A DNA stretch of 38,701 bases, taken from Bacteroidia bacterium. Its GTDB lineage: Bacteria; Bacteroidota; Bacteroidia; Bacteroidales; VadinHA17. Under the pieces are notes generated by a model. That model did not search any database and had not been told where the DNA came from. It was given only the letters and a program-made list of their open reading frames with translations. The stretch covers positions 1 through 38,701 of the forward strand of contig JAPLED010000065.1 in NCBI GenBank assembly GCA_026391475.1. Direction: 5' to 3'. Position 1 is the first letter of the stretch; every line of letters starts with the position of its first letter. The position numbers were made by a program, and so were the translations under genes. Shown here one piece after another: positions 1-38,701 of the stretch.

Positions 1-69
1 AAAGGATTTAACGAGATAAAAAGCCTGTTGGGTAAACTTGATATTTCAAATTTAAAAGTCTGTAACTAA
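1..69 (+). CDS. C-terminal end of an unidentified upstream gene (partial)
   Basis: The first base starts an open frame of 22 codons that ends in TAA at 67-69. The residues are rich in Lys, Leu and Ile and suggest a helical protein tail, but they are too few to identify a family. It may be the end of another restriction or modification gene, since mcrBC and an R-subunit gene follow on the same strand. That is only a guess from position. Confidence 0.3.
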   Translation, partial: KGFNEIKSLLGKLDISNLKVCN

Positions 70-186
70 CTTAATTTTATTAACTTCATATTTTGTAAGA
101 ACAAATTTAAATCAAAATAAATAACCACAATTGGATTAAAAGCACGAACAAATTGATAGTCGCCTAACTTCATAACAAACGCTTAC

Positions 187-234
187 CTCCGGCCAAGCAT
201 GGTCAATTTACTCCGGCCAAAGGTGGACATGGAC
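187..234. repeat. Two 24-nt tandem units resembling IS21-family terminal repeats
   Basis: Two adjacent 24-nt units begin at 187 and 211. Both start CTCCGGCCAA and continue with a GGTGGTCA/GGTGGACA-like block. From memory, multiple end repeats of this style are found at the termini of IS21-like (istAB) elements in Bacteroidota. No transposase is present in the window, so this would be a leftover end or the edge of an element lying to the left. The flanking sequence to 311 is AT-rich, without a gene that I can see. Confidence 0.35.
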
Positions 235-311
235 ACTGGATTTTCAATTAAAAGGTAGAAATTAAAAAATAAACGTAGTCGAAAGTAAAATATCCATAAA
301 AATTAAAATCT

Positions 312-2963
312 ATGGAAGCACAAATTGAATATATCAGGAATCTTGCAAAGCTGTACAAGAAATATTTCGAGCAACCTGAAACCCTTTATGAGGACCTTAA
401 TAGGCTTCCTAAAGAAGTTCTTGAAGATACTTTCAAAGAATATGGTGATCCCGAAAGGAGATTTCAACCAGTTGCTTTGCTTCGTGCTGAAGTTGTAAGG
501 CAGTTGCTTAATGGTAAAAAAGCTACTGAAGAGCTTACAGAATTGATTAAAGAAAAAATACGAACAAAAGACAAAGCATATTTTTCATCTTACAACCAGA
601 GGATTCTGAATGAACTGGATCAGTATCATTCTCCAAAACGTGATATATTTGCCAACTGGCAAAAACCATGGCGTGTTTTTCATACTGTCTTCTTCCGCGG
701 AGTTTATAAAGATACTGTCAACCTTTATCAGCGTCAGATTGCTAAACAAGTAATAAGCGATTTAGAACTAGATGATTACACATATCATGTAGTCGATTTC
801 TGTGGCCCATCTAATTTTGGAGACGACAAGTGCTGGATAGCAATATATCCTATGCATAAAAATTCTCATAAAGATGCTTACCAATTTTTTATCCAGATTG
901 GAGACATTCTGAAGGCTGGAAGGATTGCAGGATCTGAATTAAGGGATAAGAAACCCAACCAGGTTGTTGAGATAAATAATTATACAGAGGTAATTTCTAC
1001 TTTTAAAAAGCAAAAGGAAGAGACAATAAAACTTAATAATGCAATTAGAAATTATTTCAAGTTTGCACCCGGAGAACAAGCCTCAGAATGGTCCAGATTC
1101 AGGGAAGAAGGTGTTGCAGCACTTTATATGAGGCATTTAAATGTTGGTGATATTTCAAATGTCACCTCATGGAAAGAATTGAATATCAAAGCAGGTCTGG
1201 ATCCTGAGGCATCATCAAACCAGTCATGGAATTTGTGGCTTCTTAGATCAGCTAACATTGGCGATGTGGTTTTTGCTGCAAAAGGTGTGAATACCTGCAT
1301 TGGTATCGGAATCATTGAAGGAGATTATTATTATGACTCCGATGAAAATGAATCTTACAAGCACAGACGTAAAGTAAATTGGATTACTGATCTTGTATAT
1401 CATTACAAATCAGATTCACTGAAGGGTTACAAAACATTTTTTCGTCCCGACACTTTCAGTCCTACACTTGTTTGGGATTTTCTGTTGAGTGAATATGTCA
1501 GGCAATATCCTGAGTTAAGAGAATTGTTTGATAAATATGATTTGAAATTCTCAGGTAATTATGAGGATCAAAGGCCTGTACCTACAACCTTGGTGGAGGA
1601 ACCTGGGCTCGAATCAGAACTTGAACCCGAACCTGAATCAGATAAAACTTCAAGTTTCTGGTGGATAAATGCAAATCCTTCTATATGGAAGATTAGTTCA
1701 TACAATGAAGGCGACAAGCAAACCTATACAACTCATAATGAAAAGGGTAATAAAAGAAGGGTTTACAAATACTTTGAATCTGTTCAGCCTGGTGATCTTA
1801 TGATCGGATATGAAAGTACTCCCACAAAACAGATCAAGGCATTGTTTGAAATTACCCAATCTATTCACCAATCAGAAAATGAGGGAGAAGTAATAGAATT
1901 TAGATTATTGGAAAAGCTTGATATACCTGTACACTGGAATGAAGTACAAAATGATCCGGCGTTAAGCAACTGTGAGGTATTCGTCAATAATCAGGGAAGC
2001 TTGTTCCGGCTTACTGAAGATGAATTTGATATTATAAGAGAAATTATTGATAATAAGAATATTCTCCAGGAAAAAAAGCAGCAGATCACAGATATCAGAG
2101 CTTATAATTTCAAAGAAGATTCTGATAAACCTTTTATCAGCGAGGCTTCATTTAACAAGATATCAGATCTGTTGATCAGGAAAAAAAATATTATCCTTCA
2201 GGGACCTCCCGGGGTCGGCAAAACATTCCTTGCTCGTAAAATAGCATACCAGATCATGGGTAGGATAAACGATTCGCAAATACAGATGATTCAATTTCAT
2301 CAATCCTACAGTTACGAAGATTTTATACAGGGATTAAGAATGGTAAAAAAGGGGATTTCGATAAAAAATGGGGTATTCTTTACTTTTTGCCAACAGGCAC
2401 ATGCTCATCCCGACCGTGATTTCTTTTTTATTATTGATGAAATAAACAGGGGCAACCTCAGCAAAATATTTGGGGAACTGATGATGCTGATTGAACCAGA
2501 TAAAAGAAATGAAAAATATGCAGTTAAACTGACTTATGCTGAAGATGAAGAAGAAACTTTCTTTGTCCCAGATAACCTGTACGTTATTGGTACAATGAAT
2601 ACTGCCGACAGGTCACTCGCAATAGTTGATTATGCACTTCGACGAAGATTTGCTTTTTTCCATCTTGATCCGGAGTACGATGTTCAATTTCATAATTTCT
2701 TAAAATATAAAGGGATATCAGATAAACTTGCTGATTTTATTTGTTCAAATGTCCCAAAAGTGAATATAAAGATTTCCGGAGATATCAGTCTTGGGAGTGG
2801 GTTCCAGATAGGGCACAGCTACTTCTGTACTTATAATGGCAAAAAGGATGAGAATGAATGGTATTCAGATGTATTAAAGTATGAAATCCGTCCACTGCTT
2901 GAGGAAATCTGGTTTGATAATCCTGCCAATGTTGATGATATGATGAAGATAATTGAATATTGA
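312..2963 (+). CDS. mcrB: McrB-type GTPase subunit of a modification-dependent restriction system, with EVE-like modules
   Basis: This 883-residue protein ends in an McrB AAA+ domain. The Walker A motif GPPGVGKT lies near residue 631, a Walker B motif FIIDEINRG near 704, and the McrB signature MNTADRS followed by ALRRRF near 760. Upstream are a region resembling the MrcB_N/DUF3578 sensor (about 130-215), an EVE/PUA-like segment (about 310-370, with NIGDVVFAAKG) and a second EVE domain (about 445-590, starting FWWINANPSIW). EVE-type domains usually read modified bases, so the complex probably recognises modified cytosine or another modified base and drives McrC cleavage by GTP hydrolysis. It sits directly upstream of mcrC, 2 nt apart. 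The family call is firm; the base it reads is not known. Confidence 0.93.
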   Translation: MEAQIEYIRNLAKLYKKYFEQPETLYEDLNRLPKEVLEDTFKEYGDPERRFQPVALLRAEVVRQLLNGKKATEELTELIKEKIRTKDKAYFSSYNQRILNELDQYHSPKRDIFANWQKPWRVFHTVFFRGVYKDTVNLYQRQIAKQVISDLELDDYTYHVVDFCGPSNFGDDKCWIAIYPMHKNSHKDAYQFFIQIGDILKAGRIAGSELRDKKPNQVVEINNYTEVISTFKKQKEETIKLNNAIRNYFKFAPGEQASEWSRFREEGVAALYMRHLNVGDISNVTSWKELNIKAGLDPEASSNQSWNLWLLRSANIGDVVFAAKGVNTCIGIGIIEGDYYYDSDENESYKHRRKVNWITDLVYHYKSDSLKGYKTFFRPDTFSPTLVWDFLLSEYVRQYPELRELFDKYDLKFSGNYEDQRPVPTTLVEEPGLESELEPEPESDKTSSFWWINANPSIWKISSYNEGDKQTYTTHNEKGNKRRVYKYFESVQPGDLMIGYESTPTKQIKALFEITQSIHQSENEGEVIEFRLLEKLDIPVHWNEVQNDPALSNCEVFVNNQGSLFRLTEDEFDIIREIIDNKNILQEKKQQITDIRAYNFKEDSDKPFISEASFNKISDLLIRKKNIILQGPPGVGKTFLARKIAYQIMGRINDSQIQMIQFHQSYSYEDFIQGLRMVKKGISIKNGVFFTFCQQAHAHPDRDFFFIIDEINRGNLSKIFGELMMLIEPDKRNEKYAVKLTYAEDEEETFFVPDNLYVIGTMNTADRSLAIVDYALRRRFAFFHLDPEYDVQFHNFLKYKGISDKLADFICSNVPKVNIKISGDISLGSGFQIGHSYFCTYNGKKDENEWYSDVLKYEIRPLLEEIWFDNPANVDDMMKIIEY

Positions 2964-2965
2964 GG

Positions 2966-4000
2966 ATGGCTATTCCGATCGAGAATATATATTATCTTCT
3001 AAGCTATTCGTGGAACATGCTCGATGAAAAAAACCGGGTGCGTGTTTCAACGGATGGACTTACAAATTTAATTGACCTGCTTGCAAAAGTTTTGATTAAC
3101 TCAACAAGAATTCTTCTTAAAAGAGGTATTGAGCAAAGTTATGTGGAATATGAAACCGAGGTAGTAGGGATAAAAGGAAAGCTTGCGGTAAGTGAGACGT
3201 TTAAGGCTAATACACTGGACAGGCAGCGCACAATTTGCCGATTTGATGAATTTTCCCCTGATGTTTTATTGAATCAGATTCTTGTATCAACACTGAGGCA
3301 ACTAATGTTTGTTAAGACTCTTGACAGGGGTTTGAAAGAAGAGATTCGCTATCTCCTCTGGATGTTTCCTGAGATCAGGCAGATTGAGGTTACAAAATCG
3401 CATTTCCTCAGAGTGCGTCTTAACAGGAATAATCGTTTTTATGGATTTGTCATAAATGTTTGTGAATTGATTTATGAAAACCTATTACCATCTGAGAAGG
3501 AAGGTGGCCGGTATTTTACTGATTTCACAAGGGATGAAGTAAAGATGTACAGGCTCTTCGAAAACTTCATATTTAATTTTTATAAGATTGAATTGAAAGG
3601 TCTATATAAAGTCAGGAGGGAGTCAATTTCATGGCAGTTTTCTTTTGAAGATCTGAGTCATTCTAATTTCATCCCGGGGATGATGACAGATATTACACTT
3701 GAGAATAATGAGAAAAAGATCATTATTGATACCAAATATTATCAGGAAACTCTTGCTGAACGGTTTGAGCGGAAGAAAATAAAATCCGCTAACCTTTACC
3801 AACTTTTTAGCTATCTGCTTAATCAGGAAAAGGATACGTCTAAAAATAAAAATGCAACTGGAATCCTTCTATATCCCAAAATTGAGGAAGATTATAATCT
3901 TTCTTATAAATATAATACTCATCCCATCTTCATCAGAACAATAAATCTGAATATGCGCTGGGATATGATTGATAAAAGGTTGAGAGAAATTATATTATGA
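2966..4000 (+). CDS. mcrC: McrC-type endonuclease subunit of the McrBC system
   Basis: The 344-residue product matches McrC, with the typical start IPIENIYYLLSYSW. A PD-(D/E)xK nuclease core lies in the C-terminal third, with Asp in MTDITLEN and the IIIDTKYY strand supplying the D-x-K residues. McrC is the nuclease that joins McrB hexamers and cuts DNA near modified sites. I chose the ATG at 2966; a TTG at 2960 would overlap the mcrB stop by 4 nt and add two residues. The tight linkage to mcrB implies one transcript. The sequence appears intact and of normal length. Confidence 0.92.
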   Translation: MAIPIENIYYLLSYSWNMLDEKNRVRVSTDGLTNLIDLLAKVLINSTRILLKRGIEQSYVEYETEVVGIKGKLAVSETFKANTLDRQRTICRFDEFSPDVLLNQILVSTLRQLMFVKTLDRGLKEEIRYLLWMFPEIRQIEVTKSHFLRVRLNRNNRFYGFVINVCELIYENLLPSEKEGGRYFTDFTRDEVKMYRLFENFIFNFYKIELKGLYKVRRESISWQFSFEDLSHSNFIPGMMTDITLENNEKKIIIDTKYYQETLAERFERKKIKSANLYQLFSYLLNQEKDTSKNKNATGILLYPKIEEDYNLSYKYNTHPIFIRTINLNMRWDMIDKRLREIIL

Positions 4001-4118
4001 ATGATTAGAGCTTGTTCAGAAAATTGCAACCACGAGACATTTAAATTTGAATAAAATTTTAATTTTTGTTATCATAAATATTAACTTTAACACTCTGATA
4101 AAGAAAAACATCTGAACG

Positions 4119-7100
4119 ATGAACACAAACTTCCGGTTTCTTGAAACAGAATGGCAGGAATTTTTCAGATCTGCTGTAAAGGCTGAAAGTATGTGCCTTT
4201 CAGAACCGCAAGTGTCAGCTCTCTTCTCCAGGATAACTCTCGAGAAAGCCATTCACTGGATGTTTGAGAATGACCCCGATCTGGAGATGCCATTCGATAC
4301 CAGCCTGGCAAATCTCATGAATAACTGGAGTTTTGGGAACAGGCTACCGGGGCAGATCCGCGACTCCCTCCATCTGGTCCGCAAAATAGGCAATCTTGCA
4401 GCCCATGGCCAGGAGATCTCAAAAAAGCAGTCGGAACAGTCACTACTTATACTTTATGATTTTCTCACATATTTCGCCGGAGCATACAGTAAAACGGAGT
4501 TTAAAAAGTCAAGATTCAATTCCGCTTGTATTTCAGAGACATTACCAACCTCAAATCAACTTACAGAGGATAAAATCCTTCTGAAATCTCAGATGGAGGA
4601 GCTGACTCAGAGAGAAAAAGAATTATCATCACTCAGGGTAAGGATCGACCAACTTAAGAAACAGAATGAGGAACTTTCAGAACAAATACGCAGCAGAAGG
4701 AAAGCAACAACCGAAACCGGTCCGGTATCTTACAGCGAAGAAGAAACGCGTATTCTCCTGATCGACCTAACCATTGCCGAAGCTGGATGGAAGATCCATA
4801 ATAATACTGGGCATAAAAGCCAATGTGTGAGGGAGTTTCCCGTAACAGGCATGCCAAATGAAACCGGCGATGGGTACGTGGATTATGTATTATGGGGTGA
4901 GAATGGATTACCGCTTGCCGTTATTGAAGCGAAGAAGACAATTCATAGTCCAGAGAAAGGCAAACATCAGGCAGAATTATATGCTGATTGTCTTGAAAAG
5001 CTTACCGGGCAACGTCCTGTAATATTCTATACAAACGGATTTGAGACAAGGATATGGGATGATACTTTCTATCCGCCAAGGAAAATATATGGTTTCTATT
5101 CAAGAGATGAATTGCAACTTGCAGTCAACAGGAGAAAAGAACGGTTGGATATCCGCGCAATTCCGGTAAACAAGAGCATCTCCGAAAGGTACTATCAGGT
5201 GGAGGCAATACGACGGGTAACAGAACATTTTTGCACCGATCGGAAACCCTCTGGTATTACCGGATCGTACAGGAAAGCGCTCCTTGTGATGGCGACCGGC
5301 TCAGGTAAGACACGTAACGTAATAGCATTGGTCGACATTCTTGTTAAAGCCGGATGGGTATCAAAAGTGCTTTTTCTTGCTGACCGTAATGCCCTGGTTA
5401 AACAAGCAAAGGATGCTTTTAACGAGTTCCTGCCATCACTCTCAACAGTTAATCTTACTAAAAACAAGGAAGATAAAAACAACAGGGTAGTACTCTCTAC
5501 CTACCCGACAATACTTAACCTTATCGATACAGCAAGAAACGAAGAAGGACGGTTTTACACACCGGGTCATTTCGATCTGATAATCATTGATGAAGCGCAT
5601 CGCTCAGTATATCAAAAGTACAGGGCTATTTTCGACTACTTCGATTCGATGCTTATTGGTCTGACTGCAACACCGAAAGATGAAGTTGACAGGGATACCT
5701 ACAAGCTGTTTGAACTACCGAAATATGATCCTACATATTATTATGAACTTGAGCAGGCTGTAAAGGATAAGTTCCTTGTTCCGCCTGTGGGCATGAGTGT
5801 CCCACTTAAGTTTGTCAGGGAAGGAATTAAATATCATGACCTTGCTGAAGATGAAAAATCAGAATACGAAGAGCTCTTTTATGATGAAGAGACAGGGTAT
5901 ATGCCTGAAGAGATAGTGGCAAGCTCATTAAATGCATGGTTATTCAATGCCGATACAGTTAGGAAAGTCATATCGCATCTTTTGAAGCACGGACTGAAGG
6001 TAGAAGGGGGAGACAAACTTGGGAAGACCATTGTTTTTGCGAAGAATCACAAACATGCGGAGTTCATCCAAAAATTGTTTTACAAAGAGTTCCCCGAATA
6101 TGGTGGTGCATATCTTGATGTGATTGATAATTATGCCGATTATTCACAGGATCTTATTGATAAATTCAAGGATAGGAAAAAATTTCCACAGGTTGCTGTA
6201 TCGGTCGATATGCTTGATACAGGCATAGATATCCCCGAGATAGTGAATCTCGTCTTCTTCAAACCTGTGAGGTCATATTCAAAGTTCTGGCAGATGATTG
6301 GCAGGGGAACCAGGTTATGTCCCGGATTATTCGGAGAAGGAAATGATAAGAAGAACTTTTACATTTTTGACCTCTGTGAGAATTTTGAGTTTTTTGAGAC
6401 AGCCATTAATCAGAAAGAGTCAGGTATTACGGAAAGTATAAGTCAGAGGATATTCACACGCCGGCTGAGGATGCTGCAGGCAATTGCAAACATGGATCAT
6501 ACCGGTTATGATAGCCTTTCGGGCTTCAGGGAAGCATTATTGAATCTTACCCAGATTGAGATCTGCAGGATAGACAATGAAAGTTTCATTGTCAAGCCAT
6601 ACTTGAAGCAGTTGCTTACTTACCGGACCAGGGGAAAGCTAAATAATCTTAACAGTCAGGATATTGACGAAATTGATCAGACGCTTGTTCAGCTTCTGTC
6701 GCCGGTTGAGGGAGATGAAGCGGCCCGTAGGTTTGATCTGCTAATGGTTAACCTGATGCATGCAAAGATCAGTAAATTCCCATCCGAAGCCGGGCTAATT
6801 GATGATCTTGTAGCGATAGCAAATGAATTATTGAAAAAGAGGAATATCAGAGATATAGCCTTGAAAGAATCTATTATCAGACCGCTAGCTGAAAGAGACT
6901 ATGTCAAAACTCTCGATCTTCTATCACTTGAGAATCTTAGGATTGAGCTACGAGATCTTGCCGTTTATGCGGAAGGTAAGATGGGGAATGTTTATTATTC
7001 AGATTTTGAGGATTATCTGAATGAAGAGGAAGTCGGATTTAAAGACCTGATAAAGCCTTATGAAGATATGGAAGCCTACAAATTCAGGGTTGAACATTTT

Positions 7101-7550
7101 CTGAAGGAACACCTCAAGCATCTGACAATATCAAAGCTAAGGACCAATAAACCGCTGACTTCAGATGAATTGAATGAGCTGGAGCGATTGATATTTGAGC
7201 AAGGGACACTTGGTACAAAAGAAAAATTCCAGAAGGCTTTCGGAGTGGATCATCCTATTTCGTTTTTTGTCAGGAAGATCGTTGGACTTGATTCTTTTGC
7301 TGCAAAACAGGAGTTCTCGGAGTTACTTGGAGCTGTTCCCATTTCAGCCACCCAGATTAAATTCATCAATAAACTTATTGACCATCTTACTGTCAATGGA
7401 GTAATTGAGAAAGCAATGCTTGTCCAGCCACCCTTTACCGACATCAACGATAAAGGTGTTTTCGGGGTATTTACAGACGATCAGGTTGGAAAGATAGTTT
7501 CAATAATTGATCGGATAAACAATAATGCAGAGAGGGTGATGGTGGGGTGA
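4119..7550 (+). CDS. hsdR: Type I restriction R-subunit-like nuclease/helicase (HsdR, EcoEI type) with DUF4145 N-terminus
   Basis: The 1143-residue protein has a DUF4145-like helical N-terminus (about 1-125), a coiled coil (about 145-200), and an HsdR-type PD-(D/E)xK nuclease (about 210-340). In the nuclease, the Asp of GYVDYV and the EAKK strand form the active site. A superfamily 2 translocase follows, with MATGSGKT near 390, the DEAH box near 490, the LTATP motif and the QMIGRGTR motif near 722. The tail resembles the EcoEI_R_C domain. Such subunits translocate DNA and cut it together with HsdM and HsdS. Neither partner is in the window, although they could lie to the left. The 118-nt gap after mcrC is AT-rich and may hold its own promoter. 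The gene ends 36 nt from a convergent regulator gene. Confidence 0.9.
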   Translation: MNTNFRFLETEWQEFFRSAVKAESMCLSEPQVSALFSRITLEKAIHWMFENDPDLEMPFDTSLANLMNNWSFGNRLPGQIRDSLHLVRKIGNLAAHGQEISKKQSEQSLLILYDFLTYFAGAYSKTEFKKSRFNSACISETLPTSNQLTEDKILLKSQMEELTQREKELSSLRVRIDQLKKQNEELSEQIRSRRKATTETGPVSYSEEETRILLIDLTIAEAGWKIHNNTGHKSQCVREFPVTGMPNETGDGYVDYVLWGENGLPLAVIEAKKTIHSPEKGKHQAELYADCLEKLTGQRPVIFYTNGFETRIWDDTFYPPRKIYGFYSRDELQLAVNRRKERLDIRAIPVNKSISERYYQVEAIRRVTEHFCTDRKPSGITGSYRKALLVMATGSGKTRNVIALVDILVKAGWVSKVLFLADRNALVKQAKDAFNEFLPSLSTVNLTKNKEDKNNRVVLSTYPTILNLIDTARNEEGRFYTPGHFDLIIIDEAHRSVYQKYRAIFDYFDSMLIGLTATPKDEVDRDTYKLFELPKYDPTYYYELEQAVKDKFLVPPVGMSVPLKFVREGIKYHDLAEDEKSEYEELFYDEETGYMPEEIVASSLNAWLFNADTVRKVISHLLKHGLKVEGGDKLGKTIVFAKNHKHAEFIQKLFYKEFPEYGGAYLDVIDNYADYSQDLIDKFKDRKKFPQVAVSVDMLDTGIDIPEIVNLVFFKPVRSYSKFWQMIGRGTRLCPGLFGEGNDKKNFYIFDLCENFEFFETAINQKESGITESISQRIFTRRLRMLQAIANMDHTGYDSLSGFREALLNLTQIEICRIDNESFIVKPYLKQLLTYRTRGKLNNLNSQDIDEIDQTLVQLLSPVEGDEAARRFDLLMVNLMHAKISKFPSEAGLIDDLVAIANELLKKRNIRDIALKESIIRPLAERDYVKTLDLLSLENLRIELRDLAVYAEGKMGNVYYSDFEDYLNEEEVGFKDLIKPYEDMEAYKFRVEHFLKEHLKHLTISKLRTNKPLTSDELNELERLIFEQGTLGTKEKFQKAFGVDHPISFFVRKIVGLDSFAAKQEFSELLGAVPISATQIKFINKLIDHLTVNGVIEKAMLVQPPFTDINDKGVFGVFTDDQVGKIVSIIDRINNNAERVMVG

Positions 7551-7585
7551 ATAATCTGAGTATTAATTGGCTGATTGAAGATGCT

Positions 7586-9043
7586 CTAGTTAATATTTTC
7601 ATCCAAACCAATATCATATTCTTTAATCTTATTTCGAAGAGTATTTATCGATCCATAACCGAGTGCCAGCCAGGTTTGTCGCTGATTCCCCTTCTTCAAT
7701 TTCAGGACTTTCTCAATATGAGCTTTTTCAATATCCTCCCATCTTAAAGATGTTTCTTTATTTGATTCTTTGAATCTTTCAGGGATATCTTTGATTGTTA
7801 CTTCTATATCGCAGAAAATATATAGCGTTTCAATAAGATTTTCCAGTTCTCTGATATTTCCCGGCCATGAGTAATTGTGCATAAACTGCAAGACTTCAGT
7901 ATTGATATTCAGCACCTGTGGTTTTCGTAATTCTTCTCTCTTTTTTCTGAGAAAGTAATTGATCATCTCATCAAGTTCTTTACTTCCACGACTTTGCAGT
8001 GTAGGTAACTCCAGCTCAGCAATACCAAGCCGGTAAAAAAGATCCCATCTGAATTTCCCAGCATGGCAGAGTTCCGGAAGATCCTTATTTGTTGCAGCTA
8101 TTACCCTTACATCGACTTTACGGGGTTTATCCTGAAGAGGCTGGATCTCTTTTTGCTGAAGTACCCTCAATAATGTTTGCTGCAACCTTGGCGATATATC
8201 TGCAATCTCATCCAGAAATATGGTACCACCCTCAGCCTCTTCGAACAATCCTTTTGTGTCCTTATCTGCTCCTGTAAAAGCACCCTTTTTATATCCAAAT
8301 AGTTGTGCAGCTAATAATTCATCATTGAAGGCCGAACAATTGACAGTTATATAGGGTTTGTCTTTCCGGATTGAATTATTATGTATGTATTTTGCAAGGT
8401 GTTCCTTCCCCGTTCCGGTCTCACCATTAATCAATACGGTTACCTTATCTGTCTGTGCGATCTTTTCTGCCCGGTTATAAACATCTTTAAGACTTTCAGT
8501 TATTAAATAATCATCTGATAATATCTTATCTCCTGTCTTATTATCAAATAATTGCTCTTTCAGTATTGATGTAACCGGCACCGCAGATTGTTCCGTGATA
8601 ATCTCTAACAGTTCATTCTGTTTTTTCTTTGATTTTGCAGCAGGCCGCACCTGAACAAGTTTTGTTTTTAATCCCAATGAAGTGTGACAGATATACCAGG
8701 AAACCTGCATTGCAGAAGTCCCTGGTGAATAGAAAATAGTGATATCATCATTTATAAGCGAAATCAATAATGATTCAACTTTTGTTTTTATCTCCGGTAT
8801 GCTTATAACATCGTTGATATTCATGTATTTTACCTCAATATTATGTTCCGGGAAAGAATGTTTTAGCTGGTTCTCAAGGACAATCATCCTGGTATCATCC
8901 TCTTTTGCTGAGGAGAGGATTATATGTTTGTCGAAATTCCAGAACATCTTATGCATATTGTAGTTTGGACTGTTTTCAATGTCCACTTTGCCCTCTTTAT
9001 TAAAGTCATTATTAAATGACATCCAGGAAATAAGTATTTTCAT
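7586..9043 (-). CDS. RtcR-like sigma54-dependent activator with N-terminal CARF-like sensor domain
   Basis: Three parts are visible in 485 residues. Residues 1-140 form a Rossmann-like domain with a PGTSAMQ loop near 107-113 after a hydrophobic strand, followed by a QVRPAAKSKK segment. This matches the layout of the CARF domain of RtcR. Residues about 180-410 are a sigma54-activator AAA+ domain with Walker A GETGTGKE (207-214), the sigma54-contacting loop GAFTGA (254-259) and Walker B TIFLDE (274-279). The C-terminus (about 430-480) is a Fis-type helix-turn-helix. CARF domains bind cyclic oligonucleotides or RNA-end nucleotides, so this protein probably turns on sigma54 promoters in response to such a ligand. 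No rtcBA repair genes are present. The target genes are unknown; the neighbouring restriction genes are candidates. No convincing -24/-12 promoter was found. Confidence 0.85.
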   Translation of the reverse strand: MKILISWMSFNNDFNKEGKVDIENSPNYNMHKMFWNFDKHIILSSAKEDDTRMIVLENQLKHSFPEHNIEVKYMNINDVISIPEIKTKVESLLISLINDDITIFYSPGTSAMQVSWYICHTSLGLKTKLVQVRPAAKSKKKQNELLEIITEQSAVPVTSILKEQLFDNKTGDKILSDDYLITESLKDVYNRAEKIAQTDKVTVLINGETGTGKEHLAKYIHNNSIRKDKPYITVNCSAFNDELLAAQLFGYKKGAFTGADKDTKGLFEEAEGGTIFLDEIADISPRLQQTLLRVLQQKEIQPLQDKPRKVDVRVIAATNKDLPELCHAGKFRWDLFYRLGIAELELPTLQSRGSKELDEMINYFLRKKREELRKPQVLNINTEVLQFMHNYSWPGNIRELENLIETLYIFCDIEVTIKDIPERFKESNKETSLRWEDIEKAHIEKVLKLKKGNQRQTWLALGYGSINTLRNKIKEYDIGLDENIN

Positions 9044-9127
9044 GATATCAATATTTGATATAAATATACAATAAATGATTCATTGTAGATCGGACAATGG
9101 AAAATTAGGGCTTTATCTACTCCAAGC

Positions 9128-9364
9128 TCAACGTTTCTTCATCGCCGTCATCGTCACCGGCCCGATCAGACCTGATTCCCTTGGCAGCCAGGCTGATGCA
9201 TCAAATAATCCATTTTTGCGGTTCTGAGGCAACCTTGATGGGAAATTAGTATTGTAGAATTTTTTCCATTGAATATTATTCCTGTCAAGATAAGCGATAC
9301 GGTTTGCAGAAAGATTCGAAACTTTTATTTCAAGAGTATTTATTGATTTCAGTTGGATACACAA
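9128..9364 (-). pseudogene. Frameshifted C-terminal remnant of the GH106 gene
   Basis: This frame encodes the conserved end of GH106 rhamnosidases: an LEIKVSNLSANRIAYLD segment, then WKKFYNTNF, then the terminal SGLIGPVT motif. It lies in another frame from the main GH106 reading frame and overlaps its stop. The segment normally joining the two, a beta-sandwich strand pair with a VNGKxLGT-like motif, is missing. A deletion of non-triplet length therefore fused the two parts out of frame. The apparent start is TTG and is probably not used. A sequencing or assembly error is possible. Confidence 0.75.
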
Positions 9365-11907
9365 ACTTTCCCAAGATTAATCAGCCATGCATCAGCCTTG
9401 TCTGCCGGTCTGTCAAAAGTGATCATGTACTTAACAGTGCCAGAGAAATTCTTAACAGCCTCACCGCCAATATCAGTCCAGGAAACAAGTTTAGTTATCT
9501 CTTTTGAAGAAGGCATTTCAGGTCCGCCTTCAATAAAATCTACTTTCCATGTCCCTTGAATCTCTTTAGGTGATGAGATGATATCATAATAGATGAATTT
9601 ATTACCACTGGTGGCCGATGCGAACGTCTCAACTATAATTGATTCATAAGGCAACAGGCTGGAAAATACTTCAAGATTTCCGGAGGCTGATAACTGTGTT
9701 TTAGCCACACCTGTTATGCCGGTCATCGGGTTGAATATTGCAGCTGACTTTCCTTTGATCTGGAGTGGTATCCATCCGTTAAATGATTTATCAGACTGAT
9801 TAAGAATGAAATAGTAACTGCCGGATTTGCCAGCCCTCCTCGAAAACCTGAGCCCGTTATCACTCATCGATTCCCTGCGGATCCCTGCAAATGCAAGAAG
9901 CTGGTTAAGATCATTGCCGATAAAAACCTTCCCTGTTCCAACAATAGCCTGTTTGATATCCTTATCTCCTGTCTCTTTAAAATTCAGCTTTTCCTTGAGA
10001 TTCCTGAATTTTTCACGGTTTGATTCCAGATCAGCCCAACCTGAAACATCTTCAGGCAGATTCCCATTTACAATAACTGTTGCACCATTTTCTGCAAGGC
10101 TGAGAATCTTCTTAAAAGTATTGATTGGAATATACTTGCACCCAGGTAGTATGATAGTCTTATATGAAACTCCTCCACTTGTCTGAAGTGAACCTTCACT
10201 GGTTGTTGTGTTTATGATCTGCAGGTCGGAGATAAAATCAAAAGCATAACCCTTTTCTACCATAGTCTGTGCCCCGGTTTTGAAAGGTGTTCCATTAAAC
10301 CGCGGACTGATTGCATCGAAATGTTCAAGCATAGCATTGTTGTAATCAGAGAACCTGTCAAAGATTGGGAAATAGAGCAGGATATCATTGTCAGGTTTGG
10401 TTATCTGTGTAAATGATTGAATACGCGCAACATAATTATTAAGAATAGGGAAATCGTTCCAGAAGCTGTTAGCAGGAGAGAATTCGACTGCTGCATAAAA
10501 CTGGAAACCTGGCCATGGATCGTTCTTAGGGGAATAGCAGGTTCCATGATAAAAAATATGATTTACTCCGGCAATAAAATACTGATCAACAGCCTTTTTA
10601 ACATCATTAAGAGTTGACGAAAAGTGTTCCCCCAGCCATGTGGCTGCTTCTGCAGAGGCATATTTTTTCCCTGTAACATTAGCTGCTGAAGTACCAAATT
10701 TCATCCTGAGTATTTCTGTTCCTTCTGTTTCGGGGATATCGGTGGCGGCATACAGATCGAGGATATTTCCCGGAGAACCATGTGCCTGGTCGCGGGTAAT
10801 CTTTCCCTGCTTATGGGCCCACTCGGTCCATCCGGTTGTAAATTTTTCTAGTATGAGATCCGATATTGTCTGACGGTAGTCGCATAGTATTCTGGCATTT
10901 TTTTCGGGATTGTCTTTCTGAAATAGTGCCGGAAGGTTCTGACGAAGGTCATAACCTCTTCTTGCCTGAAACTCATTGAACAGATCAGGAGTCCAGCATG
11001 ACTGTCCGCGTGCATCGTCAACTTCGTATGAATCATTGAAATAGCCCCGCAGGTAGCTGATATCAGAACCTTTAAAAGCATCATCAAAATATTTAAGATA
11101 ATCACTTATCGCTTTTCCTGAAAAGTGGTCAATCACATAACCTTCTCCACCGGGACCGGCACGTTCAACCATCTTACCATGCCAACCCTGGAAAACACCG
11201 TAAAGAGTCCATGTCCCTGCCGGTGCTGTCCAGTTAAGATTCCCGGAACCGTTAACTTTGTCAGTCAGATTCAGAACCTGACCTGCGCCGGAATAGGCCA
11301 TCAACGTCTGTAAAGGTATCGGTTTCTGAAACCTGATCTGATCAATTGCCAGAGTCTGAAGGTCTTTGTTCATATAAACCGGATCAATTAAAGTCGAAAT
11401 ATCAGGTTTGGCAGTACCATTTAGCTTGATGGATGGCTCCTGGATAAAGATGATTGGTTCTTTAAGGTTTTCTCCCTCTTTTAATGACCATGTTTTGTAT
11501 GCCACATCTTTACTGGCATCATCATTCGTCACCCAAGGTCCTCCGAAGGGCCAGCTCGATGAGTTGGCCAGATCAACACCGATGTTTAGTCTTTTGGCTT
11601 CATTCAGAGTGTAGACAAACATATTCATCCATTCAGAAGAAAGATAATTGATGAATTTATCTTCCTGCCCTTTAACGCCATATAATACAGTGAGTTCCAG
11701 TCCTCCAAGTCCTGCTTTACTGTATTTCTCCAATGCAGATGTAATATCTTTTGGATTGACGATACTTCCCGGCCACCACCAGCGTGTCCATGGTTTGGTT
11801 TCTTGTGTTATCTCCGGCCATGACAATTGTGTCTTAGGTTGCTGTGCAAATAAGCATGTTGAAAGCAAGATATAGGTAAACAATAATAGGGATCTATAAA
11901 TTCTCAT
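9349..11907 (-). CDS. GH106 alpha-L-rhamnosidase-like enzyme, C-terminally truncated by frameshift
   Basis: The product begins with a signal peptide if the ATG at 11907 is used (a further ATG lies at 11916). It continues with the GH106 hallmark TRWWWPGS, the block AGLGGLELT and an FYHGTCYSPKNDPWPG segment. GH106 enzymes release terminal alpha-L-rhamnose from rhamnogalacturonan and other plant glycans, in the periplasm or at the surface. The frame stops after WLINLGKVC, inside the C-terminal beta-sandwich, and the rest of that domain continues out of frame downstream. The catalytic barrel appears complete, but loss of the terminal domain may destabilise the protein. The upstream GH105 gene is only 10 nt away, so the two are probably cotranscribed. 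The family call is firm; activity is doubtful. Confidence 0.85.
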   Translation of the reverse strand: MRIYRSLLLFTYILLSTCLFAQQPKTQLSWPEITQETKPWTRWWWPGSIVNPKDITSALEKYSKAGLGGLELTVLYGVKGQEDKFINYLSSEWMNMFVYTLNEAKRLNIGVDLANSSSWPFGGPWVTNDDASKDVAYKTWSLKEGENLKEPIIFIQEPSIKLNGTAKPDISTLIDPVYMNKDLQTLAIDQIRFQKPIPLQTLMAYSGAGQVLNLTDKVNGSGNLNWTAPAGTWTLYGVFQGWHGKMVERAGPGGEGYVIDHFSGKAISDYLKYFDDAFKGSDISYLRGYFNDSYEVDDARGQSCWTPDLFNEFQARRGYDLRQNLPALFQKDNPEKNARILCDYRQTISDLILEKFTTGWTEWAHKQGKITRDQAHGSPGNILDLYAATDIPETEGTEILRMKFGTSAANVTGKKYASAEAATWLGEHFSSTLNDVKKAVDQYFIAGVNHIFYHGTCYSPKNDPWPGFQFYAAVEFSPANSFWNDFPILNNYVARIQSFTQITKPDNDILLYFPIFDRFSDYNNAMLEHFDAISPRFNGTPFKTGAQTMVEKGYAFDFISDLQIINTTTSEGSLQTSGGVSYKTIILPGCKYIPINTFKKILSLAENGATVIVNGNLPEDVSGWADLESNREKFRNLKEKLNFKETGDKDIKQAIVGTGKVFIGNDLNQLLAFAGIRRESMSDNGLRFSRRAGKSGSYYFILNQSDKSFNGWIPLQIKGKSAAIFNPMTGITGVAKTQLSASGNLEVFSSLLPYESIIVETFASATSGNKFIYYDIISSPKEIQGTWKVDFIEGGPEMPSSKEITKLVSWTDIGGEAVKNFSGTVKYMITFDRPADKADAWLINLGKVCVSN

Positions 11908-11917
11908 GGATATCATA

Positions 11918-13294
11918 TTATCTGTAATTACGCCATTCAGTTCCTAATGGATAAAACATTACTGCAGCATCGTTTATTACGACCTGATAGTTTTTCATCA
12001 GTGTTATCATCTCCGCTCCGGCCATTATTACAGGTCCGTAACCGTGTGCTGCTGCAACATTTACCGGTCTGTTATAATAAAATGAAGGATCGAAAGCCAT
12101 ACCTGTTCCGACACAAGTACCTTCAACCTCCCCCTTGCTATTGACTTTTGTCTGAACAGCATTCCATCCAAGTATTGCCATTGGTCCATGTGCCTGTGCA
12201 TCAATCCATCCCTTGTTGATTGAATGGGCAATACAATATGTGTAGATTGCGGTTGCCGAAGTTTCAAGGTATGAATCATTCCTGTTCAGGAGTTGGTGCC
12301 ATAAACCATTGCCTGACTGAAGGTTTGCTATCCCACGCATTTGTAAACGCAGAAGGTTAAGCACTTCAGGTCGTCCGGGATGATTTTCGGGGAGTACATC
12401 GAGAAGTTCTGTCATTGTTAACAGGGCCCATCCATTGCATCGGGCCCAGTAAAACTCAGGATGAACATTCATATCCTGAACCCATCCATGTATGAAAAGT
12501 CCCTGATTTTTGTTAAACATTCGTTGTGAGAACTGCAAAACCTGTTTTACCGCATCGTCAAAGTATTTTTTATCACCGGTAAGCTTACCCATCTGGGCAA
12601 GTGCCGGTACACTCATGTAAAGGTCGTCAAGCCAGAGAGTATTAGGCAACGGCCGGTTACGGGCAAGAGTACCATCGGTAAGACGGAATTGTTTATTTGA
12701 AATATAGTTGATATAATTATCTATGTATGAACGCAATGCCGGTTTTCCTCCGGAGTTTAGAGTTTTGATCATCGCTGCACACATCGATCCGGCATCATCA
12801 AGCGCGCGGGGATCGAGTACTGACCTGACAGGATTATTTCCCTGCTGGCTGGTTGCCGGAACCGACTTAAAGTATTGTGCCACATCACCAATGAGGTTCA
12901 TCCGCTTAATGGTATATTCTTTAAACTTAGGATCGCCCGTTGCTTCGCTTGCGACCAGCATAGCACCGTATGCGACACCCCATTCATAGCTGATGAGCCT
13001 GAATACCCCTGGCTCAAAAACAGAACCGGAGGTAAGTTTTGTCATGTCAGTAATCTCTGTTTTTGTCTGACGATCAATTACTTTCGCAGGTGTTGAAGCA
13101 TCGAGGTAATCATAAATACGGTTAAGAACTGCAGTTATATCTTCCGTTTTAGCCGGACCATAAGGAACGGGATAGTCGGGTGGGAGCAGGTGAAGCGCCG
13201 TGTTGGAGTCAGTTACTTTAGGCGGAGTTGTTTGAGATAAAGCAGGAACCGATAATCCGGCAACAAGCAGCAGAACAATAATTCTAGTTTTCAT
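11918..13294 (-). CDS. GH105 unsaturated rhamnogalacturonyl/glucuronyl hydrolase-like enzyme
   Basis: The 458-residue protein starts with a cleavable signal peptide (about 1-20, ending ALSQ) and then an all-helical (alpha/alpha)6 barrel of the GH88/GH105 type. The catalytic-region motif LWLDDLYMSVP lies near 218, where the Asp is the expected acid/base by comparison with YteR. A WARCNGW block lies near 285 and an ETSATA segment near 345. These enzymes remove the unsaturated uronic acid left on oligosaccharides by pectin or rhamnogalacturonan lyases. Pairing with a GH106 rhamnosidase supports rhamnogalacturonan-I as the substrate. The start codon lies directly next to a heptamer repeat array that fills the gap to the preceding gene. 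Confidence 0.86.
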   Translation of the reverse strand: MKTRIIVLLLVAGLSVPALSQTTPPKVTDSNTALHLLPPDYPVPYGPAKTEDITAVLNRIYDYLDASTPAKVIDRQTKTEITDMTKLTSGSVFEPGVFRLISYEWGVAYGAMLVASEATGDPKFKEYTIKRMNLIGDVAQYFKSVPATSQQGNNPVRSVLDPRALDDAGSMCAAMIKTLNSGGKPALRSYIDNYINYISNKQFRLTDGTLARNRPLPNTLWLDDLYMSVPALAQMGKLTGDKKYFDDAVKQVLQFSQRMFNKNQGLFIHGWVQDMNVHPEFYWARCNGWALLTMTELLDVLPENHPGRPEVLNLLRLQMRGIANLQSGNGLWHQLLNRNDSYLETSATAIYTYCIAHSINKGWIDAQAHGPMAILGWNAVQTKVNSKGEVEGTCVGTGMAFDPSFYYNRPVNVAAAHGYGPVIMAGAEMITLMKNYQVVINDAAVMFYPLGTEWRNYR

Positions 13295-13295
13295 T

Positions 13296-13344
13296 TTCTA
13301 TTTTCTAATTCATAATTTCTAATTTCTAATTCCTAATTCCTAAT
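13296..13344. repeat. Seven-unit heptamer array filling an intergenic gap
   Basis: Seven consecutive 7-nt units (plus-strand forms TTCTATT, TTCTAAT, TCATAAT, TTCTAAT, TTCTAAT, TCCTAAT, TCCTAAT) cover exactly the spacer between the stop of the CBM9/PKD gene and the start of the GH105 gene. On the coding strand the units read ATTAGGA/ATTAGAA, so they also supply purine-rich ribosome-binding-like sequence. Confidence 0.85.
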
Positions 13345-14430
13345 TCATTTCAGCGCCACATCCCACACCTTTGCACGTCTCGATTTTCCGTCAGGTCCTT
13401 CAATATATAAAGTAACAATATATCTGCCGGCTTTATCATACTTATGAACCGGATCCTGTTCAGAAGAGTTTGTCCCGTCTCCGAAATCCCATTTCCAGGA
13501 AGTGATTTTTCCAACGGATTCATCGTGAAATGACACCACTCTTTTTTCCATATCCAAAATAGTAAAAGTCCATAATGCCTCAATTTTTTTCATGAATTGA
13601 GGTTCCAGCGGCATCAGTTTGAATGTCCTTAGCTGTGAGGCATTTCCATACATTGTATGTTTATCGGATAGGTTCCAGAAACCATTGTTGCTTTTGGCGT
13701 TCACATCATCGAAATCAATAATTGCCCAGCAAAGACCAATGTTTTTTCCTTCCCTGAGAACTGATTCGACTGCTCTTACTGGTCCTTCCTGCCCGGCATA
13801 ATCGAATGGAGTAATCCAGAATTCAAGGATAAGTTTTCCCGATTCTCCCGGTTTGAAATTATAGGAATAGGCCGCATTTGCATAGGGCATTTCTTTTATC
13901 CATGGCTGGCTACCCCATGCGAGACACCAGTCTTGTCCCTCAGCAGGTGTATAAATGTGATAGTTCTGTGCGTGAACACCATGATAATTAAAATATGCAT
14001 CCCACGAATTTCTTAATTGTGGATTGGGATGAAACTGCTCGATCAGTGGTCCTCCCGACTGATCCCCATCTACAACTATTTCAAATATGTCATGATGAAG
14101 ATCGGTTCTTGAGAAGTCCCAGTAATCGTCGTAGGCTTCATAAAGAAAGTAGAGGCGGTTCATTCCTTTTACCCAACCAACCCTGACTTTAACATCCAGG
14201 TTTTTAGGATCAAGTGTCGCATGTTTCTTTTCGTCATCAGTCAACTGATCATTTCCAATAACATAATCAAAAGGAACAAACGACCAGTCGTCGGTATTTC
14301 CGTCAATCCTTGGGATTTTATCAGCAGGAAATTGGTAAATTTTCAATGTGCTGTCTGCCTGTGAGAAAGATACAACCGCTGAGCACAAAATAAGAAAAAG
14401 GGTGATGAAAATGTAACGGATTATTTTCAT
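13345..14430 (-). CDS. Secreted CBM9-like/DOMON-fold sugar-binding protein with C-terminal PKD domain
   Basis: I take the ATG at 14430, which gives a clear signal peptide (MKIIRYIFITLFLILCSA). An open frame continues upstream to 14523 without a better start. The mature part (about 25-280) resembles CBM9-like domains, with an initial IDGNTDDW motif and a block around DLHHDIFEIVVDGD. The last 75 residues form a PKD beta-sandwich with the marker WKWDFGDGT. No catalytic residues are recognised. The protein is probably an exported carbohydrate-binding or accessory protein of the saccharide cluster. It lies at the head of the minus-strand run with GH105 and GH106 and is divergent from the GH2 gene. 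The 293 bp between the two start codons are AT-rich and probably hold both promoters, but I could not pin them down. Confidence 0.72.
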   Translation of the reverse strand: MKIIRYIFITLFLILCSAVVSFSQADSTLKIYQFPADKIPRIDGNTDDWSFVPFDYVIGNDQLTDDEKKHATLDPKNLDVKVRVGWVKGMNRLYFLYEAYDDYWDFSRTDLHHDIFEIVVDGDQSGGPLIEQFHPNPQLRNSWDAYFNYHGVHAQNYHIYTPAEGQDWCLAWGSQPWIKEMPYANAAYSYNFKPGESGKLILEFWITPFDYAGQEGPVRAVESVLREGKNIGLCWAIIDFDDVNAKSNNGFWNLSDKHTMYGNASQLRTFKLMPLEPQFMKKIEALWTFTILDMEKRVVSFHDESVGKITSWKWDFGDGTNSSEQDPVHKYDKAGRYIVTLYIEGPDGKSRRAKVWDVALK

Positions 14431-14723
14431 CCGTAAATAATTTGATTTAAAAAGGTCGGAGAGAGCTCGCATGTCAACATTTTCATGCAAGTTTGTGTTT
14501 CCTGAAAAACATGCTCGGTTCATAGTATATTAAGGAATCTGTAGGATAACAAATATACCAAATTCTTAATTTCTTAGAACTGTGTTTTTAAACATAACTT
14601 GTATCAATTTGTGTATAATATATTATATTGATAATCAGTGGTATTGTATTAATATAACAATATGATTTGAGTAATTGAATTCTTTTTGCAAAATTGCAGC
14701 GTATTAAATAATACAGTTAACCA

Positions 14724-17477
14724 ATGAAACGGACATTAGTAATTACCCTGATTCTTTCTTGCTTTATTTCTATCAGTGCCCAGAAAACTGAAGTACAATA
14801 TTTGTCTGGACTTGACAAAGACCATACTGTTCAATGGGATTTCTTCTGTACGAATGGTCGTAATAGTGGTAAATGGAGCAAAATTGCCGTCCCTTCAAAC
14901 TGGGAACTGCAGGGTTTCGGGTCGTATCTATACGGTAAAGTTAACAAGACTGCCAATGAACAAGGGCTCTATAAATATGAGTTTTCTGTTTCCAAAAACT
15001 GGAAAAAGAAAAAGGTTTACATCGTTTTTGAGGGTTCTATGACCGATACTGAAGTAAAAATTAATGGAAAATCAGCCGGAGCAATCCATCAGGGGGCATT
15101 CTACCGTTTTAAATACGATATCTCGGACCTTCTGAATTATGAAAGTAAGAATCTTCTTGAGGTTACCGTAAGTAAGGAATCAACAAACGAAAGCATCAAC
15201 AGGGCTGAGCGTTTGTCAGACTATTGGGTATTTGGCGGGATTTTTCGTCCGGTTTACCTCGAAGCTGTACCATTACAATTTATTGACCATATTGCCATTG
15301 ATGCCAAAGCCGACGGCTCGTTCTATATGGATGTTTTTACAGCAGGAACAGGAAAGGCCAAAACAGTGAAAGCTCAGTTGCAGACATTGGATGGCAAATT
15401 TTTTGGATCTCCTCTTTCTGCAGAGATTACTGAAAATGAAGGAAAAGCAACAATAAAAGGGTCGTTCACAAATCCGGCACTCTGGAATCCGGAGTTTCCT
15501 AATAGATATCAGGTAGTTGTAAGCATTATGAACGGGAAAAAAGCGGTACATCAGGTTACACAGAGATTTGGATTCCGTACGGTTGAGGTCAGACTCAGCG
15601 ATGGGATTTATGTAAACGGTCAGAAAATAATATTCAGGGGTGTTTGCCGCCATACATTCTGGCCATCCTCTGGTCGTACAAGTAGCAAACAGCTCGCTAT
15701 TGACGATGTTAATCTGATGAAAGATATGAACATGAATGCTGTAAGGATGAGCCATTACCCACCCGACCAGTATTTTCTGGATGTTTGCGATTCGCTTGGT
15801 TTGTTCGTACTCGATGAGCTGGCTGGTTGGCAGAAATTTTATGATACTCCGACTGCAAAGCGATTAGTAAAACAAGTTGTGGAACGCGATGTAAATCATC
15901 CTTCTATTGTTTTATGGGACAATGGTAACGAAGGTGGTTTCAATAAAGATGTGCGTGGGGATTACGCTCTCTACGACCCTCAGAAACGAACAGTTATTGA
16001 ACCATGGGCTATAATAAATGGCACAAATACAAAGCATTATCCAGGATATAAATATGTAGAGAATGTCCTTAATAATAATAAAGAAATATATTTTCCAACG
16101 GAATTCTTACACGGACTTTACGATGGTGGTCTTGGTGCCGGACTTGATGATTACTGGAATCTGATGATGTCAAAACCACTTGCTGCCGGAGGGTTTCTCT
16201 GGGTTTTTGCAGATGAAGGAGTTGAACGCAGAGACCTGAATGACTCTATTGATACAAACGGAAATTCTGCTCCCGACGGCATACTTGGACCTTATCACGA
16301 AAAAGAGGGAAGTTTCTACACAATAAAGGAGATATGGTCGCCGGTCAATTTTAAAAAGGTAGCCATTACTCCTGATTTCAATGGGAAATTTATTGTGACC
16401 AACAGGTTTTTATATACTAACCTTAAGCTATGTAAGTATTCCTTTGAATTGGTGAAGTTCGGAAAAACGTTTCCAAAGTTTGAGATTCAAAAGCAAAATG
16501 GTATCATCCAATCACCTGATATTGAAGTTGTTGATAGTGGCATGCTTAGCCTTAACCTTCCTGGTGACTGGAAAAGTTATGATGTTCTTTATGTTACTGC
16601 AACCGATCAATATGGACGTAATATAAATACATGGTCATGGAATATCACACAACCCAAAGGTTTTATTTCCCGGCTGGTAGTAACAAATCAGGATAGAGTA
16701 AACGCAACGGAACATGATAGTTTGTTGATTCTGTCTTCAGGGAAAACTGTCGTTACTTTCAATAAAAAATCCGGATTCATTACAGGTGTTCTGAACAATA
16801 ATAAAGCAATTTCGTTTAATAATGGAATTCAATTCGCAGGTTTCACTGCTGCTTTTAAAGATATGAAGCATTTCGCACTGGAAAATAAATATGTAGTTGA
16901 GCTTTCATACGACAGTGCTTGCCATGCCAGATGGACAATGTTACCAGGCGGATGGTTGCAACTCGATTATGATTATCTTCCGAATGGTTCATTGGATTTC
17001 GCAGGAATTACTTTTTCGTACCCCGAGAACCTGGTTACCGGGGCAACACTTATGGCAAATGGGCCGTATCATGTCTGGAAAAACCGGTTAAAAGGGACAC
17101 AGTTTGGTGTATTCAACAAAAAATACAATAATACAATAACAGGACAGACATGGGATTACCCGGAGTTTAAAGGCTATTACTCCAACTTCTATGCTATTGA
17201 GATTCAGACCAAAGAGTTGCCGATAACTGTTGTTTCAGCTACAAGTGACCTGTACCTGCATCTGTTTACCCCTGGAGCAGCTAAAAGTTCAAGAGGTGTA
17301 AGGGGAGAAGTAAACCCTCCGTTTCCTTCAGGAAATATCTCCTTTCTGCATGGTATAAGTGCCATTGGTACAAAGTTCTCCAGTGCTGCAGCAGAAGGAC
17401 CACAGGGCAAAAAAAATGTCTATGATGGAAAATCAGAGCCTCTGAAAGGGACGTTGTATTTCAGGTTTGGAGAGTAA
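14724..17477 (+). CDS. Secreted GH2-family glycoside hydrolase, beta-galactosidase-like
   Basis: This 917-residue protein has a signal peptide (about 1-19) and the GH2 order of domains. A sugar-binding jelly roll comes first (about 30-185, with VPSNWELQGFGS), then an immunoglobulin-like domain, then a TIM barrel (about 290-560), then C-terminal beta-sandwiches. In the barrel, WDNGNEGG near 400 carries the acid/base Glu and FPTEFLHG near 458 carries the probable nucleophile Glu. The family cleaves beta-galactosides or related beta-linked sugars. In this setting, beta-galactan side chains of rhamnogalacturonan are a plausible substrate, which is inference. The gene is intact and ends 2 nt from the convergent DUF5009 gene. 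I see no terminator between them. Confidence 0.86.
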   Translation: MKRTLVITLILSCFISISAQKTEVQYLSGLDKDHTVQWDFFCTNGRNSGKWSKIAVPSNWELQGFGSYLYGKVNKTANEQGLYKYEFSVSKNWKKKKVYIVFEGSMTDTEVKINGKSAGAIHQGAFYRFKYDISDLLNYESKNLLEVTVSKESTNESINRAERLSDYWVFGGIFRPVYLEAVPLQFIDHIAIDAKADGSFYMDVFTAGTGKAKTVKAQLQTLDGKFFGSPLSAEITENEGKATIKGSFTNPALWNPEFPNRYQVVVSIMNGKKAVHQVTQRFGFRTVEVRLSDGIYVNGQKIIFRGVCRHTFWPSSGRTSSKQLAIDDVNLMKDMNMNAVRMSHYPPDQYFLDVCDSLGLFVLDELAGWQKFYDTPTAKRLVKQVVERDVNHPSIVLWDNGNEGGFNKDVRGDYALYDPQKRTVIEPWAIINGTNTKHYPGYKYVENVLNNNKEIYFPTEFLHGLYDGGLGAGLDDYWNLMMSKPLAAGGFLWVFADEGVERRDLNDSIDTNGNSAPDGILGPYHEKEGSFYTIKEIWSPVNFKKVAITPDFNGKFIVTNRFLYTNLKLCKYSFELVKFGKTFPKFEIQKQNGIIQSPDIEVVDSGMLSLNLPGDWKSYDVLYVTATDQYGRNINTWSWNITQPKGFISRLVVTNQDRVNATEHDSLLILSSGKTVVTFNKKSGFITGVLNNNKAISFNNGIQFAGFTAAFKDMKHFALENKYVVELSYDSACHARWTMLPGGWLQLDYDYLPNGSLDFAGITFSYPENLVTGATLMANGPYHVWKNRLKGTQFGVFNKKYNNTITGQTWDYPEFKGYYSNFYAIEIQTKELPITVVSATSDLYLHLFTPGAAKSSRGVRGEVNPPFPSGNISFLHGISAIGTKFSSAAAEGPQGKKNVYDGKSEPLKGTLYFRFGE

Positions 17478-17479
17478 TT

Positions 17480-18601
17480 TCACACCCTCAGAAATATCTT
17501 CTTCTTATAAAGTATATACAAAAATACCCAGGCAACAGCTGTAATTCCAATTCCATCAATAAGCGGCGCCCATGATGGAGGCAGAATGGCAGAAAATCCT
17601 CCGAAGAAAAACCTGGTTGCGGATCTGAAATTGACTATTCTTTCGGTAAGGTAGATTGTTATCGGGTTCATACCTATCACAACGAAGAAGAATGCCCATT
17701 TTTTAAACTGCCATACATCAATTATCAGGTAGAAGATTGAGAAAAGAAGAAGGCTCAGACCGCCGACAAATAATACAAATGAGCTTGTCCAGAGGTTTTT
17801 GTTGATCGGGAATACAATATTCCATATCTTTCCGATAATCATCAATGCTATTGCTGCTAATACCAAATAAAGTACTTTTCGCAAAGGCTTGTCATTCAGG
17901 TATTTTGATAACATAAATTCTCCTGTAAACATCCCAAGCAAAGCAGTACCGATAGCTGGTATGGTACTGAATAATCCTTCCGGGTCGTGATTGCCCAGAT
18001 ACAGTCTTCCTGGCATCAGAAGGCGATCGATATAACTGGTAAGATTACCTTCCTGCGAAAAAATATCTGTAGAACCAAGGTCATGAGCAGGGAATAGGAG
18101 CAGTAAGAGCCAGTAACCAATTAATAGTCCACAGAACCAGACAATACGGAAATTGAGTTTTGTGTTCATAAAGATAAGAGCGCCGAACATCCAGGCGAGA
18201 CCTATTCTCCCCAGAACACTTCCATACCGTAACCCGTCAAAATTGAACTTAATGCCATTATTATAAATTATACCCAAAAGAACAAGTATCAATCCGCGAC
18301 TGATTATATGAATGTATATCGACTTACGGCTGTCATTGTTTGCTTTTCGCTTTGCCAAGGAAAAGGGGAAAGATATTCCGGCAATGAAAAGGAACAATGG
18401 GAATATCATATCATAGAAATGAAATCCGTGCCATGGCACATGCTCCAACTGACCTGCCCACCATTGAAAAATGGGCCAGCCTGTAAGTGAGGCAAGACCA
18501 ATGAAAATGCCTTCTCCACCCATAATCCAGAACATATCGAATCCACGCAGTGCATCAAGCGACTGCAAACGTTTTACAGCAGGTTTGTTTTGGTTTTCCA
18601 T
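17480..18601 (-). CDS. DUF5009/heparan-alpha-glucosaminide acetyltransferase-like membrane protein
   Basis: The 373-residue protein carries the N-terminal signature SLDALRGFDMFWIMGGE and about ten hydrophobic segments. This places it in the DUF5009/DUF1624 group related to the lysosomal heparan-alpha-glucosaminide N-acetyltransferase and to acyltransferase-3-like proteins. Such proteins may transfer an acyl group across the inner membrane to a sugar, but the reaction of bacterial members is not established. Genes of this type are common beside glycoside hydrolases in Bacteroidota. No defect is visible. It is convergent with the GH2 gene and is followed upstream by a mostly empty AT-rich gap. 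Confidence 0.8.
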   Translation of the reverse strand: MENQNKPAVKRLQSLDALRGFDMFWIMGGEGIFIGLASLTGWPIFQWWAGQLEHVPWHGFHFYDMIFPLFLFIAGISFPFSLAKRKANNDSRKSIYIHIISRGLILVLLGIIYNNGIKFNFDGLRYGSVLGRIGLAWMFGALIFMNTKLNFRIVWFCGLLIGYWLLLLLFPAHDLGSTDIFSQEGNLTSYIDRLLMPGRLYLGNHDPEGLFSTIPAIGTALLGMFTGEFMLSKYLNDKPLRKVLYLVLAAIALMIIGKIWNIVFPINKNLWTSSFVLFVGGLSLLLFSIFYLIIDVWQFKKWAFFFVVIGMNPITIYLTERIVNFRSATRFFFGGFSAILPPSWAPLIDGIGITAVAWVFLYILYKKKIFLRV

Positions 18602-18802
18602 GGTTTGGTTTTTAAGTTGGTATTAATAGTTCCTACTTTGATTAAAATAATTACTGTATGATTGTGTTATTACTTTTTTGAATACGATTATAAGAGTACG
18701 ACTGCAATATCAAAGATATAAAAATTGTAATCATGGAATAAAAACCACGAAAACAATCTGCTGGAATAATCTGTTAAAAATGCTTAATATTTGGTATTGG
18801 AT

Positions 18803-18904
18803 TTAAGATGCCATTTTTTTTCTAAAATCCTCCTCATGCAGTTCAAAGAAGTGATGATAAACATCTGTCAGAACTCCATCCATGTCAATCAGTATCCTCT
18901 TCAT
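18803..18904 (-). pseudogene. N-terminal remnant of a HAD-family 5'-nucleotidase-like gene
   Basis: A 33-codon frame begins MKRILIDMDGVLTDVY, the nucleophile motif (DMDGV) of HAD-family 5'(3')-deoxyribonucleotidases, which are usually near 200 residues. It continues FFELHEEDF, as in that family, and then stops after KKMAS. Nothing downstream restores the rest. It is best read as a gene reduced to its start by deletion. The remainder of the 18602-19033 gap is AT-rich with no other gene that I can see, apart from a short tandem repeat near 18970. Confidence 0.65.
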
Positions 18905-18969
18905 GTTTTTTTAATCTAATTACATTTAAAAGGAGATAATTTCTGTTGTATTTCTAATTTATTAAATGG

Positions 18970-19012
18970 AATTGAAATATAATTGAAATAAATTGAAATA
19001 GAATTGTGATAT
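18970..19012. repeat. Short AT-rich tandem repeat (about four AATTGAAATA-like units)
   Basis: Units of 10-11 nt (AATTGAAATAT, AATTGAAATA, AATTGAAATAG, then a diverged AATTGTGATAT) follow one another just upstream of the phosphotriesterase-family gene. They lie in its likely promoter or leader region. Their role is unknown. Confidence 0.7.
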
Positions 19013-19033
19013 TTGGTCATTAAACCTGATTCT

Positions 19034-20044
19034 ATGACTAAAAAACCTGTTCTATTATCGTTTTTCTTAATATTATTTCTGTCGCAGTGTAAAACAGAAA
19101 AGGAAGGAATAATTATGACAGTGAACGGGCCCATACCTGCCAGTCAAATGGGGGTGTCACTTATTCATGAACATATACTTGTCGACTTTATCGGGGCTGA
19201 TAAAATAACTGAACAGAGATGGGATAAAGGGAAAGTCATTGAAAGAGCAATGCCATTTCTGAAGCAGATTAAGGATCTTGGATGTCAGACATTAGTAGAA
19301 TGTACACCTGAATATCTCGGAAGGGATCCACTCTTACTTAAACTTCTTTCATATTCCTCAGGATTGAATATTTTAACCAATACCGGATATTATGGAGCTG
19401 TAAATAACAAATACCTTCCTCAGCATGCTTTTACTGAATCGGCTGATCAGCTGGCATACAGATGGACCATGGAATGGGTTGACGGCATAGAAGAAACCTT
19501 AGCTAAACCGGGATTTATTAAAATAGGAGTTGATAATGGTAATTTGTCGGACCTCCATAAGAAACTGGTCATTGCTGCAGCACGAACACATCTTAATACC
19601 GGCTTAACAATTGCATCTCATACTGGTCCTGCAATTCCGGCGTTTGAACAGATTGCTATTTTACAGAATGAGGGGGTGGCACCCGAAGCATTTATCTGGG
19701 TTCATGCACAGGCGGAAAAAGATCTGAGTAACCATATTAAAGCAGCTAGGATGGGAGCATGGATAGGTCTGGATGGGTTGAATGAAAACAATCTTGAGGA
19801 ATATGTGAGGATGATAAAGAATATGAAAGAAAATCACTTGCTTAATAAGGTTTTATTATCACATGATGCCGGCTGGTATCACCCGGGTGAAGAAAATGGA
19901 GGTGAATACAGGGGATATACAACCCTATTTGAAAAGCTGATCCCTCTTCTCAGGAATGAAAACTTCACCAAACGGGATATCCATCAGCTTATGGTTTCCA
20001 ATCCGGCTAAAGCGTTTACAATCGGAGTGCATAGAATTAATTGA
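19034..20044 (+). CDS. Phosphotriesterase-family metal hydrolase, predicted lipoprotein
   Basis: With the ATG at 19034 the 336-residue protein starts with a lipoprotein signal ending LFLSQC, so it is probably lipid-anchored outside the inner membrane. A longer frame from TTG at 19013 spoils the signal. The metal ligands of the phosphotriesterase family can be followed: HEH after SLI, the bridging Lys in GFIKIG, His in ASHTG, His in WVHAQ and the Asp of LSHDAGW. Family members in bacteria include lactonases and esterases, and real phosphotriester activity is uncommon. The substrate here is unknown. The gene stands alone on the plus strand next to decayed sugar genes. Confidence 0.83.
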   Translation: MTKKPVLLSFFLILFLSQCKTEKEGIIMTVNGPIPASQMGVSLIHEHILVDFIGADKITEQRWDKGKVIERAMPFLKQIKDLGCQTLVECTPEYLGRDPLLLKLLSYSSGLNILTNTGYYGAVNNKYLPQHAFTESADQLAYRWTMEWVDGIEETLAKPGFIKIGVDNGNLSDLHKKLVIAAARTHLNTGLTIASHTGPAIPAFEQIAILQNEGVAPEAFIWVHAQAEKDLSNHIKAARMGAWIGLDGLNENNLEEYVRMIKNMKENHLLNKVLLSHDAGWYHPGEENGGEYRGYTTLFEKLIPLLRNENFTKRDIHQLMVSNPAKAFTIGVHRIN

Positions 20045-20090
20045 ATATAAGGTCTTTACATCGTTATACTATTCAACTTAAATTAGGTAA

Positions 20091-20118
20091 CGACTCACGA
20101 CTCACGGCTCACGACTCA
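20091..20118. repeat. Four-unit heptamer array (CGACTCA)
   Basis: Four direct 7-nt units (CGACTCA, CGACTCA, CGGCTCA, CGACTCA) lie in the gap between the phosphotriesterase-family gene and the convergent GH31 remnant. It is the second heptamer array in the window, with a sequence unrelated to the one at 13296. Confidence 0.8.
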
Positions 20119-20173
20119 CGAGAAATCAAACTATTCTTCCTTGCATCGTGTGTCGTACGTCCTGCGCCGCGTC

Positions 20174-20854
20174 TTATTCCCCACTCATAAATTTCCAGGT
20201 CACAGTTCCGACATTATCAGGTTTCCCTTTTTCTGCTTTTGAAATTGTTCCGGAGAATTTCCCTTTTTTATCCTGTATAATTTTAATTTCCCTCCAGGAG
20301 TACATTCCCTTTTCATAGTCGAATGTCTCGCCATCATCGTCATAAAGTCTGTAATTGCCTGGTTTGCTGCCATAATATCTTATTTCGAGATCAAATTTCT
20401 CTCCTGCCGATGGAGCTTGAAGTGCAGGCAGCATCATTGGGATTATACCTCCATCTTTTACATATACAGGGATTTTATCCAACCCGGGAGTAACATTAAT
20501 TACTTCACCATCGCCGGCATACTTACCTGTATAGAAATCGTACCATTTCCCTTTGGGCAATATAACTTTACGGGAAGACTGACCCGTAAACAAAGGTGCA
20601 ACTAAAAGATATTCACCAGTCATATACTGGTCTTTGATCTCTTTCAGAACAGCTTCTGCATAAGGATTATCATTCAGGTTTTCGTTTTTCAGTTCCAGTT
20701 TTGCCCTGGCATCAAAACCTTCTTTCAGGTTCATGCCTCGGAATGGAGGAGTACCTTCAAAGTGATACCTGGCAAACTCTGTGTACAGATAAGGAATAAG
20801 TTGCATGCGTAGCAATGCATATTCTTTTACCTGTTTTTCAACATCCGGAAAAGA
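20174..20854 (-). pseudogene. C-terminal half of a decayed GH31 gene
   Basis: The open frame after an in-frame TGA (20855-20857) reads SFPDVEKQVKEYALLRMQ and continues LIPYLYTEFARYHFEG. This is the end of the GH31 barrel, followed by the beta-sandwich domains with PKGKWYDFYTGKYAGDG and a C-terminal LYDDDGETFDYEKG. The frame is the same as that of the upstream half, and a TGG Trp in place of the TGA would give the natural-looking sequence KPWSFPDVEK. An internal ATG at 20815 could start a fragment of 213 residues, but this would lack the active site. GH31 members in such clusters are usually alpha-xylosidases or alpha-glucosidases. Confidence 0.8.
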
Positions 20855-21388
20855 TCAGGGCTTTGTTCCGCTCGACCAGACATTGATCATTGCCATTGGT
20901 GAGAAAATGACAGTCTGCATTCTGCGCAACCACTCTTCGCTGGTCTTTGAGCCGCGGACCTCCGGTGCCTCAGGACTCTCTTTTCTTACTGCCGAACCTG
21001 CATATACAGTTAAATATCTTGAACTGTTGATAAATACACCATAGCCTCTGTCGGAAACATAAAACGGAACGGGTGCATGAGCGCATCCATTATCGGTTCC
21101 TCCGTAGTGATCGACGTGCAGTTGAAAAATTTTACCTCGCTGATGAACTGTTTTGAAATTCAGACCAAAGCCAAATATCTGTTCGTCCTTTACAAGTGGA
21201 AATCTGAGATATGTTTCTCCTTTAACAACTTCTGTAACAATGTCATTTTCAGACACCGTAAACTTTGAAGCCTCCATTTTTGATAATGCCTCTATAGCCG
21301 GTTTAATTCCGGCTGCATTAAAAAGGTCAAGTTTATCAGGTATGCCAACAACGGTTTTCCATACACCGGGGGCTACTTCGGTCCAGGC
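20855..21388 (-). pseudogene. N-terminal half of a decayed GH31 gene with internal deletion
   Basis: The frame opens immediately after a TAA stop (21389-21391) with AWTEVAPGVWK, the usual start of a mature GH31 protein, so the start codon and signal peptide are missing. The N-terminal beta-sandwich follows (FGFGLNFKTVHQRGK, then VSDRGYGVFINSS) up to PEAPEVRGS. The text then jumps to EEWLRRMQTVIFSPMAMI, which belongs late in the catalytic barrel. Roughly 250-300 residues with both catalytic Asp residues are therefore gone, in frame. A TGA then interrupts the join to the C-terminal half. A TACATTTG box (a -7-like element) lies just before the 5' truncation point, so the deletion probably removed the leader and signal peptide. 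Confidence 0.8.
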
Positions 21389-21530
21389 TTAAAACAAATG
21401 TACAAGAATTAGACAAACAGAATGTTAAAAAAAGTTAAAGAATGTAAAACAGAAAAAAAGCATGGTTTTTGTGTCTGTTTGTTTTTGATTTACATTATTT
21501 TTACCTGATATAATATTAATTAAAACTATA

Positions 21531-21572
21531 ACCACAAAGTTACACGAAGTGCAACACAAAGGTTCATAAGGC
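21531..21572. repeat. Decamer-like ACACAAAGG repeats in an intergenic region
   Basis: The stretch has three or four degenerate 10-11-nt units (CCACAAAGT, TACACGAAGT, CAACACAAAGG, TTCATAAGGC). It resembles the CACAGAG-type array near 23821. It lies upstream of the Gfo/Idh remnant. The rest of 21389-21626 is AT-rich without a gene. Confidence 0.45.
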
Positions 21573-21626
21573 TTTTAATCAGAAGATTAGTAGTTAGAAA
21601 CTTAAAGCAATTTTAAATAATTAATT

Positions 21627-21905
21627 ATGGCAAACCGCAGAGAATTCATTCAAAAATCAGCACTTGGAGTAGCAGGTCTGACCCTGGGTGCAAAGAGTTA
21701 TTCACGTATCCTTGGTGCGAACGACAGATTGCACGTAGGTATCGTTGGATTTTCTGACCGGTTCAGGTCATCACTGGCACCTGCATTTCTGGGTCAGGCA
21801 AAAGAATATAACTTTGAAATTGTAGCCGTTTCTGACCTATGGAACAGACGCCGCGATGAGGCAAAACAGGAAGTTCTTGCCGGTGGGAAAGCCTTTCAGT
21901 ATTAG
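21627..21905 (+). pseudogene. N-terminal fragment of a Gfo/Idh/MocA oxidoreductase gene
   Basis: The 92-codon frame starts with a twin-arginine-like signal (NRREFIQKSALGVAGLTLG) and then the NAD(P)-binding Rossmann start (RLHVGIVGFSDRF, then FEIVAVSDLWNRRRDEAK). Full members have 350-450 residues; this one stops after GKAFQY. No catalytic domain follows, because the next gene starts 53 nt downstream. The gene has most likely lost over 300 codons by deletion. A Gfo/Idh gene beside a DUF6807 gene is a familiar pairing in Bacteroidota, so the original operon was probably oxidoreductase, DUF6807 and NIPSNAP. Confidence 0.8.
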
Positions 21906-21958
21906 TTATTTATATCATAAATTTAATTTATTATCTATAACAAATTTATTAAACAAAT

Positions 21959-22984
21959 ATGAAATATCTATTAACTGTTATTTTTATGGCATTTTATCTG
22001 TCAGCTAACTGTCAGAATGTTAAGCTTGTTCAGGACGAAAGCAAGCGGAAAGTTGATGTCCTCATTGGAGGGAAACTCTTTACCTCCTATTGCTACCCTG
22101 CAGACCTGGAAAAACCATTCCTCTTCCCAGTCTATGCTCCTAATGGTTCAGTTGTAACAAGGGGTTATCCTTTAGAGCCAAGAAAAGGCGAGCGAGTGGA
22201 TCATCCGCATCATATTGGTCTATGGTTTAACCATGGAAATGTTAATGGACTTGATTTCTGGAACAACTCTTCAGCTATTCCTGCAAACAGAAAAGACTCA
22301 TATGGACATATTGTTGTTCAGGAGATTGTGAAAGTTACAAGTGGTAAAACAGGAACTCTTGAGGTTGCCTCAAACTGGGACGATAACAAAGGTAACACTG
22401 TCATGACTGAAAAGACGAAATATATCTTTTCAGGCGATAAAACCTCCCGGACTGTTGACCATATTTCCACTCTGACTGCAGCTAACGGTCCTGTAACAAT
22501 TGCAGATAATAAGGAGGGCCTTATTGCCATAAGAGTTGACAGGGCTTTTGAAATGCCTTCAAATGAATCTTTGATTTTTACTGACGACAAAGGAAATCCT
22601 ACAACTGTAAAGGCGACTGATAATACAGGTGTGACCGGTATGTATATTTCCAGCAATGGTAATAAGGGAGATGCAGTCTGGGGGACCAGGAATGAGTGGG
22701 TTATTCTTACCGGAACGAAAGATAATACCACCATCAGCATGGCCATTTTTGATAATCCGAAAAACCCGGGCTTTCCGGCTTACGCGCATGCACGTGGCTA
22801 TGGACTTTTTGCCATGAATGATCTTGGCCAGAATTCATACGATTCAAAACAGGAGAAAAAGATTTACAATCTCGCTAAAGGTGAATCAATTACGCTATAT
22901 CATAGATTCTTCATTCAGTCGGGTTCCGAACTTACACCTGAAAATGCGAATAAAATATTCCAGGATTTTTCAAAAGCATATTAA
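21959..22984 (+). CDS. Secreted DUF6807 (PmoA-like) family protein
   Basis: The 341-residue protein has a signal peptide (about 1-18). The signature of the DUF6807/PmoA-like family is present: VDHPHHIGLWFNHGNVNG with a following LDFW near residues 80-105. Despite the old name, methane oxidation is not implied. Members are common in Bacteroidota and Planctomycetota saccharide loci beside Gfo/Idh/MocA oxidoreductases. The fold suggests a beta-sandwich, and the His-rich segment may bind a metal or sugar. The protein appears intact. It follows the Gfo/Idh remnant and precedes the NIPSNAP gene on the same strand. Confidence 0.8.
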   Translation: MKYLLTVIFMAFYLSANCQNVKLVQDESKRKVDVLIGGKLFTSYCYPADLEKPFLFPVYAPNGSVVTRGYPLEPRKGERVDHPHHIGLWFNHGNVNGLDFWNNSSAIPANRKDSYGHIVVQEIVKVTSGKTGTLEVASNWDDNKGNTVMTEKTKYIFSGDKTSRTVDHISTLTAANGPVTIADNKEGLIAIRVDRAFEMPSNESLIFTDDKGNPTTVKATDNTGVTGMYISSNGNKGDAVWGTRNEWVILTGTKDNTTISMAIFDNPKNPGFPAYAHARGYGLFAMNDLGQNSYDSKQEKKIYNLAKGESITLYHRFFIQSGSELTPENANKIFQDFSKAY

Positions 22985-23004
22985 ACCAGATTTAAAAATT
23001 AGAA

Positions 23005-23811
23005 ATGATGAAAAAAAGTATTAGCTCAAATTTTCGGTTGCCATTTTTGGCATTATTATTCCTCATTACTGCTTCATTCAAGGGCTTTGGGCAAGCGCCT
23101 GCCAAACAGGAGTATTTTGAGATAAAAATTTACCGTGTTTCTCAGAAATCCCAGGAAGACCGTGTTGATGCTTATCTCAAAGATGCATACCTTCCCGTAC
23201 TCCACCGTGCAGGAATTCCAATAGTTGGCGTTTTCAAACCGGTGGAAGCCGACACTGCTTTTGGCAAACTGATCTATGTATTTATCCCATTCAAGACTAT
23301 TGATCAGTTTATGCAATTACCTGAATTACTTGAAAAAGATAAGGTTTACGCAGTAATAGGAAAATCTTTCGTTGATGCGGCTTACAATGACCCTCCATAT
23401 AAAAGGTATGAAAGTATTCTTCTGAAAGCGTTTATGAACATGCCACAATTTGTAGCTCCAAGGTTTACTACACCTATAGCAGAAAGGATATATGAATTAC
23501 GTAGTTACGAAAGTGCAACTGAAGCCAAGGCTATAAAAAAGATAGAAATGTTTAACCAGGGTGGTGAGATAGCATTATTTGGAAGCTTGAATTTCAATGC
23601 AGCTTTCTACGCTGAGGTTTTAGTTGGCAGTCATAAGCCGAATCTTATGTACATGATCACATTCTCTGATATGAAATCACATGATGATCATTGGGCTGTT
23701 TTCAGAGCAAGCGAGGGATGGAAAACACTTTCCGGAAAAGAAGAGTATAAAAACACTGTCTCTAAAGCCAATCCTTATTTACTTCATCCTACTTCCTATT
23801 CTGATTTTTAG
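23005..23811 (+). CDS. Secreted NIPSNAP-family protein with two tandem domains
   Basis: The 268-residue product has a signal peptide (about 1-30, ending FGQA). It then has two ferredoxin-like dimeric alpha/beta-barrel domains of the NIPSNAP type. The first starts at YFEIKIYRVS (about 37-140) and the second at IYELRSYES (about 160-260). Their biochemical role in bacteria is not known. Related proteins often occur near sugar oxidoreductase genes in Bacteroidota. It starts 20 nt after the DUF6807 gene and is probably in the same operon. A second ATG at 23008 is equally possible as the start. Confidence 0.8.
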   Translation: MMKKSISSNFRLPFLALLFLITASFKGFGQAPAKQEYFEIKIYRVSQKSQEDRVDAYLKDAYLPVLHRAGIPIVGVFKPVEADTAFGKLIYVFIPFKTIDQFMQLPELLEKDKVYAVIGKSFVDAAYNDPPYKRYESILLKAFMNMPQFVAPRFTTPIAERIYELRSYESATEAKAIKKIEMFNQGGEIALFGSLNFNAAFYAEVLVGSHKPNLMYMITFSDMKSHDDHWAVFRASEGWKTLSGKEEYKNTVSKANPYLLHPTSYSDF

Positions 23812-23820
23812 AAATATATC

Positions 23821-23897
23821 TCTGTGGCTCTCTGTGTAATAATTTTTTAAGAACTTACACAGAGTTTCACAGAGGATTCACAGAGTTACACAGAGGT
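23821..23897. repeat. CACAGAG repeats with a 10-bp inverted repeat between convergent genes
   Basis: CTCTGTGTAA at 23830-23839 is the exact inverse of TTACACAGAG at 23855-23864, with a 15-nt AT-rich loop. Further direct copies (TTTCACAGAG, GATTCACAGAG, TTACACAGAG) follow. The array lies between the NIPSNAP gene and convergent trpB2. It could act as a transcription end for either strand, but no clear T-run follows the stem. Confidence 0.6.
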
Positions 23898-23914
23898 TTA
23901 TAATTGGTTAAATT

Positions 23915-25276
23915 TCAGACAGGTAATTCAATTTTCGAAAGAGCATCTTCTATCTCTGCACAGGTCAGTTCATGATCGGGAAGGTTATTCTCGAAATATT
24001 TTTCATATGCCGTAAGGTCTAAATGGCCATGGCCACTCAGGTTAAACAGAATTGTCTTTGAGATACCCTCTTTATCAGCCTGTCTGGCTTCGTCAAATAC
24101 ACCGGCAATAGCATAGGTCGATTCAGGAGCAGGAATAATTCCCTCAGAGCGGGCAAATGTTACTCCGGCTCCGAAACATTCCTTTTGCATTTTTGCCTTG
24201 ACTTCAATAAGGCCATCTTTCAGAAGTTGGCTTGGCAGAACTCCGGCACCATGATATCTCAAACCTCCTGCATGAATTTTCTCAGGAATAAAATTGTGCC
24301 CAAGCGTATACATCGGGAGAAGAGGAGTCATGCCAGCGGTGTCTCCAAAATCGTACATGAATTTTCCTCTTGAAAGCTTCGGACATGAAGATGGTTCAAT
24401 TGTAAGAAGCCTTGTTTTCTTCCCGTTGACAAGGTTTTCACGGAGAAATGGAAATGCAATTCCCGAAAAGTTAGAGCCTCCTCCGAAACAACCTATCACC
24501 ACATCGGGATAGTCACCAGCTTTTTCCATCTGTAAAATAGCTTCTTGTCCTATAATAGTCTGATGGAGAAGTACATGATTGAGGACGCTGCCAAGAGAGT
24601 ATTTTGTATACGGATCTTTCACAGCCATTTCAATGGCTTCGGAAATTGCAATTCCCAGACTTCCCGGAGAATCGGGGTTGTTTTTCAGGATATTACGACC
24701 GGCTTCTGTCAGATTACTTGGTGAAGGAATTACTTTTGCGTTGTAGGTATTCATCATCAGTTTTCTACCTGGTTTCTGATCGTAGCTGACCTTTACCATA
24801 AAGACCAAAAGTTCGAGCCCGAAATAGTTGCATGCAAAACTCATAGCACTTCCCCATTGTCCGGCACCGGTCTCGGTAGTGATCCTTTTTACCCCTTCCA
24901 TCTTATTATAGTATGCCTGAGGAATTGCAGTATTTGCCTTATGTGATCCTGAATAATTACCACCCTCATATTTATAATATATCTTGCATTTTGTACCAAG
25001 AGCTTTCTCGAGGTTATATGCTCTGTGCATCGGAGACGGTCTATAGGTCTTGTAGAGATCAAGCACCTCTTCGGGAATGTCAATATATCTTTCCTGCGAC
25101 ACTTCCTGTTTAATAAGCTCCATTGGGAAGATTGCTGACAGACTTTCGGGTCCTATCGGTTTCATTGTCCTCGGATCCAGTGGTGGCATTGGTTTATTTG
25201 GCATATCCGCCACGATATTATACCATTGCCTCGGCATTTCATCTTCACTTAATAAAATTTTAAAGATTTTTTTCAT
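23915..25276 (-). CDS. trpB2: TrpB2-type tryptophan synthase beta chain
   Basis: The 453-residue protein is a fold-type II PLP enzyme of the long TrpB2 class, with the extended N-terminus (about 1-80) that marks this group. SGSHKANTA carries the PLP lysine (Lys113), TTETGAGQWGSA follows, and the glycine loop CFGGGSNF binds the PLP phosphate. It condenses indole with serine to tryptophan. Some TrpB2 enzymes act without TrpA and may salvage indole. No trpA or other trp gene is in the window. It is preceded by a leader peptide with two Trp codons and a terminator, so expression should respond to Trp-tRNA levels. Confidence 0.92.
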   Translation of the reverse strand: MKKIFKILLSEDEMPRQWYNIVADMPNKPMPPLDPRTMKPIGPESLSAIFPMELIKQEVSQERYIDIPEEVLDLYKTYRPSPMHRAYNLEKALGTKCKIYYKYEGGNYSGSHKANTAIPQAYYNKMEGVKRITTETGAGQWGSAMSFACNYFGLELLVFMVKVSYDQKPGRKLMMNTYNAKVIPSPSNLTEAGRNILKNNPDSPGSLGIAISEAIEMAVKDPYTKYSLGSVLNHVLLHQTIIGQEAILQMEKAGDYPDVVIGCFGGGSNFSGIAFPFLRENLVNGKKTRLLTIEPSSCPKLSRGKFMYDFGDTAGMTPLLPMYTLGHNFIPEKIHAGGLRYHGAGVLPSQLLKDGLIEVKAKMQKECFGAGVTFARSEGIIPAPESTYAIAGVFDEARQADKEGISKTILFNLSGHGHLDLTAYEKYFENNLPDHELTCAEIEDALSKIELPV

Positions 25277-25295
25277 TGTATTTTAGTTTAAAGGT

Positions 25296-25332
25296 TAATA
25301 AATAAAAAAGGCACGCTGTGAACAGCGTGCCT
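25296..25332 (-). terminator. Intrinsic terminator of the trp attenuator
   Basis: An 11-bp perfect inverted repeat (AGGCACGCTGT and ACAGCGTGCCT, 25309-25332) is followed on the minus strand by TTTTTTATTTATT. It ends about 20 nt before the trpB2 start. It should stop transcription when the leader is read through quickly. Confidence 0.92.
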
Positions 25333-25431
25333 CTATAAATAAATATCTTGTAAATGTTATATAACGGCTTGTTTCACAGCATTATTTGTTGAGCTGTGCC
25401 ACGACCAGATATAAAACATTTTTGCTTTCAT
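25304..25431 (-). promoter_or_regulatory. Ribosome-mediated trp attenuator upstream of trpB2
   Basis: Four segments can be read on the RNA: segment 1 CACAGC (25393-25398), just after the Trp codons; segment 2 GCTGTGAA (25373-25380); segment 3 TTCACAGC (25315-25322), which covers the terminator loop and the start of its 3' arm; and the full terminator. Segments 1 and 2 pair over 6 bp, and segments 2 and 3 pair over 8 bp. A ribosome stalled at Trp codons 9 and 11 would cover segment 1 and free segment 2 to break the terminator. I recall a Bacteroidota RNA motif called Bacteroid-trp that this may belong to, but this was not checked. Confidence 0.85.
25357..25431 (-). CDS. trpL: Trp leader peptide (24 residues)
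   Basis: The short frame starts at ATG 25431 and ends with TAA at 25357-25359. Codons 6-11 read Phe-Tyr-Ile-Trp-Ser-Trp. Two Trp codons in 24, spaced by one, are far above chance and sit just before the first attenuator segment. The start is only 5 nt after a -7-like TATTTTTG box, so the messenger may be leaderless. Confidence 0.85.
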   Translation of the reverse strand: MKAKMFYIWSWHSSTNNAVKQAVI

Positions 25432-25436
25432 GCTGA

Positions 25437-25466
25437 CAAAAATAATCAAAAATTTAAAATATCAAT
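25437..25466 (-). promoter_or_regulatory. Bacteroidota-type promoter of the trp leader
   Basis: On the minus strand TATTTTTG (25437-25444) fits TAnnTTTG exactly. ATTG at 25463-25466 is a one-mismatch -33 element 18 nt upstream, close to the usual 19-21. Confidence 0.6.
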
Positions 25467-25546
25467 AAAAAAATACTTTTTTTAATTTTTTTAATGAAAT
25501 TTCCCTTTTTATGATCGGAATGATATAGAATCAGTCTTTCCGGGTA

Positions 25547-26797
25547 TCATTCATGAACCAATGCTCCAAGATGTCTTAAATCATCAAAAAACCCGGGATA
25601 CGATTTTGCAACACATTGAGAATCCCTGATATAAACTCTTCCTGTAGCGCCAAGTGAAGCAACTGCAATGGCCATTGCAATACGATGATCATCATGTGAT
25701 TCAACACGGGCACTCTGTGGCCGGCCACCGGTAACAGACATCAGGTCATCTTTAATTTCTATCCTGACATTCATCTTTCCGAACTCTTCCTTAAGGGCTG
25801 TGGCCCTGTCACTCTCCTTATATATTAACCGTGATACACCTTTGATAGTTGAAACACCATCACTATAGGATGCGAGTGCAACAAGCGGAGGGAAAAGGTC
25901 AGGTGATTCAGTAGCATCAAACTCAAATGCTTTTAAATCGGATTTGGAAATCTCAATCTGATTTTCGCTGATTTTCATTTGTGCTCCTGCTTTCCCGAGA
26001 GCATTAATTATTGCCATATCGCTTTGCATACTGTCTGTACGAAGGCCCTGAACAGTTATCTGCCCGTTAACTGCACCTGCAACCAGAAGAAATGCTCCGC
26101 CACTCCAGTCAGCCTCAACTGTATAGTTATGAGGGATATACTTTTGATTGCCGGGTATTTGAAACAGGGTATAACCTGTGTTATGAACAGTTATTCCGAA
26201 TGACTTGAGTATCTGGATAGTCATGTCGATGTACGGCTTGCTCTTCAGATTATTGACTTTTATTTCGGAGTCCCTGGCAGCAAGAGGTAATGCCATAAGC
26301 AGACCCGTTAATAACTGACTGCTTACTGATCCGTCAATTTCGCAGTATCCTCCAACTATCGGGCCCTGAATTGTAAGCGGAAGAAATCCATCCGAACTCC
26401 TGCATTTCACTCCCAGTTGATTTAGAGCCTCTTCAATCATAAACATTGGTCTCTTTTTAAGAGAATTTGCGCCAACCATCGTAATTTCTGCCGGATACAA
26501 TGCAGCGATAGGAGAGAACATGCGGATCGCAAGACCCGATTCGCCACAATTCAATTTTGGCTCTTTTAATACGCCCGAACCATTAATTTTCAATTCATCA
26601 GCCTTGGGTTCTACCCTGGCGCCCAAACCTACCGCTATGCTCATTGCAGCTAATGAATCGTCGCAATATGAGGGATTATGGATTATGCTTTGTCCGTTGG
26701 CAAGTAATGCGGCAGCGATAGACCGTTGTGTCATGCTCTTAGATGCAGGAGCTTTGATTTGACCTTTAATTCCGGACGGTTCTACATATCTTTCCAT
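25547..26797 (-). CDS. aroA: 3-phosphoshikimate 1-carboxyvinyltransferase (EPSP synthase)
   Basis: The 416-residue enzyme joins shikimate 3-phosphate and phosphoenolpyruvate in the sixth step of the shikimate pathway. The N-terminal substrate loop KAPASKSMTQR, the mid-protein GSVSSQ motif, the SPDLFPPL block and the C-terminal HDDHRIAMA motif are all present. The phosphoenolpyruvate-site loop is GESGLAIRM rather than the common GNAGTAMRP, so Thr97 and Pro101 (E. coli numbering) are replaced by Leu and Met. The gene is the last of a five-gene aromatic operon, 15 nt after aroG/CM. No terminator is seen before the trp promoter. Confidence 0.93.
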   Translation of the reverse strand: MERYVEPSGIKGQIKAPASKSMTQRSIAAALLANGQSIIHNPSYCDDSLAAMSIAVGLGARVEPKADELKINGSGVLKEPKLNCGESGLAIRMFSPIAALYPAEITMVGANSLKKRPMFMIEEALNQLGVKCRSSDGFLPLTIQGPIVGGYCEIDGSVSSQLLTGLLMALPLAARDSEIKVNNLKSKPYIDMTIQILKSFGITVHNTGYTLFQIPGNQKYIPHNYTVEADWSGGAFLLVAGAVNGQITVQGLRTDSMQSDMAIINALGKAGAQMKISENQIEISKSDLKAFEFDATESPDLFPPLVALASYSDGVSTIKGVSRLIYKESDRATALKEEFGKMNVRIEIKDDLMSVTGGRPQSARVESHDDHRIAMAIAVASLGATGRVYIRDSQCVAKSYPGFFDDLRHLGALVHE

Positions 26798-26812
26798 AGG
26801 TTCCTTTACAAT

Positions 26813-27928
26813 TTATTTTTCGTTAGACGGATTTTTCATTCCGTTGTTCATGATCTTCATCTGATGGTTAATAGACTCCTGGTGAATCGCTTTGAAAATT
26901 ATATCAATCAGTTCAGAGGATAGTCCTTTAGCCCGACCTTTGACTATTACTCTTGTTATAATTTCATCCCATCGGCTGCTCTGCAAGATAGTGATATTAT
27001 TTTCTTTTTTATAACGTCCGATAGTTTCTGCAACTTTCATTCGTTGTTCCATAAGGTCGAGCAGATGTTCATCATACACATCAATTTGCTGTCTGAGTTC
27101 CCCAAGGACATCTAGTAATTTTGGATCAGAAGTGCTCGCATTTCGAAGGATAAGCCTGCTTAAGAGCTCTTTCAGATCGTTTGGGGTCAGCTGTTGGGCG
27201 GCATCACTTAACGCTTTTGCAGGGTCGATATGGGATTCGAGCATTAGTCCGTCAAAGTTCAGGTCCATTGCCTTTTGGGAAATCTCGTGAAGAAATTGTC
27301 TTGAGCCGGCAATGTGACTTGGGTCACAAATAATAGGTAAGTCGGGGATACGCCTGCGTAATTCAATTGGTAACTGCCAGTTGGGCTGGTTACGATACAT
27401 TGTCTTTTCATAGGAAGAGAACCCACGATGAATTGCCCCTATCCTGGTAATTCCAGCTCTGGCAATCCGTTCAATGGCACCTATCCATAACTCAATGTCG
27501 GGATTTATAGGATTCTTCACAAGGACCATCACATCCACTCCGTTAAGGGCATCAGATATCTCCTGTACTGTGAAAGGATTAACAGAGGTCCGGGCTCCGA
27601 TCCACAACATATCAATTCCATATTTCAGCGCCTCGTAGACATGCTTTTCATTAGCCACTTCTGTTCCAACAAGTAGTCCGGTTTCCTGTTTCACTCTTCT
27701 GAGCCATTTCAACCCTTCGGTACCAACTCCCTCAAAAGAATTCGGACGTGTCCTTGGTTTCCAGATACCAGCGCGAAAAATGCTAACCTCTTTTATCTGA
27801 GCTAATTGTATAGCAGTTTCCATCACCTGTTCTTCTGTTTCGGCGCTGCACGGTCCGGAGATAAGAAAAGGCCTGCCTTTATAACTTCTCCAGTCTTTAA
27901 TCAGGGAATTCTCAAGTTTTAATTCCAT
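26813..27928 (-). CDS. aroG: Bifunctional DAHP synthase / chorismate mutase
   Basis: Residues 1-265 form a type I-beta DAHP synthase with FLISGPCSAE, the GIWKPRTRPNSFEG block and CDPSHIAGSR. Residues about 275-360 are an AroQ-class chorismate mutase helix bundle starting LRQQIDVYDEHLLDLMEQR. The protein thus starts the shikimate pathway and also converts chorismate to prephenate. The fusion is usual in Bacteroidota and often allows prephenate or chorismate to inhibit the synthase. It sits between tyrA and aroA in the operon. Full length, no defect. Confidence 0.93.
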   Translation of the reverse strand: MELKLENSLIKDWRSYKGRPFLISGPCSAETEEQVMETAIQLAQIKEVSIFRAGIWKPRTRPNSFEGVGTEGLKWLRRVKQETGLLVGTEVANEKHVYEALKYGIDMLWIGARTSVNPFTVQEISDALNGVDVMVLVKNPINPDIELWIGAIERIARAGITRIGAIHRGFSSYEKTMYRNQPNWQLPIELRRRIPDLPIICDPSHIAGSRQFLHEISQKAMDLNFDGLMLESHIDPAKALSDAAQQLTPNDLKELLSRLILRNASTSDPKLLDVLGELRQQIDVYDEHLLDLMEQRMKVAETIGRYKKENNITILQSSRWDEIITRVIVKGRAKGLSSELIDIIFKAIHQESINHQMKIMNNGMKNPSNEK

Positions 27929-27943
27929 TATTCAATAGATTAA

Positions 27944-28789
27944 TTAATTCAATATTTTTCTGATCTTGTTAGCCTCTTCCATCAGGGCTTTCAAACCGTT
28001 AATATCTTTATCGGAGATCATCTTTCTGAACGAATTCATTTTCTCAATATAAGTGTCCATTACTTCAAGGATATATTGAGAATTTTCAAGAAAAATAGGA
28101 GCCCATGTTTCACCGTTGCTTTTTGCCAGACGGACAGTACTTTCAAAACCACCACCAGCCAATGCGAGAATATTTTGTTCTTCGTGTTCCTTTTCAAGCA
28201 CACTCAATGCGAGTGAAAATGATGTAATATGCGAAATATGAGATATATAGGCAACATGCACATCGTGATCGCTCGAGTTCATGTACACTTTATGCATATT
28301 CAGTATATCAAGCATTTTTTCAACTGTTTCAATGGCATCCCCATCGCTGAGCTCCCTGTCGCAGATAATAGCAGTTTTATAGTCAAACAGTTTCCCGATA
28401 GCAGCAAGAGGACCGGAATACTCAGTACCGGCCATTGGATGAACTGCAACATAACGGCCCCTGCCCGGATGATTTTTTGAAGCTTCTGCGATACTGGCTT
28501 TTGTTGAGCCCATATCGGTTACAATTTTTGAAGTGCCTGCTATCCTGTCGAGAATGCCGGGCAACATAATACAATTCGTATTAACAGGGGTGGCAAGTAT
28601 TATCAGATCACTTTTTTTAATGGCATTTTCCAGAGTATCATTTTCATCTACTAATCCGCAGAGCAGGGCAATATTCTGATGATGCATATTGGTGTCAACT
28701 CCGATTATTTTGTCGGCAAATCCCCGTTTACGGAGATCAACCATAAGTGAGCCCCCGATCAACCCTATTCCTATTACTGCAATTGTCAT
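27944..28789 (-). CDS. tyrA: Prephenate dehydrogenase
   Basis: The 281-residue protein opens with the NAD-binding motif GIGLIGGSL, and the HPMAGTEYSGP segment holds the conserved active-site His of TyrA enzymes. It oxidises prephenate to 4-hydroxyphenylpyruvate for tyrosine. No ACT or chorismate mutase domain is attached, the mutase being fused to DAHP synthase in the next gene. The gap to the aminotransferase is 46 nt and to aroG/CM 15 nt, so it belongs to the same transcript. Confidence 0.92.
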   Translation of the reverse strand: MTIAVIGIGLIGGSLMVDLRKRGFADKIIGVDTNMHHQNIALLCGLVDENDTLENAIKKSDLIILATPVNTNCIMLPGILDRIAGTSKIVTDMGSTKASIAEASKNHPGRGRYVAVHPMAGTEYSGPLAAIGKLFDYKTAIICDRELSDGDAIETVEKMLDILNMHKVYMNSSDHDVHVAYISHISHITSFSLALSVLEKEHEEQNILALAGGGFESTVRLAKSNGETWAPIFLENSQYILEVMDTYIEKMNSFRKMISDKDINGLKALMEEANKIRKILN

Positions 28790-28835
28790 TTTTTAGTTTA
28801 TTATCTGTAAGATTTATAAATTAAATTTTATCATT

Positions 28836-29990
28836 TTATTGTTTTAATCTCTCTTTTGCTTCCATTAGTCTTTTCTCATTGGCGCATAATGAAATACGTA
28901 TATACCTTTCTCCGTTTTCTCCAAAAATGAAACCTGGTGTGATGAAAACATGGGTCTTATTCAGAATATCTTCTATATACATTTCGCACTTAATTATTTT
29001 CTCCGGAATGCGTCCCCATACAAACAAACCTACCTGGGTTTTATCATATTTGCAGTTGAGGACATCCATAATTTTTTCCACTATTTTGCGACGTCTGATA
29101 TAAACAGAATTGACCGTGTCGTACCATGAATCAGGATTATTAAGTGCCTCAACTGCAGCCATCTGCATTGGCAGAAACATCCCTGAATCCATGTTGCTTT
29201 TGACTTTAAGCACATTCTTAATATACCCGCTATGACCCGCAACCATACCAATGCGCCATCCTGCCATATTCTGCGACTTGCTTAACGAATTGAGTTCAAG
29301 AGCTGTTTCTTTCGCACCATCAACTGCTAAGAGACTGTGATATTCTTTATTCAAAATGAAGCTGTATGGATTGTCGTTGCAAAGGAGTAAACTGTGTTTT
29401 AGTGAAAATGCAACCAGTTTTTCAAATAGTACTATTGATCCTTTTGTTCCGGTCGGCATATTCGGGTAGTTAACCCACATCACTTTTACCCTGGTGAGAT
29501 CACTGTTCTCAAGGGTTTCCAGATCGGGGAGCCAGCCCCTCTTTTCTTCAAGATCATATTTTCTGACAATACCACCAACCAGGTTTGTCACAGATGAATA
29601 GGTGGGATATCCAGGATCAGGTACAAGCACTTCATCTCCCGGATTGACAAAAGCCATGCTGATGTGCATAATTCCTTCCTTACTTCCCATAAGTGGCAGA
29701 ATCTCATTATCGGGATTCAACTCGACATGAAAATATTTTTTGTACCAGTCTGCAAATGCCTTTCTTAATGCAGGAATTCCGGTATAACTCTGGTAGCCAT
29801 GTGAAGTTGGTTTTTTGGCTTCAGTGATAAGACTCGTAATAGTATTTTCCGAAGGTGGCTGATCGGGGCTGCCAATACCAAGGTTAATAATATCAGCACC
29901 TTCTCTGCGCATCTTATCAATCTGTGCAAGTTTTTGTGAGAAATAGTATTCCTGTACATTGCTGGTACGGTCAGCCGGTTTAACTTTCAT
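28836..29990 (-). CDS. Class I/II PLP aminotransferase, probably aromatic
   Basis: With the ATG at 29990 the protein has 384 residues and overlaps the end of pheA by 11 nt. It is a fold-type I aminotransferase: GIGSPDQPP at the N-terminus, the YPNMPTG motif, and SLSKSQNMAGWRIG with the PLP lysine. The nearest relatives in sequence style are aspartate or LL-diaminopimelate-type enzymes. Its location between pheA and tyrA suggests that it transaminates phenylpyruvate and hydroxyphenylpyruvate to Phe and Tyr. That role is an inference from context. Confidence 0.85.
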   Translation of the reverse strand: MKVKPADRTSNVQEYYFSQKLAQIDKMRREGADIINLGIGSPDQPPSENTITSLITEAKKPTSHGYQSYTGIPALRKAFADWYKKYFHVELNPDNEILPLMGSKEGIMHISMAFVNPGDEVLVPDPGYPTYSSVTNLVGGIVRKYDLEEKRGWLPDLETLENSDLTRVKVMWVNYPNMPTGTKGSIVLFEKLVAFSLKHSLLLCNDNPYSFILNKEYHSLLAVDGAKETALELNSLSKSQNMAGWRIGMVAGHSGYIKNVLKVKSNMDSGMFLPMQMAAVEALNNPDSWYDTVNSVYIRRRKIVEKIMDVLNCKYDKTQVGLFVWGRIPEKIIKCEMYIEDILNKTHVFITPGFIFGENGERYIRISLCANEKRLMEAKERLKQ

Positions 29991-30819
29991 ATAGCATGTC
30001 TCCTTTAAAATAAACGCCAAGTACCTCTAAATTACTTGTGTATTTTTCCAATACCCTTTTGATTACATCAGAGTTGGTATTCTTACTCAATTCCAGATCA
30101 AGATAGAACATATATTCCCACTCACCATTCAACCGTGGAACCGATTGGATCTTTGACAGGTTAATTTCCAGTTCTGCGAGTCTGACGAGGACTGCTGCCA
30201 GTGACCCGGGTTTATGACCTGTTGAAAAGCAGATAGAAACCTTGTTCCCTTTCTTATTCCCTTTATCTTCGCTGCCCAGAACAAGAAACCGTGTGTAGTT
30301 TTGCTTATAAGTCTCTATTCCTGAGGCAAGTATGTCAAGACCATATATTTCTGCAGCATTTGAAGGCGCAATTGCAGCAACCCCTTTAACCCGGTTTTCG
30401 CTTATTATCCTTGCACTTCCTGCAGTATCGTCACTCTCAATAAGAGTTATTCCTGGAAACTGATTCAGGAATGTCATGCATTGAGCCAGGGCTATCGGGT
30501 GAGATCTTATCTCCCTGATATCGGTTATCATCTGACCAGGTAAAGCCATCAGATTCTGTCTTATCCTCAGGTTATGTTCTCCCAGGATCTTCATACCCGA
30601 TTCCCTTATGAGAGTATAATTATAAAGAATACTGCCCGACCTTGCATTTTCAATTGCCATTATGGCAAAATCGGCCTCTCTCACTATCAGAGTATTGAGG
30701 GTCAGATCGAACGTGGAACACGGCACAATTTCAATAGTATCATAATTAAAGTACTGTCGTGCAGCAACTTCATGAAAACATCCTATCTCTCCCTGTATTG
30801 CTATTTTCATCTTCTGCAT
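29980..30819 (-). CDS. pheA: Prephenate dehydratase with ACT domain
   Basis: The 279-residue protein starts KIAIQGEIGCFHE, has the conserved TRF motif (YTRFLVLG) near 178, and ends in an ACT domain (about 195-275, with STGHKPGSLAAVL and the SRP-like SVPR). It turns prephenate into phenylpyruvate, and the ACT domain normally gives Phe feedback inhibition. It is the first gene of the pheA-aminotransferase-tyrA-aroG/CM-aroA operon. Starts are possible at 30819 and 30810; the latter leaves the AGAAG purine tract upstream. A Phe/Tyr-rich leader frame and a terminator-like hairpin precede it. Confidence 0.92.
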   Translation of the reverse strand: MQKMKIAIQGEIGCFHEVAARQYFNYDTIEIVPCSTFDLTLNTLIVREADFAIMAIENARSGSILYNYTLIRESGMKILGEHNLRIRQNLMALPGQMITDIREIRSHPIALAQCMTFLNQFPGITLIESDDTAGSARIISENRVKGVAAIAPSNAAEIYGLDILASGIETYKQNYTRFLVLGSEDKGNKKGNKVSICFSTGHKPGSLAAVLVRLAELEINLSKIQSVPRLNGEWEYMFYLDLELSKNTNSDVIKRVLEKYTSNLEVLGVYFKGDMLYES

Positions 30820-30823
30820 ATTT

Positions 30824-30856
30824 TAAAATAAGAAAGGGCCCCTTCATGGGACCCTT
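30824..30856 (-). terminator. Terminator-like hairpin before pheA
   Basis: On the minus strand AAGGGTCCC (30848-30856) pairs with GGGGCCCTT (30834-30842) over 9 bp with one G-U, then TCTTATTTT. The wobble is paired only in minus-strand RNA (it is C-A on the plus strand), which supports function in this direction. The stem ends 14 nt before the pheA ATG, so it could also limit ribosome access. Confidence 0.75.
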
Positions 30857-30906
30857 GCTTTCATATAAATTTAATTATCTGTATACAAAAATCCCCTTAT
30901 CTGTTT

Positions 30907-30972
30907 TTAAAATAAAAATAGAAGTAATAAAAGGGAATAAAATATTTGTATACAATATTCATTTGGTCGCAT
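30907..30972 (-). CDS. Putative Phe/Tyr-rich leader peptide of the pheA operon (21 residues)
   Basis: The frame from ATG 30972 to TAA at 30907-30909 encodes three Phe, two Tyr and a Leu-rich end (SLLLLLFLF). The RNA over codons 7-10 (TGTATACAAA) is the exact inverse of TTTGTATACA just after the leader stop, giving a 10-bp leader hairpin. A further UUCCCUU/AAGGGGA pairing lies inside it. Downstream lies the terminator hairpin before pheA. This is the layout of a Phe attenuator, though AT-rich sequence makes chance Phe and Leu codons more likely than Trp or His codons. Confidence 0.65.
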   Translation of the reverse strand: MRPNEYCIQIFYSLLLLLFLF

Positions 30973-30982
30973 TATTGGCTTA

Positions 30983-31013
30983 CAAAAGTAATGCATTAAT
31001 TAAAAAAGACAAA
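30983..31013 (-). promoter_or_regulatory. Bacteroidota-type promoter of the pheA operon
   Basis: On the minus strand TTTG (31010-31013) and TACTTTTG (30983-30990) are separated by 19 nt, an exact match to the TTTG/TAnnTTTG consensus. The leader ATG lies only 10 nt beyond, so the 5' untranslated part would be very short. Confidence 0.78.
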
Positions 31014-31066
31014 TTATTCCAATAAATTCTGTTAATCTTGTTGATTTTTTATATTATCATCTCATT

Positions 31067-31672
31067 TTAATGGATTTGAAAATGCCGTTTTTGCAAAACC
31101 TCTTCAATGCTCTGTAGATTGATATTTTTAGTTTTCAATAATAAAAGTAAATGATATAGCAAATCGGCAGCTTCATTTTTAAACAGCTCAATGTTATCAT
31201 CCTTTGCTTCAATTATTAATTCAACAGCTTCCTCACCGACTTTCTGAGCCACTTTATTAATGCCTCTCTTATAAAGCTTATTTGTATAAGAATCCTTAGA
31301 ATCATTTTCAATGCGCTGGTTTATAACTTGTTCCAGAGCGTAAATAAATCCTTTTGCAGTCTCTTCCCCGAAACAGGCAGTACTACCAGTATGACAAACA
31401 GGTCCGGCCGGTCTTACTTTGATAAGAATCGAGTCATTATCACAATCGGATAATATTTCTTCTACATATAAAAAATTTCCAGAGGTCTCGCCTTTGGTCC
31501 AGAGACGGTTTTTGCTCCTGCTGAAAAAAGTTACCTTCCTCTCTTTTCCGGTTTTATCAAAAGCCTCCTCGTTCATATAGCCTACCATGAGGACATGAAG
31601 GGTGTTATTATCCTGAATAACAACGGGTACCAGGCCGTTTCCTTTGCTAAAGTCAATATTCATATTAAACAT
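31067..31672 (-). CDS. hisIE: Bifunctional phosphoribosyl-AMP cyclohydrolase / phosphoribosyl-ATP pyrophosphatase
   Basis: Of 201 residues the first 110 form HisI (VGYMNEEAF, SRSKNRLWTKGETSGN, and the metal-binding SDCDNDS). The last 85 form HisE, an all-helical MazG-like pyrophosphatase with KVGEEAVELIIEAK. Together they carry out steps 2 and 3 of histidine synthesis. The frame overlaps hisF by 13 nt; an alternative ATG three codons in would reduce this. It is the last gene of the his operon. The next promoter (pheA) lies about 55 nt further, with no strong terminator between. Confidence 0.93.
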   Translation of the reverse strand: MFNMNIDFSKGNGLVPVVIQDNNTLHVLMVGYMNEEAFDKTGKERKVTFFSRSKNRLWTKGETSGNFLYVEEILSDCDNDSILIKVRPAGPVCHTGSTACFGEETAKGFIYALEQVINQRIENDSKDSYTNKLYKRGINKVAQKVGEEAVELIIEAKDDNIELFKNEAADLLYHLLLLLKTKNINLQSIEEVLQKRHFQIH

Positions 31673-32421
31673 CTTACATTTATTTTTTCATTCATTAAGT
31701 AATTTTTAAGATCTGGAATTGTGATATCTCCGAAGTGAAAGATACTGGCAGCAAGTGCTGCACTGCAACCGGTATTAAAAAAGACCTCCCTGAAGTGTTC
31801 CATTGAACCAGCACCACCGGATGCAATAACCGGAATATTTACATTCCTGCTCACTTCCCCGGTGATATCGATCGAAAACCCCAACCTGGTTCCATCATTG
31901 TTCATTGAAGTCAGCAGTACCTCACCTGCACCCAGTTCCTCGACCATGCGTGCCCAGTTGACAGTTCTTAAGTCAGTGGGAGCTCTGCCGCCATTGATGA
32001 AAACGATCCATTCATCATCAACCAGTTTTGTGTCAATTGCAACAACAACACATTGACTTCCAAATTGCCCGGCAATTTCTGAGATCAGTTCGGGCTTTAA
32101 TACGGCTGATGAGTTTACAGTTACTTTATCGGCTCCGGCTTTTATAAGGATTGCAACATCATCGACCGTATCAATTCCTCCTCCCACCGTAAATGGTATG
32201 TTGATTTCTGCAGAAATCCTTTCAACCAATCCGGCAAGAGCTTTCCTGTTCTCAATCGTTGCTGTGATATCCAGAAAAATAAGTTCATCAGCACCTTGTT
32301 TTACATAGATTTTTGCCAGCTCAACCGGATCTCCGGCATCTCTTAAATTAATAAAATTTACACCTTTGACCGTTCTTCCGTCTTTAATGTCGAGACACGG
32401 AATAATTCGTCTTTTTAACAT
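31660..32421 (-). CDS. hisF: Imidazole glycerol phosphate synthase, cyclase subunit
   Basis: The 253-residue TIM barrel starts [19 protein letters not shown], with the catalytic Asp in CLDIKDG. The second catalytic Asp is in VVAIDTK, and the phosphate loops PFTVGGGI and VIASGGAGS are present. It closes the imidazole ring with ammonia from HisH to form IGP and AICAR. It overlaps hisA by 7 nt and hisIE by 13 nt. Confidence 0.95.
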
Positions 32422-33128
32422 TGTCTGCCTAATTCTTTTAAAGTTATTTTCCCCTCATACACAGCTTTTCCAATTATTGCACCTTCGCAACCGACTTCCC
32501 TGAGATCTTCAAGATCTTTTATCGATGTGATGCCTCCACTGGCAATCAGATTGATTTTAACTTTATCCAGTATCTCTTTATACATAGCTGTTGACGGTCC
32601 CTGAAGCATGCCATCCTTTTTAATATCAGTACATATCGTATATTTCACACCCTTGGACCTATAGTCAGAAATAAAGCTGATTATATCTTTATCTGAGGTT
32701 TCTGCCCACCCGTTGGTTGACACTTTTCTGTCGATACAGTCTGCACCAAGGATTAACTTTTCTTGTCCCAGTCTTGTCAGCCATTCCAGGAATAAATGGG
32801 GGTCAGTAACGGCAATACTTCCGGCGGTAACCTGTCTTGCCCCGGCATTAAATACTGTTATCAAGTCTTCATACAATCTTAACCCGCCACCAAAGTCAAT
32901 TTTCAAATTTGTCTTCCTGGCAATTTTTTCAAGGACCTTTATATTCTCGATCTTTTTATTTTTTGCCCCATCAAGATCAACCAGATGAATATAACTTAAA
33001 CCATTATCTTCAATCTGCCTGGCAACTTCCAGAGGATCTTTGTTATACACTTTTTTTGTACTGAAGTCTCCCCTTGTAAGGCGGACACATTTTCCACCAA
33101 TTATATCAATCGCCACTATTATTCTCAT
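32415..33128 (-). CDS. hisA: ProFAR isomerase (phosphoribosylformimino-5-aminoimidazole carboxamide ribotide isomerase)
   Basis: The 237-residue TIM barrel begins [21 protein letters not shown] with the catalytic Asp8. The second Asp lies in [10 protein letters not shown], and phosphate is held by IDFGGGLR and LIASGGITS. It carries out the isomerisation before HisF. It overlaps hisH and hisF by 4 and 7 nt, so the subunits should be made in step. Confidence 0.95.
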
Positions 33129-33703
33129 AGGTTCAGGAAATTTTGTAAGATCTTTTCTCCGACACCCGCTGATTTCTCGGGATGAAACTGTGTTGCATAG
33201 AAATTTTCTCTATACATTGATGCGCTGAAGGGCAATATATAATCGCATGTAGCTGAAGTACATGAGGAAATTTCAGCGTAATAACTGTGAACATAATAGA
33301 CATCATCTTCAAGCGCTACCCCTTTGAAGAGATCTCCCTTTATTGTAAGGAAATTATTCCAGCCCATGTGCGGGATCTTGTCTACCGGAGGAAATAATCT
33401 TACATCTGAATCAAATATTCCCAGGCATTCTGTATCGTTTTCCTCGGAATAGCGGCACATAAGCTGTAAACCCAGACATATTCCCAATACAGGTTGCTTA
33501 AGGGAGATGATCGTTTTATCCAATTCTCTTTCCTTCAGGTATTGCATAGCAGAACTCGCTTCTCCCACACCGGGGAATATGACTTTATCAGCGTTCATTA
33601 ATTCCGCCGGATTATCTGTAATGATGCTTTTGTAACCCAACCGGTTCAGAGCATTCTGTACGGATTTGATATTTCCGGCATTATATTTCAGGATTGCGAT
33701 CAT
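33125..33703 (-). CDS. hisH: Imidazole glycerol phosphate synthase, glutaminase subunit
   Basis: The 192-residue class I glutamine amidotransferase has the nucleophile Cys in [11 protein letters not shown], the oxyanion-region [10 protein letters not shown] and the His-Glu pair in FHPEKSAG. It supplies ammonia to HisF. It overlaps hisB and hisA by 4 nt on each side. Confidence 0.95.
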
Positions 33704-34788
33704 AAACTTCCTTTTGTTGTTGGTAAATTAAAGTTATCTGTTTGTTTTACAGCCATTTTTATGGCTTTTGCAAAAGCCTTGAAGATCGCTTCAATCTTGT
33801 GATGTTCGTTCTTACCATCTGCCCTGATATTCAGGTTGCATTTTGCATTGTCGCTGAATGACTTAAAGAAATGGAAGAACAATTCAGTTGGCATCTCTCC
33901 AATTTTTTCCCGGAGAAACTTCACCTCCCATACCAGCCATGGTCTGCCGCCAAAATCCAGTGCAACCTGCGCAAGGCAATCATCCATAGGTAATATGAAG
34001 CTGTATCTTTCAATACCTTTTTTACCTCCCAGTGCTTTCAACATAGCTTCACCAAACGTAATAGCCACATCTTCAATAGTATGGTGTTCGTCAATTTCAA
34101 GATCGCCCTTCACCTTTATTATAAGATCGATGTTTCCGTGACGGGCAATCTGTTCAAGCATGTGGTCGAAAAAACCGATTCCTGTATCAATGGTGTTTTT
34201 CCCTGATCCATCCAGATTAAGTTCGATCTGGATATCTGTCTCAGATGTTTTTCTTTCCACTTTTGCAATCCGTGGTATCTGTTTAAGATACCTATAGATA
34301 TCGTTCCAATCAGTTGTGCATAATTCAGCATCGGGAGAGTTCTCCCGGTTGATAAAAATGGCTTTACATCCGAGATTCTTTGCAAACTCAACGTCTGTAA
34401 GCCTGTCACCAATAACAAATGAGGAGTCGAGATCGATTCCTTTTGCTAAATACTTCACCAGCATTGCTGTCCCGGGTTTACGGGTCGGAGCCTTTTCCGA
34501 TGGAAAAGTTCTGTCAATGAATATTTCGGTGAATACTATACCCTCGCCTCTGAGAATCTGCAATATCTTATTGTGAACAGGCCAGAAGGTATCCTCAGGA
34601 AACGACTCTGTGCCAAGACCATCCTGGTTGGTTACCATTACAAGTTCAAAGTCTGTCTCCTTTGCAATTTTCGATAAGTTGATTATTGCCCCGGGAAGGA
34701 AAAGCAACTTCTCAAAACTATCTGCCTGCTCATCTTCCGGTTCGGCTATAATTGTGCCATCCATGTCAATAAAAAGTACCTTCTTCAT
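33700..34788 (-). CDS. hisB: Bifunctional histidinol-phosphatase / imidazoleglycerol-phosphate dehydratase
   Basis: The 362-residue fusion has an N-terminal HAD phosphatase (about 1-165, with the nucleophile motif FIDMDGTI and the later [10 protein letters not shown]). The C-terminal IGP dehydratase (about 170-362) has the metal-binding HHTIEDVA and NEHHKIEA motifs and GIGFFDHML. This is the two-domain enterobacterial form, which is also frequent in Bacteroidota. It overlaps hisC and hisH by 4 nt each. Confidence 0.95.
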
Positions 34789-35816
34789 ATTGAGATTGTA
34801 TTAAGTGCTTTAACAAGCTTGTTGTTTTCGGACCTTTTTCCAACTGTAATCCGAAGGCAATTGTCAATAACACTGCTACGATTCCTTACAATTATGCATT
34901 TGTCAACCAGCGTATTATAGATATAATTGGCGTTTTTAACTTTTACAAGCAGGAAGTTTGCATCTGAGGGATAGACCTTTTCTGTTATTTTCATTTTTTT
35001 CAGATTAGCCGAAAGCCTTTCTCTCTCTCTTTTAATTTTAATGATCTGATTTTTATATTCCTCAATTTTATCCAGTTTCAGCAATGCAGCTTTCTGATTG
35101 ATCGTACTTATATTATAAGGTGGCTTCAACTTATTGAAATATTGAATGATATCAGGATTTGAGAAGGCAATTCCAACTCTCACAGCTGCCAGTCCGAAAG
35201 CCTTGCTGAATGTCTGCATCAGTATCAGGTTGGGATATCTGTCAACCATTTTAATAAATGAAGGTTTATCACTGAAATCTATATAAGCTTCATCGATCAC
35301 AACGATCCCGTTGAAATTTGCAATGATATACTCGATATCGGAATAATTCATGCAGTTCCCTGTAGGATTATTCGGAGAACAGATAAAGATCAGTTTCAGG
35401 TTTTTATCTGAAAACCATGGTTTGATCTTTTTGAGATCAATCTGAAAACCCTCATTCAATGGAACCTTTACAACCTTAATATCATTTACTGAAGCTGACA
35501 CTTCGTACATCCCATAGGTAGGGGTGAAGGTGAGCGCTTTGTCGACACCAGGGTTACAAAACACCCTGAAGCAAAGATCAATTATCTCATCACTGCCGTT
35601 TCCAAGGAATATTCTTTCCTCTTTGATCCCTTTGATTTTCGAAATTGCAGCTTTCAACTCTCTCTGATATGGATCGGGATAGCGGTTCAGATTTCCGAAA
35701 GGGTTTTCGTTGGCATCCATAAAAATGCCGGTTTTGCCCTTGAATTCATCTCTGGCACATGAGTAGGGTGTATGTTTTATAACATTTTCCCTTACTAATT
35801 CATTAACATTTACCAT
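34785..35816 (-). CDS. hisC: Histidinol-phosphate aminotransferase
   Basis: The 343-residue fold-type I PLP enzyme shows [13 protein letters not shown] near the N-terminus, [17 protein letters not shown] and [14 protein letters not shown] with the PLP lysine. It converts imidazole acetol phosphate to histidinol phosphate. The ATG lies inside hisD, with a 14-nt overlap. The length and motifs are normal. Confidence 0.94.
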
Positions 35817-37098
35817 TTTGTAAACTTTTTAGTCTGACACTCACTGCCTTTTTGTGGCCATTTAGATTCTCGGCTTCCGCCATAAGTTCAATTGCCGGTC
35901 CAAGGTTTTTAATGCCTTCTCCGCTAACTTCCTGAAAAGATATTTTTTTAAGGAAGCTTTCGGTGGAGACACCGCTGTAACTCCTTGCAAATCCATTTGT
36001 GGGAAGCGTATGGTTTGTCCCGGTAGCATAATCCCCGGCACTTTCGCAACTGAAATTTCCAAGGAAAACCGAGCCGGCGTTTATTACCTTGTTTGCCAGT
36101 GCATTTGTATCGGAGGTGTTAATAATAAGGTGTTCGGGTGCATAGAGGTTGCTGAAATCAATGCAATCATCCAATGAGGAAAGGAGAATTAACTTACTGT
36201 TTTCCAAGGCTTTTAATGCAATCTCTTTTCTTGATAATGGCTGTAACTGTTTTTCAACTTCAGTATTCACTCTTTCTATCAACTCCTTATTATCAGTCAG
36301 CATAATTACCTGGCTGTCAGTTCCATGTTCGGCCTGTGAAAGGAGGTCAGAAGCAACAAATTCAGGATTGGCAATTCCATCTGCAATTATTAATACTTCG
36401 CTGGGACCGGCAGGCATGTCTATTGAAATACCATCCTGTTGAACCAGCTCCTTGGCTTTTGTAACATACTGATTACCTGGTCCGAATATCTTGTAAACTT
36501 TCCGGACACTTTCTGTACCGTACGCCATAGCGGCGATAGCTTGTGCTCCGCCGATTTTGTATATTTCGGTTATTCCGATGAGTTCGGCTGTATAAAGAAT
36601 TAAAGGACTTACTTTTCCATCCTTCCCGGGTGGAGTACAGATAATAATTTCTTTGCATCCTGCAAGTTTTGCCGGTATCCCCAGCATCAGCACCGTTGAA
36701 AAAAGAGGGGCGCTACCTCCCGGGATATAGAGTCCCACTTTTTCAATTGCAACACTTTTTCTCCAGCATTTAACTCCTTTGAAAGTTTCAATAACTGGCT
36801 CTGTTATAAACTGTGCAGAATGGAAATTCTCAATATTTGTTTTTGCGATATTTATTGCGGTTTTCAGTTCTTCAGGGATTTGCCCGATTGATTCCCGGAT
36901 CTCAGTTAATGATACTTTTAATTTGCCCGGAGGAACACCATCAAATTTTTCGGAGAAACAATAAATGGCTTTATCCATCTCCGATTTTACCTTATTAATT
37001 ATACCCCTGACAGCATTTTCGAGAACGGTTTGATCAATTCCGGGTCGTTTGCATAGTGTATCCCAACTCTCTTTTATTGGAAAAAGTACTGTTTTCAT
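35803..37098 (-). CDS. hisD: Histidinol dehydrogenase
   Basis: I chose the ATG at 37098, which overlaps the hisG stop by one base (TGATG) and gives 431 residues, the usual family length. The frame is open upstream but runs inside hisG. Conserved blocks include GLYIPGGSAPLFSTV, the KIGGAQAIAAMAYGT segment, the Zn-ligand region SQAEHGTDSQ, and YAPEHL. It oxidises histidinol to histidine in two NAD-dependent steps, the last of the pathway. Confidence 0.95.
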   Translation of the reverse strand: MKTVLFPIKESWDTLCKRPGIDQTVLENAVRGIINKVKSEMDKAIYCFSEKFDGVPPGKLKVSLTEIRESIGQIPEELKTAINIAKTNIENFHSAQFITEPVIETFKGVKCWRKSVAIEKVGLYIPGGSAPLFSTVLMLGIPAKLAGCKEIIICTPPGKDGKVSPLILYTAELIGITEIYKIGGAQAIAAMAYGTESVRKVYKIFGPGNQYVTKAKELVQQDGISIDMPAGPSEVLIIADGIANPEFVASDLLSQAEHGTDSQVIMLTDNKELIERVNTEVEKQLQPLSRKEIALKALENSKLILLSSLDDCIDFSNLYAPEHLIINTSDTNALANKVINAGSVFLGNFSCESAGDYATGTNHTLPTNGFARSYSGVSTESFLKKISFQEVSGEGIKNLGPAIELMAEAENLNGHKKAVSVRLKSLQNGKC

Positions 37099-37955
37099 CA
37101 CAATATCATTTTCTCGATTGGAATTACAAGAATACCTTCTGCACCAGCCTCTTTTAGCTGATTTATTCTTATCCAAAATTCATCCTCTTTTACAACTGAA
37201 TGAAGGCTACACCACCCCTTTTCAACAAGGGGCACAATAGTGGGGCTTTTCATTCCGGGAAGTATCGCACATATTTTTGGTATAGCTGATTCGGGTGCAT
37301 TAAGAAGAATATATTTATTTTCTTTTGCATTTTTCACAGCCCTTATCCTGAAGAGAAGGCTGGTTAAAATTTCCTGTTTTTCCCTTGTGAGGTTTTTGTT
37401 TCCAATTATTACTGCCTGGCTCTTCAGTATCGTCTCAACTTCATGTAATCCATTGGTAAGCAAAGTGCTGCCTGAGCTTACAATGTCGCATACTGCATCA
37501 GCCAAACCAATACCCGGGGCAATTTCTACACTACCGCTGATCTCTTCAATTTCAGCAGTTATTTTATTTTTTTTGAAGAAACCGGAGAGAATCTTCGGGT
37601 AGCTGGTGGCCACCTTTTTATTCATGAAATATCCCAGGCCGGGATAGGTCTCTTCCTTGGGTATTGCAAGGCTAAGACGACATTGAGCAAAACCAAGTTG
37701 TTCTATGATGTTGACATCCTTGTTCTTTTCATAAACCATGTTTTCTCCAAGAATTCCTATGTCGGCGACCTGTTGCTCAATGTATTGAGGGATATCATCA
37801 TCTCTCAGGAAAAGAACTTCCACAGGAAAATTCTGAGCGGTTGTTTTAAGGACACTAATCCCATTTGAGAATTTTATCCCACATTCTTCCAGCAATTTTT
37901 TTGAATTTTCACTTAACCGTCCGCTTTTTTGAATAGCAATTTTCAGTACACTCAT
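37098..37955 (-). CDS. hisG: ATP phosphoribosyltransferase, long form
   Basis: The 285-residue protein starts LKIAIQKSGRLSE, has the PRPP-binding region DAVCDIVSSGSTL near residue 155, and has a C-terminal ACT-like regulatory domain (about 210-285). This is the long form that works without HisZ and is inhibited by histidine. It is the first gene of the his operon and lies about 40 nt after the attenuator terminator. Purine-rich GAAAAAGAAAA precedes the ATG. Confidence 0.95.
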   Translation of the reverse strand: MSVLKIAIQKSGRLSENSKKLLEECGIKFSNGISVLKTTAQNFPVEVLFLRDDDIPQYIEQQVADIGILGENMVYEKNKDVNIIEQLGFAQCRLSLAIPKEETYPGLGYFMNKKVATSYPKILSGFFKKNKITAEIEEISGSVEIAPGIGLADAVCDIVSSGSTLLTNGLHEVETILKSQAVIIGNKNLTREKQEILTSLLFRIRAVKNAKENKYILLNAPESAIPKICAILPGMKSPTIVPLVEKGWCSLHSVVKEDEFWIRINQLKEAGAEGILVIPIEKMIL

Positions 37956-37990
37956 TTTTCTTTTTCAGATGTGTCTGAGCAAACCTGCGG

Positions 37991-38027
37991 GAAATAAAAA
38001 ACCCGCCTGATCTGCTCAAACGGGTTT
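37991..38027 (-). terminator. Intrinsic terminator of the his attenuator
   Basis: On the minus strand AAACCCGTTTGA pairs with TCAGGCGGGTTT (12 bp with two G-U pairs, loop GCAGA) and is followed by a TTTTTTATTT run. It lies between the leader peptide and hisG and is the stop element of the attenuator. Confidence 0.88.
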
Positions 38028-38045
38028 ATGATATTTTAGTTTACA

Positions 38046-38095
38046 CACATATCACTATTTCCTCGCCTGAGAGCAAGTATGAGAATAATGATGTG
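38046..38095 (-). promoter_or_regulatory. Leader hairpin of the his attenuator
   Basis: The RNA over the His codons (CACATCATTAT, 38085-38095) pairs nearly completely with ATAGTGATATGTG (38046-38058). A ribosome stalled at the His codons would open this hairpin. The freed TGATAT can pair with ATATCA just before the terminator stem, a plausible but weaker antiterminator than in the trp leader. Confidence 0.6.
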
Positions 38096-38111
38096 ACGTT
38101 TTATAACTCAT
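38055..38111 (-). CDS. hisL: His leader peptide (18 residues)
   Basis: The frame from ATG 38111 to TAG at 38055-38057 has codons 7-11 reading His-His-Tyr-Ser-His. Three His codons in 18, directly upstream of a terminator and hisG, mark a his leader peptide. It does not resemble the seven-His enterobacterial HisL, but serves the same logic. Confidence 0.85.
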   Translation of the reverse strand: MSYKTSHHYSHTCSQARK

Positions 38112-38129
38112 TTCTTAAAATTATGAACG

Positions 38130-38162
38130 TAAAGATAATATTATTTTAATAATTATAACAAA
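38130..38162 (-). promoter_or_regulatory. Probable promoter of the his operon
   Basis: On the minus strand TTTG (38159-38162) and TATCTTTA (38130-38137, one mismatch from TAnnTTTG) are 21 nt apart. The leader ATG lies 18 nt downstream of the -7 box. Confidence 0.6.
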
Positions 38163-38229
38163 ATTCTTTAAAAATCAAGTAATTTATACCCGCTTGACTT
38201 TTCGTAAGTGTTGAAAACTTTCGTTTTAA

Positions 38230-38264
38230 TTTGCATAATAATATGGAAAAAAATACTATATTTG
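38230..38264 (+). promoter_or_regulatory. Possible promoter of the XRE-nucleotidyltransferase gene
   Basis: TATATTTG at 38257-38264 fits the -7 consensus exactly. TTTG at 38230-38233 is 23 nt upstream, slightly wider than usual. The ATG at 38295 is 30 nt further on. Confidence 0.5.
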
Positions 38265-38294
38265 ACAATATCTATCAAAATACATTTATTCAAA

Positions 38295-38701
38295 ATGGAC
38301 AGCTTAGGAGACACTATCAGAAAGTTAAGGGAAGAAAAAAAATTGCCATTACGCACAGTTGCAGCTTACCTTGACATTGATCAGGCAATACTAAGCAAGA
38401 TGGAACGAGGACAACGCAAACTGCCACGGGAGCATGTTGTAAAACTTGCAGAGTATTTTAAGGTGAAAGAGAACGATTTATTGGTAGCGTGGCTTTCGGA
38501 CAAATTAGTTTATGAAGTTGCAGACGAACAAATTGCTTTGAAAGCATTGCAGATGGCTGAGGATAAAGTAGCATATAAAGCTTATAAAAAAACAGACCGT
38601 AAGGCTATCATAAGAAAAATCAAAAATTATCTTGCAAAAGACGGGCGCATAACAAAAGCCTGGTTGTTTGGTTCCTTTGCAAGGGGTGAAGATGATTATA
38701 A
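38295..38701 (+). CDS. XRE-family HTH protein fused to a nucleotidyltransferase domain (partial, runs off the window)
   Basis: The first 70 residues form an XRE/Cro-type helix-turn-helix (LGDTIRKLREEKKLPLRTVA, then ILSKMERGQRKLP). After a linker (about 75-105) comes the beginning of a minimal nucleotidyltransferase with the GSFARG motif at the very end of the window; the metal-binding Asp pair would follow. The HTH type is common beside type II restriction-modification genes and the nucleotidyltransferase type is common in MNT/HEPN toxin-antitoxin pairs, so a defence or antitoxin role is possible. The gene is divergent from the his operon. The function is not established. Confidence 0.75.
   Translation, partial: MDSLGDTIRKLREEKKLPLRTVAAYLDIDQAILSKMERGQRKLPREHVVKLAEYFKVKENDLLVAWLSDKLVYEVADEQIALKALQMAEDKVAYKAYKKTDRKAIIRKIKNYLAKDGRITKAWLFGSFARGEDDY

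What the first reader, a model, noticed from the sequence alone, without database searches (positions are those of the whole stretch)
25296..25466. Complete trp attenuator with a Trp-Ser-Trp leader peptide upstream of an orphan trpB2
The sequence shows a 24-codon frame with Trp codons 9 and 11, a 6-bp leader hairpin right after them, an exact 8-bp alternative pairing (GCTGTGAA with TTCACAGC) that enters the terminator loop and 3' arm, and an 11-bp terminator with a T-run. The mutually exclusive pairings are unusually clean. An attenuator dedicated to a lone trpB2, rather than a trp operon, suggests indole salvage or a Trp top-up under Trp starvation control.
Basis: partly seen in the sequence, partly recalled or inferred. 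Interest (0 to 1): 0.72.

Follow-up and report, generated by a model that had tools for sequence, protein, structure and literature searches.

The report
Leaderless tryptophan switch before trpB2
A bacterium from a little-known Bacteroidales genus carries a complete tryptophan-sensing RNA switch in front of a stand-alone tryptophan synthase gene, and relatives in which the rest of the tryptophan pathway was not found mostly keep it, so the gene probably makes tryptophan from scavenged indole.

Summary
Upstream of trpB2 (minus strand) lie a 24-codon leader frame with Trp codons 9 and 11, a long leader hairpin, an 8-bp alternative pairing and an intrinsic terminator. Of 65 trpB2 loci at 75% identity or more, 59 carry a W-x-W leader at the matching place. 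All three pairings show covariation. In the genus, 53 of 62 genomes have the element. It is a ribosome-mediated Trp attenuator. Rfam misses it (Bacteroid-trp 21.6 bits, gathering score 49).

(1) The -7 box TAnnTTTG ends 4-6 bases (usually 5) before the leader start codon in 57 of 60 loci, so the leader mRNA is predicted to be leaderless. Trp leaders before trpE in the genus have 17-21 bases there (16 of 18). (2) The genome also has a full trp operon with its own attenuator, so trpB2 is an extra synthase. (3) In 14 of 37 good draft genomes of the genus trpA, B1, C, D and E were not found; 13 of the 14 keep trpB2 plus attenuator. This favours indole salvage but is not proof: hisD is also missing in 4 of 37.

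Verdict: a new variant of a known kind. There are no expression data.

The parts
25463..25465 (-). TTG, possible -33 element, 18 bases before the -7 box
   Evidence: sequence; TTG 17-22 bases before the -7 box is common but not fixed in relatives
25437..25444 (-). -7 promoter box TATTTTTG (TAnnTTTG)
   Evidence: in 57 of 60 trpB2 loci at 36-38 bases before the first Trp codon, 53 of them at exactly 37; 0-3 of 60 in 200 shuffles
25431..25432 (-). predicted transcription start, 0-1 base before the leader AUG
   Evidence: inference: the -7 box spans -12 to -5 in Flavobacterium (passages of PMC6847099, PMC9723704)
25357..25431 (-). leader peptide ORF MKAKMFYIWSWHSSTNNAVKQAVI, Trp codons 9 and 11
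   Evidence: W-x-W leader in 59 of 65 trpB2 loci at 75% identity or more
25393..25398 (-). segment 1, CACAGC, right after the Trp codons; tip of the leader hairpin 25421-25352
25373..25380 (-). segment 2, GCTGTGAA; pairs with segment 1 or segment 3
25315..25322 (-). segment 3, TTCACAGC, in the terminator loop and 3' arm
   Evidence: 6 of 10 pairs with changes on both sides; 0 of 500 shuffles reach the covariation score
25304..25334 (-). intrinsic terminator, 12-pair stem, 4-base loop, T-run 25309-25304
23915..25276 (-). trpB2 (TrpB-like PLP enzyme), the regulated gene
   Evidence: NF009057 705.8 bits (cut-off 366), TIGR01415 626.6 bits (cut-off 518.85); best solved-structure matches 6hul, 4qys, 6hte are named tryptophan synthase beta chain 1 or 2
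25547..26797 (-). aroA, upstream neighbour, last gene of a pheA-aminotransferase-tyrA-DAHPS/CM-aroA run
   Evidence: aroA found upstream of trpB2 in 44 of 80 loci

Best explanation
This is a ribosome-mediated transcription attenuator that senses charged tRNA-Trp and controls trpB2 alone, from its own sigma-ABfr-type promoter. Transcription starts at, or one base before, the leader AUG, so the leader peptide is translated from a leaderless mRNA. With ample Trp the ribosome runs to the stop codon and covers part of segment 2, or the 1:2 hairpin re-forms after release, so the terminator forms. When charged tRNA-Trp is short the ribosome stalls at codon 9 or 11 and covers segment 1. Segment 2 is then free to capture the terminator loop and 3' arm (segment 3) as they emerge, the terminator is delayed, and trpB2 is transcribed. 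The TrpB2 made would convert indole (recovered from outside, or leaked) plus a serine donor to Trp. Shown by sequence and comparison: leader, pairings, promoter spacing, conservation. Inferred: start site, ribosome stalling, termination, enzyme role.
For: Leader with conserved W-x-W in 59 of 65 trpB2 loci. Leader hairpin plus terminator: 21 of 35 pairs with changes on both sides, covariation score 0.236 against 0.158 shuffled, 0 of 500 shuffles as high. Antiterminator: 6 of 10 pairs with changes on both sides, score 0.117 against 0.071, 0 of 500. A distant relative, L075, keeps a 10-bp 2:3 pairing of wholly different sequence. With a ribosome footprint masked at Trp9 or Trp11 the antiterminator has probability 0.99-1.00 at RNA lengths 119-122, and 0 with no ribosome or one at the stop codon. 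TAnnTTTG at fixed spacing in 57 of 60. 53 of 62 genomes of the genus have the element. 13 of 14 good genomes without a detected trp operon keep trpB2 plus leader.
Against: No RNA-seq, start-site mapping or growth data. At RNA lengths of 124 or more the full terminator wins at equilibrium even with a stalled ribosome (0.78-0.81 at 124, 1.0 at 126), so the switch must be kinetic. Three of 60 loci (L005, L024, L064) lack the -7 box at that place. Five of 65 trpB2 loci have no leader (L010, L011, L023, L057, L062), and in the genus survey 6 of 58 genomes with trpB2 have no strong leader hit. For the antiterminator one covariation measure, further pair types, is reached by 23 of 500 shuffles. The genome already has trpB1 and a trp operon, so what TrpB2 adds here is unproven. 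The apparent pathway loss is no more clustered on the TrpB2 tree than shuffled labels, which missing contigs could also give.
Confidence: 0.85

Rival explanations
1. The element is a Trp attenuator but the leader is not leaderless: the main transcript is read-through from the aro operon, or starts further upstream, and the TAnnTTTG box is minor.
For: aroA ends 270 bases before trpB2, and the simple scan found no terminator-like site on that strand between aroA and the leader. aroA is found upstream in 44 of 80 loci. Three of 60 loci lack the box at that place; L024 has TATTTTTG 41 bases before its leader start.
Against: Box and spacing hold in 57 of 60 loci. In 18 of the 59 leader-bearing loci no aroA was found upstream (2 of them, L039 and L066, hold little upstream sequence), so the leader seems to go with trpB2.
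Confidence: 0.15
2. The conserved hairpin is only a terminator of the aro operon; the leader frame is a by-product of base-pairing constraint.
For: Part of the peptide conservation (AVK) is encoded by segment 2. L010 keeps a terminator hairpin while the leader is gone.
Against: W-x-W with a start codon exactly 24 bases before it in all 60 loci analysed; 2:3 covariation; leader hairpin covariation.
Confidence: 0.04
3. TrpB2 has a function other than making Trp, such as serine deamination, and Trp control is incidental.
For: A serine deaminase role was once proposed, and another selective function of a trpB2o was called not identified yet (PMC1854888, passages).
Against: A Trp-codon attenuator ties expression to Trp shortage. 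Serine deaminase activity was reported as poor for TrpB2o of two species (same passages). Thermococcus kodakarensis is cited for indole-to-Trp conversion with two TrpB chains (PMC11085991, passages).
Confidence: 0.1

Closest known systems
Bacteroid-trp leader RNA (Rfam RF01692)
   Same: Trp-rich leader peptide, long leader hairpin, terminator just downstream; Bacteroidota
   Different: 21.6 bits against a gathering score of 49 here, no gathering hit in the window or at trpB2 in 20 relatives. All five RF01692 hits among 60 relatives lie at trpB1 or trpE; one of them, L086, has 31 bases between -7 box and start codon, against 5 here. Two of the five are trpE loci of the same genus (G018 over the cut-off, G015 under it).
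Escherichia coli trp operon attenuator (Rfam RF00513, Trp_leader)
   Same: Stalling at Trp codons chooses between two exclusive pairings
   Different: 18.3 bits against 41. Here segment 2 captures the terminator loop and 3' arm; in E. coli (recalled) it takes the 5' arm. Here one gene directly downstream.
Leaderless trpL of Sinorhizobium meliloti
   Same: Trp leader peptide whose mRNA begins with the ATG (PMC7298713, passages)
   Different: Another phylum; precedes trpE(G)
Candidate attenuators before trpB1EDGC and trpB2A in Corynebacterium diphtheriae
   Same: Candidate Trp attenuator before a gene named trpB2 (PMC1262725, passages)
   Different: There trpB2 is in an operon with trpA; whether that gene is of the TrpB2 family was not checked
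trpE attenuators of this genome and genus
   Same: Trp leader plus terminator
   Different: Different sequence; 17-21 bases from -7 box to start codon in 16 of 18 loci. The window genome's own trpE leader has no exact TAnnTTTG in the stretch upstream.

Membership tests
ribosome-mediated Trp attenuator (mechanistic class) | short leader ORF with clustered Trp codons, conserved | tested here: met
   59 of 65 trpB2 loci at 75% identity or more
ribosome-mediated Trp attenuator (mechanistic class) | mutually exclusive 1:2, 2:3 and 3:4 pairings | tested here: met
   the model requires a kinetic switch
ribosome-mediated Trp attenuator (mechanistic class) | read-through depends on Trp supply | not testable with these tools
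   needs expression data
Bacteroid-trp RF01692 | score at or above the gathering cut-off | tested here: not met
   21.6 against 49 bits; no gathering hit in 20 relatives
Trp_leader RF00513 | score at or above the gathering cut-off | tested here: not met
   18.3 against 41 bits
TrpB2 (TIGR01415 / NF009057) | score above the curated cut-off | tested here: met
   626.6 against 518.85 and 705.8 against 366 bits
TrpB2o (stand-alone type) | gene outside the trp operon, beside an operon-borne trpB1 | tested here: met
   trpB1 on another contig inside a trp gene run
TrpB2o (stand-alone type) | placement in the TrpB2o subtree | not tested
   no tree with reference TrpB2 types was built
leaderless mRNA | 5' end at or next to AUG | tested here: inconclusive
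   predicted from -7 box spacing; no 5'-end data

The most novel reading that the evidence does not exclude
In this Bacteroidales genus several lineages have lost the whole Trp pathway and live on indole taken from neighbours, with trpB2 as their only Trp-making enzyme under a dedicated, leaderless Trp attenuator. That would give orphan trpB2 genes a cellular role and show that leaderless initiation is selected for at an attenuator in a phylum where leaderless mRNAs are few.
Probability: 0.36. Interest if true: 0.72.

Novelty: new variant of a known kind. Interest (0 to 1): 0.55.

Why it matters
Orphan trpB2 genes have long had no settled role: Merkl (PMC1854888, passages) noted one archaeon that kept trpB2o after losing all other trp genes, and called its other selective function not identified yet. 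A Trp-sensing switch that stays with trpB2, also in draft genomes where the rest of the pathway is not found, says the product is wanted when Trp runs short, and makes the indole-salvage idea testable. The leaderless layout offers a tractable case of leaderless translation in Bacteroidota, where such mRNAs are few: 5.5% in F. psychrophilum, 3.7% of 5' UTRs under 10 bases in B. thetaiotaomicron, and 87% of predicted transcripts with leaders over 10 bases in F. johnsoniae.

Tried and rejected
Rfam on the + strand gave BTncRNA_FopS at E 0.0039, but 32.1 bits is under its gathering score of 56. The match is antisense to the trpB2 start region and the symmetric terminator hairpin; model R1 also scores 36.1 bits on the + strand there. 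Rejected as an sRNA call.

The W-x-W match in L073 was judged chance (by eye, no matching hairpins) and dropped before the counts. L060 was dropped from the alignment as its leader is identical to that of L058, but is counted among the 59 and 60 loci. L075 has a different leader and was used for pairing only.

Equilibrium folding of the full RNA does not show the switch: the terminator wins in all states.

The trp status mapped on a TrpB2 tree was not clustered (15 changes; 205 of 500 shuffles as low for the one group, 238 for the other; at least 8 changes forced by well-supported branches). The tree held 48 rows plus an outgroup, G345 twice; the bootstrap had not settled, and row G340 sits on an artefactual long branch. 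This neither proves repeated loss nor excludes binning gaps.

G018, G021 and G343 hold trpE or trpD pieces. G346 shows none of the five genes, but has a trpE-type leader at a contig end and a trpB2 without the leader, so it is the 14th genome that I do not count as an auxotroph.

hisD as a control is missing in 4 of 37 good genomes, 3 of them (G013, G350, G010) among the 13; a fourth, G348, has only a hisD fragment. 14 against 4 of 37 gives Fisher p 0.013, 13 against 4 p 0.025, but leaving out the 3 without hisD (10 against 4) p 0.14.

Full report
WHAT IS THERE. On the minus strand the window holds a his gene run, then a pheA / aminotransferase / tyrA / DAHP synthase-chorismate mutase / aroA run, a 270-base gap, and a TrpB2-type gene at 25276-23915 (of the his genes only hisG and hisD were scanned). 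In the gap a 24-codon ORF (25431-25357) encodes MKAKMFYIWSWHSSTNNAVKQAVI with Trp at codons 9 and 11. It is followed by a terminator at 25334-25307 with a T-run. GCTGTGAA (25380-25373) can pair either with CACAGC right after the Trp codons (six of its bases) or with TTCACAGC in the terminator. The fold is far more stable than shuffles (z -5.05, 0 of 200). Rfam has no gathering hit in the window.

CONSERVATION. A scan of one genome per species gave 556 relatives of TrpB2 among 580 candidate stretches, of which the best 80 loci were kept. Of the 65 loci at 75% identity or more (L004-L068), 59 have TGG-NNN-TGG at the matching place. Five have none (L010, L011, L023, L057, L062) and one (L021) is cut off by a contig end. 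Among the 15 more distant loci (L069-L083) two matched: L075, accepted, and L073, judged chance. L071 has a Trp-rich ORF further upstream.

COVARIATION. An alignment of 60 rows (window, 58 of the 59 loci, L075) was tested. Leader hairpin plus terminator: 88.2% of cells paired, 21 of 35 pairs with a change on both sides, covariation score 0.236 against 0.158 in shuffles (0 of 500 as high) and at most 0.097 when slid. Antiterminator: 86.8% of cells paired, 6 of 10 pairs with a change on both sides (shuffled mean 2.3; 1 of 500 as high), score 0.117 against 0.071 (0 of 500), at most 0.053 when slid; further pair types are weaker, 23 of 500. The structures were derived from the window's own row, which favours them over slid versions on cells paired. 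Single cases are telling: L066 pairs GTTGTGTTT with AAACACAGC, and L075 pairs GTTGCCGCTA with TAGCGGCGAC. In one search the automatic terminator search slipped for L018 and L032; I lengthened these two and the ends of L007 and L019 by hand before alignment.

PROMOTER AND LEADERLESS LAYOUT. In 57 of 60 loci (window plus 59) TAnnTTTG lies 36-38 bases before the first Trp codon, in 53 of them exactly 37; 200 dinucleotide shuffles gave 0-3 of 60. A start codon (ATG or GTG) sits 24 bases before the first Trp codon in all 60, so the box ends 4-6 bases before it, usually 5. In Flavobacterium the box spans -12 to -5 (passages of PMC6847099 and PMC9723704), so the start is predicted at the AUG or one base before. 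The trpE-type Trp leaders of the same genus are different: of 18 loci, 16 have 17-21 bases between box and start, one 7 (its start codon is uncertain) and one no box; 16 of the 18 are followed by a trpE hit on the same contig and the other two run into a contig end. The window genome's own trpE leader has no exact box upstream. Of 30 further Trp-leader loci (25 of them L093-L120, other families of the order; 5 RF01692 hits, 2 of these in the genus; L087 and L114 are the same place), 29 gave a leader ORF, 16 of these a box, and 2 of these had 6 bases or fewer (L097 6, L100 5). The short spacing is thus typical of this genus but not unique to it. In 30 genus loci found with the model the spacing holds in 27; these overlap with the first set.

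MECHANISM TEST IN SILICO. With an assumed ribosome footprint masked, stalling at Trp9 or Trp11 gives antiterminator probability 0.99-1.00 when 119-122 bases are out; with no ribosome, or one at the stop codon, it is 0 (window sequence only). From 124 bases on the terminator wins in every state. The switch must therefore work kinetically; this is the main weakness of the model.

WHAT ELSE THE GENOME HAS. G000 (2.8 Mb, 97.9% complete) has a trp gene run on contig C76 (trpE, G, D, C, F, B, A read from the translations; trpB1, trpA, trpC, trpD confirmed) with its own attenuator (leader MRLTINNWWWQILPATAWR and a terminator hairpin). TrpB2 is thus an additional synthase.

GENUS SURVEY. Model R1 finds the element in 53 of 62 genomes at E 4e-10 or better (count); three further genomes had only weaker hits. 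TrpB2 is over the family cut-off in 56 genomes and split or partial in 2 more; 6 of these 58 have no strong leader hit. trpA is found in 29, trpC over cut-off in 31, trpB1 over cut-off in 30 with 2 partial, trpD in 33, two of them under the cut-off, and trpE above 300 bits in 32, none over its curated cut-off, the window's own included. Of the 37 genomes at least 90% complete and at most 5% contaminated, 14 show none of the five genes. 13 of the 14 have trpB2 and the leader; the 14th, G346, has trpB2 without the leader and a trpE-type leader at a contig end, so its operon may simply be unassembled. Incompleteness alone would predict about 1.6 of 37. As controls trpB2 is missing in 2 of 37 and hisD in 4 of 37; Fisher p for 14 is 0.0013 and 0.013. 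Against this: 3 of the 13 also lack hisD, G348 has a hisD fragment only, the difference from hisD is not significant if those 3 are left out (p 0.14), the five genes sit in one operon and so can be missed together, and the label is scattered on the TrpB2 tree. Repeated loss is plausible but not proven.

BEYOND THE GENUS. In an even draw of 295 genomes of the order, R1 hits 107 at E 0.01, most of them weak. At 24 of the 28 loci L093-L120 the neighbour is trpE, trpB1 or trpB2 on a strand and at a distance fitting control of that gene (my reading); L117 precedes hisG, and L107, L113 and L118 do not fit.

LITERATURE. I found no paper on a Trp attenuator of a stand-alone trpB2 in Bacteroidota. Searches: Bacteroid-trp, leaderless + leader peptide + attenuation + tryptophan, TrpB2 + tryptophan synthase (listing), TrpB2 + attenuat + leader, Bacteroidetes + tryptophan + leader peptide + attenuation + trp operon; open-licence papers only. 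F. psychrophilum is reported to have strong clues for leader-peptide attenuation before amino-acid operons (passage). TrpB2 enzymes are cited as having high affinity for indole and using O-phosphoserine (citations inside PMC11917138, passages), and a paper on TrpB1 and TrpB2 of Thermococcus in Trp synthesis and indole salvage is listed in the references of PMC11085991.

VERDICT. A real, conserved Trp attenuator; a new variant by gene served, sequence family and leaderless layout; the indole-salvage role is the best reading but unproven.

Noticed in passing
L010 and L011, about 2420-2500; L023, about 2449-2500: Natural losses: aroA and trpB2 are only 81, 81 and 52 bases apart; promoter and leader are gone. 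L010 keeps an intact terminator hairpin, L011 a damaged one, L023 none.
   Followed up: partly
L057 and L062, upstream of 2501: trpB2 follows the DAHP synthase/chorismate mutase gene closely and has no leader, as if absorbed into the aro operon.
   Followed up: partly
G345:C12:1668-1799 and G345:C41:2950-3081: Two copies of the attenuator, each before a trpB2, in one genome; possibly a mixed bin.
   Followed up: no
L084, about 7640-7760, strand -: Second Trp attenuator of the genome, before trpE (leader MRLTINNWWWQILPATAWR), with a different sequence.
   Followed up: partly
L117, match at about 1501-1630, hisG at 1696: The Trp leader model also hits a region before a hisG operon in another family, perhaps a related His attenuator.
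   Followed up: no
window 25266-25341, strand +: Weak match to the sRNA family FopS (32.1 bits, gathering score 56), antisense to the trpB2 start region.
   Followed up: partly
L024, 2299-2350: TATTTTTG is present but 41 bases, against the usual 5, separate it from the leader start, apparently a leadered version in a relative; a natural experiment.
   Followed up: partly
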